64,000 bases of DNA from Herbaspirillum rhizosphaerae (GTDB lineage Bacteria > Pseudomonadota > Gammaproteobacteria > Burkholderiales > Burkholderiaceae_D). The position numbers were made by a program, and so were the translations under genes. The notes under the pieces were generated by a model. The model was not told the origin of the DNA. It searched no databases and saw only the letters and a list, made by a program, of their open reading frames with translations. Numbering within the stretch: the first letter of the stretch is position 1; each line of letters begins with the position of its first letter. The DNA lies in assembly GCF_001189965.1 (NCBI RefSeq), contig NZ_LFLU01000018.1, forward strand, positions 1 to 64,000, given 5' to 3'. Below are positions 1 to 64,000 of this stretch, one piece after another.

Positions 1-70
1 CACGGTCGTCCGAAGAAAAAACGAATCAGCTACAGACAACCGCCTAGTCGGAACAAAACAACCCAAATAA
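1..70. other. Left edge, no gene supported
   Basis: No reading frame here can be recognised. One plus-strand frame ends in a TAA at 68-70, just before the terminator at 71-98, so this could be the last codons of a gene that begins outside the window. Nothing in the 22 visible codons identifies a family. Confidence 0.3.
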
Positions 71-98
71 AAAAGCCGCCCGGTGAGGCGGCTTTTTT
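71..98. terminator. Bidirectional intrinsic terminator downstream of rpiA
   Basis: A GCCGCC/GGCGGC stem with the loop CGGTGA is flanked by an A-run on the left and a T-run on the right, so it reads as an intrinsic terminator in both directions. On the minus strand it lies about 25 bp past the rpiA stop codon. On the plus strand it could end a transcript entering from the left. Confidence 0.85.
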
Positions 99-122
99 CA
101 TCGAGGCGAGAAACGGGAGTCT

Positions 123-794
123 TCAGAACTCCAGCTTCTTCACACCGTCAGGCGTGCCCAGCAAACAGACATTCGCGCCCTGACGCGCGAACAAACCGAC
201 TGTCACCACGCCGACGATATTGTTGATCGCCGCTTCCATCTCGGCCGGTTCGGTAATGCTCAGGCCGACCGCGTCCAGAATATTGCAACCATTGTCCGTC
301 ACCAGCGGCTTGCCATCCTTCATGCGCAACTTCGCCTCGCAACCCAGCGCCGACAACTTGCGCGCCGCCACGCTGGTCGCCATCGGAATCACTTCCACCG
401 GCAGCGGAAACTTGCCCAGCACGTCGACCAGCTTGGAGCCGTCGGCGATGCAGACGAACTTCTGCGCCACCGACGCCACGATCTTCTCGCGCGTCAACGC
501 CGCGCCGCCGCCCTTGATCATTGCGCCTGCGGCGTTGATCTCGTCGGCGCCGTCGATATAGACCGGCATGGTTTCCACGTCGTTGAGGTCGAACACCTTG
601 ATGCCGTGACCGCGCAGGCGTTCGGCCGTCGCTTCCGAAGAAGCCACGGCGCCCTTGATGCGATCCTTGATCTTGGCCAGTTCATCGATGAAGAAATTGG
701 CGGTCGAGCCGGTGCCGACGCCGATGATTTCACCGTCAACTACATATTCGATGGCGGCACGCGCTACTGCTTGTTTGAGTTCGTCTTGAGTCAT
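123..794 (-). CDS. rpiA: Ribose-5-phosphate isomerase A
   Basis: Cytoplasmic enzyme that interconverts ribose 5-phosphate and ribulose 5-phosphate in the non-oxidative pentose phosphate pathway. The 223 residues match the usual RpiA length (about 220). Near the N-terminus is the phosphate-binding [13 protein letters not shown] loop; further on are the [14 protein letters not shown] segment and the signature [25 protein letters not shown], which contains the catalytic acid and lysine region. It starts at an ATG and ends just before a strong terminator. The upstream antiporter gene is on the same strand with a 50-bp gap, so read-through is possible. It supplies the same pathway as tal and zwf at 18-23 kb but is not in that operon. 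Confidence 0.97.
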
Positions 795-844
795 GACAGA
801 GTAAGAAAAAAGTGAAAGCGAATTGGGGGCAGTTTAGTGCGAAC

Positions 845-2608
845 TTAGTGTGAGTCCTCGGGCTTTTCGTCCAGCGTCTCGAACAGGGCAATCTGTAGTC
901 GGGAATGCAACTTGACCAGCTTGCTCCACAACAACCACAGCAGCCCTGCCGCACCCAGCAGCACAAAGGCCAGCAGGTTGAGCGGCGGTAAGATGCTGGC
1001 GCTCAGGACAAAGATCAGCAACATGATACCGACAATCGACATCACCGGTATCACTTCGGCAATCACGCGCCGTGCGCCCGTGGTGTACGCACCGGCGAAC
1101 TCCGGCTTGACGCCGACCTCGGCCAACAACATCGCCAGCGCCTGCAGCTTGCGGTAAGTCGCGATCAGGAAAGGCAGCGATAATACCAGAGCGCCGCCCC
1201 AGATCACGGCTTTGTGGATTTGCCGGTCGCTGATCCAGGCCGACAGCCAGCGGCTGATGCCGTCCACGAAGAAAGCTCCCGCCAGGAAAATCGCCACCAC
1301 CAGCGCGATGTTGACCAGCACCTGCAACAGGATGCGCCGGATGATTTTGCTGATCTCCGCCCGCTCGCCTTGCGGTTGCAGGCTTTCCAGCCAGCCCGAA
1401 TACATGCCGAGGATGCCGGAGATTTTTTTCGGCACCAGCGAGACGGCTTTGCTCGACAGAGGATCCGCCGCTTTGATCAGATAAGGCGTCAGCAGCGCGG
1501 TCACCGCCGACACCGCCACCACGATCGGGTAGAGGAAATCGCTGGTGACCTTCAGGCTCACGCCGAGCGCGGCGATGATGAAGGAGAACTCGCCGATCTG
1601 CGCCAGCCCCATGCCCACGCGCATCGGCGTACGGCCGCCGTGGCCTGCCAGGAAGGTGCCGATGCCGCAACTGAACAGCTTGCCGAACACCACCGCCAGC
1701 GTGATCACCAGGATCGGCAGCCAGTACTGCGCCAGCACCTTCGGATCGAACAGCAGGCCGATGGCGACGAAAAAGATGGCGCTGAACATGTCGCGGATCG
1801 ATTCGATCAGGCGTTCGATGCGGTGGATCTGGCGCGACTCGGCCATCACCGCACCGACCAGGAAGGCGCCCAGCGCGACGCTGTATTGCAGCTTCATCAC
1901 CAGCAGGCAGAAACCGAACAGGATGCCCAGCACAGTGACCAGCAGCATCTCGTTGCTCTTGAAGCGCGCCACGTAATTCAGCAGGCGCGGCACGACCAGG
2001 ATGCCGACCACCAGCGAGACGATCATGAACAGCAGCAGCTTGCCGACGGTATTGACCACTTCGCCGGAATCCACCGAGCCGCTGGTGGCGATGCCGGAGA
2101 GCAGCGCGATCATGCCGATGGCGAGGATGTCTTCGACAATCAGGATGCCGAAGATGATCTGGGCGAACTTCTCGTTCTTCATGCCCAGCTCGTTGAGCGC
2201 CTTGACGATGATGGTGGTCGAGGACACCGCCAGCATGGCGCCGAGGAAGACCGCGTCCATGGTTTTCCAGCCGAAATAGATGCCGATCTCGTAACCGATC
2301 CAGATCATCAGCATGATCTCGGCCACGGCCGCGACGACCGCCGTGGCGCCGACCTTGGCGAGCTTCTTGAGACTGAACTCCAGGCCCAGCGAAAACAGCA
2401 GGAAGATCACGCCCAGCTCGGACAGGATGTGGACGGTCTTGTCGTCCTGGATCAAGTTGAATGGCGGCGTGTGCGGGCCGATGATGACGCCGGCGACGAT
2501 ATAGCCGAGCACCACCGGTTGCTTGAAGCGGTTGAACACGACGGTGACGACGCCGGCGATCAGCATGATCACGGCAAGGTCCTGGATAAACAGTTCAACA
2601 GCATGCAT
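845..2608 (-). CDS. CPA2-family cation:proton antiporter (KefB/KefC/YbaL-like), no RCK domain
   Basis: Inner-membrane monovalent cation:proton antiporter. The ATG at 2608 (MHAVELFIQ) is preferred over an upstream in-frame start, because an AAGGGG ribosome-binding site sits just before it and the N-terminus is then a membrane helix; this gives 587 residues. Residues about 10-375 are the Na+/H+ exchanger domain with many hydrophobic helices, including the segment GLAQIGEFSFIIAALGVS typical of CPA2 proteins. The KefC/YbaL proteins usually carry a cytoplasmic nucleotide-binding TrkA-N/RCK domain after the membrane part. Here no GxGxxG Rossmann motif is visible. Instead about 200 residues with several more hydrophobic segments follow, ending in a charged tail. 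The ion is not predictable from sequence. Confidence 0.88.
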   Translation of the reverse strand: MHAVELFIQDLAVIMLIAGVVTVVFNRFKQPVVLGYIVAGVIIGPHTPPFNLIQDDKTVHILSELGVIFLLFSLGLEFSLKKLAKVGATAVVAAVAEIMLMIWIGYEIGIYFGWKTMDAVFLGAMLAVSSTTIIVKALNELGMKNEKFAQIIFGILIVEDILAIGMIALLSGIATSGSVDSGEVVNTVGKLLLFMIVSLVVGILVVPRLLNYVARFKSNEMLLVTVLGILFGFCLLVMKLQYSVALGAFLVGAVMAESRQIHRIERLIESIRDMFSAIFFVAIGLLFDPKVLAQYWLPILVITLAVVFGKLFSCGIGTFLAGHGGRTPMRVGMGLAQIGEFSFIIAALGVSLKVTSDFLYPIVVAVSAVTALLTPYLIKAADPLSSKAVSLVPKKISGILGMYSGWLESLQPQGERAEISKIIRRILLQVLVNIALVVAIFLAGAFFVDGISRWLSAWISDRQIHKAVIWGGALVLSLPFLIATYRKLQALAMLLAEVGVKPEFAGAYTTGARRVIAEVIPVMSIVGIMLLIFVLSASILPPLNLLAFVLLGAAGLLWLLWSKLVKLHSRLQIALFETLDEKPEDSH

Positions 2609-3171
2609 GCGGTGTGTTCCCCTTGTAAGGCTGGCCGACGGGCGGCCCGGTTGACGATGTACGACTGGCGACCGGCTTGTGGCAGATGCCGCGCCAGTTT
2701 CGGATTGGACGCACGATGCTTGCCCTCTGTGCGGCAATGCGTCGATACGTGGAATGGATGAGCCCTCTTGCCGGGACAAGCAGCAGACTGGCAGGCTGCC
2801 CCGATTGAGTTTGCTTCGTTGGTTAGCGGACGGCGGCGATATGCCGGCCTGTGTCAGCTGGTTTCTGCGGGCTCGGCTTAGTCAACCTATTTTCAGCGTA
2901 CTGAAAGAGCAGTTGCAGCCGATGGACTACGACGATTGGATTTGGTGCACAGTATAAAGTTGCTGCACCGTATCGTCGCTGACAGGCGCAAAGTTAGCAC
3001 AATCGACATGGCGTCTGCAAATTTTATCTTGGCAGGGACACAGGGAAAATATGCGGAGATGCGCGGAGATAAGCAAAGCCGGCGCGGGAAAGAACCATTC
3101 AGCCGCTTGCCGCCGATCGGCCTGCAAGGGCAGGCACAGAACGTGCTAATAAGCCCTCTTGTTGCTTTGCC
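2609..3171. other. 563-bp intergenic region, no gene recognised
   Basis: The stretch between the antiporter start and the Lrp-family stop codon, both on the minus strand. Short open frames exist on both strands, but none has a convincing ribosome-binding site or family resemblance. It probably holds the antiporter promoter and the 3' end of the lrp transcript. No clear stem-T-run terminator, tRNA or repeat is seen. Confidence 0.45.
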
Positions 3172-3681
3172 CTACTCCGGCACACGCACCTGAATTTCTG
3201 CAGCCTTTTCGTCGAACGTGATCCGTGTGGCGAATTTGGCGCGCTTCATCGGAAAACGCGACTGGAAGTGGCGGACATTGCCGGAGCCGGAAATGACACG
3301 ACGCACAAACTGATAGTACGCATCCATATCGATCACATGCACCGCCAGAAAATAGTCATATTCGCCCGATACGAAATAGCACTGCATCACTTCGGCCTCT
3401 TTGGCCATGCGCTGCTCGAATTCCTGCATATGCTCGTCGGACTGATTGTTGAGCGAGATTTCAAGGAAGGCCAGCATGCCGTAGCCGAGCGCAAACGGGT
3501 CGACCATCGCCACTTCGGCGTTGATGATGCCGGCTTCGCGCAGCTCGCGGATGCGGCGCAGACAGGTCGGTTGCGAGATGTGCAATTTCTCCGCCAGGAT
3601 ACGGGTCGGAATCTGATTGTCTTTTTGCAGCAAGTTCAGGAGCTTGCGGTCGACCTTATCGAGCGTATGGTATTTGGGCAT
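3172..3681 (-). CDS. Lrp/AsnC-family transcriptional regulator
   Basis: A 169-residue DNA-binding regulator of the feast/famine family. Residues about 5-65 (KVDRKLLNLLQKDNQIPTR, then LAEKLHISQPTCLRRIRELREAGII) form the AsnC-type helix-turn-helix. Residues about 70-155 form the RAM/AsnC ligand-binding domain, which usually binds an amino acid and drives oligomerisation. It is transcribed away from the LivK-type binding protein gene at 3992 across a 310-bp gap. This suggests that it controls that gene in response to a branched-chain or other amino acid; that link is inference. The ATG start at 3681 fits the normal length of the family. Confidence 0.93.
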   Translation of the reverse strand: MPKYHTLDKVDRKLLNLLQKDNQIPTRILAEKLHISQPTCLRRIRELREAGIINAEVAMVDPFALGYGMLAFLEISLNNQSDEHMQEFEQRMAKEAEVMQCYFVSGEYDYFLAVHVIDMDAYYQFVRRVISGSGNVRHFQSRFPMKRAKFATRITFDEKAAEIQVRVPE

Positions 3682-3991
3682 AAAAACGAAAGTTCAATTT
3701 TTTTCAGTCAGGCACTCAAAAAGCCTTTGCAAGCTGTTTCTTATGTTGTACCGTCTGCATTATTCGGAAACTGACGTTGAATAGTACAGTGTGTTTTGTA
3801 GTCTGTGAAACCGGTCTATGAAGCGATGTCTATACAACGTCTCTGAATAAGCAAAAAAAGGGGCTGTTGCAAAATCGGGATAACCGGCTGCTTCGGAGGA
3901 GAACCCAGAAGATGCGCGTCGGCTTGATTTTTGGCAGCCACCAATCAGTGGCATAGCAAGCGTAGTTTATTTCAATCTACAGAGGGAATTT
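3682..3991. other. Divergent intergenic region between Lrp regulator and LivK-type gene
   Basis: A 310-bp gap that must hold the promoters for both divergent genes. It contains an AT-rich patch next to the lrp start and a clear ribosome-binding site (AGAGGGA) before the 3992 start. No open reading frame is credible. Lrp-type sites are degenerate, and none can be placed by eye. Confidence 0.4.
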
Positions 3992-5128
3992 ATGAAACTC
4001 AAGAGCACAATTATTACTGGCGCAATCGCATTGGCTTTCGCTGGCTCAGCTTATTCGCAAGAAGTCATCAAGATCGCTCACGTCGGCCCTCTCTCCGGTC
4101 CTAACGCCCACATGGGCAAGGACAACGAAAACGGCGCCCGTATGGCCATCGACGAACTGAACGCCAAGGGTTTCACCATCGGCGGCAAAAAAGTCAAATT
4201 CGAACTGGTCGGTGAAGACGACGCTTCCGATCCTAAGCAAGCGACTGCCGTTGCAACCAAGCTGGTCGACCAGAAGGTCGCCGCCGTTATCGGTCACTTG
4301 AATTCCGGCACCACCATCCCTGCTTCCAAGATTTACAACGACGCCGGCATCCCGCAAGTGTCGCCATCGGCTACCAACCCCAAGTACACGCAACAAGGCT
4401 TCAAGACCGCCTTCCGCGTTGTCGCCAACGATGCGCAACTGGGCGCCGTGCTGGGTAAATACGCTGTGACAGCACTGAAGACCAAGAACGTCGCCGTGAT
4501 CGATGACCGTACTGCATACGGCCAGGGCGTTGCTGAAGAATTCGCCAAGGGTGCACAAGGCGCGGGCGCTACCATCGTAGGTAAACAATTTACCAACGAC
4601 AAGGCAACCGACTTCAACGCGATCCTGACTTCGATCAAGGCCAAGAAGCCTGAAGTCGTGTTCTTCGGCGGTATGGACGCTGTCGGCGGCCCGATGCTGC
4701 GTCAGATGAAGCAACTGGGCATCAATGCCAAGTTCATGGGCGGCGACGGTATCTGCACCGGCTCCCTGCCAGGTCTGGCCGGCGATGGCCTGATCGATGA
4801 TCAAGTGGTCTGCGCTGAAGCAGGCGGTGTGGACGCGTCCGGCAAGAAGGGCATGGACGATTTCCGCGCAGCGTACAAGAAGAAGTTCGGCATCGAAGTC
4901 GTCTATAACGCTGCTTACGCTTACGACGCAACGATGACTGTCGCTGACGCGATGAAGAAGGCAAACTCGGCTGAACCAGCCAAGTACCTGCCTGAACTGG
5001 CCAAGATCAGCCACAAGGGCGTGACCGGCACCATCGCTTTCGACGACAAGGGCGACATCAAGAACGGTTCGCTGACACTGTACACATACAAGAAGGGTGA
5101 ACGCACCCTGCTGGCTGTGGTCAAGTAA
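3992..5128 (+). CDS. Branched-chain amino acid-type ABC transporter substrate-binding protein (LivK/LivJ family)
   Basis: Periplasmic solute-binding protein of the Peripla_BP_6 type. The 378 residues begin with a signal peptide (MKLKSTIITGAIALAFAGSA, predicted cleavage near AYSQ). The mature protein opens with VIKIAHVGPLSGPNAHMGKDNENGA, the classic start of Leu/Ile/Val-binding proteins. The conserved AVIGHLNSGTTIPASKIYNDAGIPQVSPSA-type region forms part of the ligand site. Start: ATG at 3992 after AGAGGGA. No permease or ATPase gene is adjacent, so it either works with a transporter encoded elsewhere or was separated from it. The divergent Lrp-family gene is the likely regulator. The exact ligand is not fixed by sequence; leucine, isoleucine and valine are the usual ones. 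Confidence 0.93.
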   Translation: MKLKSTIITGAIALAFAGSAYSQEVIKIAHVGPLSGPNAHMGKDNENGARMAIDELNAKGFTIGGKKVKFELVGEDDASDPKQATAVATKLVDQKVAAVIGHLNSGTTIPASKIYNDAGIPQVSPSATNPKYTQQGFKTAFRVVANDAQLGAVLGKYAVTALKTKNVAVIDDRTAYGQGVAEEFAKGAQGAGATIVGKQFTNDKATDFNAILTSIKAKKPEVVFFGGMDAVGGPMLRQMKQLGINAKFMGGDGICTGSLPGLAGDGLIDDQVVCAEAGGVDASGKKGMDDFRAAYKKKFGIEVVYNAAYAYDATMTVADAMKKANSAEPAKYLPELAKISHKGVTGTIAFDDKGDIKNGSLTLYTYKKGERTLLAVVK

Positions 5129-5148
5129 GCTTCCGCTTCACCATGAAG

Positions 5149-5181
5149 AACGCGCCTGATGAAAATCAGGCGCGTTTTTTT
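5149..5181 (+). terminator. Terminator of the LivK-type gene
   Basis: A CGCGCCTGAT/ATCAGGCGCG stem with a GAAA tetraloop is followed by a run of seven T. It lies 20 bp after the stop codon at 5128, so it ends the binding-protein transcript as a single-gene unit. Confidence 0.92.
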
Positions 5182-5262
5182 ATGGCCGGCTCCGGCGCCA
5201 TTCACCGCCGGTTTTCCCGGCATGATCGAGCGACCTGCCGGGCATCGGAAACAGGCAAGAGA

Positions 5263-5283
5263 AAAGCGCTCATTGAGCGCTTT
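5263..5283 (-). terminator. Probable terminator of the cytochrome c gene
   Basis: A perfect 9-bp stem (AAAGCGCTC/GAGCGCTTT) with a 3-nt loop, 40 bp past the cytochrome stop. On the minus strand it is followed by a short T-rich stretch (TTTTCTCTT), so it is a moderate terminator. Confidence 0.6.
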
Positions 5284-5323
5284 CTTATTGGTACAGCATG
5301 TACTGCAAGGTGCTTTCGTACAA

Positions 5324-5644
5324 TTACTTCTGCGTTAGCACCCACTTCACCAGCGTACGGGCTTCGGCTTCCGAAACCTGCGCGTTGGCCGGCATCGGGA
5401 TCGCACCCCACACGCCGGAACCGCCCTTCAAGACTTTTTGCGTCAGCTTGTCTTCGGCGTCTTTCTGGCCTTTGTACTTTGTCGCCACATCCTTGAATGC
5501 CGGACCGACGATCTTGGTCTGGACGGAGTGACAGGCCATGCAGTTTTTGGACTTGGCCAGATCGGCCGGCGCGGCCTGAGCAAATGCCTGGGCGGAGAAG
5601 CCGGATGCCAGCACAACCGAGGCGATGAGTAGAGACTGTTTCAT
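5324..5644 (-). CDS. Class I c-type cytochrome (c551/c552-like)
   Basis: Small periplasmic monohaem electron carrier of 106 residues. A signal peptide (MKQSLLIASVVLASGFSAQAFAQ) precedes the mature domain. The haem-attachment motif CMACH is at residues 35-39 and the likely axial methionine is Met84 in IPMPANAQ. The spacing and size fit cytochrome c551-type donors, which pass electrons to terminal oxidases or denitrification enzymes. The GGAGGG ribosome-binding site supports the ATG at 5644. It stands alone between unrelated genes, so its partner cannot be read from context. Confidence 0.93.
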   Translation of the reverse strand: MKQSLLIASVVLASGFSAQAFAQAAPADLAKSKNCMACHSVQTKIVGPAFKDVATKYKGQKDAEDKLTQKVLKGGSGVWGAIPMPANAQVSEAEARTLVKWVLTQK

Positions 5645-5807
5645 TATTACCCTCCAAGAAGTTATGCGTATTCTACAACTCTTTGCAAGGTCGCTTGTAT
5701 GGGCTGGCGCATATAAACATCATGTTTTCACGACAGTGCACGGAGCATACAAGAAGGCACGCAATACCTTTTCCGTTCCTCCCGAGCGTAAGTCCGCTTG
5801 GCGTGTG

Positions 5808-6689
5808 TCAATGCGCCGCCGCGCCGAGCACGGTGCGATGACGCTTGCGAAAAGCGCTCGGCGCTTCACCCTTGATGCGCGCAAATTGCCGGTTGAACAG
5901 TGACAAATTGGTGTAGCCCACTTCACTGGCAATCGATGAGATTGCCTGCGAGCTGGCGATCAGCAAAGAGCAGGCGCGACCGATGCGCAGACGGCTCAGA
6001 TAGTCGACCATCGTCATGCGCGTATGCCGACGGAACATGCGATGAAAACCGGAGACGCTGACGCAGGCGATTGTCGCCATCTCGGCCGCCGCAAGCGGCG
6101 TCGCAAAATGCGTGTGCAGGTGATTGAGCACACGCGCGATGCGCGGCTCGGCCGACAGCCGAGGATTGTCAAGCCGCGGAACATTGGACAAGGGTGCCGC
6201 GTCGTGGTCGAGCGAAAGCTCGTGCAGTACGTTCAACAGCAGTAGCAGTCGGGCGGTCACAGGGGCTTCACGCATGGCGACGATCGATGCCGTGACGGCT
6301 TGCCTGGCATCCGCACCGAAACGCAAACCCTGCGAGGCGCGCGCGAGTATGCCCTGTACCTGACTGAATTCCGGCAGAGATGCTGCCAGTCCGGCTACCC
6401 ATTCCTGAGTAAACCAGATCACCAGCGCCGTATGCGGCAATTGCGGATCGATCACTTCGCGCGACAGCCAGCTATGCGGAATACCAGGACCGATCAGCAC
6501 CAGATCGCCATCGTCGTAGGGCTCGACGTCGTCGCCGATATAGCGATAGCCGCGGCTGTTGAGCGTCAGGGTCAGCTCGTATTCCGGATGGTGATGCCAT
6601 TCGAAAGGAATTCCTTCGGACAAACGCCGGTCAAGAAAGGCCCAGGACGATCCTGGCTCGGGAGTTATCGCTTCGAAGATGGCGCGCAT
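5808..6689 (-). CDS. AraC-family transcriptional regulator
   Basis: A 293-residue regulator when started at the ATG at 6689 (MRAIFEAITPEPG). Longer in-frame starts upstream would add unusual sequence and reach into the divergent promoter. The N-terminal half is a cupin-like sensing domain (FEWHHHPEYELTLTLNSRGYR, then DGDLVLIGPGIPHSW). The C-terminal 100 residues carry two helix-turn-helix motifs of AraC type (AAEMATIACVSVSGFHRMFRR and ISSIASEVGYTNLSLFNRQF). It faces the dioxygenase gene at 6832 with a gap of only 142 bp, so it very likely controls that gene. The inducer is unknown. Confidence 0.93.
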   Translation of the reverse strand: MRAIFEAITPEPGSSWAFLDRRLSEGIPFEWHHHPEYELTLTLNSRGYRYIGDDVEPYDDGDLVLIGPGIPHSWLSREVIDPQLPHTALVIWFTQEWVAGLAASLPEFSQVQGILARASQGLRFGADARQAVTASIVAMREAPVTARLLLLLNVLHELSLDHDAAPLSNVPRLDNPRLSAEPRIARVLNHLHTHFATPLAAAEMATIACVSVSGFHRMFRRHTRMTMVDYLSRLRIGRACSLLIASSQAISSIASEVGYTNLSLFNRQFARIKGEAPSAFRKRHRTVLGAAAH

Positions 6690-6831
6690 GGCATGGCTTT
6701 CATACCGATCAGGGACGTCGAAGACATAAAAACGCCTTAATAGTATCAGTATAGGCATCGATATGCAGGTGCGACACCCCGGGGCGGCGCATAGAATTTC
6801 CTCTCCACAACAAAGAGCATGGAGACCGCCA

Positions 6832-7824
6832 ATGACCTCATACGCCATCAATGCCGGCACCGACAAGGACGGCCACGGCAACCATCCCGCCGCCAAAGGC
6901 GCGACCACGCCGCTGGCGCAGATCCGCAAGAAGCTGCCCTTGCGCGTGCTCAGCGAGGCGGACTGGCGGCATTGGACCAGCAAGGGTTACATCATCGTCC
7001 GACAAGCCGTACCGCAAGAAAAAGTGGATGCCGTGGCCGATATGCTCTGGCAGTTTCAGGAAATGGACCCGCACGATGAGACGACCTGGTATCGGCCGCA
7101 ATTGCGCGACCACAAGATGAAGGAGCTCAACAACGCCGGCATGATCGAGGTCTACAACGCGCCGGCGATGTGGGCGACACGCCAGCATCCGCGCGTGTAC
7201 GATGCCTTCGTGGATATCTGGGATCGCGAAGATCTGTGGGTGGCGATCGACCGCGCCAACCTCAATCCGCCCAATCGCGGCGCGCGCGCAGCGGCTCAGG
7301 TCAACGGTTTCATCCATTTTGACGTCGACATCTCGCAGCGGCCCTTGCCCATCGCGGTGCAAGGCGTGCTCTCGTTGAAGAAACAGGACCGCGAGGTCGG
7401 CGGTTTTCAATGCATCCCGAGCATCTTCGCCGAGATCGAGCAATGGTGGAGCCGCCAACCCGAGGGCGCCAATCCCTTCAAACCTGACATCGGCGACCAC
7501 ACTATCGTCAATACCGAGATGGAAGCCGGCGACCTGCTGATTTTCAACAGCCTGCTCGCGCATGGCGTGCGGCCCAACCGCGCGGAAAACCGGGTGCGGA
7601 TGGCGCAGTACATTTCCATGTTTCCCGCCGATTTCGAGAATGAGGAATTGCGTCAGGCCAGAATTCATACCTGGGCGGCGCAGACGGCGCCGCTCGGCGA
7701 TCCTTTTCCCGGCGATCCGCGCGCATTCGAGAAGACGCATTTCGAAGTGGCACAACTCGATGCGCTCGGGCGCAAATTGCTGGGACTCGACGCATGGCCG
7801 GAGACTGAGCAAGAATCGGCATAG
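6832..7824 (+). CDS. Phytanoyl-CoA dioxygenase (PhyH) family Fe(II)/2-oxoglutarate oxygenase
   Basis: Predicted non-haem iron oxygenase of 330 residues, starting at the ATG at 6832 behind a GGAG site; a longer in-frame start at 6763 is less likely. The iron-binding triad is visible: HFD (His162, Asp164) and His244 in LLAHGV. The Arg250 region in RPNRAENR would bind 2-oxoglutarate. PhyH relatives hydroxylate acyl-CoAs, amino acids or small metabolites, and the substrate here is not predictable. The divergent AraC regulator with a cupin sensor suggests inducible catabolism of a small compound. It ends 18 bp before a strong bidirectional terminator shared with ilvD, so it is a one-gene unit. Confidence 0.88.
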   Translation: MTSYAINAGTDKDGHGNHPAAKGATTPLAQIRKKLPLRVLSEADWRHWTSKGYIIVRQAVPQEKVDAVADMLWQFQEMDPHDETTWYRPQLRDHKMKELNNAGMIEVYNAPAMWATRQHPRVYDAFVDIWDREDLWVAIDRANLNPPNRGARAAAQVNGFIHFDVDISQRPLPIAVQGVLSLKKQDREVGGFQCIPSIFAEIEQWWSRQPEGANPFKPDIGDHTIVNTEMEAGDLLIFNSLLAHGVRPNRAENRVRMAQYISMFPADFENEELRQARIHTWAAQTAPLGDPFPGDPRAFEKTHFEVAQLDALGRKLLGLDAWPETEQESA

Positions 7825-7842
7825 GCCCTGGGCTTCAACAAT

Positions 7843-7870
7843 AAAAAAGCCGGATCGCTCCGGCTTTTTT
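7843..7870. terminator. Bidirectional terminator between the dioxygenase gene and ilvD
   Basis: An AGCCGGA/TCCGGCT stem with a TCGC loop is flanked by a run of A on the left and a run of T on the right. It serves the convergent genes ending at 7824 (plus) and 7891 (minus). Confidence 0.9.
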
Positions 7871-7890
7871 ATTGTGCTGCGCGACGGCGA

Positions 7891-9561
7891 TCAGCCGGTG
7901 ACCGCCCCCTTGCTTGCGGTCGACGCCAGTGCTGCATATTTGGCCAGCACGCCGCGCGTGTAGCGCGGTGCGGGCTGCTTCCAGCTGGCGCGGCGGCGGG
8001 CGATTTCGGCGTCGTCGACGTTGAGCTGGATCAGCAACTGGCGCGCATCGATGGTGACCGAGTCGCCCTCTTCCACCAGACCGATGAGGCCGCCGACGAA
8101 GGCTTCCGGCGCCACGTGGCCGACCACCATGCCCCAGGTGCCGCCCGAGAAACGGCCGTCGGTGATCAGGCCGACGGATTCGCCCAGGCCTTTGCCGATC
8201 AGCGCGGACGTCGGCGCCAGCATTTCCGGCATGCCCGGGCCGCCCTTCGGCCCCAGGTAACGCATCACGAGCACGTCGCCCGACTGGATCTTGTCGCTCA
8301 GGATGGCGTCCATGGCGCTGTATTCGTCATCAAACACGCGCGCCGGGCCGGTGATGACCGGATTCTTGAGGCCGGTGATCTTGGCCACGCAGCCTTCCGG
8401 CGCCAGATTGCCCTTGAGGATGGCCAGGTGGCCTTGCTTGTACAGCGCCTTGTCGATAGGTCGGATGACGTCCTGGTCGGCGCGCAGGTCGGGGATGCTT
8501 TCCAGTTCTTCGGCGAGGGTCTTGCCGGTGATGGTCAGGCAGTCGCCGTGCAGCATGCCGGCCTGGTGTAGCACTTTCAGCACCGCAGGAATGCCGCCGG
8601 CCTTGTGCAGGTCGGTGGCGACATATTTGCCGGACGGCTTGAGGTCGCAGATGACCGGCACTTTCTGGCGCACGCGCTCGAAGTCGTCGATGGTCCATTC
8701 GACTTCCGCCGCGTGGGCGATGGCCAGGAAGTGCAGCACGGCGTTGGTGGAACCGCCGGTCGCCATAATCAGCGAGACGGCGTTTTCGATGGACTTGCGG
8801 GTGATGATGTCGCGCGGCTTGATGTCTTTCTTGACCGCTTCCACCAGCACGCGGGCAGACTCGGCGGCGGAGCCGGTCTTTTCGTCGTCGGGATTGGCCA
8901 TGGTCGAGGAATAGAACAGGCCCATGCCCAGCGCTTCAAACGCCGATGACATGGTGTTGGCGGTGTACATACCGCCGCAGGAGCCGGACGACGGGCAGGC
9001 GTTGCGCTCGATGCCGTCGAAGTCTTCCTGCGACATGCGGCCGGCGGAGAACTCGCCCACGGCTTCGAAGGCCGACACGATGGTCAGGTCCTTGCCCTTC
9101 CAGTTGCCCGGCTTGATGGTGCCGCCGTAGACGTAGATGCCCGGCACGTTGGTGCGCGCCAGCGCGATCATGCCGCCCGGCATGTTCTTGTCGCAGCCGC
9201 CGATGACGACCACGCCGTCCATCCACTGGCCGTTGACGGCGGTCTCGATACAGTCGGCAATGACTTCGCGCGAAATCAGCGAATACTTCATGCCTTCCGT
9301 GCCCATCGACATGCCGTCGGAGATGGTCGGCGTGCCGAACACCTGCGGATTGGCGCCGGCCTGCTTGATGGCGGAGATCGCCACGTCGGCCAATTTTTGC
9401 AGGCCCGAGTTGCACGGTGTGATGGTGGAGTGGCCGTTGGCGATGCCGATCATCGGCTTGTCGAAGTCTTCCTTTTCGTAACCCAGGGCGTAATACATCG
9501 AGCGGTTCGGGCTGCGCGAAACGCCCTGGGTAATGTTCTTTGAGCGGCGATTGAATGGCAT
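7891..9561 (-). CDS. ilvD: Dihydroxy-acid dehydratase
   Basis: Iron-sulfur dehydratase that makes 2-oxoisovalerate and 2-oxo-3-methylvalerate, the third common step of valine and isoleucine synthesis. The 556 residues are full length. The cluster-ligand cysteines can be placed at Cys50 (TPCNSG), Cys123 ([10 protein letters not shown]) and Cys195 ([13 protein letters not shown]). The TGG-type CTD segment [21 protein letters not shown] is near the C-terminus. It starts at an ATG behind a GGAG site. The upstream leader carries a 142-bp repeat and a second hairpin. The related sugar-acid dehydratase Edd is 5 kb away; the shorter length and the CDKNMPGG context support IlvD here. Confidence 0.97.
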
Positions 9562-9586
9562 GCGTGTCTCCTGGTTGATTCCATTA

Positions 9587-9728
9587 GAACCTGTTTGGGA
9601 TCTTACTGCGAGGTCATGATCCGGCGTCGGGCGGTGCTCAGAATCCTCATGTACTTAAGTACACTCCGGTTCTTCCGCTCCGGCCGCCACCGGCTGATGA
9701 CCTCTCGCTACAGATCGCAAACAGGTTC
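9587..9728. repeat. Quasi-palindromic dispersed repeat, copy 1 (upstream of ilvD)
   Basis: An imperfect palindrome of 142 bp. Its basal stem is GAACCTGTTTGGGATC at 9587-9602 against GATCGCAAACAGGTTC at 9713-9728 (15 of 16 pairs). The core runs from TCTTACTGCGAGG to CTCTCGCTACAGA and is centred on the perfect 12-bp palindrome GTACTTAAGTAC. The core reappears in inverted orientation at 14568-14707. The element lies between the ilvD start and the LysR gene. It has no coding capacity and no transposase, so it is a REP- or MITE-like element. Confidence 0.9.
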
Positions 9729-9768
9729 GCTACAGCTCACGCCAGAAGCCAAGCTGGCGTGAACCTGT
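9721..9768. promoter_or_regulatory. Second nested hairpin overlapping the repeat, in the ilvD leader
   Basis: ACAGGTTC at 9721-9728 can pair with GAACCTGT at 9761-9768, enclosing a further stem TCACGCCAG (9737-9745)/CTGGCGTGA (9754-9762). The same ACAGGTTC is also the right arm of the repeat's basal stem, so the two foldings exclude each other. If the ilvD promoter lies above 9768, both would be in the ilvD mRNA leader. A regulatory role is inference. Confidence 0.5.
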
Positions 9769-9876
9769 CCATCTACATTGCGGACGTCGTTCCGGCTGCA
9801 AGTTATCGAGTTAGATTGCCTTGCGCAATGTCTTCTGTCAAATATATGATTCACCATCGATTAAGACGGATTACAT

Positions 9877-10785
9877 ATGAGTTCCGATTCCCGACTGGAA
9901 TTGCGCCAGTTACGCTACTTCGTGGCCGTTGCCGAAGAAAAACATTTCGGCCGCGCCGCCATCCGCCTGCACATGACCCAGCCACCGCTGTCCCAGACCA
10001 TCCAGGCGCTGGAGGAAATGCTGGGCACGCCGCTGTTTGCGCGCACCAAGCGCAGCGTCGCCCTGACGCCGGCCGGGATGGCGCTGCTGCCGGAAGCCCA
10101 GCGCATCCTGCAACAGGCCGGTGCCCTGCCCGACCTGGCGCGGCGCGCGGCCAGCGGCGCTTCGGGCCTGCTGTCACTATCGTTCATTTCGACTGCGGAT
10201 TACAGTATTTTGCCGCCGCTGCTGCAACAATTCCGGGCGCGCTATCCGCAAGTCCAGATCGACTTGCGCGAAGCGACCACCGATATTCAGCTGGAAGACC
10301 TGATGCAAGGCAAGATCGACGCCGGCCTGCTGCTGCCGCCCTTACCGGACAAGGCGCAAAGCGCGCTCGATTATCTGCCGCTGCTGTCCGAGCCGCTGGT
10401 GGCGGCGATCCCCAGCGGCGTGGTGCGCGGCAAGAATGCGATTGCGCTCAAGTCGATTCGCGAGCTGCCGCTGATCATCTTCCCGCGCCGTATTTCGCCA
10501 GCCTTCCATGACACCATCGTGAGCTGCTTCCGTGACGCCGGCGTGACGCCGCATATCGGACAGGAAGCGATCCAGATGCAAACCATCGTCGGCCTGGTGT
10601 CGGCTGGCATGGGTATGGCACTTGTGCCACAATCCGTGTCTAACCTGCAGCGCCCCGGCGTCGACTACCGCCCGCTGACCGGCAAGACGCCCCTGATCGA
10701 AACCGGGCTGGCCTGGCGGCGCGACAGCGCTTCACCGGTGCTGCGCGCGTTTCTCGGCATGGTGGCGACGCCGCCCGCGACCTGA
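9877..10785 (+). CDS. LysR-family transcriptional regulator
   Basis: A 302-residue activator/repressor. The N-terminal winged helix-turn-helix (LELRQLRYFVAVAEEKHFGRAAIRLHMTQPPLSQTIQALE) covers residues about 5-65, followed by the periplasmic-binding-like effector domain to the end. The QLRYFVAVAEEKHFGRAA opening resembles the BenM/CatR/TfdR branch, which answers to aromatic or organic acids. It is transcribed away from ilvD across a 315-bp gap filled mostly by repeats, so it may or may not act on ilvD. It lies 50 bp upstream of lgt, and a shared transcript is possible. Confidence 0.92.
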   Translation: MSSDSRLELRQLRYFVAVAEEKHFGRAAIRLHMTQPPLSQTIQALEEMLGTPLFARTKRSVALTPAGMALLPEAQRILQQAGALPDLARRAASGASGLLSLSFISTADYSILPPLLQQFRARYPQVQIDLREATTDIQLEDLMQGKIDAGLLLPPLPDKAQSALDYLPLLSEPLVAAIPSGVVRGKNAIALKSIRELPLIIFPRRISPAFHDTIVSCFRDAGVTPHIGQEAIQMQTIVGLVSAGMGMALVPQSVSNLQRPGVDYRPLTGKTPLIETGLAWRRDSASPVLRAFLGMVATPPAT

Positions 10786-10835
10786 CGCTGCTGCAGTTAC
10801 TGTAGTCCCCCAACATTCGTTCTGAAAGAGTTTTC

Positions 10836-11648
10836 ATGCTGATACACCCGATGCCCAACCCGATCGCCTTTTCCGTCGGCCCGCTGCAGGTGCACTGGTA
10901 CGGCCTGATGTATCTGCTGGCGTTTGCCCAGTTCATCGCGCTGGGCCGCCTGCGCATCAAGCAGCCGCACATCGCCGCCGTCGGCTGGAAAAAGGAGGAC
11001 CTCGACGACATGCTGTTCTATGGCGTGCTGGGGGTGGTGATCGGCGGCCGTCTCGGCGAGGTGCTGTTCTACAACCCGAGCTATTACTTCGCCAATCCTG
11101 CCGACATCATCGCGGTGTGGAAGGGCGGCATGTCTTTCCACGGCGGCTTCCTCGGCGTGCTGATTGCGATGTATATCTGGGGCCGCAAGCGCGGCCGCCA
11201 TCTGATGGACATCATGGATTTCATCGCGCCGATGGTGCCGCTCGGCTACGCCGCCGGCCGCCTGGGCAACTTCATCAATGCCGAACTGCCGGGCCGCATC
11301 GCCGATCCGTCGCTGCCGTGGGCAATGATCTGGCCCAACGTCGACAATCTGCCGCGCCATCCTTCGCCGATTTACCAGATGCTGGTGGACGGGATTCTGC
11401 TGTTCATCATCCTGTGGTTCTTCGCCCGCAAGCCGCGTCCGCGCATGGCGGTGGCCGGCATGTTCTCGATGCTGTACGGCTGCGCGCGCTTCTTTACCGA
11501 ATACTTCCGCACGCCGGATTACAATGTCAGCTTCGGCGGCATCACCATCTCGGCCGGACAGATGCTGTCGGTGCCGATGATTGTGCTGGGCATCGTGCTG
11601 TTGATCGTTGCGTACCGGAAGAAAAGCGCTGCGGTGTCAACTGCCTGA
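10836..11648 (+). CDS. lgt: Phosphatidylglycerol--prolipoprotein diacylglyceryl transferase
   Basis: Inner-membrane enzyme that attaches diacylglycerol to the lipobox cysteine of prolipoproteins, the first step of lipoprotein maturation. The 270 residues contain about seven membrane segments. The Lgt signature is present as [18 protein letters not shown], and upstream are [10 protein letters not shown] and the SFHGGFLGV segment with the conserved histidine. It starts at an ATG behind GAAAGAG. The next gene starts 14 bp after the stop, so lgt and the patatin-like gene probably share a transcript. Confidence 0.97.
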
Positions 11649-11661
11649 ACCTCAGCAACGC

Positions 11662-12549
11662 ATGTTGAAGATCGAAACGGTCGAGCACCTTCCTCTCGAT
11701 GAAATCGATACCGTCGCCTTCGCCGGCGGCGGCAACCGCTGCTGGTGGCAGGGCGGGCTGATTTCCTATCTGATGGACCAAGGCTGGCAATTGCCGGGGA
11801 CGCTGATTGGCACCAGCGCCGGCGCTGCCGTTGCCGCATCGTGCCTGACCGACGGACCGAAGGCAGCGCTTGATGCCTGCCTGCGCTTGTATGCCGCCAA
11901 TCAGCGTATTGTTGACTGGGGCCAATTGCGCAGTTTGAAGATGCAATTTGCGCATCAGGAAATCTATCCTGAATGGCTGCGCAGCTTTGTCCACGTCGGC
12001 AATTTTGAACAGATCCGGCAATCCCCTTCCCGCCTCCATGTCGCCATCACGCGGCCGGCACGCCTGCTGGGGGTAAGCGGCTCGGTGGTAGCCGGCACGC
12101 TGGCCTATGTCGCGGATAAATATCTGTGGCATAGCATCCATCCACGCCTGCCGAAGCTGCTGGGTCTGCGCCAGGAATTTCACGCCATACACGAAGCGGC
12201 CGGGCACGAAGATGCGCAATCGCTGCTATCGGCAGCCGCAGCCGCGCCGCCATTCATGTCGTCGCGCCGGATTCACGGCGCTTATGCCATCGATGGCGGC
12301 TATATCGACAACGCACCGATACCGCAGCAAAGCGATGCCGACAAGTCACGCACGCTGGTGCTGCTCACGCGCTTCTACCCCAAGCTGCCGACCATGTTCA
12401 GAAGAGAGGGGCGCTGGTATTGGCAACCGAGCATGCGCGTACCGGTTTCGACCTGGGATTGCACCGCGCGCGCCACGGTGAAAGAAGCATTTTCCCTGGG
12501 CAACGGCGATGCTGTCGACGCATTGAACCGAGGCAAAATCCGGCTCTGA
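11662..12549 (+). CDS. Patatin-like phospholipase family protein
   Basis: Predicted serine acyl hydrolase of 295 residues, started at the ATG at 11662 because a longer in-frame start would overlap lgt. It has the patatin triad of motifs: the glycine-rich oxyanion loop GGGNRCWWQGG, the nucleophile elbow GTSAGA (serine in GxSxG), and the DGGYIDNAP motif with the catalytic aspartate. No signal peptide or membrane helix is apparent, so it is probably cytoplasmic or peripheral. Its position right after lgt suggests a connection with phospholipid or lipoprotein turnover, but that is only context. Confidence 0.9.
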   Translation: MLKIETVEHLPLDEIDTVAFAGGGNRCWWQGGLISYLMDQGWQLPGTLIGTSAGAAVAASCLTDGPKAALDACLRLYAANQRIVDWGQLRSLKMQFAHQEIYPEWLRSFVHVGNFEQIRQSPSRLHVAITRPARLLGVSGSVVAGTLAYVADKYLWHSIHPRLPKLLGLRQEFHAIHEAAGHEDAQSLLSAAAAAPPFMSSRRIHGAYAIDGGYIDNAPIPQQSDADKSRTLVLLTRFYPKLPTMFRREGRWYWQPSMRVPVSTWDCTARATVKEAFSLGNGDAVDALNRGKIRL

Positions 12550-12558
12550 AGCAAATCC

Positions 12559-13287
12559 CTAGAGCGAGGTCGTCAGCGTCGTGAGCCACGCCGGTGAATG
12601 GTCGAGCAGGAAAATTTCCACCGACTTGTCCCATCCCGTCAGGATCAGCACGCCGATGGCGATAAACAACACACCCAGCACACTCTTCCCCCACGAGCCG
12701 GCGCCTTGCAGCTTGCCGCGCATCTTCAGCATCGCCTGACGCGACAGCATGCCCAGCAAGGCAATCGGCAAGCCGGCGCCCAAGCCGAACACCGCCATCA
12801 TCGCCACGATCTGCGGCAAGTCGCGTCCCTGGCTGGCCAGGGTAATCGCCGCGCCCAGCGTCGGGCCGACGCAGGGACTCCAGATCAGTCCGAGCAGCAA
12901 ACCCACCAGGAATTGCCCGCGCAATCCGCCAACATTCAGTCTCGACAAGATCCTGCTGCCGGCGCCGCTGGCGCCTGACGTGGCGACGGCAAAACGCTCC
13001 TGCAATTTTTTTGACAACAGCACGACGCCGATCAGGACCAGGACAATCGCAGCCACCAGCTGAAAGTCGCCCTGCCCCACGCCCAGACGCGCACCGGCGC
13101 TTGCCAGCACGGTGCCGATCACGGCGAACGAGGCCGACATGCCGGCCGCGACGGCAAACGGCCCGTAGCGATGCTCGTGGACGGCCGAGCCGATGATCAC
13201 CGGCAACAGCGGCAACACGCAAGGCGACAAGGTCGAGAGCACGCCTGCCGCCAGGGCGACGAAATAGGAGGTGATGCCGAAATCCAC
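12559..13287 (-). CDS. ccdA: Cytochrome c biogenesis protein CcdA/DsbD transmembrane-type
   Basis: A 242-residue integral membrane protein that passes reducing equivalents from cytoplasmic thioredoxin to periplasmic thiol proteins. The two redox cysteines are visible in LSPCVLPLLPVIIG near residue 22 and in GLIWSPCVGPTLGAA in the middle, each followed by proline-rich turns, as in CcdA. About six hydrophobic helices are seen. The start is a GTG at 13287 with AGCAGG six bases upstream. It follows a periplasmic thioredoxin-like gene by 22 bp on the same strand, and the two probably form one redox relay. Full DsbD fusions have extra domains that are absent here. Confidence 0.93.
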   Translation of the reverse strand: MDFGITSYFVALAAGVLSTLSPCVLPLLPVIIGSAVHEHRYGPFAVAAGMSASFAVIGTVLASAGARLGVGQGDFQLVAAIVLVLIGVVLLSKKLQERFAVATSGASGAGSRILSRLNVGGLRGQFLVGLLLGLIWSPCVGPTLGAAITLASQGRDLPQIVAMMAVFGLGAGLPIALLGMLSRQAMLKMRGKLQGAGSWGKSVLGVLFIAIGVLILTGWDKSVEIFLLDHSPAWLTTLTTSL

Positions 13288-13309
13288 GATGCCTGCTTTC
13301 AGTCTGCGA

Positions 13310-13696
13310 TCAGAGCGCCTTGTTGATCAGGCTGTCGATGGACGCCTTGCGGGTGTCGCCCGTGGAACGCCCCTGCTCCTTGCCGCCCTTGAAGACAATC
13401 AGCGTGCTTTGTTGCGTGACGTTGAACGCCTTGACGATGTCTTTCTGGGCGTCGAAGTCGACCTCAAGGAAACTGACGTTCTTGAACGCAGGATCCTTGA
13501 TCAGCGCGGAGACGATGGGGTCCTGCGCGCGGCAGGTCGGGCACCAGTCCGCGTGAACGTGCACGACGACAGGTTTGCCGCTCTTGTTGAGCGCGTCAAA
13601 CTGCGCTTGCGTGAAATGCTGTCCGGCGGCGAATGCGGAAACGGCGACACCGGCTTGCAGGAGTAGAAAGACGACTAGCGTTTTGAAGATTTTCAT
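13310..13696 (-). CDS. Periplasmic thioredoxin-like protein, CPTC active site
   Basis: A 128-residue thioredoxin-fold protein with an N-terminal signal peptide (MKIFKTLVVFLLLQAGVAVSAFAA). The active site is WCPTC in VVHVHADWCPTCRAQDP rather than the WCGPC of standard thioredoxin. The conserved cis-proline region is replaced by the segment NVTQQSTLIVFKGG, so the family match is to DsbD-gamma-like or thioredoxin_7-type proteins. The ATG at 13696 has an AAGGGA site. It is the first gene of a two-gene unit with ccdA, which would keep it reduced. Its final target is unknown. Confidence 0.88.
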   Translation of the reverse strand: MKIFKTLVVFLLLQAGVAVSAFAAGQHFTQAQFDALNKSGKPVVVHVHADWCPTCRAQDPIVSALIKDPAFKNVSFLEVDFDAQKDIVKAFNVTQQSTLIVFKGGKEQGRSTGDTRKASIDSLINKAL

Positions 13697-13815
13697 GGCG
13701 TTTCCCTTGGTTGCCTGGATGAACAGAGTATGAAGCTTGCAGGATGCTTGCTGCCTTTTGGTCGTTCGGTTCCGGGAAATCTTACAGTTTGTTTGCCAAC
13801 CGTGTTTTTACCCTG

Positions 13816-13861
13816 CACAAAAACAAAAAGCACATGCATCGGATAGTCGATGCATGTGCTT
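13816..13861 (-). terminator. Terminator of the edd-eda unit
   Basis: A perfect 12-bp stem GCACATGCATCG/CGATGCATGTGC (13830-13841 and 13848-13859) with a six-base loop. On the minus strand it is followed by CTTTTTGTTTTTG, an intrinsic T-tract. It lies about 60 bp past the eda stop codon. Confidence 0.9.
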
Positions 13862-13920
13862 CCATGTTGTTGCCGCCGGCACCGCTTCCGAGAAGAAGCG
13901 CTGTCGAAGCCGGTTCCGGC

Positions 13921-14544
13921 TTAAGGACGCAACGCGCTGGCAGCCTTGGCCAGGGCCGTGATCTTGTTCCAGTCGCCGATCTCGATGGCGTTCTTCGGTG
14001 TCAGCCACGAACCGCCGACGCAGGCGACGTTCTTGCATGCCAGGAATTGCGATGCGGTCTCTTGCGAGATGCCGCCAGTTGGGCAGAAGGTGACGTCGGC
14101 CAATGGACCGGCGATTGCGTTGAGCATGCCGACACCGCCCGCAGGCACGGCCGGGAACAGCTTCAGCTGGCGGAAACCGGCTTCGCGCGCCGCCATCACT
14201 TCCGACGGCGTCATCACACCAGGCAGCAAAGGCAGGCCGCTGGACTTGGCCGCCGCGATCAACGCAGCCGTCAGGCCTGGCGAAACGCCGAACACCGCGC
14301 CCGCGTCACGCGAGGCGGCGAATTCTTCCGGGCTGGTCAGGGTGCCGACGCCGACGATGGCGCCCGGCACCTGCTCGGCAATCGCGCGGATCGCCGGCAG
14401 GCCGTGTTCAGTACGCAAGGTGATTTCCAGCACGCGGATGCCGCCTGCGACCAGCGCCTTGGCCAGCGGCACGGCATGTTCCAGTTTGTCGATGGCGATC
14501 ACAGGGATAACCGCCGAGGTACGCATGATTTCGAGGATATTCAT
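13921..14544 (-). CDS. eda: 2-keto-3-deoxy-6-phosphogluconate aldolase
   Basis: Splits KDPG into pyruvate and glyceraldehyde 3-phosphate, the last step of the Entner-Doudoroff pathway. The 207 residues match the family. The active-site glutamate sits in VLEITLRTEHGL, the Schiff-base lysine in the LKLFPAVPAGGVGML segment, and the phosphate-binding loop in FCPTGGISQETA. It is downstream of edd on the same strand, separated by 131 bp that are filled by a 140-bp quasi-palindromic repeat. In many bacteria edd and eda are adjacent with almost no gap, so the inserted hairpin may set their relative expression. It ends at a strong terminator. Confidence 0.97.
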   Translation of the reverse strand: MNILEIMRTSAVIPVIAIDKLEHAVPLAKALVAGGIRVLEITLRTEHGLPAIRAIAEQVPGAIVGVGTLTSPEEFAASRDAGAVFGVSPGLTAALIAAAKSSGLPLLPGVMTPSEVMAAREAGFRQLKLFPAVPAGGVGMLNAIAGPLADVTFCPTGGISQETASQFLACKNVACVGGSWLTPKNAIEIGDWNKITALAKAASALRP

Positions 14545-14567
14545 ACTGTCGCTTTCTATTTTATAAA

Positions 14568-14707
14568 AACCGGTTCACGCTCTGTAGCGAGAGGTCGTCA
14601 GCCAGTGGCGGACGGAGCGGAGGAACCGGAGTGTACTTTAGTACATGAGGATTCCGAGCACCGCCCGACGCTGGATCACGGCCTCGCAGTAAGAGCGTGA
14701 TCCGGTT
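14568..14707. repeat. Quasi-palindromic dispersed repeat, copy 2 (edd-eda junction)
   Basis: An inverted copy of the 9587-9728 element. Its basal stem is AACCGGTTCACGCTCT at 14568-14583 against AGAGCGTGATCCGGTT at 14692-14707 (15 of 16 pairs), a different sequence from copy 1. The inner core is closely similar, including a central GTACTTTAGTAC. The element overlaps the last codons of edd; the stop codon at 14676-14678 lies inside it. Confidence 0.9.
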
Positions 14708-16535
14708 CCAAGATTGGCGGCAAACCGAAGCTGGTGCCGCCCTCTTCCGCCGCGCTCACGTTGGCGCGGAAGACGCTGAACAATTCACGGCCCATGCCGG
14801 TCTGGTTGCCTGCCAGGTTGGCGGTGTCCGATGTGCGTGCGGCCCATTCGGCTTCCGACACCAGGGCTTCCAGGATGCCGGCTTCGGCGTCCAGACGAAT
14901 CATATCGCCTGTGCGCACAAAACCCAACGGTCCGCCGGCCAAAACTTCCGGCGTCACGTGAATGGCCGCCGGCACCTTGCCCGATGCGCCCGACATGCGG
15001 CCGTCGGTCACCAACGCCACGTGGCGGCCCTTGTCCTGCAGGATGCCCAGCGCCGGGGTCAGCGCGTGCAGTTCCGGCATGCCGTTGGCGCGCGGCCCTT
15101 GGAACGTCAGTACGGCGACGAAATCCTTGTCGAGCTCGCCGGCCTTGAAGGCCTTCATGAAGGCTTCCTGCGAATGGAACACAATGGCCGGCGCCTGCAC
15201 GGCGCGATGCTCATGCTTGACGGCGGAAACCTTGATGACCGAGCGGCCCAGATTGCCCTGCAACAGCTTGAGACCGCCGTCGGCGGAGAATGGGTTGGTG
15301 GCCGGACGCAGCACGGTGTCGTCGCCGCTGTCCTTCGGTGTCGCCTTCCAGGTGACCTTGCCGTCTTCCAGCAATGGTTCTGTGCAATGCGCGCGCAAGC
15401 CCTGGCCGAGGATGGTCATGACGTCGTCGTGCATCAGGCCGGCATCGATCAGCTCGCGCAACACGAAACCGGTGCCGCCAGCGGCGTGGAAATGGTTCAC
15501 GTCGGCGGTGCCGTTCGGATAAATGCGGGTCACCAGCGGAACCACCGACGACAGCTTGGAGAAATCATCCCAGTCGATCACCAGACCGGCGGCCTTGGCG
15601 ATGGCAACCAGATGCAGCGTATGGTTGGTGGAACCGCCTGTTGCCAGCAAGGCAACGATGGCGTTGACGATGGATTTTTCGTCGACCAGACGGCCGACCG
15701 GCGTGTATTGCTGGCCTTGCGCAGTGATCTTCAGCGCCTGCTTGGCGGCGGCGGCGGTCAGCACGTCGCGCATCGGCGTGTTGGGCGTGATGAACGCGGC
15801 GCCCGGCAGGTGCAGGCCCATGGCTTCCATCAGCATCTGGTTGCTGTTGGCGGTGCCGTAGAAGGTGCAGGTGCCGGCGTCGTGGTAGGACTTCGATTCG
15901 GCTTCGAGCAGTTCGGCGCGGCCGATCTTGCCTTCCGTATACAGCTGGCGGATTTTGACCTTTTCGCTGTTGGTCATGCCGCTGGTCATCGGACCGGCGG
16001 GAACAAACACGGCAGGAATGTGGCCGAAATGCAATGCGCCGATCAGCAGGCCCGGCACGATCTTGTCGCACACGCCCAGGTACAGCGCGGCGTCGAACAT
16101 GTTGTGCGACAAGGCGACTGCAGTGCCCATGGCGATGGCGTCGCGCGAGAACAGCGACAGCTCCATGCCGGTCTGGCCCTGGGTGATGCCGTCGCACATG
16201 GCGGGCACGCCGCCGGCGAATTGCGCCACGCCGCCGTCTTCACGGATGGCATCCTTGATGATCTGCGGGAAACGTTCGAAAGGTTGATGCGCCGACAACA
16301 TGTCGTTGTAGGACGAGACGATCGCCACCGACAACGCGCGATCCTGTTTCAGTTTCAGCTTGTCGTTGGCGGGAAAGGCGGCGAAACCGTGCGCCAGGTT
16401 GGTACAGGACAGCGCACTGCGTTGCACCCCTTCATGACGCGCAGCATCGAGGCGCGCCAGATAGGCAGTTCGATAAGGCCGACTACGTTCGGCGATGCGT
16501 CGCGTGACGCTGGCTAAGGTAGCGTTGAGAGACAT
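14676..16535 (-). CDS. edd: 6-Phosphogluconate dehydratase
   Basis: Iron-sulfur dehydratase that converts 6-phosphogluconate to KDPG, the first committed Entner-Doudoroff step. The 619 residues carry the IlvD/Edd signatures [18 protein letters not shown] and [20 protein letters not shown]. The [19 protein letters not shown] segment separates it from IlvD, which has a shorter N-terminal region. The last ten residues ([10 protein letters not shown]) are encoded by the repeat element at 14568-14707, so the native C-terminus was probably replaced or extended when the repeat arrived. The start is an ATG just below a HexR-like box at 16562. It runs with eda and opposite to pgi-zwf-hexR. Confidence 0.97.
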
Positions 16536-16561
16536 GTTGGGTTCCTGATAGCGTTAACAAA

Positions 16562-16576
16562 TGTAATTTTACTACA
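16562..16576. promoter_or_regulatory. HexR-type operator upstream of edd
   Basis: TGTAATTTTACTACA fits the published HexR palindrome TGTAATwwwATTACA at 14 of 15 positions. It sits 26 bp from the edd start codon, a place where bound repressor would block transcription. HexR is encoded at 19992. Binding is inferred from the motif match only. Confidence 0.75.
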
Positions 16577-16712
16577 AAACTTTAAATAAAACTCCGTCTT
16601 TCAGTTGTTTTATTCACGCGCACTACAAATGAAACCAATTGCCGATTTTTCTTACCAACCTATGACAACTGCGTTACAAGCCAATTTCAAGGCTGAATGA
16701 CGCGGCGATTAT

Positions 16713-16727
16713 TGTAGTGAAATTACC
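16713..16727. promoter_or_regulatory. HexR-type operator upstream of pgi
   Basis: TGTAGTGAAATTACC matches the HexR palindrome with a few mismatches. It lies about 70 bp before the pgi start, at the other end of the same AT-rich 262-bp divergent region, so both transcription units would be under the same repressor. Confidence 0.65.
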
Positions 16728-16797
16728 ATAAAATCAGTAATTCATGTATAGTAAAGATTCTTCCCGACCCTTCCCACTCTAGCCAAGATTGCAGAAC

Positions 16798-18444
16798 ATG
16801 CCGCACACAGCACTCACAGCGACCGCAGCCTTCCAAGCACTTTTGTCTCACCACGCCGATGTTCGCGAGCGGCACATGCGCGACCTGTTCGCCGCCGACG
16901 CCAAACGCTTCGACCACATGACCGTGAAGGCCGCCGGCATCCTGTTCGATTACTCCAAGAACCGCGTCGACAATACTACGCTCAAGTTGCTGTTCGAGCT
17001 GGCGCGTGAGCGCGGCGTGGAAACCCGGCGCGCCGCCATGTTCAACGGCGACAAGATCAATTTCACCGAACACCGCGCCGTCCTGCATACCGCCCTGCGC
17101 GCACCGCGCGGCCAGAGCCTGCAAGTAGATGGACAGCACATCGGCGCCGACGTTCATGCCGTTTTGGATCGCATTCACGGCTTTGTCGAGCGCGTGCGCG
17201 ACGGCCAGTGGCTGGGCCGCAGCGGCAAGGCCATCACCGACATCGTCAATATCGGCATCGGCGGCTCGCATCTGGGCCCGCAAATGGCCTGCACGGCGCT
17301 GCGCACCTTTGCCCATCCGCGCCTGACGATGCACTTCGTTTCCAACGTCGACGGCCACGATCTGGACGAAGTCCTACAACAAGTTGACGTCGACACAACA
17401 CTGTTCATCGTCGCCTCCAAGACCTTCACCACGCAAGAAACCATGATGAACGCCACCTCGGCGCGCAACTGGTTCCTGCAGCGCGCGGGCGAGGCCGATC
17501 TGGCGAAGCATTTCGTCGCGGTGTCGACCAACACCGAGGCGGTGCGCGCCTTCGGCATCGATCCCGAGAACATGTTTCCGTTCTGGGACTGGGTCGGCGG
17601 ACGCTATTCGATGTGGTCGTCCATCGGCCTGTCGATTGCGCTGGCGATCGGCTTCAAGAACTTCAGCGACCTGCTGGCCGGCGCGCATGCGATGGACAAG
17701 CATTTCTGCGAAGCGCCGCTGGAACGGAACATGCCTATCATCCAGGCGCTGATCGGTATCTGGAACCGCAACTGCTTCAACAGCGAATCGCTCTCGATTG
17801 CGCCGTATCACCACGACCTGCGCCACTTCCCCGCTTATCTGCAGCAGCTGGAGATGGAGAGCAACGGCAAGCGCATCACGCGCGACGGCACAGCGGTCGG
17901 CGTGGCGACCTGTCCGTTCATCTGGGGCGATGTCGGCACCAACGGCCAGCACGCCTTCTTCCAGTTGCTGCATCAGGGCACCGACATCACGCCCATCGAT
18001 TTCATCGCCGTGCTCAAACCGACCCACGACCTGCCCGGCCACCACGCCGTGTTGCTGGCGAACTGTTTCGCGCAGTCGGAAGCCTTCATGCGCGGCAAGC
18101 AAGCCGAAGAAGTGCGTGAGGACCTGAGCAAGCAAGGCGTGGACGAAGACGAAATCAATTTCCTGCTGCCGCACAAGACCTTCAACGGCAACCGCCCGAG
18201 CAACACGCTGCTGCTCGATGAGCTGACGCCGGCGTCGCTGGGCGCGCTGATCGCCTTGTATGAACACAAGACTTTCGTGCAAGGCACGATCTGGGGCATC
18301 AACAGCTTCGACCAATGGGGCGTGGAACTGGGCAAGGTATTGGCCAAGACCATCCAGTCCGAGCTGTCCGGCGAAGCCGTGCCGGCGCGCCACGACTGCT
18401 CGACCAATGCCTTGATCGCACTGGCGAAACAAGCGCTGTCCTGA
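16798..18444 (+). CDS. pgi: Glucose-6-phosphate isomerase
   Basis: Interconverts glucose 6-phosphate and fructose 6-phosphate. The 548 residues from the ATG at 16798 match the family; a TTG nine bases upstream in frame is a less likely start. The two PGI signatures are visible: [20 protein letters not shown] and [17 protein letters not shown]. The phosphate-binding region [12 protein letters not shown] is near residue 150. It is the first gene of a rightward unit pgi-zwf-hexR-AGE isomerase-tal. With zwf and edd-eda it lets hexose phosphate cycle back through the Entner-Doudoroff route. A HexR-like box lies upstream at 16713. Confidence 0.97.
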
Positions 18445-18501
18445 GCGCCGGATTCATCAAACAATATTTACCGAACAACTGACTGAGACAAGAAGACTGC
18501 T

Positions 18502-19968
18502 ATGGCTATTTCCGACTTTGACCTGGTTTTATTCGGCGGCACCGGCGACCTGGCGATGCGCAAACTGCTGCCAGCGCTGTACGCCCGCGACCGCGCGCGC
18601 GATCTGGTGCCGACCGCACGCATCATCTGTATCGGCCGCGACAACAAGAGCAACGAAGACTTCCTGCAGATCGTCGAACAGAACTCCAAACCGCACATCA
18701 GCAGCGCGACCATGGATGCCGACGTCTGGCAACGCTTCTGCGGCCGCATCCAGTACGTCTCGCTCAACGCCAAGGAAACCGCCACCTACCAGAACCTGGT
18801 CGCGGCCTTGCGCAACGATCCGGCGATCTCGCACGTGTTCTACCTGGCGACGCCGCCGACCCTGTTCTCCATGATCTGCGACAACCTGTCGCAAGCCGGT
18901 CTGGCGACGCCGAACGCGCGCGTGGTGCTGGAAAAACCGCTGGGCCACGACCTGGAAAGCGCCAAGGACATCAACGCGCAGGTCGGCCGCTACTTCAACG
19001 AGTCGCAGATCTTCCGTATCGATCACTATCTTGGAAAAGAAGCGGTGCAGAATCTGCTGGCGCTGCGCTTCGGCAACGTGCTGTTCGAACCGCTGTGGCG
19101 CCGCGAGTGGATCTCCGACGTGCAGATCACCATCGCCGAGGAACTCGGCGTGGGCGGACGTTTCGACTATTACGACACCTCCGGCGCGCTGCGCGACATG
19201 CTGCAAAACCATTTGCTGCAACTGCTGTGCATCGTCGCCATGGAACCGCCGGTCTCCAACTCGGCCGACTCCGTGCGCGATGAGAAGCTGAAAGTCTTGC
19301 GCTCGCTCAAACGCTTCACGCCGAGCACGCTGGCGATGAACGTGGTGCGCGGCCAGTACCGCGCCGGCCACGTCAACGGCGTCGCCGTTCCCGGTTATCG
19401 CAAGGAAGAAGACGCCAATCCCGATTCACGCACCGAGACCTTCGTCGCCGTCAAGGCGGAAATCGACACCTGGCGCTGGGCCGGCGTGCCGTTCTACCTG
19501 CGCACCGGCAAGCGCATGGCCGACAGCCTGGCTGAAATCGTAGTGCGCTTCAAAAGCGTGCCGCATTCGATTTTCGCGCAGAGCAACGGCACGCCGAACT
19601 GCCTGGTGATCCGCCTGCAACCGGACGAAGGCCTGCACATGAACCTGATGGCCAAGACGCCCGGCGACGGCATGCGCCTGAAGCCGGTCGAGCTGGAACT
19701 GGATTTCCGCGAGAAATTCAAGACGCCGCGCATGGAAGCCTACGAGCGCCTGCTGCTCGACGTGCTGCGCGGCCAGCTGACGCTGTTCATGCGCAGCGAT
19801 GAACTGGAAGCGGCATGGGAATGGGTTGAGCCCATCCTCGAACACTGGGACCAGGAAGAAAGCGATCCTATCCCCTACAGCGCCGGCACCTGGGGCCCCG
19901 CAGCGGCAAGCGCGCTGATCGGCCGCGACGGTTTGCAATGGCGTGAAGAAGCGCTGCCGGAAGTTTAA
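18502..19968 (+). CDS. zwf: Glucose-6-phosphate 1-dehydrogenase
   Basis: Oxidises glucose 6-phosphate to 6-phosphogluconolactone with NADP+ or NAD+. The 488 residues have the N-terminal dinucleotide-binding loop FGGTGDLAMRKLLPALY and the substrate-site motif RIDHYLGKEAVQNLLALRF, with the active-site histidine in DHYLGK. It starts 57 bp after pgi and ends 23 bp before hexR, consistent with one transcript. No 6-phosphogluconolactonase gene (pgl) lies in the cluster, although pgl usually sits beside zwf in related bacteria, so the lactone step must be encoded elsewhere or occur spontaneously. Confidence 0.97.
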   Translation: MAISDFDLVLFGGTGDLAMRKLLPALYARDRARDLVPTARIICIGRDNKSNEDFLQIVEQNSKPHISSATMDADVWQRFCGRIQYVSLNAKETATYQNLVAALRNDPAISHVFYLATPPTLFSMICDNLSQAGLATPNARVVLEKPLGHDLESAKDINAQVGRYFNESQIFRIDHYLGKEAVQNLLALRFGNVLFEPLWRREWISDVQITIAEELGVGGRFDYYDTSGALRDMLQNHLLQLLCIVAMEPPVSNSADSVRDEKLKVLRSLKRFTPSTLAMNVVRGQYRAGHVNGVAVPGYRKEEDANPDSRTETFVAVKAEIDTWRWAGVPFYLRTGKRMADSLAEIVVRFKSVPHSIFAQSNGTPNCLVIRLQPDEGLHMNLMAKTPGDGMRLKPVELELDFREKFKTPRMEAYERLLLDVLRGQLTLFMRSDELEAAWEWVEPILEHWDQEESDPIPYSAGTWGPAAASALIGRDGLQWREEALPEV

Positions 19969-19991
19969 TTCAAAGACTGAACAGAAGCGCC

Positions 19992-20846
19992 ATGCTACTC
20001 GACTCCATCCGCACCCATATCAACTCGCTCTCCAAATCGGAGAAGAAGGTCGCGGCTGCCATCCTCGCCAATCCTCAGCTTGCGCTGCAAGAGAACCTGA
20101 CGGCGCTGGCCAAGAATGCCGAAGTGTCGGAGCCGACCGTGATCCGCTTTTGCCGCGCCATCGGCTACGAGGGCTGGCACGACTTCAAACTCAAGCTGGC
20201 GCAAAGCCTGGCGCTGGCCCTGCCCGGCGCCAACGAGTCGCTGGGACAGGACGACCTGGCGGTCGACCTGGTCAACAAGATCTGCAGCCGCTCGATCAAT
20301 ACCCTGCTCGATTTGCGCAACCATCTCGATCCGGACGCCATCCAGCTGGCGCTCGACGTCCTGACGCGCGCCAGCAAGATCGAGTTCTACGGCCAGGGCA
20401 CTTCCGGCATCGTCGCCAACGATGCCCAGCACAAGTTCTTCCGCTCGGGCGTACCGACCGTGGCCTACTCCGACCCGCACATCCACAGTATTGCGGCATC
20501 GCTGCTCAAGCCCGGCGACGCCGTGGTGGCGATCTCGCAGCGCGGCGGCAATGCGGCATTGCTGCGCAGCGTGCAACTGGCGCGCAAGGGCGGCGCCGAC
20601 ATCATCGTGCTGGGACCGAGCGGCACGCCGCTGGCGGAACTGGCGACGGTGCTGGTGCCGATCGATCTGAGCTTCAACATCGACCCTTACACGCCGATCT
20701 CGGCGCGCCTGGCGCATCTGGTGGTGATCGACATCCTGGCGGTCGGCCTGGCGCTGCGCCGCGGTCCGGAATTCCGCAAGAAGATGCAAAACGCGCAGAA
20801 ATCCCTGCAAAAATTCGACATGCAGTTCGACTCTTTCTTCCGCTGA
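19992..20846 (+). CDS. hexR: HexR, RpiR-family repressor of glucose catabolism
   Basis: A 284-residue DNA-binding protein. The N-terminal HTH_6 domain covers residues about 1-75 (HTH region LTALAKNAEVSEPTVIRFCR). A sugar isomerase (SIS) domain follows from about residue 125 (ASKIEFYGQGTSGIVANDAQ). HexR in Pseudomonas and Shewanella represses edd, pgi, zwf and related genes and is released by KDPG; the same architecture and gene setting support the name here. Boxes resembling its site flank the divergent promoter 3 kb upstream, so it probably represses its own operon. Confidence 0.93.
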   Translation: MLLDSIRTHINSLSKSEKKVAAAILANPQLALQENLTALAKNAEVSEPTVIRFCRAIGYEGWHDFKLKLAQSLALALPGANESLGQDDLAVDLVNKICSRSINTLLDLRNHLDPDAIQLALDVLTRASKIEFYGQGTSGIVANDAQHKFFRSGVPTVAYSDPHIHSIAASLLKPGDAVVAISQRGGNAALLRSVQLARKGGADIIVLGPSGTPLAELATVLVPIDLSFNIDPYTPISARLAHLVVIDILAVGLALRRGPEFRKKMQNAQKSLQKFDMQFDSFFR

Positions 20847-20928
20847 TCTTTCTTTGATCGCATCTTTCCTTTACTCTGGAGGGCCAGGCTTTCGCCCTCA
20901 GTTATCAATCACTCGTTGAGCTTTTTCC

Positions 20929-22158
20929 ATGACATCAGCAACGACACCGACTACCGCCTTCCGCACACCGGCCTTCCTGCACCAGCGCCTGCAAAGCGAT
21001 ATCGATTTCTTCACGCAACACGCGTTCGACCCGGCCGGCGGCTTCTTTCACTACCTCAATGACGACGGCAGCGTCTACGACAACAGCCGCCATCTGGTCA
21101 ACAGCACGCGCATGGTGTTTTGCCACGCGTTGGCGTACCGCGCCACCGGCAAGGAAGCGCATCGCGATGCGGTGCGCCACGGCCTGAAGTTTTTGCAGGA
21201 ACAGCACTGGCAACCCAGCTACGGCGGCTATGCCTGGGTACTCAAGAACGGTGTCCCGCTCGACCGCACGCAACATTGCTACGGCCTGGCGTTCGTACTG
21301 CTGGCCTACGCACATGCCTGCGACATCGGCGTGGAAGAAGCGCGCGCCCACATTGACGCCACCTTCGCGCACATGGAAAAGCTGTTCTGGTCCGAACAGC
21401 ACGGCCTCTACGCCGATGAGGCGACACCCGAAGGCGTGGTGTCGTCCTACCGCGGCCAGAATGCCAACATGCACAGCTGCGAAGCCTTGCTGGCTGCCTA
21501 TGAAGCCACCGGCGACGTCCGCTTCCTGCATCGCGCGGAACGCCTGGCGCGCAACATCACCGTGCGTCAGGCGGCGCTTGCCAACGGCTGGATCTGGGAA
21601 CACTACAGCGCCGACTGGAAGATCGACTGGGACTACAACAAACACGACAACACCAACATGTTCCGCCCCTGGGGTTACCAGCCGGGCCACATGACGGAAT
21701 GGGCCAAGCTGCTGCTGATCCTCGAACGCCATGCCGAACATCTGCAAGACGATGCCAGCTGGCTGGCGCCGCGTGCACGCGCCTTGTTCGACGTCACGAT
21801 TCCAGTCGCCTGGGATGAGGAAAACGGCGGCCTGTTCTACGGCATTGCCCCCGACAACAGCGTGTGCGACGGCGACAAGTATTTCTGGGTACAGGCCGAA
21901 TCGCTGGCCACTGCCGCCCTGCTGGCGCAACGCACCGGCGAGGCGATCTACTGGGAAGTCTACGACCAGCTCTGGCAGTACAGCATGCAGCACCTGATCG
22001 ATCAGGAACGCGGCGGCTGGTACCGCATCCTGCAACGCGACAACACGCGCTACGGCCCTGAAAAGCCGCCGCACGGCAAGACCGATTTCTACCATCCGCT
22101 CGGCGCGTATCTGGAATCGCTAAACGCCGTCGGCGCGCCGCTGCCGAAAAAACGATAG
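20929..22158 (+). CDS. AGE-family epimerase/isomerase (possible mannose/aldose-ketose isomerase)
   Basis: A 409-residue (alpha/alpha)6-barrel protein of the N-acylglucosamine 2-epimerase superfamily. Recognisable conserved segments are RHLVNSTRMVFCHALAYRATG, the SYRGQNANMHSCEALLAAYEATGD motif with a catalytic-type histidine, NKHDNTNMFRPWGYQPGHMTEW, and KTDFYHPLGAYLE near the end. Relatives include YihS and bacterial mannose isomerases, which convert mannose or glucose into fructose. It lies between hexR and tal in the sugar operon, which favours isomerisation of a hexose that enters the pgi/zwf route; the exact sugar is unknown. Confidence 0.87.
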   Translation: MTSATTPTTAFRTPAFLHQRLQSDIDFFTQHAFDPAGGFFHYLNDDGSVYDNSRHLVNSTRMVFCHALAYRATGKEAHRDAVRHGLKFLQEQHWQPSYGGYAWVLKNGVPLDRTQHCYGLAFVLLAYAHACDIGVEEARAHIDATFAHMEKLFWSEQHGLYADEATPEGVVSSYRGQNANMHSCEALLAAYEATGDVRFLHRAERLARNITVRQAALANGWIWEHYSADWKIDWDYNKHDNTNMFRPWGYQPGHMTEWAKLLLILERHAEHLQDDASWLAPRARALFDVTIPVAWDEENGGLFYGIAPDNSVCDGDKYFWVQAESLATAALLAQRTGEAIYWEVYDQLWQYSMQHLIDQERGGWYRILQRDNTRYGPEKPPHGKTDFYHPLGAYLESLNAVGAPLPKKR

Positions 22159-22213
22159 CGCCGCAAAACTTACGTAAAATGCCATTTGGCCCATTCACAA
22201 GAGATCGCTCGCC

Positions 22214-23155
22214 ATGAACCAGTTAGAACAGCTCAAGCAGTACACCACTGTGGTTGCCGACACCGGCGACTTCGAGTCCATGAAGGAATTTGCGCCGCGT
22301 GACGCGACGACCAATCCTTCGCTGATCCTGAAGGCAGTGAAGAAGGACGAATACAAGCCGCTGCTGGAAAAGGCCGTGCGCGACAACAGGTGGAATGAGC
22401 ACGAGATCATGGACCACCTGCTGGTGGCGTTCGGCGCCGAAATTCTGAAAATCGTTCCTGGCCGTGTTTCTACCGAAGTCGATGCCAGCTTGTCGTTCGA
22501 TACTCAAGCCACCATCGATAAGGGCCGCAAGCTCATTGAGCTGTATGCCCGTGCCCGCATCCCTCAAGAGCGTGTTCTGATCAAAATCGCCTCCACTTGG
22601 GAAGGTATCCGTGCGGCGGAAGTACTGGAACGCCAGGGCATCCGTTGCAATATGACCTTGCTGTTTTCGTTACCGCAGGCAATTGCCTGTGCAGAAGCCA
22701 ATGTCCGTCTGATTTCACCATTTGTCGGCCGCATCTACGATTGGTACAAGAAGGCAGAAGGCACGGAATTCACTGGCGCCAACGATCCTGGCGTGCAGTC
22801 GGTGCGCGGCATTTACGATTACTACAGCTATTTCGGCTACAAGACTGAAGTGATGGGCGCCAGCTTCCGCAATACCTCCCAGATCGTCGAACTGGCGGGC
22901 TGCGACCTGCTGACCATCAGCCCCGATCTGTTGAAAAAACTCACCGAAAGCAATGAGCCGGTGACACGCAATCTGACCCGCGAAGCAGCGCAAGAGCAAG
23001 ACCACCGCCCTCCGAAGACTTCGGAAAAGGAGTTCCGCTTCCGGTTGAACGAAAGCGCCATGGCGACGGAAAAGCTGGCGGAAGGCATCCGCCTGTTCTG
23101 TGCAGACACGCACACGCTGAATCAAATGATTGACGAAACGCGCTCTGCCATGTGA
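22214..23155 (+). CDS. tal: Transaldolase
   Basis: Transfers a dihydroxyacetone unit between sedoheptulose 7-phosphate and glyceraldehyde 3-phosphate in the non-oxidative pentose phosphate pathway. The 313 residues are TalA/TalB size. The Schiff-base lysine is Lys124 in [17 protein letters not shown], and the N-terminal signature [11 protein letters not shown] is present. It starts at an ATG 55 bp after the AGE-family gene and closes the operon at a strong terminator. It could have its own promoter in the 55-bp gap, but none is obvious. Confidence 0.96.
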
Positions 23156-23183
23156 CGCATTCACGTCCGGCAATCAATCCAAT

Positions 23184-23213
23184 AAAAAAGAGGCGCCACA
23201 GCGCCTCTTTTTT
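23184..23213. terminator. Bidirectional terminator after tal
   Basis: A GAGGCGC/GCGCCTC stem with a CACA loop is flanked by runs of A and T. It closes tal on the plus strand and, from the other side, the DUF3597 gene on the minus strand. Confidence 0.92.
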
Positions 23214-23233
23214 ATGGCAAGGAAGATTCCATT

Positions 23234-23613
23234 TCAGTTCTTCAATTCATCCGGCACCTTGCCGCCATTCTCCGCCAGCTTGGTCATGACCTGCTTGTGC
23301 AGCCAGATGTTCATTGAGGCAGAGTCGTTGGTGTCGCCCTGATACAAGAGCTCCGTCGCCAGCTCCTTGCGCGCAGCCAGGCTGCTGTCCAGATTGAGCA
23401 GCTTCATCAGATCGACGATGGAAATCTGCCAATTCAGTTTTTGCGGATTCTTCGCCGCCATGTCGTTCAGGATGCTTTCCACATCGACCAGGGGAGTCAC
23501 CTGTCCTGCGACGACGCCGGTATCCGATGCAGGCGCGGTGGTATTGGCTGCGTCATTCTGGGTGGGATGGGAAGAAGGAAAATCTTGCTGAAAATGTTGC
23601 TCAGAATGCCCAT
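23234..23613 (-). pseudogene. DUF3597-family protein gene with a one-base frameshift
   Basis: Two overlapping minus-strand frames together make one DUF3597 protein. The conserved N-terminus (MGILSNIFSKIF) begins at the ATG at 23613 behind a good AGGAGA site. The rest (PSSHPTQNDAA, then VDVESILNDMAAKNPQKLNW, SIVDLMKLLNLDSSLAARKE and the C-terminal MNIWLHKQVMTKLAENGGKVPDEL) lies in a neighbouring frame. The join needs one extra base at the GG at 23577-23578. Restoring it gives an intact protein of about 127 residues. The frameshift may be real, may be an assembly error, or may be read through. The C-terminal domain is a soluble helical domain of unknown function. The gene is terminated by 23184-23213. 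Confidence 0.8.
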
Positions 23614-23642
23614 GGCGTTCTCCTGAAAGGGAATAAACAAAA

Positions 23643-23666
23643 GCTGTTGCCGAAACCGGCAACAGC
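23643..23666 (-). terminator. Hairpin with T-rich tail in the leader of the DUF3597 gene
   Basis: A GCTGTTGCC/GGCAACAGC stem with a GAAACC loop; on the minus strand it is followed by TTTTGTTTATT. It lies only 30 bp upstream of the DUF3597 start codon. It reads as a terminator or attenuator for transcription entering from the right. Confidence 0.6.
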
Positions 23667-23781
23667 CAATTGAGAAACCCCTGCTCAAGCCAAGTTCCTG
23701 CGCAATTTGTAACGCGCCGACAAGTCGTACGCTTGCCGAAAAGCTTCGATCATGGCCGCCGCTTTTCGCGAAACATAAATA

Positions 23782-23808
23782 AAAAGAGGCGGGATATCCG
23801 CCTCTTTT
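23782..23808. terminator. Terminator of the ABC transporter unit
   Basis: An AAAAGAGGCGG/CCGCCTCTTTT stem with a GATAT loop, 38 bp past the permease stop codon. A/T runs on both sides make it active in both directions. Confidence 0.88.
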
Positions 23809-23845
23809 CTTTCGTAAAACTGCAGCTTGCCAGCCGCAAAAGCGA

Positions 23846-24697
23846 TTACAGCTTTTCGGTCTCGCCCGATTTCGGCTGCCACTTCATCAGGCGCTTTTCG
23901 ATCACCCCGACCGCCACGTCCAGCACCAGCGCAAACGCCGTCAGCACCACGATGCCGGCGAACACGGTATTGATGTCGAAGCTGCCTTCCGCCTGCAAAA
24001 TCAGATAGCCGACGCCGCGCGCCGAGCCGAGGTACTCGCCCACCACTGCGCCAACGAAGGCCAGGCCGATGGACGTATGCAAGCTGGAAAACACCCACGA
24101 GGTCGCCGACGGCAGATACACCGTGCGCAACAACTGACGGGCATTGGCGCCGAGCATGCGCGCATTGGCGAGCACCACCGGGCTGACTTCCTTTACTCCC
24201 TGATAGACGTTGAAGAACACGATGAAGAACACCAGCGTCACCGCCAGCGCGACCTTGGACCAGATGCCCAGGCCGAACCACATCGCGAAGATCGGCGCCA
24301 GGATCACGCGCGGCATCGAGTTGGCGGCCTTGACGTAAGGATCGAGGATGGCCGATGCCACCGGCGACAGCGCCAGCCAGAGGCCGATGCCCAGACCCAG
24401 CACGGTGCCGATACCGAAGGCCAGCACCGTTTCGGTCAATGTGACCAGCAGGTGGGAATAAATCTCGGCGGGGAAATTCAGCGTAAAGAAAGTCGTGTCG
24501 CCGAAGCCGACTTCCAGCGAGCCGCTGCCGACGGTGAACCATTGCCAGATGCGCACGGCGACCTTGAGCGGTTCGCCGAAGAAGAAGGCGGTCTGCTCAT
24601 TGCGCGTGGCGATGTGCCAGACGCCGAGCACGACGACCAGCACCAGCAGTTGCCAGAAGCGCAGATTTTTATGACTTGGTTTGAGGAGTTTCCACAT
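23846..24697 (-). CDS. NitT/TauT-family ABC transporter permease
   Basis: A 283-residue inner-membrane permease of the SsuC/TauC type. About six hydrophobic segments are visible. The EAA loop that contacts the ATPase is recognisable as VYQGVKEVSPVVLANARMLG, followed by LRTVYLPSATSWVFSSLHTS. It is the last gene of a minus-strand unit CaiB - binding protein - ATPase - permease and is followed by a terminator. Relatives import sulfonates, nitrate, taurine or thiamine precursors; the presence of a CoA-transferase in the operon suggests an organic acid, as inference. Confidence 0.92.
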   Translation of the reverse strand: MWKLLKPSHKNLRFWQLLVLVVVLGVWHIATRNEQTAFFFGEPLKVAVRIWQWFTVGSGSLEVGFGDTTFFTLNFPAEIYSHLLVTLTETVLAFGIGTVLGLGIGLWLALSPVASAILDPYVKAANSMPRVILAPIFAMWFGLGIWSKVALAVTLVFFIVFFNVYQGVKEVSPVVLANARMLGANARQLLRTVYLPSATSWVFSSLHTSIGLAFVGAVVGEYLGSARGVGYLILQAEGSFDINTVFAGIVVLTAFALVLDVAVGVIEKRLMKWQPKSGETEKL

Positions 24698-24739
24698 GAC
24701 GATTCTTTGTTCAGTTTTCTATGTCGGCCGGCTGAAGAT

Positions 24740-25549
24740 TCAGGCCGCAGTTTTTTGTTGCTGATATCCCTTGAGCACTTCGTCGCGCAAGACTGACCAG
24801 ATTTGCTGGTGCAGTTCGACAAAACGTGGATGCGTGCGAATCTCGGCAACGTCGCGCGGACGCGGCAGGTCGATCGTGAATTCACCAATGGGATGCGTCG
24901 CCGGACCGGCCGACAGCACCACCACGCGGTCGGACATGGCGATGGCTTCATCGAGGTCATGCGTGATGAACAGCACCGCTTTTTTCTTGGCGTTCCACAG
25001 ATCGAGCACTTCGTTTTCCATCAGCTGGCGGGTCTGGATGTCAAGCGCGGAGAACGGTTCATCCATCAGGATGATGTCCGGATCCATGATCAGCGTCTGC
25101 GCCAGCGCCACGCGTTTGCGCATGCCACCGGACAACTGGTGCGGGTAGCGGTCACCGAAGCCCTTGAGGCCGACGCGCGCCAGCCATTGTTCGCCCAGCT
25201 CTTTGGCTTCGCGATCATCGATGCCGCGATATTGCAGGCCGGCGATGACATTCTCCAGCGCGCTGCGCCATGGCATCAGCGCTTCGGCCTGGAACATGTA
25301 ACCGGCGCGCTTGTTGATGCCGACCAGCTCTTCGCCGAACACCTTGATGCTGCCCGAGGACGGTTGCAACAAACCGGCGCCGACGTTGAGCAAAGTCGAT
25401 TTGCCGCAACCGGTCGGCCCTACGACGGAGACAAATTCGCCCGGCGCGATAGCCAGCGTGGTATTGGCGACGGCGGTATAACGCTGCGTGCGATCGTCCT
25501 TGGAAACAAAGGTGCAGGTAATGTCGTCGAGAAAAAGTGCTGGCGTCAT
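24740..25549 (-). CDS. NitT/TauT-family ABC transporter ATP-binding protein
   Basis: A 269-residue ATPase. Walker A is GPTGCGKSTLLN at about residue 45, the signature motif is HQLSGGMRKRVALAQTL, and Walker B is DIILMDEPFSALD followed by the H-loop in FITHDLDEAI. The length and the C-terminal region after the H-loop (PIGEFTIDLPRPRDV) match the SsuB/TauB group. It starts at the ATG at 25549. The permease starts 42 bp downstream and the binding protein lies 150 bp upstream, both on the same strand. Confidence 0.94.
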   Translation of the reverse strand: MTPALFLDDITCTFVSKDDRTQRYTAVANTTLAIAPGEFVSVVGPTGCGKSTLLNVGAGLLQPSSGSIKVFGEELVGINKRAGYMFQAEALMPWRSALENVIAGLQYRGIDDREAKELGEQWLARVGLKGFGDRYPHQLSGGMRKRVALAQTLIMDPDIILMDEPFSALDIQTRQLMENEVLDLWNAKKKAVLFITHDLDEAIAMSDRVVVLSAGPATHPIGEFTIDLPRPRDVAEIRTHPRFVELHQQIWSVLRDEVLKGYQQQKTAA

Positions 25550-25703
25550 ATCGGGGAATCTCCGGCCAGGCCGAATGCTGGTGCGTTAGAAAAAAACATC
25601 GAAAAGAACATCGGAAGGGATTTCATAAAATACAAAAATACCGGACTGCAAATTGCAGACGGGCACCCGCAGGCGCCCGTGTGTCGTGACTGATGAAGGC
25701 CAC

Positions 25704-26741
25704 TTACTTGTACTTGGCGTTCGCCTTCTTGACGAAGTCGTTGGTGTAAGTTTTGGACAGGTCGATCTTCTTGCTGGCCAGATCCGGTTCAAAGGCTTGC
25801 AGCGTCTTCAGCGCAATTGCCGGGCCTGCATCCGGAAAGGTGCCGTCCGGCGAGATCGCTTCGCGCACCTTCAGGAAGGCGGCGATGTACAGCGCGCGGT
25901 CGCCCAGCAGATAGCTCTCCGGAACGGCCTTGATGATGTCGGAAGGACCGGCCTTCTGGATCCATTTCAGCGCGCGCACCATGGCGTTGGTCAGCGCTTG
26001 CGTGGTGTTCGGATATTTCTTGATGAAGGCTTCCGGCGCATACAGGGTCGCTGCCGGCATCGGGCCGCCGAATACTTCATTGGTGTCTTTCAGCGTGCGG
26101 GTGTCGGCAATGGTCTTGATTTCACCCTTTTGTTCCAGCATGGCGATCACCGGATCCAGATTGGCGATGGCATCGATCTGGCCGGAACGGATGGCCGACA
26201 AGGCGCCGGCCGCTGCACCGACGCCGATGAAGGACACGTCGGTCGGTTTCAGGCCGCCCTTGGCGAGAACGTAGCTGGCCATGACGCTGGTCGAAGAACC
26301 GGGCGCAGTCACGCCGATCTTCTTGCCTTTCAGGTCGGCGATGGTCTTGTAGTTCGGCATGGTCTTGTTGTTGACCGAGAACACGATTTGCGGTGCGCGG
26401 CCTTGCAAGACGAAAGCGACGATGGACTGATTCTTGGCCTGCATGTTGATGGTGTGCTCATACGCACCGGACACCACGTCTGCGCTGCCGCCCACCATGG
26501 CTTGCAGGGCCTTGGCGCCGCCGGCGAAGTCGGAGATTTCGACTTGCAGGCCTTCATCCTTGAAGTAGCCCAGTTGCTCGGCCACGGTCAAAGGCAGGTA
26601 ATAAAACAAATTTTTGCCGCCGACGGCGATCGATACCTTCGGTTTTTCCAGCGTTTGTGCGAACAGATTGGTATTGAACGTCACGTAACCGGCCAGGAAC
26701 AGGGCCAGGGCGATCGCGAATTGCTTCAGGTTGAATTTCAT
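25704..26741 (-). CDS. NitT/TauT-family ABC transporter substrate-binding protein
   Basis: A 345-residue periplasmic binding protein. The start is the ATG at 26741 (MKFNLKQFAIALALFLAGYV), preceded by a strong AGGAGGAG site; a longer in-frame start would put extra sequence before the signal peptide. Residues after about 35 show the NMT1/SsuA fold, opening with VSIAVGGKNLFYYLPLTVAEQLGYF and with the GGAKALQAMVGGSADVVSGAYEHTI ligand loop. The ligand cannot be read from the sequence. It follows a CaiB/BaiF gene by 85 bp. Confidence 0.92.
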   Translation of the reverse strand: MKFNLKQFAIALALFLAGYVTFNTNLFAQTLEKPKVSIAVGGKNLFYYLPLTVAEQLGYFKDEGLQVEISDFAGGAKALQAMVGGSADVVSGAYEHTINMQAKNQSIVAFVLQGRAPQIVFSVNNKTMPNYKTIADLKGKKIGVTAPGSSTSVMASYVLAKGGLKPTDVSFIGVGAAAGALSAIRSGQIDAIANLDPVIAMLEQKGEIKTIADTRTLKDTNEVFGGPMPAATLYAPEAFIKKYPNTTQALTNAMVRALKWIQKAGPSDIIKAVPESYLLGDRALYIAAFLKVREAISPDGTFPDAGPAIALKTLQAFEPDLASKKIDLSKTYTNDFVKKANAKYK

Positions 26742-26826
26742 GTGGTCTCCTCCTATGAGCGTGCTTATTTGTGCTTGCTTATGCTGACTGATTCTTAATG
26801 CCGGACAGTTCCTGGAATGACTGCCT

Positions 26827-28071
26827 TCAGATGACTTTGTCTTGCCGCAACTGCGCAATTTGTGCGTCATCATACCCCAGCGAACGCAAGATTTCATCGT
26901 TATGCTCGCCGAGGCCCGGACCGATCCATTTTGTGCCGCCCGGCGTTTCCGACAATTTGGGTGTTACGGCCGGTAACTTGATAGGCGTGCCATCGGCAAA
27001 CGCGTGTTGTTCGAACATGTTGCGGGCCAGGAATTGCGGATCGCTCATCATGTCGCGCACCGAGTAAATCTTCCCGACCGGGACGTCCGCCGCCTGCAGG
27101 ATGGCCAGCGCGTCGTCGATGGTGCGGGTGTCGCACCAGGCCTGAATGGCCTGGTCGATCTCTTCGGTACGCGGCACGCGGCCGTCGTTGCGCGCCAGTT
27201 GCGGATCGTCGGCCATGTCGTTGCGGTCGATGGCGATCATGAGGCGCTTGAAGATGGCGTCGCCATTGCCGGCGATGACGATGTTCTTGCCGTCGACTGT
27301 GGTGTAGGTGTTGGACGGCACGATGCCGGGCAAGGCGCCGCCGGTGCGTTCGCGCACGACGCCGGCCTGGTCGAATTCCGGCACCAGCGATTCCATCATG
27401 TTGAACACCGACTCATACAGCGCGACATCCACCATCTGGCCTTGCCCTGCCACGCACAGCTCGCCGTCCTTGCCGTTCCAGCGGCCGCCGGTGACGTCGC
27501 GATGGCGCAAGGCCATCATTGCACCGATGACGCCGTGCAAGGCAGCCACCGAATCGCCGATGGAAATACCGATACGCACCGGGGGCCGGTCGGCGTGGCC
27601 GGAGACATAGCGAATGCCGCCCATCGATTCGCCGATGGCGCCGAAGCCGGGCAAGTCCTTCAGCGGACCGGTCTGGCCGTAGCCGGACAGGCGCACCATG
27701 ATGGTGGCGGGATTGAGCTTCTTGAGCGCTTCATAGCCGAGGTTCCACTTTTCCAGCACGCCGGGGCGATAGTTCTCGATGATGATGTCGGCGTCCAACG
27801 CAAGGCGGCGGGCGATGTCCTGCGCCTGCGGGTCTTTCATGTTCAGCGTGAGGCTTTTCTTGTTGCGCGCCTGCACCGACCACCACAGCGAGGTGCCGTC
27901 CTTGAGGACGCGCCATTGGCGCAACGGGTCGCCGACTTCGGGCGCTTCGACCTTGATGACGTCGGCGCCGAACTCCGCCAGCATGCGCGAGCAGAACGGG
28001 CCGGCGATCAGCGTGCCGAGTTCGAGTACCTTGATGCCGGCCAGGGGGCCGCTTGTTTGTTTCTTTTCCAT
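26827..28071 (-). CDS. CaiB/BaiF family CoA-transferase
   Basis: A 414-residue family III CoA-transferase that moves CoA between carboxylic acids through an anhydride on a catalytic aspartate. The N-terminal motif GIKVLELGTLIAGPFCSRMLAEFGADVIKVE and the segment YGQTGPLKDLPGFGAIGESMGGI are typical, and the catalytic Asp is in QGQMVDVALYESVF. It is the first gene of the unit that continues with a NitT/TauT transporter, so substrate import and activation to a CoA thioester probably go together. A 22-bp palindrome lies upstream at 28122. Formyl-CoA, succinyl-CoA and crotonobetainyl-CoA transferases all belong here; the substrate is not settled. Confidence 0.92.
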   Translation of the reverse strand: MEKKQTSGPLAGIKVLELGTLIAGPFCSRMLAEFGADVIKVEAPEVGDPLRQWRVLKDGTSLWWSVQARNKKSLTLNMKDPQAQDIARRLALDADIIIENYRPGVLEKWNLGYEALKKLNPATIMVRLSGYGQTGPLKDLPGFGAIGESMGGIRYVSGHADRPPVRIGISIGDSVAALHGVIGAMMALRHRDVTGGRWNGKDGELCVAGQGQMVDVALYESVFNMMESLVPEFDQAGVVRERTGGALPGIVPSNTYTTVDGKNIVIAGNGDAIFKRLMIAIDRNDMADDPQLARNDGRVPRTEEIDQAIQAWCDTRTIDDALAILQAADVPVGKIYSVRDMMSDPQFLARNMFEQHAFADGTPIKLPAVTPKLSETPGGTKWIGPGLGEHNDEILRSLGYDDAQIAQLRQDKVI

Positions 28072-28121
28072 ACTTTTATGGTCGGGACAGTGGCTGCGGC
28101 TGATGTATCGACTGCCTCGAC

Positions 28122-28143
28122 CATATCGACCTGGGTCGATATG
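28122..28143. promoter_or_regulatory. Perfect 22-bp palindrome upstream of the CoA-transferase operon
   Basis: CATATCGACC and GGTCGATATG are perfect inverted repeats separated by TG. The palindrome lies 51 bp upstream of the CoA-transferase start, and further TCGA motifs lie at about 28108-28120. There is no T-run, so an operator is more likely than a terminator. The regulator is not encoded nearby. Confidence 0.6.
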
Positions 28144-28226
28144 ATCAGCCTCCGAAGCCGGCGTGTCCCGAATCTCCTCTCCTGCTTTGTTATGTGCGGC
28201 GCCTTGCTTCTGCCGCCGTCTCCGGA

Positions 28227-28823
28227 CTATGTTGCACGCCGGTCCAGCATGGCGCGTGCGATGGTGCCGGCGTCGACGTATTCCAGTTCGCCGCCGACCG
28301 GCACACCGCGCGCCAGACGGCTGACCCTGAGGCCGCGCGCCTTGAGCGTTTCGCTGATGTAGTGCGCGGTGGCTTCGCCTTCGTTGGTGAAATTGGTGGC
28401 CAGCACCACTTCAGAGACGACGCCGTCGGTGGCGCGCGTAATCAGTTTTTCCAGATGGATGTCCTTGGGGCCGATGCCGTCCAGCGGCGACAGGCGTCCC
28501 ATGAGCACGAAATACAAACCCTTGAAGGTCAGCGTCTGCTCGATCATCAGTTGATCGCTGGGGGTCTCGACCACGCACAGCACCGTGGTGTCGCGCTCGC
28601 CGTCCTGGCAGGTGTCGCAGATGACTTGTTCGGTGAAGGTGTTGCACAGGGCGCAGTGGCGGATCGTCTCGGCCGCCTGGGCAAGCGCGCGGCTCAATTG
28701 CAAGGCGCCGTCGCGGTCATGCTGCAGCAGATGGTAGGCCATGCGCTGCGCCGATTTGGGACCGATGCCCGGAAGCGTACGCAGGGACTCCGTAAGCAGG
28801 GTGAGACTGGAAGGGGTTTTCAA
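28227..28823 (-). CDS. recR: Recombination protein RecR
   Basis: A 198-residue recombination mediator that works with RecF and RecO to load RecA on gapped DNA. Motifs are the N-terminal helix-hairpin-helix [20 protein letters not shown], the zinc finger [16 protein letters not shown], and the Toprim segment [16 protein letters not shown]-like. The start is a TTG at 28823 whose first two bases are shared with the TGA stop of the YciI-family gene upstream. RecR usually follows dnaX-ybaB; here the order dnaX, ybaB, YciI, recR holds on the same strand. Confidence 0.96.
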
Positions 28824-29122
28824 TTTCGATCTGAGGTATGCCGGAAGACGGAAAGCGCTTCGGCCGTCATGGATGGAACAAACTCGGTGATTTCATATTC
28901 TGCGACGTCGCCGATGTAGAACGGATCGGTTTCGATGATGGCTTCCAGTTCGGCGCGGTCGGCAGCGTCGGCGATGATGATGCCGCCGCTGCGGGGAATC
29001 TTGCGGCCCGACATCAGGAACACGCCGTCGGCATACTGTTCGTTCAGGAATTGCTTATGCGCCGTCAGCAACGCGTCTATTTCGCCTGCCGACTTGGTAT
29101 AGGTAATCGAGATAACGAACAT
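28820..29122 (-). CDS. YciI family protein
   Basis: A small 100-residue protein with the ferredoxin-like YCII fold. The ATG at 29122 ([16 protein letters not shown]) has a strong AAGGAGG site, so the longer in-frame start at 29164 is rejected. The typical [32 protein letters not shown] core is present. YciI relatives are dimeric proteins with an Asp-His dyad and no settled general function. Its TGA overlaps the recR TTG by a few bases, so the two are probably translationally coupled. It is not part of the classic dnaX-ybaB-recR trio. Confidence 0.9.
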
Positions 29123-29190
29123 GATGCCTCCTTCAGAAAGCAGCCGCTGCCGCGTCGACAGCAAGCTGCAACATCACACCGACACATCGT

Positions 29191-29517
29191 TCAGAACGGC
29201 ATCTTGAACCCTGGCGGCAACGGCATGCCGGCAGTCATGCCTGCCATTTTTTCCTGCGATGTCGCTTCAGCCTTGCGCACTGCGTCGTTGAAGGCGGCGG
29301 CAACCAGATCTTCCAGCATGTCCTTGTCGTCGGCCAGCAGCGACGGATCGATAGAGACGCGCTTGACGTCATTCTTACAGGTCATCACGACTTTGACCAG
29401 CCCTGCGCCGGACTGTCCTTCGACTTCGATCAATGCAAGCTGGTCTTGCATTTTCTTCATGTTGTCCTGCATCGCTTGAGCTTGCTTCATCAAGCCTGCC
29501 AGTTGGCCTTTCATCAT
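29191..29517 (-). CDS. YbaB/EbfC family nucleoid-associated protein
   Basis: A 108-residue DNA-binding protein that forms homodimers and binds DNA at the nucleoid; the Escherichia coli relative is YbaB. The start ATG at 29517 has an AAGGAG site. The N-terminal [27 protein letters not shown] coil and the core [23 protein letters not shown] are characteristic. It sits between dnaX and the YciI/recR pair, as in most proteobacteria. Confidence 0.95.
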
Positions 29518-29610
29518 GGTCGTACTCCTTGGTAGCTAAGTTGATTCATCTTTCTCATGCCGTGGCGGAAATGGCACATCGGCAGTTGCGGCATGTCCGC
29601 GGATTGTCCC

Positions 29611-31650
29611 TTACAGCGGCCGCACCGACCCCGGGACGATGGAAGCGCCGAACTCGCGCATCATGACTTGCACGAAGGGATCATTTTGCACGGTCTGCTC
29701 CGCTTCGCGTTGCCGTTCGGCACGATTGGCTTCCGCTTTGGCATTGGCGGTATGCGCCACCATGCCGATTTCAGTTTCTACCCTGACGCTCTTGCCGAAG
29801 CGCTCGCTCAGCACAGCCGTCAGTTTGTCGACATTGCCCGAGGCGCGCAAGGTTTCCACCGGGATGCGCAAATGGAAGCAGACGGCATTGCCGACTTGTT
29901 CGCATCGCACCAGCTCGCTCTGTTGCGCCATCTGCTGCACCATGCCGCGCAGCGGCAACTCGGCAGCCAGGTGCGGCCAGTTGCCGTCCCAGCCGAGCGA
30001 GGCGGCGACTTGCGCGGTCTGCGCCTGCATGGCGGGCGTGACGGTGCTGACGGCCGCCGGCGGCGCGACGACGATGGCGTCTTCGGCTTCCTGCGCATTG
30101 TCCGGTACAACGCGGCTTACGGCCTCGTTTGCGGCGGCTGCAGAATATTGTTCAGTTTTTTTTTGAGCGTCGGCGCCGGCCGGCTCTTCGTCCCAGGGCG
30201 GCGGCATGTCGTCGGACACATCCGCCAGCACAGGCGCCGGTGCCGGCGCAGGGGCGGCCTGAACCGGTGCCGGCGCAGGAGCCGGAGCAGCGGTGGCGGC
30301 AGCGGCGGAACGCGGCGAACTCTTGCCCGATCCTGCGCGGGCCGCTTCCAGTGCAGCGGCGCGCGCCGAGTTGGCCGAACCTGCTGCGGCAGCCGGCGCA
30401 GCAGCAGGCGGACGCGAAACCGGTGTGCTGGTGGTAGCGACTTGCGGCGCGGCGCTCAGGGGCGCGGCGGCCGGTGTCGGCCGGGCCGGCGCAGCGGTTC
30501 TGGCAACCGGCGCTGCCGGTGCACTGCCGGCAGAACCGGCAGCGTTTGCAGCAACCGGACGGAACGCCAGCATGCGCAGCAAGGTCATGCTGAAGCCGGC
30601 GTATTCGTCCGGCGCCAGACCCAGCTCGTTACGGCCGTGGACGGCGATCTGATAAAACAGCTGCGCTTCTTCAGGATTGAACTGGGATGCCAGACGCACG
30701 ATGTCTTCACGTTGCGGCGCGTCTTCGGCCAGCGCAGCCGGCACGGTTTGCGCCAGTGCGATCTGGTGCAGCAGCGTCGCCAGATCCTGCAACGCGGCGT
30801 TGTACGACAGGCTGCGCGTAGCCATTTCATCGGCGACCGACAACAAGGCTGCGCCATCTTGCGCCGCCAATGCATCGAGCACGCGGATCAGGTAGGACTG
30901 ATCAAGCGCACCGAGCATGCCCTGCACTGCTTCCAGCGTGACCTTGCCGGCAGCGTAGGCAATCGCCTGGTCGGTCAGCGACAAGGCGTCGCGCATGGAG
31001 CCGTGCGCGCCTTGCGCCAGCAAACGCAGCGCGGGTGCTTCGAATTCGATGTTTTCCTGGCCGAGGATATTGTCCAGGTGGCCGATGATGTGGCCCGGCG
31101 GCATTTGCTTCAGATTGAACTGCAGGCAACGCGACAGCACGGTCACGGGAATCTTTTGCGGATCGGTCGTCGCCAGGATGAACTTGACGTGCTCAGGCGG
31201 TTCTTCCAGCGTCTTCAGCATGGAGTTGAAGGCGTGGTTGGTGAGCATGTGCACTTCGTCGATCATGTAGACCTTGAAGCGGGCATTGGACGGCGCGTAG
31301 ATCGCCTGCTCCAGCAGCTGCGCCATTTCATCGACGCCGCGGTTGGAGGCGGCATCCATTTCAATGTAGTCGACAAAACGGCCGGCATCGATGGCGACGC
31401 AGGCTTCGCACACGCCGCAAGGCTGCGCGGTAATGCCGCCGTTGCCGTCAGCGCCTACGCAATTGAGCGACTTGGCCAGGATGCGCGAGAGCGTGGTCTT
31501 GCCGACGCCGCGGGTGCCGGTGAACAGATAGGCGTGGTGCAGGCGCTGCTGATCCAGTGCATGTGTCAGCGCCCGCACGACGTGTTCCTGCCCGACCAGC
31601 GTATCGAAGCTGCGGGGGCGGTATTTACGGGCGAGAACTTGGTAGGACAT
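29611..31650 (-). CDS. dnaX: DNA polymerase III subunits gamma and tau
   Basis: Clamp-loader ATPase of 679 residues. Walker A is GTRGVGKTTLSR at about residue 45-53; zinc-ligand cysteines are at Cys64, Cys78, Cys81 and Cys84; Walker B is MIDEVHML. A long Ala/Pro-rich linker begins around residue 380, followed by the C-terminal tau domains that hold DnaB and the polymerase. Within the linker, codons 496-499 (CAA AAA AAA ACT) contain a run of nine A. Slippage by -1 at this run reaches a TGA within two codons and would give a shorter gamma form ending near residue 499. The gene is followed by ybaB on the same strand. Confidence 0.96.
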   Translation of the reverse strand: MSYQVLARKYRPRSFDTLVGQEHVVRALTHALDQQRLHHAYLFTGTRGVGKTTLSRILAKSLNCVGADGNGGITAQPCGVCEACVAIDAGRFVDYIEMDAASNRGVDEMAQLLEQAIYAPSNARFKVYMIDEVHMLTNHAFNSMLKTLEEPPEHVKFILATTDPQKIPVTVLSRCLQFNLKQMPPGHIIGHLDNILGQENIEFEAPALRLLAQGAHGSMRDALSLTDQAIAYAAGKVTLEAVQGMLGALDQSYLIRVLDALAAQDGAALLSVADEMATRSLSYNAALQDLATLLHQIALAQTVPAALAEDAPQREDIVRLASQFNPEEAQLFYQIAVHGRNELGLAPDEYAGFSMTLLRMLAFRPVAANAAGSAGSAPAAPVARTAAPARPTPAAAPLSAAPQVATTSTPVSRPPAAAPAAAAGSANSARAAALEAARAGSGKSSPRSAAAATAAPAPAPAPVQAAPAPAPAPVLADVSDDMPPPWDEEPAGADAQKKTEQYSAAAANEAVSRVVPDNAQEAEDAIVVAPPAAVSTVTPAMQAQTAQVAASLGWDGNWPHLAAELPLRGMVQQMAQQSELVRCEQVGNAVCFHLRIPVETLRASGNVDKLTAVLSERFGKSVRVETEIGMVAHTANAKAEANRAERQREAEQTVQNDPFVQVMMREFGASIVPGSVRPL
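30152..30164 (-). other. A9 slippery run for programmed -1 slippage in dnaX
   Basis: On the coding strand nine consecutive A (30156-30164) fall in CAA AAA AAA ACT. A -1 shift, or one extra transcribed A, gives AAC TGA and stops at 30152-30154. Known dnaX systems use a comparable short A-run to make gamma. Here it is a prediction from the sequence. Confidence 0.7.
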
Positions 31651-31787
31651 AAACTTGGGGTGCGTTTGGATAGCGGCGTTGGGTCAGACGGGCATTTTAT
31701 TCTATTTCGGGCCCGTCTTAACCGACTATCGCGGAATTGGCTTGATTGACCGGGCAAGCGCCGGACGATGCCAGCCTGAAGAGCGGA

Positions 31788-33233
31788 CTATTTCCGTCCG
31801 TAAGTATCTTCGAAGCGGACGATATCGTCCTCGCCCAGGTAGCTGCCGGATTGCACTTCGATCATTTCCAGCGGGAACTTGCCGGGATTTTCCAGGCGAT
31901 GCGTAACGCCCAGCGGAATATAGGTCGACTGGTTTTCCGACAGCAGGAAGACTTCTTCGCCGCGCGTGATGCGCGCCGTGCCCTTGACGATAATCCAGTG
32001 TTCGGCGCGATGATGGTGCATTTGCAAGCTCAAGGTGCAACCTGGATTGACCACAATGCGCTTGACCTGGAAACGCTCGCCGGCGTCGATGGAGTCGTAC
32101 CAGCCCCAGGGACGATGGATCTTGCGATGCGTCACGGCTTCGCCGCGCTGCTGCCCCTTCAGCCGGGCGACAATCTGTTTGATCTCCTGCATGTTGCTCT
32201 TGTCGGCCACCATGACGGCGTCCGAGGTCTCGACAATCACCAGGTTGTCGATGCCCACGCAGGCAACCAGGCGCTCCTGTGCGAACACCAGGTTGTTCGA
32301 CGCATCCACCAGCATGACATCGCCGCGCGCAACATTGCCGGCGGCGTCTTTTTCGGACACGTCCCACAATGCGTCCCAGGCGCCGACATCAGACCAGCCG
32401 GCGTCCAGCGGAATGATCCGGCCGTCGATACCCAGGGCCGATGCTCCCGCAAGTTTTTCCATTACCGCATAGTCGATGGAATCCGCCGGGCACGCTTCGA
32501 ACGCAGCCTTGTCAACCCGATAAAAATCGTTGTCCTGCTTGCCGCCGTCGAATGCCTTGCGGCAGGCTTGCGCCATCTCCGGCTGAAAATGATCGATGGC
32601 GCGCAGCCAGACACTGGCCCGCATCATGAACAGGCCGCTGTTCCAGAGATAGTCGCCGGAATCGATGTAGCGCTGCGCGGTTTCGGCGTTCGGCTTTTCC
32701 ACAAAGCGGTCGATCGCATACACGCCGTCGATGGCCTGGCCGCGCTGAATGTAGCCGTAGCCGGTTTCCGGACGATCGGCGACGATGCCGAAGGTCACCA
32801 TCGCCCCGCCCGCCGCATGAGGAACCGCCCTGTTGATCGCCGCCTGGAACGCATCCACATCGCGAATCACATGGTCGGCCGGCATCACCAGCAAGATCGG
32901 ATCAGCCTTGTCCTGGCTGGCGAGCAAGGCGGCGAGCGTCAGCGCCGGCGCGGTGTTGCGGCCAACGGGCTCCAGCACGATGTGTTTGCTTTGCTTGCCG
33001 ACGGCACGCAATTGTTCGGCAGTGATGAATCGGTATTCTTCATTGCAGACGACCACAGGCGCTTCGATCAAGGCATAGTCGTCGCCGCCATCCCGGATAC
33101 GCAAGGCGGTCGCCTGCAGCATCGTATCGGCGCCGACCAGCGGCAACAGCTGTTTGGGGTATTGTTCGCGGGAAAGCGGCCACAAGCGTGTACCGGAGCC
33201 GCCTGAGAGAATTACTGGCTGCAGATAAGTCAT
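31788..33233 (-). CDS. Mannose-1-phosphate guanylyltransferase/mannose-6-phosphate isomerase (type II PMI)
   Basis: A bifunctional 481-residue enzyme that makes GDP-mannose. The N-terminal pyrophosphorylase motif LSGGSGTRLWPLSREQYPKQ is at residues 10-29. The C-terminal cupin domain (about residues 350-480) has the PMI signatures CTLSLQMHHHRAEHWIIVKGTA and STYIPLGVTHRLENPGKFPLEMIEVQSG. Such enzymes are called ManC, CpsB, XanB or AlgA depending on the polysaccharide. A GGDEF cyclase gene lies just upstream on the same strand; GDP-mannose for exopolysaccharide fits with c-di-GMP control, but no polysaccharide cluster is in the window. Confidence 0.93.
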   Translation of the reverse strand: MTYLQPVILSGGSGTRLWPLSREQYPKQLLPLVGADTMLQATALRIRDGGDDYALIEAPVVVCNEEYRFITAEQLRAVGKQSKHIVLEPVGRNTAPALTLAALLASQDKADPILLVMPADHVIRDVDAFQAAINRAVPHAAGGAMVTFGIVADRPETGYGYIQRGQAIDGVYAIDRFVEKPNAETAQRYIDSGDYLWNSGLFMMRASVWLRAIDHFQPEMAQACRKAFDGGKQDNDFYRVDKAAFEACPADSIDYAVMEKLAGASALGIDGRIIPLDAGWSDVGAWDALWDVSEKDAAGNVARGDVMLVDASNNLVFAQERLVACVGIDNLVIVETSDAVMVADKSNMQEIKQIVARLKGQQRGEAVTHRKIHRPWGWYDSIDAGERFQVKRIVVNPGCTLSLQMHHHRAEHWIIVKGTARITRGEEVFLLSENQSTYIPLGVTHRLENPGKFPLEMIEVQSGSYLGEDDIVRFEDTYGRK

Positions 33234-33286
33234 TAATCTATCGCTGTTATTGGATGGCGTTTGCCCGGCGTCTCAGGCAAAAGGAA

Positions 33287-34255
33287 TCATGGCGCTTCGC
33301 GGCGACGCTTCTTTTGCTGATACATCAGGGCATCGGCGTTGTTCATCAGGTCGCCAATCGTATCATGCGCAGCCGGATCATATTCGACCGCGCCGACGCT
33401 GTACAGCAGATCGTAACCGCGCTTGCTGGCCTGATTGTATTCGTTGACCGACGTGCCCAGATGCGCCAGCACCGCCGCCGTTTCCTGCGCCGCCGTATTG
33501 GTCAGGAACACGGCAAATTCATCGCCGCCAAGACGACCGATCACATCGGATTCACGGAAATTGGCAAGCAGGATGCGCCCGAAATTCACCAGTGCGCGAT
33601 CGCCCTCGGCGTGACCGAAGCGGTCGTTGATCTGCTTGAACAGATCGAGGTCGAAATACAGCAGGGACGCCGGTTTGCCCAAGCGCTTGCACATGCTCAG
33701 CGCATGCTCGGAGAGCGATTCGAACCCGCGGCGGTTGGACAATTTGGTGAGTTCATCCATGGTTGCCAGATGCACGGCGGCCATTTCCTGCTCGACCATG
33801 CGCGCCAGGTCGGCCAGCATGGTTTTGTCGTCCTCGTCAAACTCACGCGGAATGGTGTCGAGCAAGCACAAGGTGCCCAGCTTGTAGCCTTGCGGGCTGC
33901 GGATCGGACATCCTGCATAGAAGCGGATGAACGGATCGCCCACGACCAGCGGATTGTCGTGAAAGCGCGGGTCTTGCAAAGCGTCGCTCACCACCATGAC
34001 GTCGTCGCGCAAGATCGCATGGGAGCAAAACGACACATCGCGCCCGGTTTCGCAGGCATCGATGCCGACACGCGCCTTGAACCATTGCCGTTTGGCATCC
34101 ACCAGGCTCACCACGGCTGTCGGTACTGCAAACAGGCGACGCGCCAGCCGCGTCAGACGATCGAAGCGTTCTTCGGGAGGCGTATCCAGAATGTGCAGGT
34201 TGTGCAAGTCGCCGACGCGCGCTTGCTCGTCAACGGGAATGTCAGCAATGTTCAT
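33287..34255 (-). CDS. GAF-GGDEF diguanylate cyclase
   Basis: A 322-residue c-di-GMP synthase. The start ATG at 34255 (MNIADIPVDEQARVGDLHNL) is preferred over an upstream in-frame start that adds a low-quality N-terminus. Residues about 20-155 are a GAF sensor (WFKARVGIDACETGRDVSFCSHAIL). Residues about 165-320 are the GGDEF domain, with the intact active-site motif GGDEF in VIGRLGGDEFAVFL. The inhibitory I-site RxxD is present as RESD five residues before it, so product feedback is likely. The GAF ligand is unknown. Confidence 0.92.
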   Translation of the reverse strand: MNIADIPVDEQARVGDLHNLHILDTPPEERFDRLTRLARRLFAVPTAVVSLVDAKRQWFKARVGIDACETGRDVSFCSHAILRDDVMVVSDALQDPRFHDNPLVVGDPFIRFYAGCPIRSPQGYKLGTLCLLDTIPREFDEDDKTMLADLARMVEQEMAAVHLATMDELTKLSNRRGFESLSEHALSMCKRLGKPASLLYFDLDLFKQINDRFGHAEGDRALVNFGRILLANFRESDVIGRLGGDEFAVFLTNTAAQETAAVLAHLGTSVNEYNQASKRGYDLLYSVGAVEYDPAAHDTIGDLMNNADALMYQQKKRRREAP

Positions 34256-34559
34256 AAGTCCCTTCTTGCCCGGTAATTGACAGAACTCGTTGGCGCGCAG
34301 ACTGGAGACGCATGCGCGCCATGCTGGTGTAACCGTATTTCCCCCCCCTGTCCGGCGGCGCCTGCACCGCACGCCCGGAAAATTGCCATATCGGCAAATC
34401 AAGGCTGTTTATTGTTGATCATTATTGATGACTGTAATGCCGATTATTTTTATGCGCAAGCCAACATCGGACTAAATGACAATTTACGGCCACATGAACA
34501 AAAAACCCCGCCAAGCGGGGTTTTCGACATGCAATTGCCGTACTGCGTTATCGGCCTCG
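34256..34559. other. Intergenic region between the cyclase and the HhH gene
   Basis: 304 bp with one recognisable feature: the terminator at 34502-34524, a CCCCGC/GCGGGG stem with flanking A and T runs, which closes the HhH-protein gene on the minus strand. The cyclase promoter must lie between this and 34255. No small gene is evident. Confidence 0.5.
34502..34524. terminator. Terminator of the HhH-protein gene
   Basis: An AAAACCCCGC/GCGGGGTTTT stem with a three-base loop, flanked by A and T runs, 36 bp past the stop codon at 34560. Confidence 0.9.
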
Positions 34560-34928
34560 TCAGCCCTTGGTCGCTGCCGGCTTGTCCGCCTTGGCATCCT
34601 GATCCTTCATTTTTTTAGGGAAAGGTTTCGCCTCGCCCTTGCCGGTGACCAGCGACTTGCTGCGAGGCTGGCCGTTGACCGTCAGGCCGGCATCGGACAG
34701 CTTGTTGGCGCTTTTGTCGCCCACGCCTTTGACGCGGGTTTCAAAGTCGGTCCAGTCCTTGAAGTCGCCCTTCTTGCGCTCATCCAGAATACGCTTGGAC
34801 ATCGCCGGGCCGATACCCTTGATACCGTCCAGTGCAGCCTGATCGCCCTTGTTAACGTCAACCTGGGCAAATGCCAGACCGGTGCTCATGACGAACGCGC
34901 AAAGTGCCAGCAAGATTTTTTTCAACAT
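34560..34928 (-). CDS. ComEA-family helix-hairpin-helix DNA-binding protein
   Basis: A small secreted protein of 122 residues. A signal peptide (MLKKILLALCAFVMSTGLAFAQ) is followed by the HhH domain: VDVNKGDQAALDGIKGIGPAMSKRILDERKKGDFKDW. ComEA proteins bind double-stranded DNA in the periplasm and pull it through the outer membrane during natural transformation. The tail is rich in Lys and Pro. The ATG start has a clear signal peptide behind it. No other competence genes are in the window, so a role in uptake is family knowledge only. Confidence 0.92.
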   Translation of the reverse strand: MLKKILLALCAFVMSTGLAFAQVDVNKGDQAALDGIKGIGPAMSKRILDERKKGDFKDWTDFETRVKGVGDKSANKLSDAGLTVNGQPRSKSLVTGKGEAKPFPKKMKDQDAKADKPAATKG

Positions 34929-35059
34929 AGTGTTCCTTTCGAGGTAAGCGTTGAATCAGTGATTGACAACACCGGCAGAGCAAATCGGCCGGCTATATGA
35001 TTTAACGATGCCTCGGAACAATAGTTGACTAAAAAACAACCAAATAAAACCAGAATAAA

Positions 35060-35989
35060 TTAGAGCGAAAGTTCTTCGCGCGTAACCGTCGCCGTCCCCA
35101 GCTTGCCGACCACGATGCCGCCGGCCAGATTCGCGATCCGAACCGCTTCCGGCAGCGCCGCGCCGTTCCCCAGCATCACGGCCAGGGTCGCAATCACCGT
35201 GTCTCCGGCGCCGGAGACGTCGAATACCTCGCGCGCAACGGCAGGGAAATTGACGACCTCGTTCTCCAGATACAGCGTCATGCCTTCTTCGGAGCGCGTC
35301 AGCAGCAGGGCCTCCAGTTCGAGCGCCTGGCGCAGGTTCTGCGCCTTTGCAGTCAGCTCCTCTTCGGTCTTCCACTGGCCGACAATCCGGATGAGTTCGG
35401 AACGGTTCGGCGTGAGGATGGAAGCGCCTTTGTAGCGCGAGAAATCATCGCCCTTGGGATCCACCAGGATCCGCTTGCCGAGCTTGCGGCCGACGCTGAT
35501 CATGTCGGCGACATTGACCAGGCTGCCCTTGGCGTAGTCGGACAGAATAATGACGTCATAATTGCCGGCCAGCGCATTGTATTGCGTCAGCTTGTCGCGC
35601 AGTACGGTGTCGGTCGGCGCATCTTCGAAATCGACCCGCACCAGTTGCTGCTGGCGGCCGATCACGCGCAGCTTGATGATGGTCGAGATGGCCTGATCGC
35701 GATTGAGGTAGCTGTCGATGCCCAGCTCGGACAGCAGGCCCTCGACCACCGAACCGGCCTCGTCCTGCCCGATGACCCCAAGCAGGCCGGTTTGCGCACC
35801 CAGGGTCGCGGCATTGCGCGCCACGTTGGCGGCGCCGCCCAGGCGCTCTTCGCGACGTTCGACGCGCACCACGGGCACGGGCGCTTCCGGCGAGATGCGA
35901 TTGACTTCGCCGAACCAGTAGCGGTCCAGCATGACGTCGCCGACGATCAGGATACGGGCGTTGTTCGCGGAAGAAAGTGTTGTCGCCAT
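35060..35989 (-). CDS. rfaE1: D-glycero-beta-D-manno-heptose-7-phosphate kinase
   Basis: Phosphorylates heptose 7-phosphate on the way to ADP-heptose for the lipopolysaccharide core. The 309 residues are a PfkB-family kinase with the signature DVSGAGDTVIATLAVMLGNG and the N-terminal GDVMLDRYWFGEVNRISPEAPVPV. Only the kinase half is present, so the adenylyltransferase is a separate gene (hldE split into rfaE1/rfaE2), as is common in this order. It starts 4 bp after the ugd stop codon on the same strand, so the two are probably co-transcribed. Confidence 0.94.
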   Translation of the reverse strand: MATTLSSANNARILIVGDVMLDRYWFGEVNRISPEAPVPVVRVERREERLGGAANVARNAATLGAQTGLLGVIGQDEAGSVVEGLLSELGIDSYLNRDQAISTIIKLRVIGRQQQLVRVDFEDAPTDTVLRDKLTQYNALAGNYDVIILSDYAKGSLVNVADMISVGRKLGKRILVDPKGDDFSRYKGASILTPNRSELIRIVGQWKTEEELTAKAQNLRQALELEALLLTRSEEGMTLYLENEVVNFPAVAREVFDVSGAGDTVIATLAVMLGNGAALPEAVRIANLAGGIVVGKLGTATVTREELSL

Positions 35990-35993
35990 GAAC

Positions 35994-37370
35994 TTACGCC
36001 TTGGTCAGGATGGAACGGCCGATGCCATGATATTCAACGCCGATGTCGGCCATCACTTGCGGCTCAAACAGATTGCGGCCATCGAAGATGACCGGGTTCT
36101 TGAGCTTGCGCTTGAGCTGATCGAAATCGGGGCTTCTGAACGCCTTCCATTCGGTCACGATGGCCAGTGCATCCGCATCCTGCAGCGCATCCATCGGGCT
36201 TTCGCAGAAACGGATACGCGCCAGCGCTTCCTGGTTATCGGCAAAATCCAGCGCCAGCACGCGCCGGGCTTCCTTCATGGCCACCGGATCATACACGGCG
36301 ACCGTGGCGCCGCGCTCGATCAGTTCGCCCAGCAAGACGCGCGAAGAGGCTTCACGCATGTCGTCGGTATTCGGTTTGAACGCCAGGCCCCAGATGGCGA
36401 AATGCTTGCCTTGCAGATTTTCACCGAAGCGCGTCACCACCTTCTTGCCGAGCACGTGCTTCTGGTTGTTGTTGACCTGCTCCACTGCGCGCAGGATATG
36501 CAATTCCTGGCCGTAGTCGCGCGCCGTGCGTTCCAGCGCCTGCACGTCTTTCGGGAAACACGAACCCCCGTAACCGCAGCCGGCGTACAGGAAACTGTGG
36601 CCGATACGCGGATCGGAGCCGATGCCGTGACGCACAGCCTCGATGTCGGCGCCGACCTTGTCCGCGAGATTGGCCAGTTCGTTCATGAACGAGATGCGCG
36701 TGGCCAGCATGGCGTTGGCGGCGTACTTGGTGAACTCCGCGGAACGCACATCCATCCAGTAGGTGCGCTCGTGATTGCGATTGAAGGGAGCATACAGCTT
36801 CTTCATCGTCGAATACGCCTGCTGCCCTTCCGGCGTATTGTCGTGACCGATGACGATGCGATCCGGACGCATGAAGTCTTCAACCGCGGCGCCTTCCTTG
36901 AGGAATTCCGGATTGGACACCACCGAGAAGGACGCGTCCTTGACAGCACGCTGTTCCAGCTCTTGCCGGATCGCTGCATGCACACGATCGGCCGTGCCGA
37001 CCGGCACCGTCGATTTGTCGACGATGACCTTGAAACCGGTCATGTACTTGCCGATGTTGCGCGCCGCTGCGAGGACGTATTGCAGATCGGCAGAGCCGTC
37101 TTCATCCGGAGGCGTGCCCACTGCGATGAACTGGACATCGCCATGCGCTACGCTGGCGGCGACATCGGTAGAAAACGTCAGGCGGCCGGCAGCGCGGTTG
37201 CGCGCCACGACGTCTTCCAATCCCGGCTCATGGATAGGAATGCCGCCGTTGTTGAGGATATCGACCTTGGACTGATCGACGTCCAGGCAAAACACATCGT
37301 TGCCCAGCTCTGCCAGGCAGGCTCCGGTAACAAGCCCGACATAGCCGGTGCCGATAATGGTAATTTTCAT
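35994..37370 (-). CDS. ugd: UDP-glucose 6-dehydrogenase
   Basis: Oxidises UDP-glucose to UDP-glucuronate with two NAD+, a precursor of surface polysaccharides and of 4-amino-arabinose modification. The 458 residues have the Rossmann loop [18 protein letters not shown] at the N-terminus and the active-site cysteine in [18 protein letters not shown]. The C-terminal UDP-binding domain includes [18 protein letters not shown]. The stop codon is 4 bp before rfaE1. The lapB stop is 32 bp upstream of its start. Confidence 0.96.
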
Positions 37371-37402
37371 AGTATTCCTACAGATGCGAGCGCCTGAGCA
37401 CT

Positions 37403-38578
37403 CTAGTTCATCACATTCAATTCTTCAGTACGGCGCGGCGGATAGGTTTCCCAATGATTGCAGCCGGGGCAATGCCAGTAAAACTGGCGCGCCTTGAAGC
37501 CGCAATGCGTGCACTGGTAGCGCGCCAGCTTTTGCGTATAGCTGTGCACCAGCGTCTTGACCACCGATAACTCAGGACGGATTTCCGCCGGCGCATTGAT
37601 CATGCGCGCTTCCAGGAATTTGTCCAGACCCAGCAAGGTAGGCGTACGGCGCAGCTCATCGCTCACCAGCTGGTTGGCCGCTTCAACGCCTTCCAGCTCC
37701 AGCACCGCCTTGAAAACCACTTCCAGCAAATCGATGGAAGAAGCTTCGGCCAGATAGGCGCGCAGCAAATTCAAGCCCTCCTTCATGCGACCTACGGCTT
37801 GATAGCCGTCGAGCAAACGCTGCGCCACCAAGGCGGCATGCGGCACGCTTTGGTGCTCGACCCGGCGCCAGGCCAGCAATGCCGCTTCCACATCGCCCTT
37901 GGCCAGATAAACGTCGCCCAGCAGGATATTCGCGCGCACGCTCTTGCGGTCCGTGGCCAGCGCTTTTTCCAGCATGTTCATGGCGGCGTCGGGATTGGTG
38001 TGCACCAGCTCATCTTCCGCCAGTTCGCAATAGAACTGTGCGATTTCCTTTTGCCGCCCGCCTGCGCCGGAGGCTTGCAAGGTCTCGGCGGCCTTGATGG
38101 CGCGCGCCCATTCTTTTTCGCGTTGATAAATTTCCAGCAAGGCGCGACCGGCCTGGGCGCCATATTGCGTGTCGTTGAGCAGATGGAAGGTTTCTTCCGC
38201 ACGATCCAGCAAGCCCGCTTTCAGGTAATCCTGACCGAGTTCGTATTGCGCATGCGCCTTGTGCTCAGCCGGCAAATCGGGACGCGCCAGCAAGTTTTGG
38301 TGGACGCGGATGGCGCGTTCGGTTTCGCCGCGGCGGCGGAACAGATTGCCCAGCGCGAAGTGCAGGTCGACCGTTTCCGGATCCAGCTTGACGATTTCGA
38401 TGAACGCATCGATCGCTTTGTCCGGCTGTTCATTCAGAAGGAAATTCAATCCCTTGAAGTAACCGCGCGGCAAGGTGCGCGATTCGGAAATCAACTGGTT
38501 GATATCGACACGCGCCGCAATCCAGCCCAGCCCGAAGAAGACGGGAATACCCAGCAGCCACCAGAATTCAAATTCCAT
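37403..38578 (-). CDS. lapB: Lipopolysaccharide assembly protein LapB (YciM)
   Basis: A 391-residue regulator of LpxC turnover and lipopolysaccharide assembly. The first 20 residues form a membrane anchor ([20 protein letters not shown]). The middle holds many TPR repeats (for example [34 protein letters not shown]). The C-terminus has a rubredoxin-like zinc module, [26 protein letters not shown]. LapA follows upstream on the same strand with a 12-bp gap, as in Escherichia coli. With ugd and rfaE1 it makes an envelope cluster. Confidence 0.95.
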
Positions 38579-38590
38579 AAAAATCTTTTT

Positions 38591-38923
38591 TTAGATGAGA
38601 TGCTGCGGTGGAACAGGAACAATGCTATCCGGTTGCGGCGGCTGGATCTGCGCCAGCTGCTGCGCTTCGCGTTCTTTCTGCAGCGTCGAGACGGCTTTCT
38701 TGTGCCTGGAAGCTTCGCGGCGATGGCGGAACACGACCGGCGTCATGGCCAGCACGCCCAGAATGGCGCCGCCGACGAAGCAGACCAGCAAGACCAGCAC
38801 CAGCGGATCGGTGCGTTCATAACCGAGGAAGAAATGCAGCGTGATTTCTTGCGTGTTTTTCAGCGCAAAGAAAAAGAAAAGAATAAACAGGATGGCCGCA
38901 ATCAGTCTTGAAATTATCTTCAT
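38591..38923 (-). CDS. lapA: LapA family protein (DUF1049)
   Basis: A small membrane protein of 110 residues. The ATG at 38923 (MKIISRLIAAILFILFFFFALKN) has an AAAGGA site; a longer in-frame start is not needed. Two hydrophobic segments are separated by a short loop (NTQEITLHFFLGYERTDP), then LVLVLLVCFVGGAILGVLAM, with a basic tail. It precedes lapB, with which it acts in lipopolysaccharide assembly. Confidence 0.9.
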   Translation of the reverse strand: MKIISRLIAAILFILFFFFALKNTQEITLHFFLGYERTDPLVLVLLVCFVGGAILGVLAMTPVVFRHRREASRHKKAVSTLQKEREAQQLAQIQPPQPDSIVPVPPQHLI

Positions 38924-39060
38924 GGCGCTAATCCTTTTTTTGATGTATTGGCCCGGCCGCAATGGCCTGGCGACAAGGTACAGCATGCTGCACGGACGAT
39001 CAAACGGCAGGAAACCTGTTTAACCGGATCGCCGATACGGCAGAGTTGAAATTGTACGTG

Positions 39061-39089
39061 AAAAAAAACGGCATCCAAAGATGCCGTTT
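39061..39089 (-). terminator. Terminator after ihfB
   Basis: A CGGCATC/GATGCCG stem with a CAAA loop; the eight A on its left become a T-run on the minus strand. It lies about 70 bp past the ihfB stop and separates ihfB from lapA. Confidence 0.9.
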
Positions 39090-39158
39090 GATTTGTTAAG
39101 CGCTATTTACACTCAGTGCGCTCAACGGTCCCGCTTGCTCTGCAGCAGGCGCAACAAC

Positions 39159-39464
39159 TTAGTCTTCCTTGATGGGTTGCCCCACCATGGCGTCGACACG
39201 CTCACGCAATTCCTTGCCGGGCTTGAAATGAGGTACGCGCTTTTCCGGCACCATCACTTTGTCACCCGACTTGGGATTGCGACCGATGCGAGGCGGCCTG
39301 CGATTTAACGCAAAGCTGCCAAAACCACGGATCTCGATACGCTGGCCGGTTGCAAGTGCATCGACCATTGCATCGAGGATGGTTTTGACCGCGTAATCCG
39401 CATCCTTGGCGACAAGTTGCGGATAACGCTCAGCCAGGCGAGCGATCAGCTCAGACTTGGTCAT
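39159..39464 (-). CDS. ihfB: Integration host factor beta subunit
   Basis: A 101-residue DNA-bending protein. It has the HU/IHF signature [23 protein letters not shown], with the arm proline, and the beta-type N-terminus [20 protein letters not shown] beta pairs with IHF alpha, encoded elsewhere. It starts 13 bp after the rpsA stop, the classic rpsA-ihfB arrangement. Confidence 0.97.
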
Positions 39465-39477
39465 TATGCTCGACTAA

Positions 39478-41193
39478 TCAGTTCTTGTTGTCGAGCTTTG
39501 CCTTCAGCAGTGCACCCAGGCTGGTGGTACCGGAAGCGGCGCTGGAGTCCGAAGACATCTTTTGCATTGCTTCCTGAGTCTCAGCGTTGTCCTTTGCCTT
39601 GATCGACAATTGGATGCTGCGTGCCTTGCGGTCGATGTTGATGACCAGTGCTTCAACGCTGTCGCCGACCTTCAGGTGGGTACCGGCATCTTCAACGCGG
39701 TCGCGCGAGATTTCGGATGCACGCAGGTAGCCTTCGACTTCGTCGGACAACTGGATCACTGCGCCCTTAGGCTCGACCGACTTGACGGTACCGGTAACCA
39801 GTGCGCCCTTGTCGTTCATTGCAGCGAAGTTGTTGAACGGATCGCCTTCCAGTTGCTTGACGCCCAGGGAAACGCGCTCACGCTCGACGTCGATTGCCAG
39901 AACAACGGCTTCCAGCTCGTCGCCCTTCTTGAAGCGGCGGACAGCTTCTTCGCCGGTTTCAGTCCAGGACAGGTCGGACAGGTGAACCAGACCGTCGATG
40001 TTGCCGGTCAGGCCGATAAACACGCCGAAGTCGGTGATCGACTTGATGGCGCCCTTGACCTTGTCGCCCTTCTTGTGGCTGATCGCGAAATCATCCCAAG
40101 GATTCGGCTTGCATTGCTTCATGCCCAGGCTGATACGGCGACGCTCTTCGTCGATTTCCAGAACCATGACTTCAACTTCGTCGCCCAGCTGAACAACCTT
40201 GTTAGGCGCGACGTTCTTGTTGGTCCAGTCCATTTCGGAAACGTGCACCAGGCCTTCGATACCTTGCTCGACTTCGACGAATGCGCCGTAGTCGGTCAGG
40301 TTGGTGACCTTACCGAACAGGCGTGTGCCTTGTGGGTAACGACGGGACAGACCTGTCCACGGGTCGTCGCCCAGTTGCTTGACGCCCAGCGAAACGCGGT
40401 TCTTCTCTTGATCGTACTTGAGGACCTTGGCAGTGATCTCTTGACCGACTGTGAGCACTTCCGATGGGTGACGCACACGACGCCATGCCAGATCGGTGAT
40501 GTGCAACAGGCCGTCGATACCGCCCAGATCCACGAACGCGCCGTAGTCGGTGATGTTCTTGACGACACCGGTAACCACAGTGCCTTCTTTCAGGGTTTCC
40601 ATCAGCTTTTGACGCTCTTCGCCCATCGATGCTTCGATGACGGCGCGACGCGACAACACGACGTTGTTGCGCTTGCGATCCAGCTTGATAACCTTGAATT
40701 CCAGGGTCTTGCCTTCGAAAGGCGTTGTATCCTTGACCGGACGTGTATCCACCAGCGAACCTGGCAGGAAGGCACGAATACCGTTGGTCAGAACGGTCAG
40801 GCCGCCCTTGACCTTGCCATTGACAGTACCAACGACGATCTCGCCGGACTCCATCGCTTTTTCGAGCGAGAGCCACGATGCCAGACGCTTGGCCTTGTCA
40901 CGCGACAGGATAGTGTCGCCGAAACCGTTTTCCAGCGATTCGATCGCGACGGAGATGAAATCGCCGACGTTGACTTCGAGTTCGCCGTTGTCATTTTTGA
41001 ATTCTTCGATAGGAATGAAGGCTTCGGACTTCAGGCCGGCGTTGACGATAACGAAGTTATGGTCGAGGCGGACGACTTCAGCCGAAATGACTTCACCAGA
41101 ACGCATGTCTTGACGTGACAGCGATTCTTCAAACAGCGCTGCAAATGCATCAGCGCCAGCGGCTCCAGGAGCCAGGACAGTAGTGGTAGACAT
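39478..41193 (-). CDS. rpsA: 30S ribosomal protein S1
   Basis: A 571-residue RNA-binding ribosomal protein with six S1 (OB-fold) domains; repeated segments such as [34 protein letters not shown] and the related VHVSEMDW and VHLSDLSW motifs mark them. The ATG at 41193 ([25 protein letters not shown]) is preferred over a longer in-frame start. It lies between cmk and ihfB, the order found throughout the proteobacteria. S1 lets the 30S subunit bind leaders with weak Shine-Dalgarno sequences. Confidence 0.97.
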
Positions 41194-41378
41194 AGATTTA
41201 AGAAAGGTGTTGGCCAGTATCCGGTCGCGATTTGCAGAAATCAAACTGCTGACGATGCACGCAAAGGGCGATGAATATTGGGTTTAGGTTTATCAACACT
41301 CGCCGGACTTTGCATCTGGCGAGCACCAATGGCATTGCAAAACAACAAATAAAACAGCAACAACTGCTAATAAAACGC

Positions 41379-42041
41379 TTATAAAGCCGCGTACCAGCTG
41401 AGCACCTGCTTGACCGCCGCATCGGCTGTCATGTCGGAAGTATCCAGTAGATATGCCCCTTCCGCCGGCTTGAGAGGCGCCGACGCACGATTCATGTCCC
41501 GTGCATCACGCTCCCTCAAATCCTTCGAGAGGTCTTCCATATTAGCAGGAAAACCCTTGTCAATCAATTGCTTATAGCGTCTTTGCGCCCTGGCTTCCAC
41601 GCTGGCGGTCAAAAAGACCTTCAACGGGGCATGCGGGAAGATCACCGTACCCATGTCGCGACCGTCGGCAACCAGGCCGGGCGCCTTGCGAAAACCCAGC
41701 TGCAAGCCATACAAAGCATGGCGAACCGTTGATAAAACAGCAATTTTTGAAGCTGTATTGCCGACTTCTTCCGCCCGGATTGCCTGCGTGACATCTTCGT
41801 TGGCGAGAAAGATATGGCCGCCGTCGAAATGGCAATTCAGATGCTCGGCGCTCTTGGCCAGGGCGTGTTCGTCATTCATCGCCACGCCGCGACGGATCGC
41901 GGACAAGGCAGTCAGACGATACAAGGCGCCCGAATCCAGATAGTGGAAGCCGAGATGTTGCGCTACTTTTTGCGCCACCGTACCTTTGCCCGATGCAGTC
42001 GGGCCGTCGATGGCAATGACGGGAATAGTTGCCGCGTTCAT
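41379..42041 (-). CDS. cmk: Cytidylate kinase
   Basis: Phosphorylates CMP and dCMP. The 220 residues start with the P-loop [23 protein letters not shown] and the substrate-binding segment [15 protein letters not shown]; the CMP-binding [10 protein letters not shown] motif follows later. It is between aroA and rpsA on the same strand, 45 bp after aroA. Confidence 0.96.
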
Positions 42042-42085
42042 GGGAATCCCCGTTTATCAGTGAAATCAGTAAAAACTCTGGCCGA

Positions 42086-43417
42086 TCAAATCAGTGTCTG
42101 CTCGGCAATATGCTCGAACACCCGAAAGTAGTCCGGGAACGTCTTGGCCACGCATTTCGGATCGTTGATGCGCACGCGGGTGCCCTGGCGCGCGGCGCCA
42201 TCAAGCGAGGCCAGCGAGAAACACATCGCCATGCGATGGTCGTCGTAAGTATCGATGGTCGCAGGGGTCAGTTGCGCGGGCGGCGTCACGCTCAGATAGT
42301 CTTCCCCCTCTTCCACGGTCGCGCCGAGCTTGCGCAATTCGGTCGCCATGGCAGCCAGACGGTCGGTTTCCTTGACGCGCCAGCTGGCGATATTGCGCAG
42401 GACGCTGGTGCCGTCTGCGTACAAGGCCGCCACTGCGATCGTCATGGCGGCGTCGGGAATGTGGTTGAAGTCGGTATCGATGGCTTTCAACACGCCATTG
42501 GATGAGGCCTCGATCCAGTTATCGCCCATGGTGATGGTCGCGCCCATCTGGCGCAAGGCCTCGACAAAGCGCACGTCCCCCTGGATGCTGTCCTTGCCGA
42601 CGCCTTCCACCCGGATCGGTCCGCCGGCAATCGCGCCGGCCGCCAGGAAGTAGGACGCGGAAGACGCATCACCTTCGACATGGATGACGTCCGGACTCTG
42701 ATAATGCTGGCCGGCCGCCACCGTGAACGATTGCCAGCCGTCGCGCTGCACCTCGATGCCGAAACGGCGCATCAGGTTCAGGGTAATTTCGATGTAAGGC
42801 TTGGAAATCAGCTCGCCGACGACTTCAATGGTCATCGGCTCGCTCTTGGCCATCAAGGGTGCCGCCATCAGCAGCGCCGTCAGGAATTGACTCGACACGT
42901 TGCCGCGCACCTTCATGCGATGCGCATTGAGCATGCCGCGGCGGATATGCAGGGGTGGATAGCCGGCATTGCCGGTGTATTCGATCTGCATGCCGACGTC
43001 GTTCAGGGCATCGACCAGATCGCCGATCGGACGCTCATGCATGCGCGCCACGCCGTGCAAGGTGTAGTCGCCGCCGATGACCGCAAGCGCCGCCGTCAGC
43101 GGACGAATCGCGGTGCCGGCATTACCCATGAACAAATCCGCCTGGTGCACCGGCAACACGCCGTCCACGCCATGCACGATGTAATCCTGCGTGCCGTCGA
43201 CCTGCTCCCATTTGACGCCCAGCTGCTGCAAGGCCATCAGCATCACCAGCGTATCGTCGGAGGCCAGCAGATCCATGATTTTCGTCGTACCGCGCGACAA
43301 GGCCGCCAGCAGCAGGATGCGGTTGGAGATGCTCTTGGAGCCCGGCAACTTGACCGTACCTTGTACGTGGGCGACAGGCGCCAGATCGATGTGATGTGGA
43401 TAGGAAGCTTGCTTCAT
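42086..43417 (-). CDS. aroA: 5-Enolpyruvylshikimate-3-phosphate synthase
   Basis: Adds the enolpyruvyl group to shikimate 3-phosphate, the sixth step of the shikimate pathway. The 443 residues contain the signatures [20 protein letters not shown] and the [18 protein letters not shown]-like loop ([17 protein letters not shown]), with [19 protein letters not shown] near the C-terminus. The Gly-Thr-Ala-Ile-Arg segment keeps the Gly/Pro pattern of ordinary class I enzymes. It lies in the tyrA-aroA-cmk run with a 109-bp gap after tyrA. Confidence 0.96.
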
Positions 43418-43526
43418 CGGAATTCGTGGTTCACAAGGTTAATAGCGGATTAATAACAGGCTGATAGCAGACTGACAGCGAAAATACTTCGGCTCGGCGA
43501 TGGCGGAAAGACAGCTAGCCAACGGC

Positions 43527-44423
43527 TTAATCGCCGCCCTCTTTACTTTGCCGCTCGGCCGTTTCGATCGCTACAGACCAATTGTGCCGTGCCTGCTGGG
43601 CATTTGCGTAAATTTTTTCCAGGCCGTCGCTGTCGCGCTCGACCAGCATCTTGCGCATGCGGATCAGCTGGACCAGATAAGCGTCTAGCTCGTGCAGCAA
43701 AGCGGCGCGATTGGCGAGCGAAATATCGCGCCACATTTCCGGCGAGGAACCGGCGATGCGCGTGAAATCGCGGAAGCCGCTGGCGGCGTACTGAAACAGA
43801 ATCGGCGCATGCGGCTTCGACGCGATGTCGTCCACCAGCGCGTAGGCCAGCAAGTGCGGCAAGTGACTGACCGACGCAAAGACGGCGTCGTGCTCCTGCG
43901 GAGTCAGGCGATGAATCAGCGCCCCGCAGGCCTGCCAGGCTTGCGCCACACGATCGATATCCTGTTCGGTGTTTTCCGGCAAGGAAGTAATCACCGTTTT
44001 CTTGCCCACGTACAGATCGTCCAAGGCCGCATCCGGACCGTTTTGTTCACGTCCGGCGATCGGATGCCCCGGCACGAATTGCGCGATCTTGTCGCCCAGG
44101 GCTTCGCGCGCGGCGGCAACGACATCGGCCTTGGTGCTGCCGGCATCCGTGACGACGGTGCCCGGCTGCAGATGCGGCGCAATGCTTGCCAGAATCGCAC
44201 CGGTCTGAGCAACCGGCGCCGCCAGCATGATCAGGTCCGCACCTTGCACGGCATCGGCGACATCGGTGCTGAGTTCATCGATGATGCCCAGTTCCTTTGC
44301 GCGCGCCAGCGATGCTTCCGTACGACCGACACCGACCACGCGCTCTACGGCGCCGGCTTTTTTCAATGCCAGTGCAAACGAACCGCCGATCAGGCCGACG
44401 CCAAAGACAACTATTTTCTTCAC
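43527..44423 (-). CDS. tyrA: Prephenate dehydrogenase
   Basis: Oxidatively decarboxylates prephenate to 4-hydroxyphenylpyruvate for tyrosine. The 298 residues start with the NAD-binding motif VFGVGLIGGSFALALKKAG and contain the substrate-binding segment AGREQNGPDAALDDLYVGKK. The start is a GTG at 44423, 12 bp after the hisC stop codon. It is monofunctional, with no chorismate mutase domain; that activity is fused to PheA next door. Confidence 0.95.
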   Translation of the reverse strand: MKKIVVFGVGLIGGSFALALKKAGAVERVVGVGRTEASLARAKELGIIDELSTDVADAVQGADLIMLAAPVAQTGAILASIAPHLQPGTVVTDAGSTKADVVAAAREALGDKIAQFVPGHPIAGREQNGPDAALDDLYVGKKTVITSLPENTEQDIDRVAQAWQACGALIHRLTPQEHDAVFASVSHLPHLLAYALVDDIASKPHAPILFQYAASGFRDFTRIAGSSPEMWRDISLANRAALLHELDAYLVQLIRMRKMLVERDSDGLEKIYANAQQARHNWSVAIETAERQSKEGGD

Positions 44424-44435
44424 TATGTTCAGCCT

Positions 44436-45542
44436 TCAGCCCAGAACGACTTTCAATGCGTCGATAAACGCAGCATTTTCTTCCGGCAGGCCGATGGTGA
44501 TGCGCAGCCATTGCGGCAAGCCGTAGTTGCCGACCGGGCGCACGATGATGCCCTTCTTCAGCAATGCCAGGTTGACGCGCGCACCGGCGCCCTCGTCATC
44601 GCCCACCTTGACCAGCACGAAGTTGCCGTACGACGGCACGTACTTCAAGCCCAGCGCGTCGAATGCAGCGATCAGTTGCTGGTAGCCCTGCGCATTGATC
44701 TCGGCGCTCTTTTGCAAGAATGCCTTGTCGTTAAGTGCAGCAACCGCAGCCGCCTGCGCCAGCGAATTGACGTTGAACGGTTGGCGGATGCGGTTGAGCA
44801 AATCGGTCACGCCCGGCTGCGCAATCGCAAAACCGACACGCAGACCGGCCAGCCCGTAAGCCTTGGACATGGTGCGCGAGACGATCAGATTCGGATAAGT
44901 GCGCACCCAGTCGGTCGACTCATATTGCAAATCGGCGGACAGGTATTCGTTGTAGGCTTCGTCGATCACCACCACGACATGTTGCGGCACCGCCTTGAGG
45001 AAAGCATCCAGCTCCGCCGGCGGCAGGAAGGTGCCGGTCGGATTGTTCGGATTGGCGATATAGATCAGGCGCGTATCGTCGGCGATGGCCGCCGCCATGG
45101 CTTGCAAGTCGTGACCGAAATCCTTGGCCTTGACCTCAATCGCGCGTGCGCCAACGGCTTGTGTCGCCAGCGCATAGACCAGGAAACCGTATTGCGCGTA
45201 GACCACCGACTGTGTCGGCTGCACGAAGGCATGCGCCGCCAGTTCCAGGATGTCGTTGCTGCCGTTGCCGAGCGTGATCCAGTCTTGCGGGACGTTGTAC
45301 TTGGCGCTGATGGCGGCCTTCAGGTCGAAGCCGTTGGCATCGGGATAGCGGCCGATATCGGCGACGGCCTTCTGCATGGCCAGCTTGGCCGACTCCGGCA
45401 TGCCCAACGGGTTTTCGTTGGATGCCAGCTTGATGATCTTGCTCTCTTCCAGGCCGAACTCGCGCGCAACTTCGGCGATCGGTTTGCCTGCTTGATACGG
45501 CGCGAGCGCGCGCACGTAATCCGGACCAAATTGTGTGGACAT
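44436..45542 (-). CDS. hisC: Histidinol-phosphate aminotransferase (HisC family)
   Basis: A 368-residue class I/II PLP aminotransferase. The Schiff-base lysine lies in IVSRTMSKAYGLAGLRVGFAI, and the substrate motif ASNENPLGMPESAK is at residue about 40. HisC2-type enzymes between pheA and tyrA often also transaminate phenylpyruvate or hydroxyphenylpyruvate, so it probably finishes phenylalanine and tyrosine synthesis here as well as or instead of histidine. It starts 18 bp after pheA. Confidence 0.94.
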   Translation of the reverse strand: MSTQFGPDYVRALAPYQAGKPIAEVAREFGLEESKIIKLASNENPLGMPESAKLAMQKAVADIGRYPDANGFDLKAAISAKYNVPQDWITLGNGSNDILELAAHAFVQPTQSVVYAQYGFLVYALATQAVGARAIEVKAKDFGHDLQAMAAAIADDTRLIYIANPNNPTGTFLPPAELDAFLKAVPQHVVVVIDEAYNEYLSADLQYESTDWVRTYPNLIVSRTMSKAYGLAGLRVGFAIAQPGVTDLLNRIRQPFNVNSLAQAAAVAALNDKAFLQKSAEINAQGYQQLIAAFDALGLKYVPSYGNFVLVKVGDDEGAGARVNLALLKKGIIVRPVGNYGLPQWLRITIGLPEENAAFIDALKVVLG

Positions 45543-45560
45543 GATGAACCTTCGTATGAC

Positions 45561-46634
45561 TTAAACGGTGAAAGGATAAGAGCCCAGCAGCTTGAAGAAA
45601 GCAGCGTTCTCTTTTAATTCGGCCAGCGCCTTGGCGACTTTTTCGTCTTGCTCATGGCCTTCAAGGTCGACGTAGAAATAATATTCCCACGCCCCCATGC
45701 GCGCCGGACGCGACTCGAAGCGCGTCATCGACACGCCATGTTTTGCCAGCGGCGCCAGCAGGTTGTAGACCGCGCCGGCCTTGTTCGGCACCGACAGCAC
45801 GATAGAGGTCTGGTCGCGCCCCGACGGCGCAGTTTGCAGACGGCCGATCACCGCAAAGCGCGTGCGGTTGTGCGGATCGTCCTGGATATGCGCGTTGACG
45901 GTTTGCAGGCTGTATTTCTGCCCGGCGATCTCGCCGGCGATGGCGGCTACGGTGACATCTTCGCCGGCCATGCGCGCCGCTTCGGCATTCGATGCCACGG
46001 CCTGGCGCTCGATCGATGGGTAGTTCTGATTCAGCCACGCATTGCACTGCGCCAGCGCCTGCGAATGCGCACAGATGCGCGTGATGCCTTGCATGCCGCC
46101 GTCCTTGGTCATCAGGCTGTGATGCACCGGGATCGAAATTTCACCGCTGATACGCAGCGTGGTTTGCAGCAGCAGATCCAGCGTGCGGTTGATCACGCCT
46201 TCGGAAGAATTCTCGATCGGCACCACGCCGAAATCGGCAGTGCCGGCTTCAGCGTCGCGGAACACTTCGTCAATGGAAACGCAAGGCAAGCCCTCGACGG
46301 CGTGGCCGAATTGCTGATACACGGCTTGTTCGCTGAAGGTGCCTTCCGGGCCGAGATAGGCGACCACGACGCGCTTTTCCAGCGCGCGGCAAGCCGACAT
46401 GACTTCGCGGAAAATGGTCTGGATGTCAGAGCCCAGCAACGGGCCGGGATTGCGCTCGGCCGCCTTGCGCAACACCTGCGCTTCTCGCTCGGGACGGAAC
46501 ACCGGCGCATTGGTCTCGGCCTTCACATGGCCGACCTCCTGCGCAACGCGGGCGCGCTGGTTCAGCAAATCGAGGATTTGCGCATCGATAGCGTCGATTT
46601 TCTGACGCAGGGGTAAGAGTTTATCGTCACTCAT
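45561..46634 (-). CDS. pheA: Bifunctional chorismate mutase/prephenate dehydratase
   Basis: Makes phenylpyruvate from chorismate. Residues about 1-90 are an AroQ chorismate mutase (LLPLRQKIDAIDAQILDLLNQRARVAQEVG). The middle is the prephenate dehydratase domain (VAYLGPEGTFSEQAVYQQFG, VPIENSSEGVINRTLDLLL). The C-terminal ACT domain carries the ESRPARMGAWEYYFYVDLEGH motif that binds phenylalanine for feedback. Between it and serC lies a long hairpin at 46699-46803. Confidence 0.96.
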   Translation of the reverse strand: MSDDKLLPLRQKIDAIDAQILDLLNQRARVAQEVGHVKAETNAPVFRPEREAQVLRKAAERNPGPLLGSDIQTIFREVMSACRALEKRVVVAYLGPEGTFSEQAVYQQFGHAVEGLPCVSIDEVFRDAEAGTADFGVVPIENSSEGVINRTLDLLLQTTLRISGEISIPVHHSLMTKDGGMQGITRICAHSQALAQCNAWLNQNYPSIERQAVASNAEAARMAGEDVTVAAIAGEIAGQKYSLQTVNAHIQDDPHNRTRFAVIGRLQTAPSGRDQTSIVLSVPNKAGAVYNLLAPLAKHGVSMTRFESRPARMGAWEYYFYVDLEGHEQDEKVAKALAELKENAAFFKLLGSYPFTV

Positions 46635-46698
46635 AGAGGTCTTTCTGATTCAGTCTTATTCCGGCCGTTACAGGAAACGTTTTTCCATCCGGCTCTCG

Positions 46699-46803
46699 GA
46701 GAGCGGCTGACAAAGCGCCGGTGGCAAGGCGCGCCGACGCAGACAGTGCGCTAGCACGGCAAGGAGGCGCAACGCCGCCAGCGGTGCTTTGCCAGTCGCT
46801 CTC
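46699..46803. repeat. Intra-operon hairpin of about 105 bp between serC and pheA
   Basis: The left arm GAGAGCGGCTGACAAAGCGC and onward matches the reverse complement of the right arm (GAGAGCGACTGGCAAAGCAC) across about 40 bp with few mismatches. The loop region holds GTGCGCTAGCAC. It ends within the serC stop codon at 46802-46804. It is not a T-run terminator. It looks like a REP-type element but does not match the 9587/14568 repeat. Confidence 0.8.
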
Positions 46804-47899
46804 AGCCGTGAGTTTGTTCGAAGTCGCGGAGATACGTCACCAGCGCCTCAACACCTTCAATCGGCATCGCGTTGTAGATCGATGCGCGCATGCCGCCGAC
46901 CGACTTGTGGCCTTTCAGCTGCAGCAGACCGCGCTCTTTGGCGCCGGTCAGGAATGTCTCGTTCAATGTCTCGTCATGCAGGAAAAACGGCGCGTTCATG
47001 CGCGAGCGGCAGTCCCTGGCAATGCGGGTTTTATAAAATTCAGTGCTATCCAGATAGTTGTACAGCAAGTCCGCCTTGGCGATATTGCGGCGCTCCATCT
47101 CGGCCACGCCGCCCTGGCGCTTGAGCCACTGGAACACCAGGCCGGCGATGTAAATCGCGTAGGTCGGCGGCGTGTTGTACATGGAGTCGTTGTCGGCGAC
47201 GATTTTCCAGTTGAAAGCGGAAGGACAGATCGGCAAGGCATGGCCCAGCAGGTCTTCGCGCACGATGACGATGGTCAGGCCGGCCGGACCGATATTCTTT
47301 TGCGCACCGCCGTAGATGACCCCATATTTGGAAACATCCACCGCGCGCGACAGAATGTGCGACGACATGTCGGCGACGATAGGCGCATTGTCGGTATCGG
47401 CAGCAACGTCAGGCGTGAACTGGTACTCGACGCCGTCGATGGTTTCGTTGGTGCACAGGTGAACGTAGGCGGCATCGCGCGACAGCTTCCACGACTCGCG
47501 CGCCGGAATGCTGGCGAACTTCTCCGCCTCGGACGATGCGGCGACATTGACCTCGCAATAACGGCGCGCTTCCTTGATCGACTTGGTCGACCACGAACCG
47601 GTGTTGACGTAATCGGCAACGCCGGTCTTGCCGCGCAGCGCCGCCAGATTCATCGGGATGATGGCGTTCTCGGCGATGGCGCCGCCTTGCAGGAACAGGA
47701 TCTTGTAATCGGATGGAACCGCAAACAGCTCGCGCATATCGCGCAATGCTGCTTCGATGATCGACATGTATTCCTTGCCGCGATGGCTCATTTCCATCAC
47801 GGACATGCCGCTGCCGTGCCAGTCCAGCATTTCATCGGCAGCTTGCTGCAATACTTCTTTCGGCAATACGGCCGGGCCAGCGGAAAAATTGTAGACCAT
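46802..47899 (-). CDS. serC: Phosphoserine aminotransferase
   Basis: Converts 3-phosphohydroxypyruvate to phosphoserine, also used in pyridoxal phosphate synthesis. The 365 residues start at the ATG at 47899 ([20 protein letters not shown]); a longer in-frame start has no support. The PLP lysine is in [21 protein letters not shown]. It is the first gene of the serC-pheA-hisC-tyrA-aroA run and is 163 bp from gyrA, with a terminator at 48019-48047 in between. Confidence 0.96.
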
Positions 47900-48018
47900 G
47901 ATCCAGGATAAAAATAAAGAAAAGACGAAGCAACGATACAAGAACGCAAGCAGGAAAGACAGGAACAGAAAGCCCGGCAAACAGGCGGAACAAACAAAAC
48001 AATAAGTGCGGCAGGATG

Positions 48019-48047
48019 AAAATGACCGGCCATCAGCCGGTCATTTT
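48019..48047 (-). terminator. Terminator of gyrA
   Basis: An AAAATGACCGGC/GCCGGTCATTTT stem with a CATCA loop, 15 bp past the gyrA stop codon. On the minus strand the descending arm ends in TTTTC, so it is of medium strength. Confidence 0.75.
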
Positions 48048-48061
48048 CTGTTCAGCCCGGC

Positions 48062-50734
48062 TTATTCCGCAGGTGCGTCGCCTTCGCCGGCAGCAGCATC
48101 GCCACCTTCGGAACCAACAGCACCTTCGACATCGTCTTCAGCCTTGTCTTCTTCGGCATCGGACTCGACCACACGCTGCAAACCGCTCAGCTTGGTGCCG
48201 TCTTCCACTGCGATCAGCGTCACGCCTTGCGTTGCGCGACCCATTTCACGGATTTCCGCGACGCGGGTACGGATCAGCACGCCGCCGGTGGTAATCAGCA
48301 TGATTTCATCGCTGGCTTCCACCAGTGTTGCCGCAACTACCTTGCCGTTGCGCTCGCTGGTCTGGATGGCGATCATGCCCTTGGTGCCGCGGCCGTGACG
48401 GGTGTATTCCGTGATCGGCGTACGTTTGCCGAAGCCGTTTTCGGTTGCCGTCAGAACGGACTGCTGTTCGTTTTCGGCGACCAACAGGGCGATGACCTGC
48501 TGACCGTCTTCCAAGTTCATGCCGCGCACGCCGCGCGCCGTGCGGCCCATCGGACGCACGTCGTTTTCGTCAAAGCGCACGGCCTTGCCGGAATCGGAGA
48601 ACAGCATGACGTCGTGCTGACCGTCAGTCAGCGCAGCGCCGATCAGGAAGTCGCCCTCGTCGAGGTCGACCGCGATGATGCCGGCCTTGCGCGGATTGCT
48701 GAAGTCGGACAGCGGCGTCTTCTTGACGGTGCCGAGGCTGGTCGACATGAAGACGTAACGGTCTTCAGGGAAAGTACGATTCTCGCCGGAAACCGGCAAG
48801 ATGACCGTGATCTTTTCGCCGTCTTGCAGCGGGAACATGTTGACGATAGGCTTGCCGCGCGAATTGCGCGAGCCTTGCGGCACTTCCCACACCTTCAGCC
48901 AGTACATGCGGCCGCGGTTGGAGAAGCACAGGATGTAGTCATGCGTGTTGGCGATGAACAGCTGGTCGATCCAGTCGTCGTCCTTGGTCGCCATGGCTTG
49001 CTTGCCGCGGCCGCCGCGTTTTTGCGCGCGGTATTCGGAAACCGGTTGCGACTTCATGTAGCCGGTGTGCGACAAGGTCACGACCAGGTCTTGCGGCGTG
49101 ATCAGGTCTTCGGTGCCGAGGTCGGTAGCGTTGAGTTCGATGGTCGAACGGCGCTCGTCCTTGGCGCCGATGCCGAAGTCGTTCTTGGCGGCGTTCAGTT
49201 CGTCGGTGATGATTGCAGTAACGCGAGCCGGCTTGGACAGAATGTCCAGCAAGTCGGCGATCTGCTCCATGACTTCCTTGTACTCGTTGACGATCTTGTC
49301 CTGCTCCAGACCGGTCAGACGCTGCAGACGCATTTGCAGGATTTCCTGCGCCTGATCGTCGGACAGCTTGTACAGGCCGTCGTTCTGGATACCGTAGTGC
49401 GTCGGCAGATTTTCCGGACGGAAGGCGTTGATGCCGCCGGTGTTTTCTGCGCCGGTACGCGCCAGCATCTCGCGCACCATGGACGAATCCCAGGCGCGCG
49501 CCATCAGTTCGGTCTTCGCGACCGGCGGCGTCGGCGCCGCACGGATGATAGCGATGAAGTCGTCGATGTTAGCCAGCGCAACGGCCAGGCCTTCCAGCAC
49601 GTGACCACGTTCGCGCGCCTTGCGCAGTTCGAAAATGGTGCGGCGGGTAACGACTTCACGGCGGTGCGACAGGAAGCATTCCAGCATCTGCTTCAGGTTC
49701 AGCAGCTTGGGCTGGCGATCGACCAGCGCCACCATGTTCATGCCGAAGGTGTCTTGCAGCTGCGTCTGCTTGTACAGATTGTTCAGCACGACCTCAGGCA
49801 CTTCGCCGCGCTTGAGTTCGATGACCACGCGCATGCCGGACTTGTCGGACTCGTCGCGCAGATCGGAAATACCGTCCAGCTTCTTGTCGCGCACCAGTTC
49901 GGCGATACGTTCCAGCAGCGCCTTCTTGTTGACCTGATACGGCAGCTCGTCGACGATGATCGCCGTACGGCCTTCGCGGCCGAATTCTTCGAAGTGCGTC
50001 TTGGCGCGCATGACCACCCGACCGCGGCCGGTGCGATAACCGTCGCGCACGCCGGAGACGCCGTAGATGATGCCGCCGGTCGGGAAGTCCGGCGCGGGGA
50101 TCAGCTCGATCAGTTCATCCACCGTGCAATTGGCATTCGACAACACGTGCAGCGCACCGTTGATGACTTCGGTGATGTTGTGCGGAGGAATGTTGGTCGC
50201 CATACCCACCGCGATACCGGACGAACCGTTAATCAGCAGATTGGGGATGCGAGTCGGCAGAACCGAAGGTTCTTTTTCCTTGCCGTCGTAGTTGGGATCG
50301 AAATCGACGGTTTCTTTTTCGATGTCGGCCAGCAGCTCGTTGGCGATCTTGTCGAGGCGACACTCGGTGTAACGCATCGCCGCCGCGCCGTCGCCGTCGA
50401 TCGAACCGAAGTTGCCCTGGCCGTCGACCAGCATGTAGCGCAGCGAAAAGTCCTGCGCCATACGCACCAGCGTGTCGTAAATCGAAGCGTCGCCGTGCGG
50501 GTGATACTTACCCATGACTTCACCGACCACACGCGCACACTTCACGAACGGGCGGTTCCAGACGTTGTTCATCTCGTGCATGGCAAACAGCACGCGGCGG
50601 TGCACCGGCTTCAAGCCGTCACGCACGTCCGGCAGAGCACGGCCCACGATCACGCTCATCGCGTAGTCGAGGTAGCTCTTGCGCATCTCTTCTTCAAGGG
50701 AAATGGGGATGGTTTCTTTGGCGAATTGATCCAT
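48062..50734 (-). CDS. gyrA: DNA gyrase subunit A
   Basis: The 890-residue breakage-reunion subunit of gyrase. The start is the ATG at 50734 ([16 protein letters not shown]); an in-frame TTG two codons upstream is not needed. The catalytic tyrosine is Tyr122 in [13 protein letters not shown]. The QRDR runs through residues 67-106 ([18 protein letters not shown]); it has Ala83 where Escherichia coli has Ser83, with Ser84 and Asp87. Six GyrA-box/beta-pinwheel repeats follow, with the GyrA-box sequence QKRGGRGK near residue 560. The C-terminal tail is acidic. Confidence 0.96.
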
Positions 50735-51066
50735 TGGCAAGTCGGAAGGTATTGATCTTGGTTGTTAAATCAGGCCCGCAACAGCATGCTGGAAACGTCC
50801 ACAGCGGGTAGCGACTTTAAACCAAGCATTCTAGCACGGCGAGCCCTGTTGCCACGGGTTTTAGCTCTGGAGCAATATGCAGCCGCCGGCATAAACAGTT
50901 GGAGGCAAGGCGGCAATTATGATTAAAATGCGAGCCTTCCCTGAAAAAATTGCAAATCCGAAGCAAGAGGCATTTTTTCTTTGCGGCAAAATCGGCCCTT
51001 GCCAGCGCCTTTTGCAGCCAATCCCAACCTAATCCGCCTCGCCACTGCTTCAACATACTAATTAAT
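50735..51066. other. Divergent gap between gyrA and an OmpA-family gene
   Basis: 332 bp. It must hold promoters for gyrA (minus) and the OmpA-family gene at 51067 (plus). An AT-rich TAATTAAT lies just before the OmpA start, and no good Shine-Dalgarno is visible there. No small gene or terminator is seen. Confidence 0.4.
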
Positions 51067-51753
51067 ATGTCATATAAATTTACTGCCGGACTCCTGCTCA
51101 GCCTGCTCGCCGCCTCTGCCGGCGCACAGAATTTCACCAACATCCCGGCGACGCCCGCCTCGTCCGCTTACAACCAGGACAACCAGGGCAATGTTGCGCG
51201 CAGTCAATACGGACTGTGCTGGCGCACGGGTTATTGGACACCCTCCGATTCGGTGACCGGCTGCGACGGCGATCTGCAACCGCCTGTCGCCAATCCGATT
51301 GCGCCGGCGCTGGTCAGCAATCCGACGGCGATCAGCGCTGCCGGCCAGGTCATGCCGGCCGACGCGGAAAACTGCAACTTCACCGTCACCCTGAGCGGCG
51401 ACCAGACCTTCGGCTTCGGCACGGCTAAATTGAATAGCGCCGCTGCCGGCATTCTGGATAAGGAAGTCGTCGAAAAGCTGAAAACATGCAGCCAGATTGA
51501 CAACATTATCGTGACCGGCCACGCCGATCGCCTTGGCGCTCAGAAACATAATCAGGAAATCTCACTCAAACGGGCAGAAGCCGTTTCTGCGTTTCTGAAA
51601 GGCAAAAATGTTTCCGCACCGATCCAAACCGTCGGCGCCGGCAATAATGAACCGATCACCAACTGCAGCGACAAGCTTGCCGGAAAGAAATTAACAAGCT
51701 GCCTATCACCTGACCGGCGTGTGGTTATTTCAGTGCAAGGGCATGAAAAATAA
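51067..51753 (+). CDS. OmpA-family protein, divergent paralogue
   Basis: A 228-residue envelope protein starting at the ATG at 51067. It has a signal peptide (MSYKFTAGLLLSLLAASAGA), a short linker with SQYGLCWRTGYWTPSDS, then a peptidoglycan-binding OmpA C-terminal domain (TVTLSGDQTFGFGTAKLNSA, then IIVTGHADRLGAQKHNQEISLKRAEAVSAFLKGKNV). The domain is less canonical than in the neighbour at 52035. The two genes are on the same strand, 281 bp apart, and probably arose by duplication, then diverged. No beta-barrel domain is present, so this is not full OmpA. Confidence 0.9.
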   Translation: MSYKFTAGLLLSLLAASAGAQNFTNIPATPASSAYNQDNQGNVARSQYGLCWRTGYWTPSDSVTGCDGDLQPPVANPIAPALVSNPTAISAAGQVMPADAENCNFTVTLSGDQTFGFGTAKLNSAAAGILDKEVVEKLKTCSQIDNIIVTGHADRLGAQKHNQEISLKRAEAVSAFLKGKNVSAPIQTVGAGNNEPITNCSDKLAGKKLTSCLSPDRRVVISVQGHEK

Positions 51754-52034
51754 GGTTTTTTACGCAAAAATTGGCTTTTTTGGCAACTCATATAGTGTGT
51801 TCATAGAGGTAAACGTCTTGTTACCAAAAAACAACAGAGTGTTAAAAACGTTGATTGGACTATTTGGCAACGTTCGCCGATTGCACCAGCCTGTGGCAGA
51901 ATGGCGGCTAAGTTCATTGCACGGCTCCTGCAAAGGGACGTGTGACGACCTGAACACATGATATTATTCGTTTTTTTGATGTCGTAATTTTGTAGCGCAG
52001 TTTATCTGCGGATATCTCACCCGAGAGGAGAAAC

Positions 52035-52658
52035 ATGAACAAATTAGCAAAACTCGTCTTCGCTGCTGCGTCCGCAGCCATCGCTCTGTCTGCGACTGCA
52101 CAGGAAATCAAGGACATCAAGGTCCGTCCAAACAGCCTGTACCTGCAAGACGGTCGTGACGTTGTAACTCGCAGCGGTTTCGGTCTGTGCTGGCAAACTG
52201 CATTTGTTAACGGCCCTTGCGAAGAAGCTCCTGCTCCAGTAGCTGCTGCTGCTGCCGCTCCTGCTGCTGCTCCAGCTCCTGCTGCTGCCGCTGCACCGAC
52301 ATCGGAAAAAGTCACCTACGCTGCTGACGCATTCTTCGACTTCGACAAGGCAGTCCTGAAGCCAGCCGGTAAGGCTAAGCTGGACGAACTGGTTGCTAAC
52401 CTGAACGGTCTGAACCTGGAAGTCATCATCGCTGTTGGCCACACTGACTCGGTCGGTTCGGTTGCTTACAACCAAAAACTGTCCGTCCGCCGCGCTGAAT
52501 CGGTCAAGGCATACCTGGTTTCCAAGGGTGTCGAAGCTAACCGCGTCTACACTGAAGGCAAGGGCAAATCGCAACCAGTCGCAGACAACAAGACTGCAGC
52601 TGGCCGCGCCAAGAACCGCCGCGTTGAAATCGAAGTTGTTGGCACACGTAACAAGTAA
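52035..52658 (+). CDS. OmpA-family outer membrane protein
   Basis: A 207-residue protein with a signal peptide (MNKLAKLVFAAASAAIALSATAQ), a GFGLCWQTAFVNGPCEE segment, an Ala/Pro-rich linker, then the OmpA/MotB peptidoglycan-binding domain (FFDFDKAVLKPAGKAKLDEL, IIAVGHTDSVGSVAYNQKLSVRRAESVKAYL, AAGRAKNRRVEIEV). Its ribosome-binding site is strong (GAGGAG). Codon use is highly biased toward optimal codons such as CTG, GCT and AAC, as in abundant envelope proteins. A terminator follows. It lacks the eight-strand barrel, so it resembles the short OmpA-like proteins of Burkholderiales. Confidence 0.92.
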   Translation: MNKLAKLVFAAASAAIALSATAQEIKDIKVRPNSLYLQDGRDVVTRSGFGLCWQTAFVNGPCEEAPAPVAAAAAAPAAAPAPAAAAAPTSEKVTYAADAFFDFDKAVLKPAGKAKLDELVANLNGLNLEVIIAVGHTDSVGSVAYNQKLSVRRAESVKAYLVSKGVEANRVYTEGKGKSQPVADNKTAAGRAKNRRVEIEVVGTRNK

Positions 52659-52686
52659 TTGCCGGCACGCGATTTTCAATCGAATT

Positions 52687-52712
52687 AAACCCCGCTTCGG
52701 CGGGGTTTTTTT
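52687..52712 (+). terminator. Terminator of the OmpA gene
   Basis: A CCCCGC/GCGGGG stem with a TTCG loop is followed by a run of seven T, 30 bp after the stop codon. It separates ompA from ubiG, whose start is 58 bp farther on. Confidence 0.92.
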
Positions 52713-52769
52713 ATGGAAATTTGTTTTGTGTCGGACAGCAAGCCGATTGCTTCGGCTATCATTCATCCT

Positions 52770-53465
52770 ATGAATGCCGATCCTCTAGAACTGCAAAAAT
52801 TTAGCGATCTCGCCCATCGTTGGTGGGATCCCACTTCCGAATTTCGTCCCTTGCACGAAATCAACCCGCTTCGCCTTGAGTGGATCAATGCCCGCGCGGC
52901 ATTGCCCGGCAAGAATGTGGTCGACATCGGCTGCGGCGGCGGCATCCTTGCCGAATCCATGGCACGCAAAGGCGCCAGAGTCACCGGCATCGACCTCTCC
53001 GAAAAAGCCCTGAAAGTCGCTGACTTGCACGGCATGGAATCCGGTGTTCAGGTCCGCTACGAAAAAATTGCCGCCGAGGATCTCGCCGCGCGTGAAGCCG
53101 GACAATTCGATGTCGTGACCTGCATGGAAATGCTGGAACACGTGCCCGATCCGGCCTCCATCGTGCGCGCCTGCTCCGCCCTCGCGAAACCGGGCGGCCA
53201 TGTATTCTTTTCCACCTTGAACCGCAATCCCAAAGCCTATCTGTTCGCCATTCTGGGCGCGGAGTATTTGCTGCGCATGCTGCCCAAGGGCACGCACGAT
53301 TACGCCAAATTCATCACGCCGGCCGAGCTGGCGCGTTTCATTCGCGAAGCAGACCTGGAACTCGACGGCATCAAGGGGCTTTCCTACAATCCTTTGACCA
53401 AACTGTATTCGATCAATCAGGACACCAGCGTCAACTACATGGTGGCTTGCCGCAAGCCGCTGTAA
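52770..53465 (+). CDS. ubiG: Bifunctional 2-polyprenyl-6-hydroxyphenol methylase/3-demethylubiquinol 3-O-methyltransferase
   Basis: Carries out both O-methylations of ubiquinone synthesis. The 231 residues from the ATG at 52770 ([21 protein letters not shown]) match UbiG; a longer in-frame start would lie within the terminator. The SAM-binding motif is [20 protein letters not shown] and the later motif is [24 protein letters not shown]. The gph gene follows by 64 bp, a common order in Burkholderiales. Confidence 0.96.
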
Positions 53466-53477
53466 CCGCTGGCATAA

Positions 53478-53503
53478 ACGAAGCCCGGATAAACGGGCTT
53501 CGT
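53478..53503. terminator. Weak hairpin between ubiG and gph
   Basis: A perfect ACGAAGCCCG/CGGGCTTCGT stem with a GATAAA loop, 13 bp past the ubiG stop. It lacks a T-run, so it is an unlikely intrinsic terminator and may be an mRNA stabiliser. Confidence 0.45.
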
Positions 53504-53529
53504 CCCCACAACAACGTCAGAAATTCACA

Positions 53530-54189
53530 ATGCCTCTGAAGAAGCCACGCGCCATCCTGTTCGACCTCGACGGCACACTCGCCGATACCGCCCCGGACCT
53601 CGCTGAAGCAGTCAATGCATTGCGCGCGGATCGCGGCCTGGAACCTACACCCTACGAATTGCTCCGTCCCGTCGCTTCGGCCGGCGCGCGCGGCCTGATC
53701 GGCGCCGCCTTCGGCATCAAGCCCGACGACGACGCCTACGAAGAATTGCGCGTCAGCTTCCTGAACCGCTACGAAGCGAACCTGGTCGTCAAAAGCAAAC
53801 TGTTCGACGGCATCCCCGATCTGTTGAAACAGTTGGAAGCGCAAGGCCTGGCCTGGGGCATCGTCACCAACAAGGCATCCCGCTTCACCGATCCGCTGGT
53901 GCCTCAGATCGGCCTGGGCCACGCCGGCTGCATCGTCTCCGGCGACACCACACCGCATACCAAACCGCATCCTGCGCCGCTGCTGGAAGCCGCCAGTCGC
54001 CTGCAGCTGCCTGCGGAGGATTGCTGGTACGTCGGCGACGACCTGCGCGACATCCAGGCCGGACGCGCGGCCGGCATGCAAACCGTGGCGGCTGCCTGGG
54101 GCTATTGCGGCCATGCGGAACCGGCGTCATGGGAAGCCGATGCACTGTTGCACGATCCGCTACACCTGCTTGACCTGATCAGGTCATAA
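53530..54189 (+). CDS. gph: Phosphoglycolate phosphatase
   Basis: A 219-residue HAD phosphatase that removes phosphate from 2-phosphoglycolate, a by-product of DNA repair and oxidative metabolism. The catalytic aspartates are Asp12 and Asp14 in FDLDGTLADTAPDLAEA; the second motif is VTNKASRFTD and the third is WYVGDDLRDIQAGRAAGM. It sits 64 bp after ubiG on the same strand, as in many Burkholderiales. Confidence 0.93.
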   Translation: MPLKKPRAILFDLDGTLADTAPDLAEAVNALRADRGLEPTPYELLRPVASAGARGLIGAAFGIKPDDDAYEELRVSFLNRYEANLVVKSKLFDGIPDLLKQLEAQGLAWGIVTNKASRFTDPLVPQIGLGHAGCIVSGDTTPHTKPHPAPLLEAASRLQLPAEDCWYVGDDLRDIQAGRAAGMQTVAAAWGYCGHAEPASWEADALLHDPLHLLDLIRS

Positions 54190-54326
54190 TCACCCTGATC
54201 TCAATCGTCGCATTTATTGCAATTGCAGTGCAGCCGGAAGCCCGCTTCCATCCGACTTCCGGCCACATCAAAATATATTGAAGGCGTTTGCCTGCCGCGA
54301 GCGCACTTCTCCACGAGGAAACGATC

Positions 54327-57300
54327 ATGGCGAATCATCCCCGTCCTGCCTGGCAACTGCGCACACTGCGCTGGTCCGCATACACCACCACCGTCCTGCT
54401 GCTGCTCGCACTGATCAGTTGGCTGGCGCTGCCGTCGCTGGTCAAGAAAATCGCCGCCGAGCAGACCCTGGCAAAAATCGGCCGCAAGCTCGACATCGGC
54501 GAAGTCAGTTTCAATCCCTTCATCCTCGCCCTGCGCGTACATGACGTGACGCTCTACGAGCCTGATCAGAAAACCGCCGCGTTCAGCGCCAAAGAACTGG
54601 TCGTCAACGCCTCCGCCACCTCCCTGCCGCGATTGGCCGCCATCCTCGATGAAGTCAAACTGGTCGAACCCAGGGTCCACGTCGTCCGCCTCAGCGACGA
54701 AGGCATCGGCCGCTACAATTTCTCCGACATCATCGACCGCATTCTCGCCATGCCGAAGAGCGAAGGAGAAACCTTCTTCTCGCTGGCCAACCTGCAATTG
54801 CAAAACGGCGCCATCCTGTTCGACGACAAAGTCACCGGCAAGACCATCGACATCCGCACGCTCAACATCGGCGTGCCGTTCGTGTCCAACCTGCCGCGCA
54901 ACGTGGATACCTTTGTCCAGCCGGTCCTGTCGATGACCGTCAACGGCACGCCGTTTTCGCTCAAAGGCCGCAGCAAACCCTTCGCCAGCTCGCTCGACAC
55001 CACGCTGGCCATCGACATCAACAAGCTGGACCTGGCGAGCTACGTGCCGTTTGTCCCGGTTGCGCTGCCCGTCAAACTGGAGAGCGCCAAGCTCACCACG
55101 CAACTTGACCTCACCTTCAGCCGCGACAAGGACAAACCGCAAATCGCCCTCGACGGCGACGTGACGCTGGCGGATATTTCGGTACAGGAAAAGAACGCAG
55201 CGCAATTGCTGAAAGCCGGTTCGATCGCGGCAAAAATCAACAAGCTCGACCTCGTCAAACTCAGCGGCGTCATCGACCAGATTACTATCGACAAGCCCGA
55301 AATATGGGCAGAGATGAACAACAAGGGCGAGATCAACTGGACCCGCATCGGCAAGAGCAACACCAAGCCTGCTGCGGCGAAGAAGACCGCGGCCCAAGCA
55401 GCACCAACAGCGCCGGCCGCACCTGCAACGGCTGACGCCAAACCGGCTGCCGCCGCACCGGCCATTACCGTCCGCAAATTGATGGTGCGCGACGGCAGCG
55501 TCAAATGGACGGACGACGCCAACGCCGCGCCGCGCCAGGTCGTGCAGCTGGAAAAAATCACCGTCGACGCAGAAGAAATCTCCACCGTCGCCGATGCCAA
55601 GCCAGCCAAAATCGCCTTGTCGCTCACCGAAAACGGCCACGGCGAAATCGGCTTCACCGGTGAAGTCGCACCGCTTAAAGGCAGCGTCAACGGCAATGCA
55701 ACGCTGAAATCGGTACAGTTGAGCGGCTATCAGAATTACCTCAATCGTTCCCTCAACGGCGCGCTCAGCGGCAAGGTCTCGGGCCAGACCGAGGTGCAAG
55801 TCGCCGGCGGCCAGGTCAAACTCGGCAAGCTCGGTGTCGAGGTGAGCGATCTGAAACTGGCGTCCAAAGCAAAATCCGCAGCGAGCGTCATCGGCGCCAA
55901 AACCATCGCCCTGGACAATGCATCGATCGACTTGCAAGCGCGTAAAGCGGAAGCCGACACGTTCCGCATCGCCGGCCTGAACGGCGACCTGCGACGCGAC
56001 GCCAAGGGCGTATTGAACTTGCAAGACTTGCTTGCCACGTCCGCCGCGTCGGGCAAGCCGGCCGCCGCAACCGACGCTTCCGCCAAAACCGACGCGCCTG
56101 CAAAGGCCACAACACCGGCCGCTTCAAACACTGCGGCATGGCAAGCCAAACTGCACAGCCTGGCCATCACCGACAGCACCATCGCCTACGAAGACGGCGG
56201 CACCACGCCGCCCCAAAAACTGCGCGCCGAAGGCATCAACCTGAAGGTCGACAATCTCTCCAGCCAGTTGGATCAGACCACCAGGATCTCGCTGCAAACC
56301 AAACTCAACAAGAACGGCAAACTCAACGTCACCGGCCAGGCAGCGCCGCAACTGAAGACCATCGACCTTGCCCTGGATGCGCAAAACCTGCCGATTGCAC
56401 CGTTCCAGACCTACTTCACCGATTACCTCAACGTCACGCTCACCAGCGGCACCCTGAGCACCAAGGGCAAGCTCGCACTGACGCCGCCCGTCAACAAGCA
56501 AACGCTGGCGCTGCAATATAACGGCTCGGCCAGCCTGAACAATTTCCGCGTGCTCGACAAGCTGACTTCCAGCGACTTCCTGCGCTGGAGGGTGCTGAAC
56601 CTGCAAGGCATCAACGCCAAGATCGACGGCAAGCCGGTGGTGTCGCTGGAAAAAATCGCCCTCTCCGATTTCTACGCCCGCGCCATCCTGTCCGATCAGG
56701 GCAAGCTGAATCTCCAAGACATCGTCGTCTCCAAAGACCAGCCGCCGAGCTCCGTCACGACGCCGGCCAGCGCCGACGACAAACCCTCCACCACCGTCGC
56801 CAAGACCACCACCTCCACAGCGCCGGTCACGCCTGCCGCGCCTGATCCGAATGCGCCGGTCATCCGCATCGGCCAGACGGTCCTGCAAGGCGGCAACATC
56901 AATTTCACCGACAACTTCGTCAAGCCCAACTACACCGCCAACATGACCGGCATGGGCGGCACCATCGGCAGCATCGCCTCCGACAAGCCGGCGCCGGCGA
57001 CCATCGACCTGCGCGGCAAGATCGACAACGACGCGCCGCTGCAAATCTCCGGCGCGCTCAATCCCCTGTTCAAGCCGATGTTCCTCGACGTCAAAGCCAG
57101 CGCCAACGGCGTGCAGCTGCCGCGCCTGACGCCCTATTCCGCCAAGTACGCCGGCTACCCGATCACCAAGGGCAAGCTGTCGATGGACGTGCAATACAAG
57201 ATTGAAAACGACAAGCTGGTCGCGCAAAACGATGTCCGCATCGAACAGTTGACCTTCGGCGACCACGTCGACGGCCCCAACGTCACCAAGCTGCCGGTGA

Positions 57301-58055
57301 TGCTGGCCGTCTCCCTGCTGAAAGACCGCAACGGCACCATCAACCTCAACCTGCCGATTTCCGGCTCGCTGTCCGATCCGCAGTTTTCGATCGGCGGCAT
57401 CATCATGCGCGTCTTCGTCAACCTGATCGTCAAGGCGGTCACCTCGCCGTTTGCGCTGATCAGCTCGATGTTCGGCGGCGACAGCGCAGGCGAACTCAGC
57501 TATATCGAATTCGAACCCGGCTCATCGGAACTGACCGACGACATCCGCAAGAAACTCGATACGCTCGGCTATGCCTTGCATCAGCGTCCGGCCCTGAAGA
57601 TCGACGTCATGGGCCGCGCCGATCCCGCCGTAGACGACGCCGGCCTGCGCCAGGAACTTCTCAATCGCAAGATGCGCGCAATGAAACGCAAGGACATCAT
57701 CGAAAAAGAAGGCCAACCCTCCGGCAAGGACCTCGACGTCACGGAAGGCGAGCGCACCAAGTACATGGAAAAAGTCTACAAGGACGAGAAATTCAAAAAA
57801 CCGCGCAACATGGTCGGCCTGACCAAATCGCTGCCGCCGGAAGAAATGCAAAAACTGATCGTCGACAACACCACGATCACCGAAGACGACCTGCGCAACC
57901 TGGCGCAGCGCCGTGCCGACCTGGTACGCAATTACCTGCAAGACCAAAGCATCATCTCGGCCGATCGTATTTACCTGATCGCGCCCAAGCTCAACGCCGA
58001 AGGCATCAAGGACAAGGGACAAACCAGCCGCGTCGAGCTGACGTTGCAGCAATAG
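54327..58055 (+). CDS. DUF748-family giant envelope protein
   Basis: A 1,242-residue protein that starts at the ATG at 54327 behind a GAGGA site. One N-terminal helix anchors it (ALISWLALPSLV region). Long stretches of AsmA-like beta-rich DUF748 repeats follow, with Ala/Pro/Lys-rich linkers near residues 350-390 and 600-620. The last part contains an OmpA/MotB-like module (IEFEPGSSELTDDIRKKLDTLGYALHQRP, then RADLVRNYLQDQSI). DUF748 proteins span the periplasm and are relatives of AsmA-type lipid-transfer proteins; a role in phospholipid transport to the outer membrane is inference. It ends just before the tmRNA. Confidence 0.87.
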   Translation: MANHPRPAWQLRTLRWSAYTTTVLLLLALISWLALPSLVKKIAAEQTLAKIGRKLDIGEVSFNPFILALRVHDVTLYEPDQKTAAFSAKELVVNASATSLPRLAAILDEVKLVEPRVHVVRLSDEGIGRYNFSDIIDRILAMPKSEGETFFSLANLQLQNGAILFDDKVTGKTIDIRTLNIGVPFVSNLPRNVDTFVQPVLSMTVNGTPFSLKGRSKPFASSLDTTLAIDINKLDLASYVPFVPVALPVKLESAKLTTQLDLTFSRDKDKPQIALDGDVTLADISVQEKNAAQLLKAGSIAAKINKLDLVKLSGVIDQITIDKPEIWAEMNNKGEINWTRIGKSNTKPAAAKKTAAQAAPTAPAAPATADAKPAAAAPAITVRKLMVRDGSVKWTDDANAAPRQVVQLEKITVDAEEISTVADAKPAKIALSLTENGHGEIGFTGEVAPLKGSVNGNATLKSVQLSGYQNYLNRSLNGALSGKVSGQTEVQVAGGQVKLGKLGVEVSDLKLASKAKSAASVIGAKTIALDNASIDLQARKAEADTFRIAGLNGDLRRDAKGVLNLQDLLATSAASGKPAAATDASAKTDAPAKATTPAASNTAAWQAKLHSLAITDSTIAYEDGGTTPPQKLRAEGINLKVDNLSSQLDQTTRISLQTKLNKNGKLNVTGQAAPQLKTIDLALDAQNLPIAPFQTYFTDYLNVTLTSGTLSTKGKLALTPPVNKQTLALQYNGSASLNNFRVLDKLTSSDFLRWRVLNLQGINAKIDGKPVVSLEKIALSDFYARAILSDQGKLNLQDIVVSKDQPPSSVTTPASADDKPSTTVAKTTTSTAPVTPAAPDPNAPVIRIGQTVLQGGNINFTDNFVKPNYTANMTGMGGTIGSIASDKPAPATIDLRGKIDNDAPLQISGALNPLFKPMFLDVKASANGVQLPRLTPYSAKYAGYPITKGKLSMDVQYKIENDKLVAQNDVRIEQLTFGDHVDGPNVTKLPVMLAVSLLKDRNGTINLNLPISGSLSDPQFSIGGIIMRVFVNLIVKAVTSPFALISSMFGGDSAGELSYIEFEPGSSELTDDIRKKLDTLGYALHQRPALKIDVMGRADPAVDDAGLRQELLNRKMRAMKRKDIIEKEGQPSGKDLDVTEGERTKYMEKVYKDEKFKKPRNMVGLTKSLPPEEMQKLIVDNTTITEDDLRNLAQRRADLVRNYLQDQSIISADRIYLIAPKLNAEGIKDKGQTSRVELTLQQ

Positions 58056-58113
58056 AGGGGTGGGATGCGCACGACCGCTCTTGATAAGCCGGCAAGCCGC
58101 CCCCATACTGAGT

Positions 58114-58119
58114 TATAAT
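58114..58119 (+). promoter_or_regulatory. -10 element of the tmRNA promoter
   Basis: A perfect TATAAT begins 18 bp before the mature 5' end at 58132. No clear -35 hexamer is seen at the usual distance. It fits the ssrA promoter. Confidence 0.65.
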
Positions 58120-58131
58120 GCAGATCTGCAT

Positions 58132-58494
58132 GGGGCCGACTTGGTTTCGACGTGGGTTGCAAAGCAGCGCAGGGCATACCGAGGCCTGACTACCTCGTAA
58201 ATACAATCAGACAAGATATAACTGCAAACGATAACTCGTACGCACAAGCGGCTTAATACCCGCTTGCTCTACACTACTTCTTCCTTGGGGTAGGCTGGTA
58301 AAACAGCAGTAGAGTCATTTACAAGGAATCGCTTTGAATCGGGTCACTTGATTCAAGGCTAAATCTAAGGTGACTCGCCTTAACGAAGCGTGCGCGTCCG
58401 CGTCGTTCGGGTTAAATCAAATGGCAGCGCTAAGTATGTAGAACTGTCTGTAGAGTGCTTGCGGACGCGGGTTCGATTCCCGCCGGCTCCACCA
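58132..58494 (+). ncRNA. ssrA: Transfer-messenger RNA (tmRNA)
   Basis: A 363-nt tmRNA that rescues stalled ribosomes with SmpB. The 5' end GGGGCCGAC pairs with the 3' end GTCGG...GCCGGCTCCACCA, and the alanine-tRNA-like T-arm GGGTTCGATTCCCGCC is intact. The 3' CCA is encoded. The tag frame runs from the resume codon GCA at 58224 to a TAA at 58254-58256 and reads ANDNSYAQAA, with the charged Ala before it. Most tags end LAA or ALAA; this one ends QAA. A -10 TATAAT at 58114 and a terminator at 58502 bound it. Its 3' end is partly repeated at 58679, a hallmark of island insertion. Confidence 0.96.
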
Positions 58495-58501
58495 CCAATA
58501 C

Positions 58502-58529
58502 AAAAGGTCACCCCCGGGTGGCCTTTTTT
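58502..58529 (+). terminator. Terminator of the tmRNA gene
   Basis: An AAAGGTCACCC/GGGTGGCCTTTTTT hairpin starts 7 bp after the tmRNA 3' end and finishes with a run of T. It is the normal ssrA terminator. Confidence 0.9.
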
Positions 58530-58545
58530 ATTGGTGATGATCCAG

Positions 58546-58570
58546 ACCGAACCGAACCGAACCGAACCGA
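58546..58570. repeat. (ACCGA)5 tandem repeat
   Basis: Five perfect copies of the pentamer ACCGA in a row, immediately downstream of the tmRNA terminator. It is too small for a gene. Such tracts vary by slippage. Confidence 0.85.
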
Positions 58571-58678
58571 ATCCGCGTCCGGTACGGACGCGGGGCAAGC
58601 CCGGGGTTGCGCGAAGCATCACTTCGTGCCGGACGAGCCAGTTGGGCTTTCAAGCCCAACTGTGGGAGATTCCTACAA

Positions 58679-58712
58679 CTCAACCACCAATACGAAGGTC
58701 AACGTTGGGTGG
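58679..58712. other. Partial duplicate of the tmRNA 3' end and terminator (att-like)
   Basis: CTCAACCACCAATACGAAGG and the following TCAACGTTGGGTGG repeat, with a few changes, the tmRNA 3' end and terminator (CTCCACCACCAATACAAAAG and so on) at 58487-58525. Direct repeats of a tmRNA 3' end are typical of attL/attR left by integrases. No integrase gene is in the window. Confidence 0.6.
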
Positions 58713-58751
58713 AATGCCGTTCAGTTAAGCCCGAAACGTCCTGCCAAAACC

Positions 58752-58809
58752 TGTGACACCGTCGTCCTGACGAAAGTCAGGACCCAGCGTCGTATCGGCG
58801 GGTGTCACA
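58752..58809. repeat. REP-like nested hairpin
   Basis: TGTGACACC at 58752-58760 and GGTGTCACA at 58801-58809 enclose a perfect inner hairpin GTCCTGAC/GTCAGGAC with a GAAA loop (58764-58783). This looks like an element common in proteobacterial intergenic regions. It does not match the 9587/14568 repeat. Confidence 0.6.
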
Positions 58810-59012
58810 ACACCGAGCTCCAACGTTCGCCGGGGCCAGATGAATGATGAAAGATAACAACAGGCGCAACTCCACCATACACCCTCCTCACCAAGACCTG
58901 TTTTGCCCAAAAACGCACTCTCCGTTCGGCTTGAATTGGCCGATGCGGATCAAAAAACCTCTATCGCTCCCTGATTTCACACGTCTAAACAAAACAAAAA
59001 TTCAATAGTTTT

Positions 59013-59048
59013 TATTCGAAATTAATATCGAATAGTTTAATTTATAAT
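59013..59048 (+). promoter_or_regulatory. Operator-like palindrome next to a -10 box
   Basis: TATTCGA (59013-59019) and TCGAATA (59028-59034) flank ATTAAT, a 22-bp palindrome with one mismatched pair. A perfect TATAAT sits at 59043-59048, 8 bp further on. The whole stretch from 58980 to 59100 is very AT-rich, unlike the rest of the window. It would control the binding-protein gene at 59138. Confidence 0.6.
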
Positions 59049-59137
59049 GAGTTATTACCCACATTAATGTTGCATAAATTTCAATTTATGATGCTGGGGG
59101 CTGTCAGGTGTCAAATCAATCCGAGAATAAATCACCT

Positions 59138-60310
59138 ATGAAAATTCGCACACGGACATTCAGCGCTTTGTGGGCATTAGGCAGCGTCATCGGCGGTATC
59201 TTGTTTCAGGTTTCTTCAGCGCATGCTCAGGATGTACAGACGGCATCCATCGGATTTCTCACGCCGCTGACCGGGATTTACGGTCCCTACGGAACGAACG
59301 GCGCCAATGCAGCCCAGCTCGCCATTGATGACGCAAACAAACGCAAGATCACAATCAATGGGAAACTGGTTGTCTTCAAACTGAACGTGCAGGATGACCG
59401 GTCCAATGCCAACAATGCTGTCCAGGTCGCGAATTATTTTGTAAAAACGGGGGTTGTCGCTGTCATCAGCCGGGGCAATACGCGCAACGCCATGAGCGTT
59501 TCCAAAATCTATAGCGACGCCGGCATCGCGCAAATCACACCCACTGCGAGCGGACGGCCGTTTACCCAGCAAGGATTTCAGACCACCTTCCGCATTATCG
59601 GCCACAGCGATCAGGGCGGCCGCTACCTTGGCGAGTACATCCGCACGACCTATCCCAACAAAAGCATCGCTGTCATCGATAACCGTACCGAAGCCGGCCG
59701 GACTTTCGCCGACAATTTCAGCCTGGCGATCACCCAAAACGGCGGCACCATCATGAGTCGCGACTTCGTCGATGACACGACTTCCGATTTCAACACAGCC
59801 TTGGTGCGTGCGAGAAAAGCGGATATCGTTTTCTTCGGCGGCCTGTATTCACAAGAAGCGCCCTTGTTGAACGCCATGCGGCGTTTGGGCATGACCGCCA
59901 TGCTGGTCAGCGGCGCCAACGGCATGACCAGCTCCAATTTTTTGTCTCCGGATGTCGCAGATAAGGCTGATGGCACGATCGCTCTGGAGACCACCCTGCC
60001 TTTCAATGAAGTCGAAGGCTGGAAAGCGATAAAAAAAGCCAATGTAGAGAAGTTCGACAGCGCGGCCGAGTTGTACGAGCCGCTAGCCTATGACGCCATA
60101 CAAGCCATCGTTGCGGCAGTCGTGCGGGCACAGTCTCTCGATCCTCCAAAAATCACTGCGGCGCTCCATCGCATCAAACACAAGGGATTGACCGGGATGA
60201 TCTCGTTCGATGCTGAAGGCAATCTGGAAGAGCCCATTTATTCCATTTATCAGGTAAAAGAAAAAAAATGGGTGCTGGTTAAAATCGTCAGGGCAAAACA
60301 AGGCCGGTAG
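59138..60310 (+). CDS. Orphan ABC transporter substrate-binding protein (LivK type)
   Basis: A 390-residue periplasmic binding protein of the Peripla_BP_6 family. The start is the ATG at 59138 (MKIRTRTFSALWALGSVIGG); an in-frame GTG at 59108 is possible. Signal peptide cleavage is expected after SSAHA. The mature protein opens with IGFLTPLTGIYGPYGTNGANAAQLAIDDAN and carries the ARNT-type substrate loop SRGNTRNAMSVSKIYSDAG. No ABC permease or ATPase is near. The convergent gene at 60424 encodes a relative, and both differ from the LivK-type gene at 3992. It may serve a distant transporter or a sensor. Confidence 0.9.
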   Translation: MKIRTRTFSALWALGSVIGGILFQVSSAHAQDVQTASIGFLTPLTGIYGPYGTNGANAAQLAIDDANKRKITINGKLVVFKLNVQDDRSNANNAVQVANYFVKTGVVAVISRGNTRNAMSVSKIYSDAGIAQITPTASGRPFTQQGFQTTFRIIGHSDQGGRYLGEYIRTTYPNKSIAVIDNRTEAGRTFADNFSLAITQNGGTIMSRDFVDDTTSDFNTALVRARKADIVFFGGLYSQEAPLLNAMRRLGMTAMLVSGANGMTSSNFLSPDVADKADGTIALETTLPFNEVEGWKAIKKANVEKFDSAAELYEPLAYDAIQAIVAAVVRAQSLDPPKITAALHRIKHKGLTGMISFDAEGNLEEPIYSIYQVKEKKWVLVKIVRAKQGR

Positions 60311-60423
60311 CAAGTTCGTCCGGATGTGCACACTGCGTCCACATGAATCCTCAACACCTCCTCAGGCGCCAGCCAACCACGGCAGCATCTGAAATGGTGC
60401 CTGCCCGCCGGGCGATCATGCGC

Positions 60424-61605
60424 TCAACGGACTGTGTCGGTCTTTAAGGCAATCCATTTCTGGTCTTGTACTTTGTAAATGGTAAACGACGGCGTGCGCG
60501 GATTGCCGGTGGCATCAAAAGAGACTGCTCCCGTTACCCCTTTGTAGTTGATCTGATGCAGCGTCTCGGCAATTTTTTTCGGATCCACGGAATTGGATTG
60601 CCGTACGGCAGCCATGAAAACAGCCGCAGCGTCGTAGGCATAAGGTGTCAGGCCGTAGATGTTGAAGTCGAAATGACGAGTGAAATCAGCTTCGAATTTT
60701 TTCCATCCAGGCATGCTGGTCAACGATGCTCCGGCTTCCTGTGCGATCACACCATTCGCGGCGGCGCCTGTCGACATTAAGAAAGACGAACCGACGATGC
60801 CCACCATGGACGTGACCAGGTAAGGTTTTATTCCCAGGCGTTGCATATCCTGGGCCAGCGTACCGGTCTGCGACGAATAACCGCCAAAGAAAATCGCATC
60901 GGCGTTTTTTGTACTGAGATTTTTGAGAATACTGCTGAAGTCCAGCAAAGTCGGATCAATCGATTCTCGACTGACAACCGCCGCGCCGTAGCTCCTTGCG
61001 ACCTTGCTGCAAAGCGTACTGATGGAAGTGCCGAAGGTGCTGCCGTTATCAATCACGGCAATCCGATGTACGTTCAGATTCCTGATCAGGTATTTCCCCA
61101 AAAAATCGCAAGCGTTATCGTCAATGCCGATCATTCGAAACGTACTTGACGACCCCGCTTCCGTATATTGCTTTACGGTCGCTGTCGCGGAAATTTGTGG
61201 AATACCCGCTTTGGCATAAATCGGCGAACCGGCAATACTCGTGCTGCTGTTGGTGCCGGCAATGACGCCGACAACACCGGCCTTGACGAACTCAGCAGCG
61301 ATGTCTGCGGCCCCTTCGGTACTGCCGCGATCATCTTTGCGCAACAATCGAAAGTAGATACGTTTTCCGTTCATTTTGAACGGCGAACGGTTGTTGTCGG
61401 CAATGGCCAGTTCTGCCGCGTTGGCAAGGCTCTTGCCAAACGACTCGGAAACGCCGCTCAAGGCGCCGGAAAACCCTATCGTCAGTGTCAGGCTGCCGTC
61501 CTCTTCCGCGAAACACGCCTGCGCCTGCGCCAACAAAGAAATCGATAGCAGCAATTTACCGATCCGACTCAAAAACCATCCTTGGCTCTTACATAAGCTC
61601 TTCAT
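60424..61605 (-). CDS. Orphan ABC transporter substrate-binding protein (LivK type)
   Basis: A 393-residue periplasmic binding protein, convergent with the gene at 59138. The signal peptide (MKSLCKSQGWFLSRIGKLLLSISLLAQAQACFA) precedes LTLTIGFSGALSGVSESFGKSLANAAELAIADNN. Conserved core segments are VAVIDNGSTFGTSI-like (IAVIDNGSTFGTSISTLCSK) and IFFGGYSSQTGTLAQDMQRLG. It resembles the 59138 product through most of its length, including the C-terminal KGVTGAVSFDATGNPRTPSFTIYKVQDQKW. The two look like diverged duplicates placed tail to tail; no transport partner is in the window. Confidence 0.9.
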   Translation of the reverse strand: MKSLCKSQGWFLSRIGKLLLSISLLAQAQACFAEEDGSLTLTIGFSGALSGVSESFGKSLANAAELAIADNNRSPFKMNGKRIYFRLLRKDDRGSTEGAADIAAEFVKAGVVGVIAGTNSSTSIAGSPIYAKAGIPQISATATVKQYTEAGSSSTFRMIGIDDNACDFLGKYLIRNLNVHRIAVIDNGSTFGTSISTLCSKVARSYGAAVVSRESIDPTLLDFSSILKNLSTKNADAIFFGGYSSQTGTLAQDMQRLGIKPYLVTSMVGIVGSSFLMSTGAAANGVIAQEAGASLTSMPGWKKFEADFTRHFDFNIYGLTPYAYDAAAVFMAAVRQSNSVDPKKIAETLHQINYKGVTGAVSFDATGNPRTPSFTIYKVQDQKWIALKTDTVR

Positions 61606-62090
61606 GTCCGATTTCCGTTTTGATCAAGCGCCGAAGCGCAACGCACACAGGCGGCGCCGTTGCCATCAAAGCGCCAATTATTTGTATTGTTGCACAGTAA
61701 GCTGCCACAGCCGCGTGCCTTGCTTATGTTGAAGAGGTAACGCGGCTGGGCTCACGCATCCTGCGTTGCCGGCTTGAGCGTGTCAAGGTTGTTTTCAGGG
61801 GGATTGCAGATTGGTGCTCCCCTTGGGGCTGCGCCGGGAGGGACACTAAGCCGCTTGAGAAGCGTGTTGTGTTGCGTGTTGTATTAGTGCGGCTTGTGAA
61901 TTGATTGCGGATTGCTCGGGTGTTTGATTCCCGGCACCGAGCGCATGCATCCTCCGTGAAAATTACGCGTTCTTTTCCAGAAAAGTCGAGGCCCGAATGA
62001 TTGCCTGCCAAGACCGCACGTCACATCCGCAAACGATGCGAGCGGCACCTGGCTGTCGAAAGGGATGGGAGAGCAGGTCCCCATCTTCAT
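61606..62090. other. 485-bp gap between the binding protein and the usher, no gene recognised
   Basis: Only short shadow frames occur. No adhesin or fimbrial subunit gene is seen where one would follow an usher. There is no clear terminator. The binding-protein promoter must lie near 61606-61700. Confidence 0.45.
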
Positions 62091-64000
62091 TCAGGACGAT
62101 CTGCCCAGGGTACAGACGGCAGTTGTGGAGTCGTACACCATGCCCTTCGCATCTTTGTCCCGGGCCGGCAATTGATAGTTCAACCGACATTGATCCTGGT
62201 CTTTGCTTCCCCATTTAATGGTCAGCTTACCCGTATCCGCCTCTGCCGTACGCACAAAGATGCTTCCGCCTTGTCCGGACATCCCCACCGAATTGCCCTG
62301 CTCATCGAAGGCTTCCGCACCGAACGGCAGCGGATCGCCGTTTGACAGCTTCACATTGATCAATACGGATCGGCCGCTCACTGTCGGGTACTTCAGCATC
62401 ACGACTGCACCCGCATGCGGCGCCACCCGCTGGCTGGTCACTGCCAGCTCGACATCCGTGGAAGTCCCCTTCGGGTCGATCGCAATTTCGTTGATTCTGT
62501 AGGCCGTCAGGTAAGGAACAATGGCATAGCCGCGACCGTCGACGCGAACACCCGCTGTATTAACCTGGGCGCCTTCCGCATTTTTCGCTTCGACAATGCC
62601 GATTGTTTCACCCAATGTCTGCGACAACGTAATACCCCCGGCATGCACCACCAACCCGCCGGAGACTTGAACCGATTGTGCAGAACCGGTACTGCCCGCG
62701 CTGACATTCGCTCCGAGATTGGCATAAGGGGCGCTGTATTGAACATTGGCGGAAGCAGTCTTCGATCCGCTGCCGTCCTTCGACCCTGTTGCGCCATATG
62801 ACAACGCGTTGTCGTCCCCTGCAGTGCCTGTCACAGAAGTTTGCAAGGTCGTTCCACTGCGACTGTCGCGCGAAGCACTGGTAGTGATGCGCGGCGAGTG
62901 AATTTCCTGCCCAAGCGGGAAGGACAAGCTTGCGTATAAAAGCGTACCGGCTGTCCCGCTTGCCAAGTCCTTCTGGCGTTGTACCGAAACGTTATAACTC
63001 ATCTGTCTCCAGGTGTTACTGTAACCGGCGTTGTATTGCGTGTTCGAACCGGGACGGTTCCAGTAATTCTGGGTCGCGCCGGACAGATAGAGCGAACCGT
63101 TTCCGCTGCCGAGACTTTGATTGATGATCAGCTGCAGCTGGCTACGCTGGCGATCTTGCGCACTCAGATTGACACCTTGAGATTGCAAGGACTTCGCCAA
63201 CTGCAAATCGGCCAGTCGCATATATCCGCTACTGGAGTAACGATACGCCGCCAGCGAGAAATTGGTGTTGGTTTCTTTCAAGAACTTGCTATAGTCGGCA
63301 CGAAAGCTCTGACCGTCACGCACATCGCGATCCGATACTTTGGCATGCGACTGCGTGAGGCTGAATGACACCGCGCCTATCGGCGTACTGAATGCGGATC
63401 CGCCGATGGCCGCCAGGTAGTCCGCCGCAATGATGCCTCCGCCGAACAAGGTGATATCGTTGGTAATGCCGCGCTGGTAAGTGCTTTCCATGAAGCTGAT
63501 GGACGGGCCTAATCCCACATTGCGCGTCTGACCGGCCGTGATGGCGTAACGGCTGACACCGGGGCGCAACAACTGGACGATAGAAGCGTAGGGAACGATG
63601 AAGCTGCTCTGGCTGCCATCGGCTTCCGTCACCTCTACCCGCAAATCACCGCCGTACCCGGTTGGGTAAAGATCGTTGATTTCAAACTGACCAGGCGCCA
63701 CCGTCGTTTCGTAAATCAAATTGCCGTTCTGGGTAATGCGAATGCGCGCATTAGTCCTCGCAACGCCGCGCACGATCGGCGCATAGCCATTTTGCGAATC
63801 GGGCAGCATGCGATCGTCCGAAGCGAGGCGAACGCCGCGAAATCCGACGCTGTCGAACAACTCTCCCGACGTAAAGGAATCGCCAATGATCAATTGGCTT
63901 TTCAGAGGTACGATGTCGCGTTGAAGATAGGTAGCAATGTTCTGATACCTGGTCGGCGATCCGGACTGTTTTGTGAAAGAACCCGAATTGCGCAAGTGCC
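62091..64000 (-). CDS. Fimbrial outer membrane usher protein, 5' end outside the window
   Basis: The C-terminal 636 or so residues of a chaperone-usher pathway usher (FimD/PapC type), which threads pilus subunits across the outer membrane. The window edge cuts off the N-terminal part; the frame is open to 64000. Recognisable usher segments are SQLIIGDSFTSGELFDSVGFRGVRLASDDRMLPDS, the GYAPIVRGVARTNARIRITQNG plug region, and PPGQFEINDLYPTGYGGDLRVEV-like (APGQFEINDLYPTGYGGDL). The C-terminal domain ends in QCRLNYQLP and a conserved pair of cysteines. No chaperone or subunit gene is visible downstream; they should lie beyond 64000 if complete. Confidence 0.92.
   Translation of the reverse strand, partial: HLRNSGSFTKQSGSPTRYQNIATYLQRDIVPLKSQLIIGDSFTSGELFDSVGFRGVRLASDDRMLPDSQNGYAPIVRGVARTNARIRITQNGNLIYETTVAPGQFEINDLYPTGYGGDLRVEVTEADGSQSSFIVPYASIVQLLRPGVSRYAITAGQTRNVGLGPSISFMESTYQRGITNDITLFGGGIIAADYLAAIGGSAFSTPIGAVSFSLTQSHAKVSDRDVRDGQSFRADYSKFLKETNTNFSLAAYRYSSSGYMRLADLQLAKSLQSQGVNLSAQDRQRSQLQLIINQSLGSGNGSLYLSGATQNYWNRPGSNTQYNAGYSNTWRQMSYNVSVQRQKDLASGTAGTLLYASLSFPLGQEIHSPRITTSASRDSRSGTTLQTSVTGTAGDDNALSYGATGSKDGSGSKTASANVQYSAPYANLGANVSAGSTGSAQSVQVSGGLVVHAGGITLSQTLGETIGIVEAKNAEGAQVNTAGVRVDGRGYAIVPYLTAYRINEIAIDPKGTSTDVELAVTSQRVAPHAGAVVMLKYPTVSGRSVLINVKLSNGDPLPFGAEAFDEQGNSVGMSGQGGSIFVRTAEADTGKLTIKWGSKDQDQCRLNYQLPARDKDAKGMVYDSTTAVCTLGRSS

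Follow-up and report, generated by a model that had tools for sequence, protein, structure and literature searches.

A probable repeat unit of the tRNA-linked kind behind the tmRNA gene of Herbaspirillum rhizosphaerae

The tmRNA gene ssrA is known to house integrative elements, such as CP4-57 of E. coli. The same species carries tRNA-linked repeats (TLRs) behind tyrT and tyrV (with rttR), along with the rrn-linked repeats rrA, rrB and rrF. According to a 2021 paper (PMC8144298), TLRs were first described in 1978 and had no known function; as stated there, their last 18-19 bp repeat the 3' end of the upstream gene, and the rrn-linked ones are transcribed and bind both Hfq and CsrA. No literature on an ssrA-linked repeat of such a kind was found among the matches listed, in their titles and abstract starts. 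The window considered here is the whole stretch of DNA that was analysed, bases 1-64000 of a 104,187-bp contig (G000:C10) of Herbaspirillum rhizosphaerae. In our judgement, positions 58495-58712, right behind its ssrA (Table 1), probably represent a single worn unit of a TLR-type repeat linked to ssrA, followed by the opening bases of another such unit. The unit is called TLR-like by its architecture and not as a proven homologue, since convincing sequence homology to the E. coli repeats is lacking.

Table 1. Features of the ssrA region, in window coordinates
Feature	Position	Strand	Basis and remarks
tmRNA gene ssrA	58132-58494	+	ARAGORN, Rfam RF00023; last 32 nt at 58463-58494
Intrinsic terminator of ssrA	58490-58539	+	arms of 24 nt, 88% complementary
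Short run of CCGAA units	58547-58568	+	spacer ahead of the unit; from sequence
Inverted copy of the tmRNA T-arm	58563-58580	+	15/18 positions; inverted repeat I2 of the repeat finder
Structured core of the unit	58563-58674	+	covariance-model match, 110.8 bits (model has the window's own unit among its rows)
Short copy, in direct orientation, of the T-stem 5' strand (GGACGCGGGG)	58586-58595	+	pairs with the preceding stretch as hairpin H1
Hairpin H2, with internal GGGGTT bulge	58596-58638	+	fold, covariation
Hairpin H3, CAGTTGGGCTTTCAAGCCCAACTG	58639-58662	+	fold, covariation
Mini-hairpin GGGAGATTCC and worn beginning of the tmRNA 3'-end copy	58664-58678	+	sequence comparison
Worn copy of the tmRNA 3' end and terminator start	58679-58712	+	repeat finder, alignment, relatives' arrays
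Dispersed repeat, outside the unit	58713-58860	+	41 matches in the genome, counting itself; core around GTCCTGACGAAAGTCAGGACC
Part of the 13-kb segment inside the window	58861-64000		segment ends at about 71743 on the contig; not found at the locus in relatives

Over about 190 bp, the unit comprises in turn the terminator, the inverted copy of the tmRNA T-arm, a short direct copy of the T-stem, the two covarying hairpins H2 and H3 and, in worn form, a duplicate of the tmRNA 3' end; the window holds a single full unit and only the first bases of another. Given the order arm, T-stem copy, H2, H3, tail, the hairpin pair, referred to below as E, takes the place that the T-loop would have in a tmRNA-tail copy. 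The core also has an independent BLAST match to a unit in G015 (E 2.6e-18), and the window strand of 58485-58720, a stretch that takes in the terminator, folds with a z of -4.9. When 14 units were aligned, 14 of their 36 pairs had compensatory changes; with 64 matches (60 distinct rows), both-side changes were seen in 29 of the 36 pairs (shuffled mean 20.2) and in 386 cells against a shuffled mean of 103. Two caveats apply: fitting the alignment to the model works in favour of the structure, and the shuffles ignore relatedness. The covariation signal is destroyed when the partners are slid. The apices of the hairpins are near-perfect palindromes. No Rfam family reached its gathering score over the unit, either in the window or at six relatives' loci; matches near it to miRNA, tmRNA_permuted and Thr_leader all fell below the Rfam cut-offs and were rejected. 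In this strain, the CCGAA run stands immediately ahead of the inverted arm and overlaps it.

The altered copy of the ssrA 3' end and terminator that the first-pass annotation had placed about 190 bp downstream is real, the measured distance being 192 bp. The repeat finder pairs 58487-58504 with 58679-58696 (89%) and 58504-58521 with 58695-58712 (78%), so that the start of the ssrA terminator recurs inside the copy. Taken as one gapped local alignment, 58679-58712 scores 33, whereas dinucleotide shuffling of 58541-59108 gave at best 28 in 2000 rounds. A gap of one base and changes dispersed along the copy mark this alignment, and a one-piece search allowing up to 3 mismatches did not recover the copy. 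This stretch closes the first unit and, judged against the arrays of relatives, is also the sole remnant of the second. It is the end of a structured unit, which the first-pass annotation recognised neither here nor in relatives, and not an isolated att scar.

The likeness to the E. coli TLRs is one of plan. Both kinds of repeat lie behind a stable-RNA gene, are rich in hairpins, come as a few tandem units and close with a copy of the upstream gene's 3' end, which in the ssrA units is often worn. The TLR trait of lying directly downstream of a tRNA or rRNA gene applies only in a wider sense, since here the upstream gene is a tmRNA, bearing a tRNA-like end. At E. coli tyrV, the repeats have a period of 178 bp, with 3.1 copies and three exact 19-nt copies of the tail, and an inverted copy of the T-arm was found there as in the ssrA units, matching at 15 of 18 positions against at most 14 in 500 shuffles; tyrT likewise has such a copy. 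For tyrT and tyrV, two of three definitions of the arm beat all 300 shuffles; under the remaining definition, 9 and 18 of the 300 shuffles did as well. (The word "inverted" does not occur in the main text of PMC8144298.) The differences are that the gene is ssrA, that the bacterial group is another one and that homology is not convincing, the best covariance-model match to the E. coli repeats being 11.3 bits (E 0.035), at the tyr locus only. Furthermore, no inverted arm was detected in the rrfB repeat, where the tail copy scored 13/18, and the two loci used as negatives, leuV and glyY, at which no copy of the tail turned up, did not have it either.

In Herbaspirillum relatives, a block of terminator, hairpins and tmRNA tail copy lies right behind ssrA, in some genomes as a tandem array: 2.4 copies with a period of 170 bp in G014, 3.9 copies (159 bp) in G021 and 2.2 (177 bp) in G013. 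The arrays of relatives hold 1-5 units, among them 2 and 4 within the genus, with one plus five past an insert in G126. BLAST with the unit of one relative matched 12 of the 34 genomes of the genus, the match in G001 lying away from ssrA, and covariance model R1 matched 16 of the 34 at E <= 0.05. Its full-length matches at E <= 1e-14 were in 10 of the 34, all of them behind ssrA; these same 10 genomes supplied the rows of the model. In G022, an eleventh carrier in the genus, a contig break divides the unit. At the family level, matches at E <= 0.001 come from 115 of 195 genomes and from 31 of 44 genera, dispersed copies included, and a tmRNA was called beside the match in 18 of 26 new loci. 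Among 56 stretches found by a pattern that itself demands the tmRNA end, the model matches 48 at E <= 0.01, with none of the five actinobacterial ones; named carriers also matched by the model include Herbaspirillum, Collimonas, Massilia, Duganella, Janthinobacterium, Noviherbaspirillum and Herminiimonas. At the level of the order, a match at E <= 1e-4 was obtained in 33 of 250 genomes, and of 28 loci from that search six adjoin a tmRNA and one a tRNA-Phe. The unit is found by the covariance model behind ssrA in many genera of Oxalobacteraceae and in some other Burkholderiales. Many ssrA loci have no detectable unit: at E <= 1e-6, model R2 matches 17 of 70 tmRNA loci, a set in which some loci share a genome and some were chosen knowing of a match.

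The ends of the units were compared over 80 loci, of which 13 repeat another, so that the counts refer to 67 distinct ones; most were picked for carrying the unit, and the set therefore says nothing on frequency. Many units open with the inverted T-arm copy, which reaches 22 nt without a mismatch at one locus (L297) and extends through the CCA end in G047. It lies above all 50 shuffles in 48 of the 67 loci. In better-kept relatives, the unit closes with a direct copy of the tmRNA 3' end; an exact 20-nt copy of the tail is present in 23 of the 67 and one of at least 17/20 in 30, and the tail copy has been lost from many units. At most loci, the sequence of the inverted arm follows that of the tmRNA of its host. 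Where the arm could be placed (52 loci), the base opposite a T-loop G of the tmRNA is C in 38 of 43 cases, and the one opposite a T-loop A is T in 9 of 9 (Fisher p 2.4e-7, leaving out a single G/G case and not corrected for relatedness). The five exceptions were all counted, though at L159 and L180 the arm looks misplaced and L213 is doubtful. Where the tmRNA is unusual, the host's own arm is the best in 11 of 11 loci; at the 56 loci with the common tmRNA it comes first in 38, shares first place in 6 and is surpassed by another arm in 12. Such tracking could reflect selection on a functional RNA rather than copying.

In some genomes, the hairpin core E is dispersed outside ssrA as well, with 79 matches in G072, 78 in G353 and few in Herbaspirillum. 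In G283 it lies in the D-loop of duplicated 5' halves of tRNA-Phe, with the intact gene adjoining; in G311 it has a short inverted stretch on one side and 47 bp copied from the end of ilvC on the other; and other copies, by eye, adjoin simple palindromes. These placements suggest that E settles in or beside hairpins. It resembles REP and REPIN elements, which go with RAYT, in being a dispersed pair of short palindromic hairpins, and one match to the RAYT-like domain Y1_Tnp was found in each of nine genomes (L302-L309). It differs from them in being linked to ssrA and in not flanking the Y1 genes: at the eight loci examined, no unit was found beside the gene (best match 12.9 bits, E 0.17), and a link with RAYT was rejected on this account. 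The Burkholderiales-1 motif (PMC2864571) is likewise a candidate structured motif of Burkholderiales. By eye, E lies inside the apparent 3' end of an integron-type integrase gene at L287 / L337 (G281). A weak match to model R2 was also seen elsewhere in the H. rhizosphaerae genome (G000:C12:282782-282890, E 4.2e-6), about 1.7 kb from a tyrosine-recombinase match at C12:284557-285123.

The first-pass annotation had read the copy at 58679-58712 as a relict att site and found a degraded island plausible in the sequence after it, with its REP-like hairpins. These hairpins, at 58713-58860, are a dispersed repeat distinct from the unit. Part of the reading stands. The 3' end of ssrA is duplicated, and the segment from 58.7 to 71.7 kb was not found at the ssrA locus in the relatives compared, with synteny resuming at about 71,743. 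It encodes two Peripla_BP_6 substrate-binding proteins and an usher and, past the window, FimA, PapD and an OmpA-like protein, the usher, FimA and PapD making up a fimbrial cluster. Relatives of the usher (E <= 1e-100) were found in 20 other genomes among the 34, either on a different contig or at a distance of over 40 kb from ssrA. Use of the ssrA tail as an insertion target is likewise borne out. In G005, a 4.6-kb insert ends in a copy of the tmRNA end next to the core flank. Other genera have inserts too: in G182, 6.8 kb are inserted at ssrA itself, between the gene and a second copy of its end, with a unit beyond; and in G126, an insert of about 6.6 kb that includes one unit lies between ssrA and a second copy of the tmRNA end, with five units beyond. 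(By eye, the insert in G126, L269 1687-7092, carries one ORF resembling a retron reverse transcriptase and another resembling an IS30 transposase.) Going by coordinates alone, G185 (62 kb) and G114 (20 kb) also have inserts between ssrA and the units. The copy at 58679 could accordingly be the attR of an ssrA integrative element that has lost its integrase, which, like elements of the CP4-57 type, would have used the tmRNA 3' end and left a copy of it, with the 13-kb segment following. What largely refutes this is G046, where ssrA is followed by two units and then by core flank matching H. rhizosphaerae from 71,743, with no insert; relatives lacking the insert and carrying the same duplicate had been named beforehand as telling against the att reading. 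The empty-site argument rests on G046, a second candidate, G048, having been dropped because its flank matches only from 72,914. The further direct repeat or integrase suggested for the region past 64000 did not appear either: no copy of the tmRNA tail above chance was found in 58720-73500 (six tests of 30 shuffles each, lowest rate 1/30), none of the 10 proteins of 59-71.6 kb has an integrase domain, and the contig has no match to tyrosine recombinase (PF00589), the two in the genome being on other contigs. Moreover, the copy here belongs to a 190-bp covarying unit with an inverted arm, found across genera, which sets it apart from the known ssrA elements. A relict att site was therefore rejected as the main reading and is judged unlikely; a lineage-specific segment is present, and its left end is not marked by the copy at 58679, since G046 has the units without the insert and neither a tyrosine integrase on the contig nor a further tail copy above chance was found. 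Duplicated ends of tRNA and tmRNA genes are, as a caution, not always the scars of islands.

A functional small RNA, arising by read-through of ssrA with processing at its tmRNA-like 3' end, in the manner of E. coli RrA, RrB and RrF, is a possible though less favoured account of the unit. The strong covariation and fold and the conserved place behind ssrA in many genera speak for it, and the transcription and protein binding of the E. coli rrn-linked repeats (PMC8144298) may offer an analogy. It has to contend with the terminator standing between ssrA and the unit, with the many ssrA loci where no unit is detectable, with the near-perfect palindromes at the hairpin apices and with the variation in array size from 1 to 5 units. 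It is very doubtful that the arrays act as decoys, their spare tmRNA tails diverting integrases from ssrA: the exact 20-nt tail copies and the single unit on the ssrA side of the G126 insert, with five beyond, would fit such a role, but the G182 insert lies at ssrA itself with the unit beyond, and many units have lost the tail copy.

For the preferred reading, a TLR-like repeat worn down to one unit, we propose the following course. E would be in origin a REP-like mobile hairpin element that came to occupy the T-loop of an additional tmRNA-tail copy, leaving the ssrA gene itself whole. The direct and inverted arms may have arisen from duplication of the gene end and fold-back copying. Tandem duplication and loss, promoted by the hairpins, together with conversion, would then keep the units of one genome alike. 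The ssrA tail also serves as a target for integrative elements, which in some genomes are located between ssrA and the units. In this strain, the array would have decayed to a single unit, now parted from the core flank by the 13-kb segment. A broader proposal, which we put forward only tentatively and hold to be rather unlikely, is that a single, so far unrecognised process gave rise to the TLRs of both gamma- and betaproteobacteria. A hairpin element would go into the loop of a palindrome at the end of a gene (tRNA arm, tmRNA T-arm or ilvC end), and this same event would duplicate that end and add an inverted copy, which restores the gene and from then on tracks it, perhaps as a guide or pairing arm. 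With the TLR plan at ssrA in Burkholderiales, a dispersed core and arms that for the most part follow the host's tmRNA, these loci provide a comparative data set in which the origin of TLRs can be tested.

Two smaller observations may be added. Elsewhere in the window, 14572-14646 on the minus strand has an Rfam match to the Xanthomonas sRNA sX9 (57.4 bits, gathering score 44), in a betaproteobacterium. Five assemblies (L002, L237, L250, L248 and L007) end 2-129 bases past the 3' end of the tmRNA, and assembly breaks at such a place are to be expected if repeats are present there.
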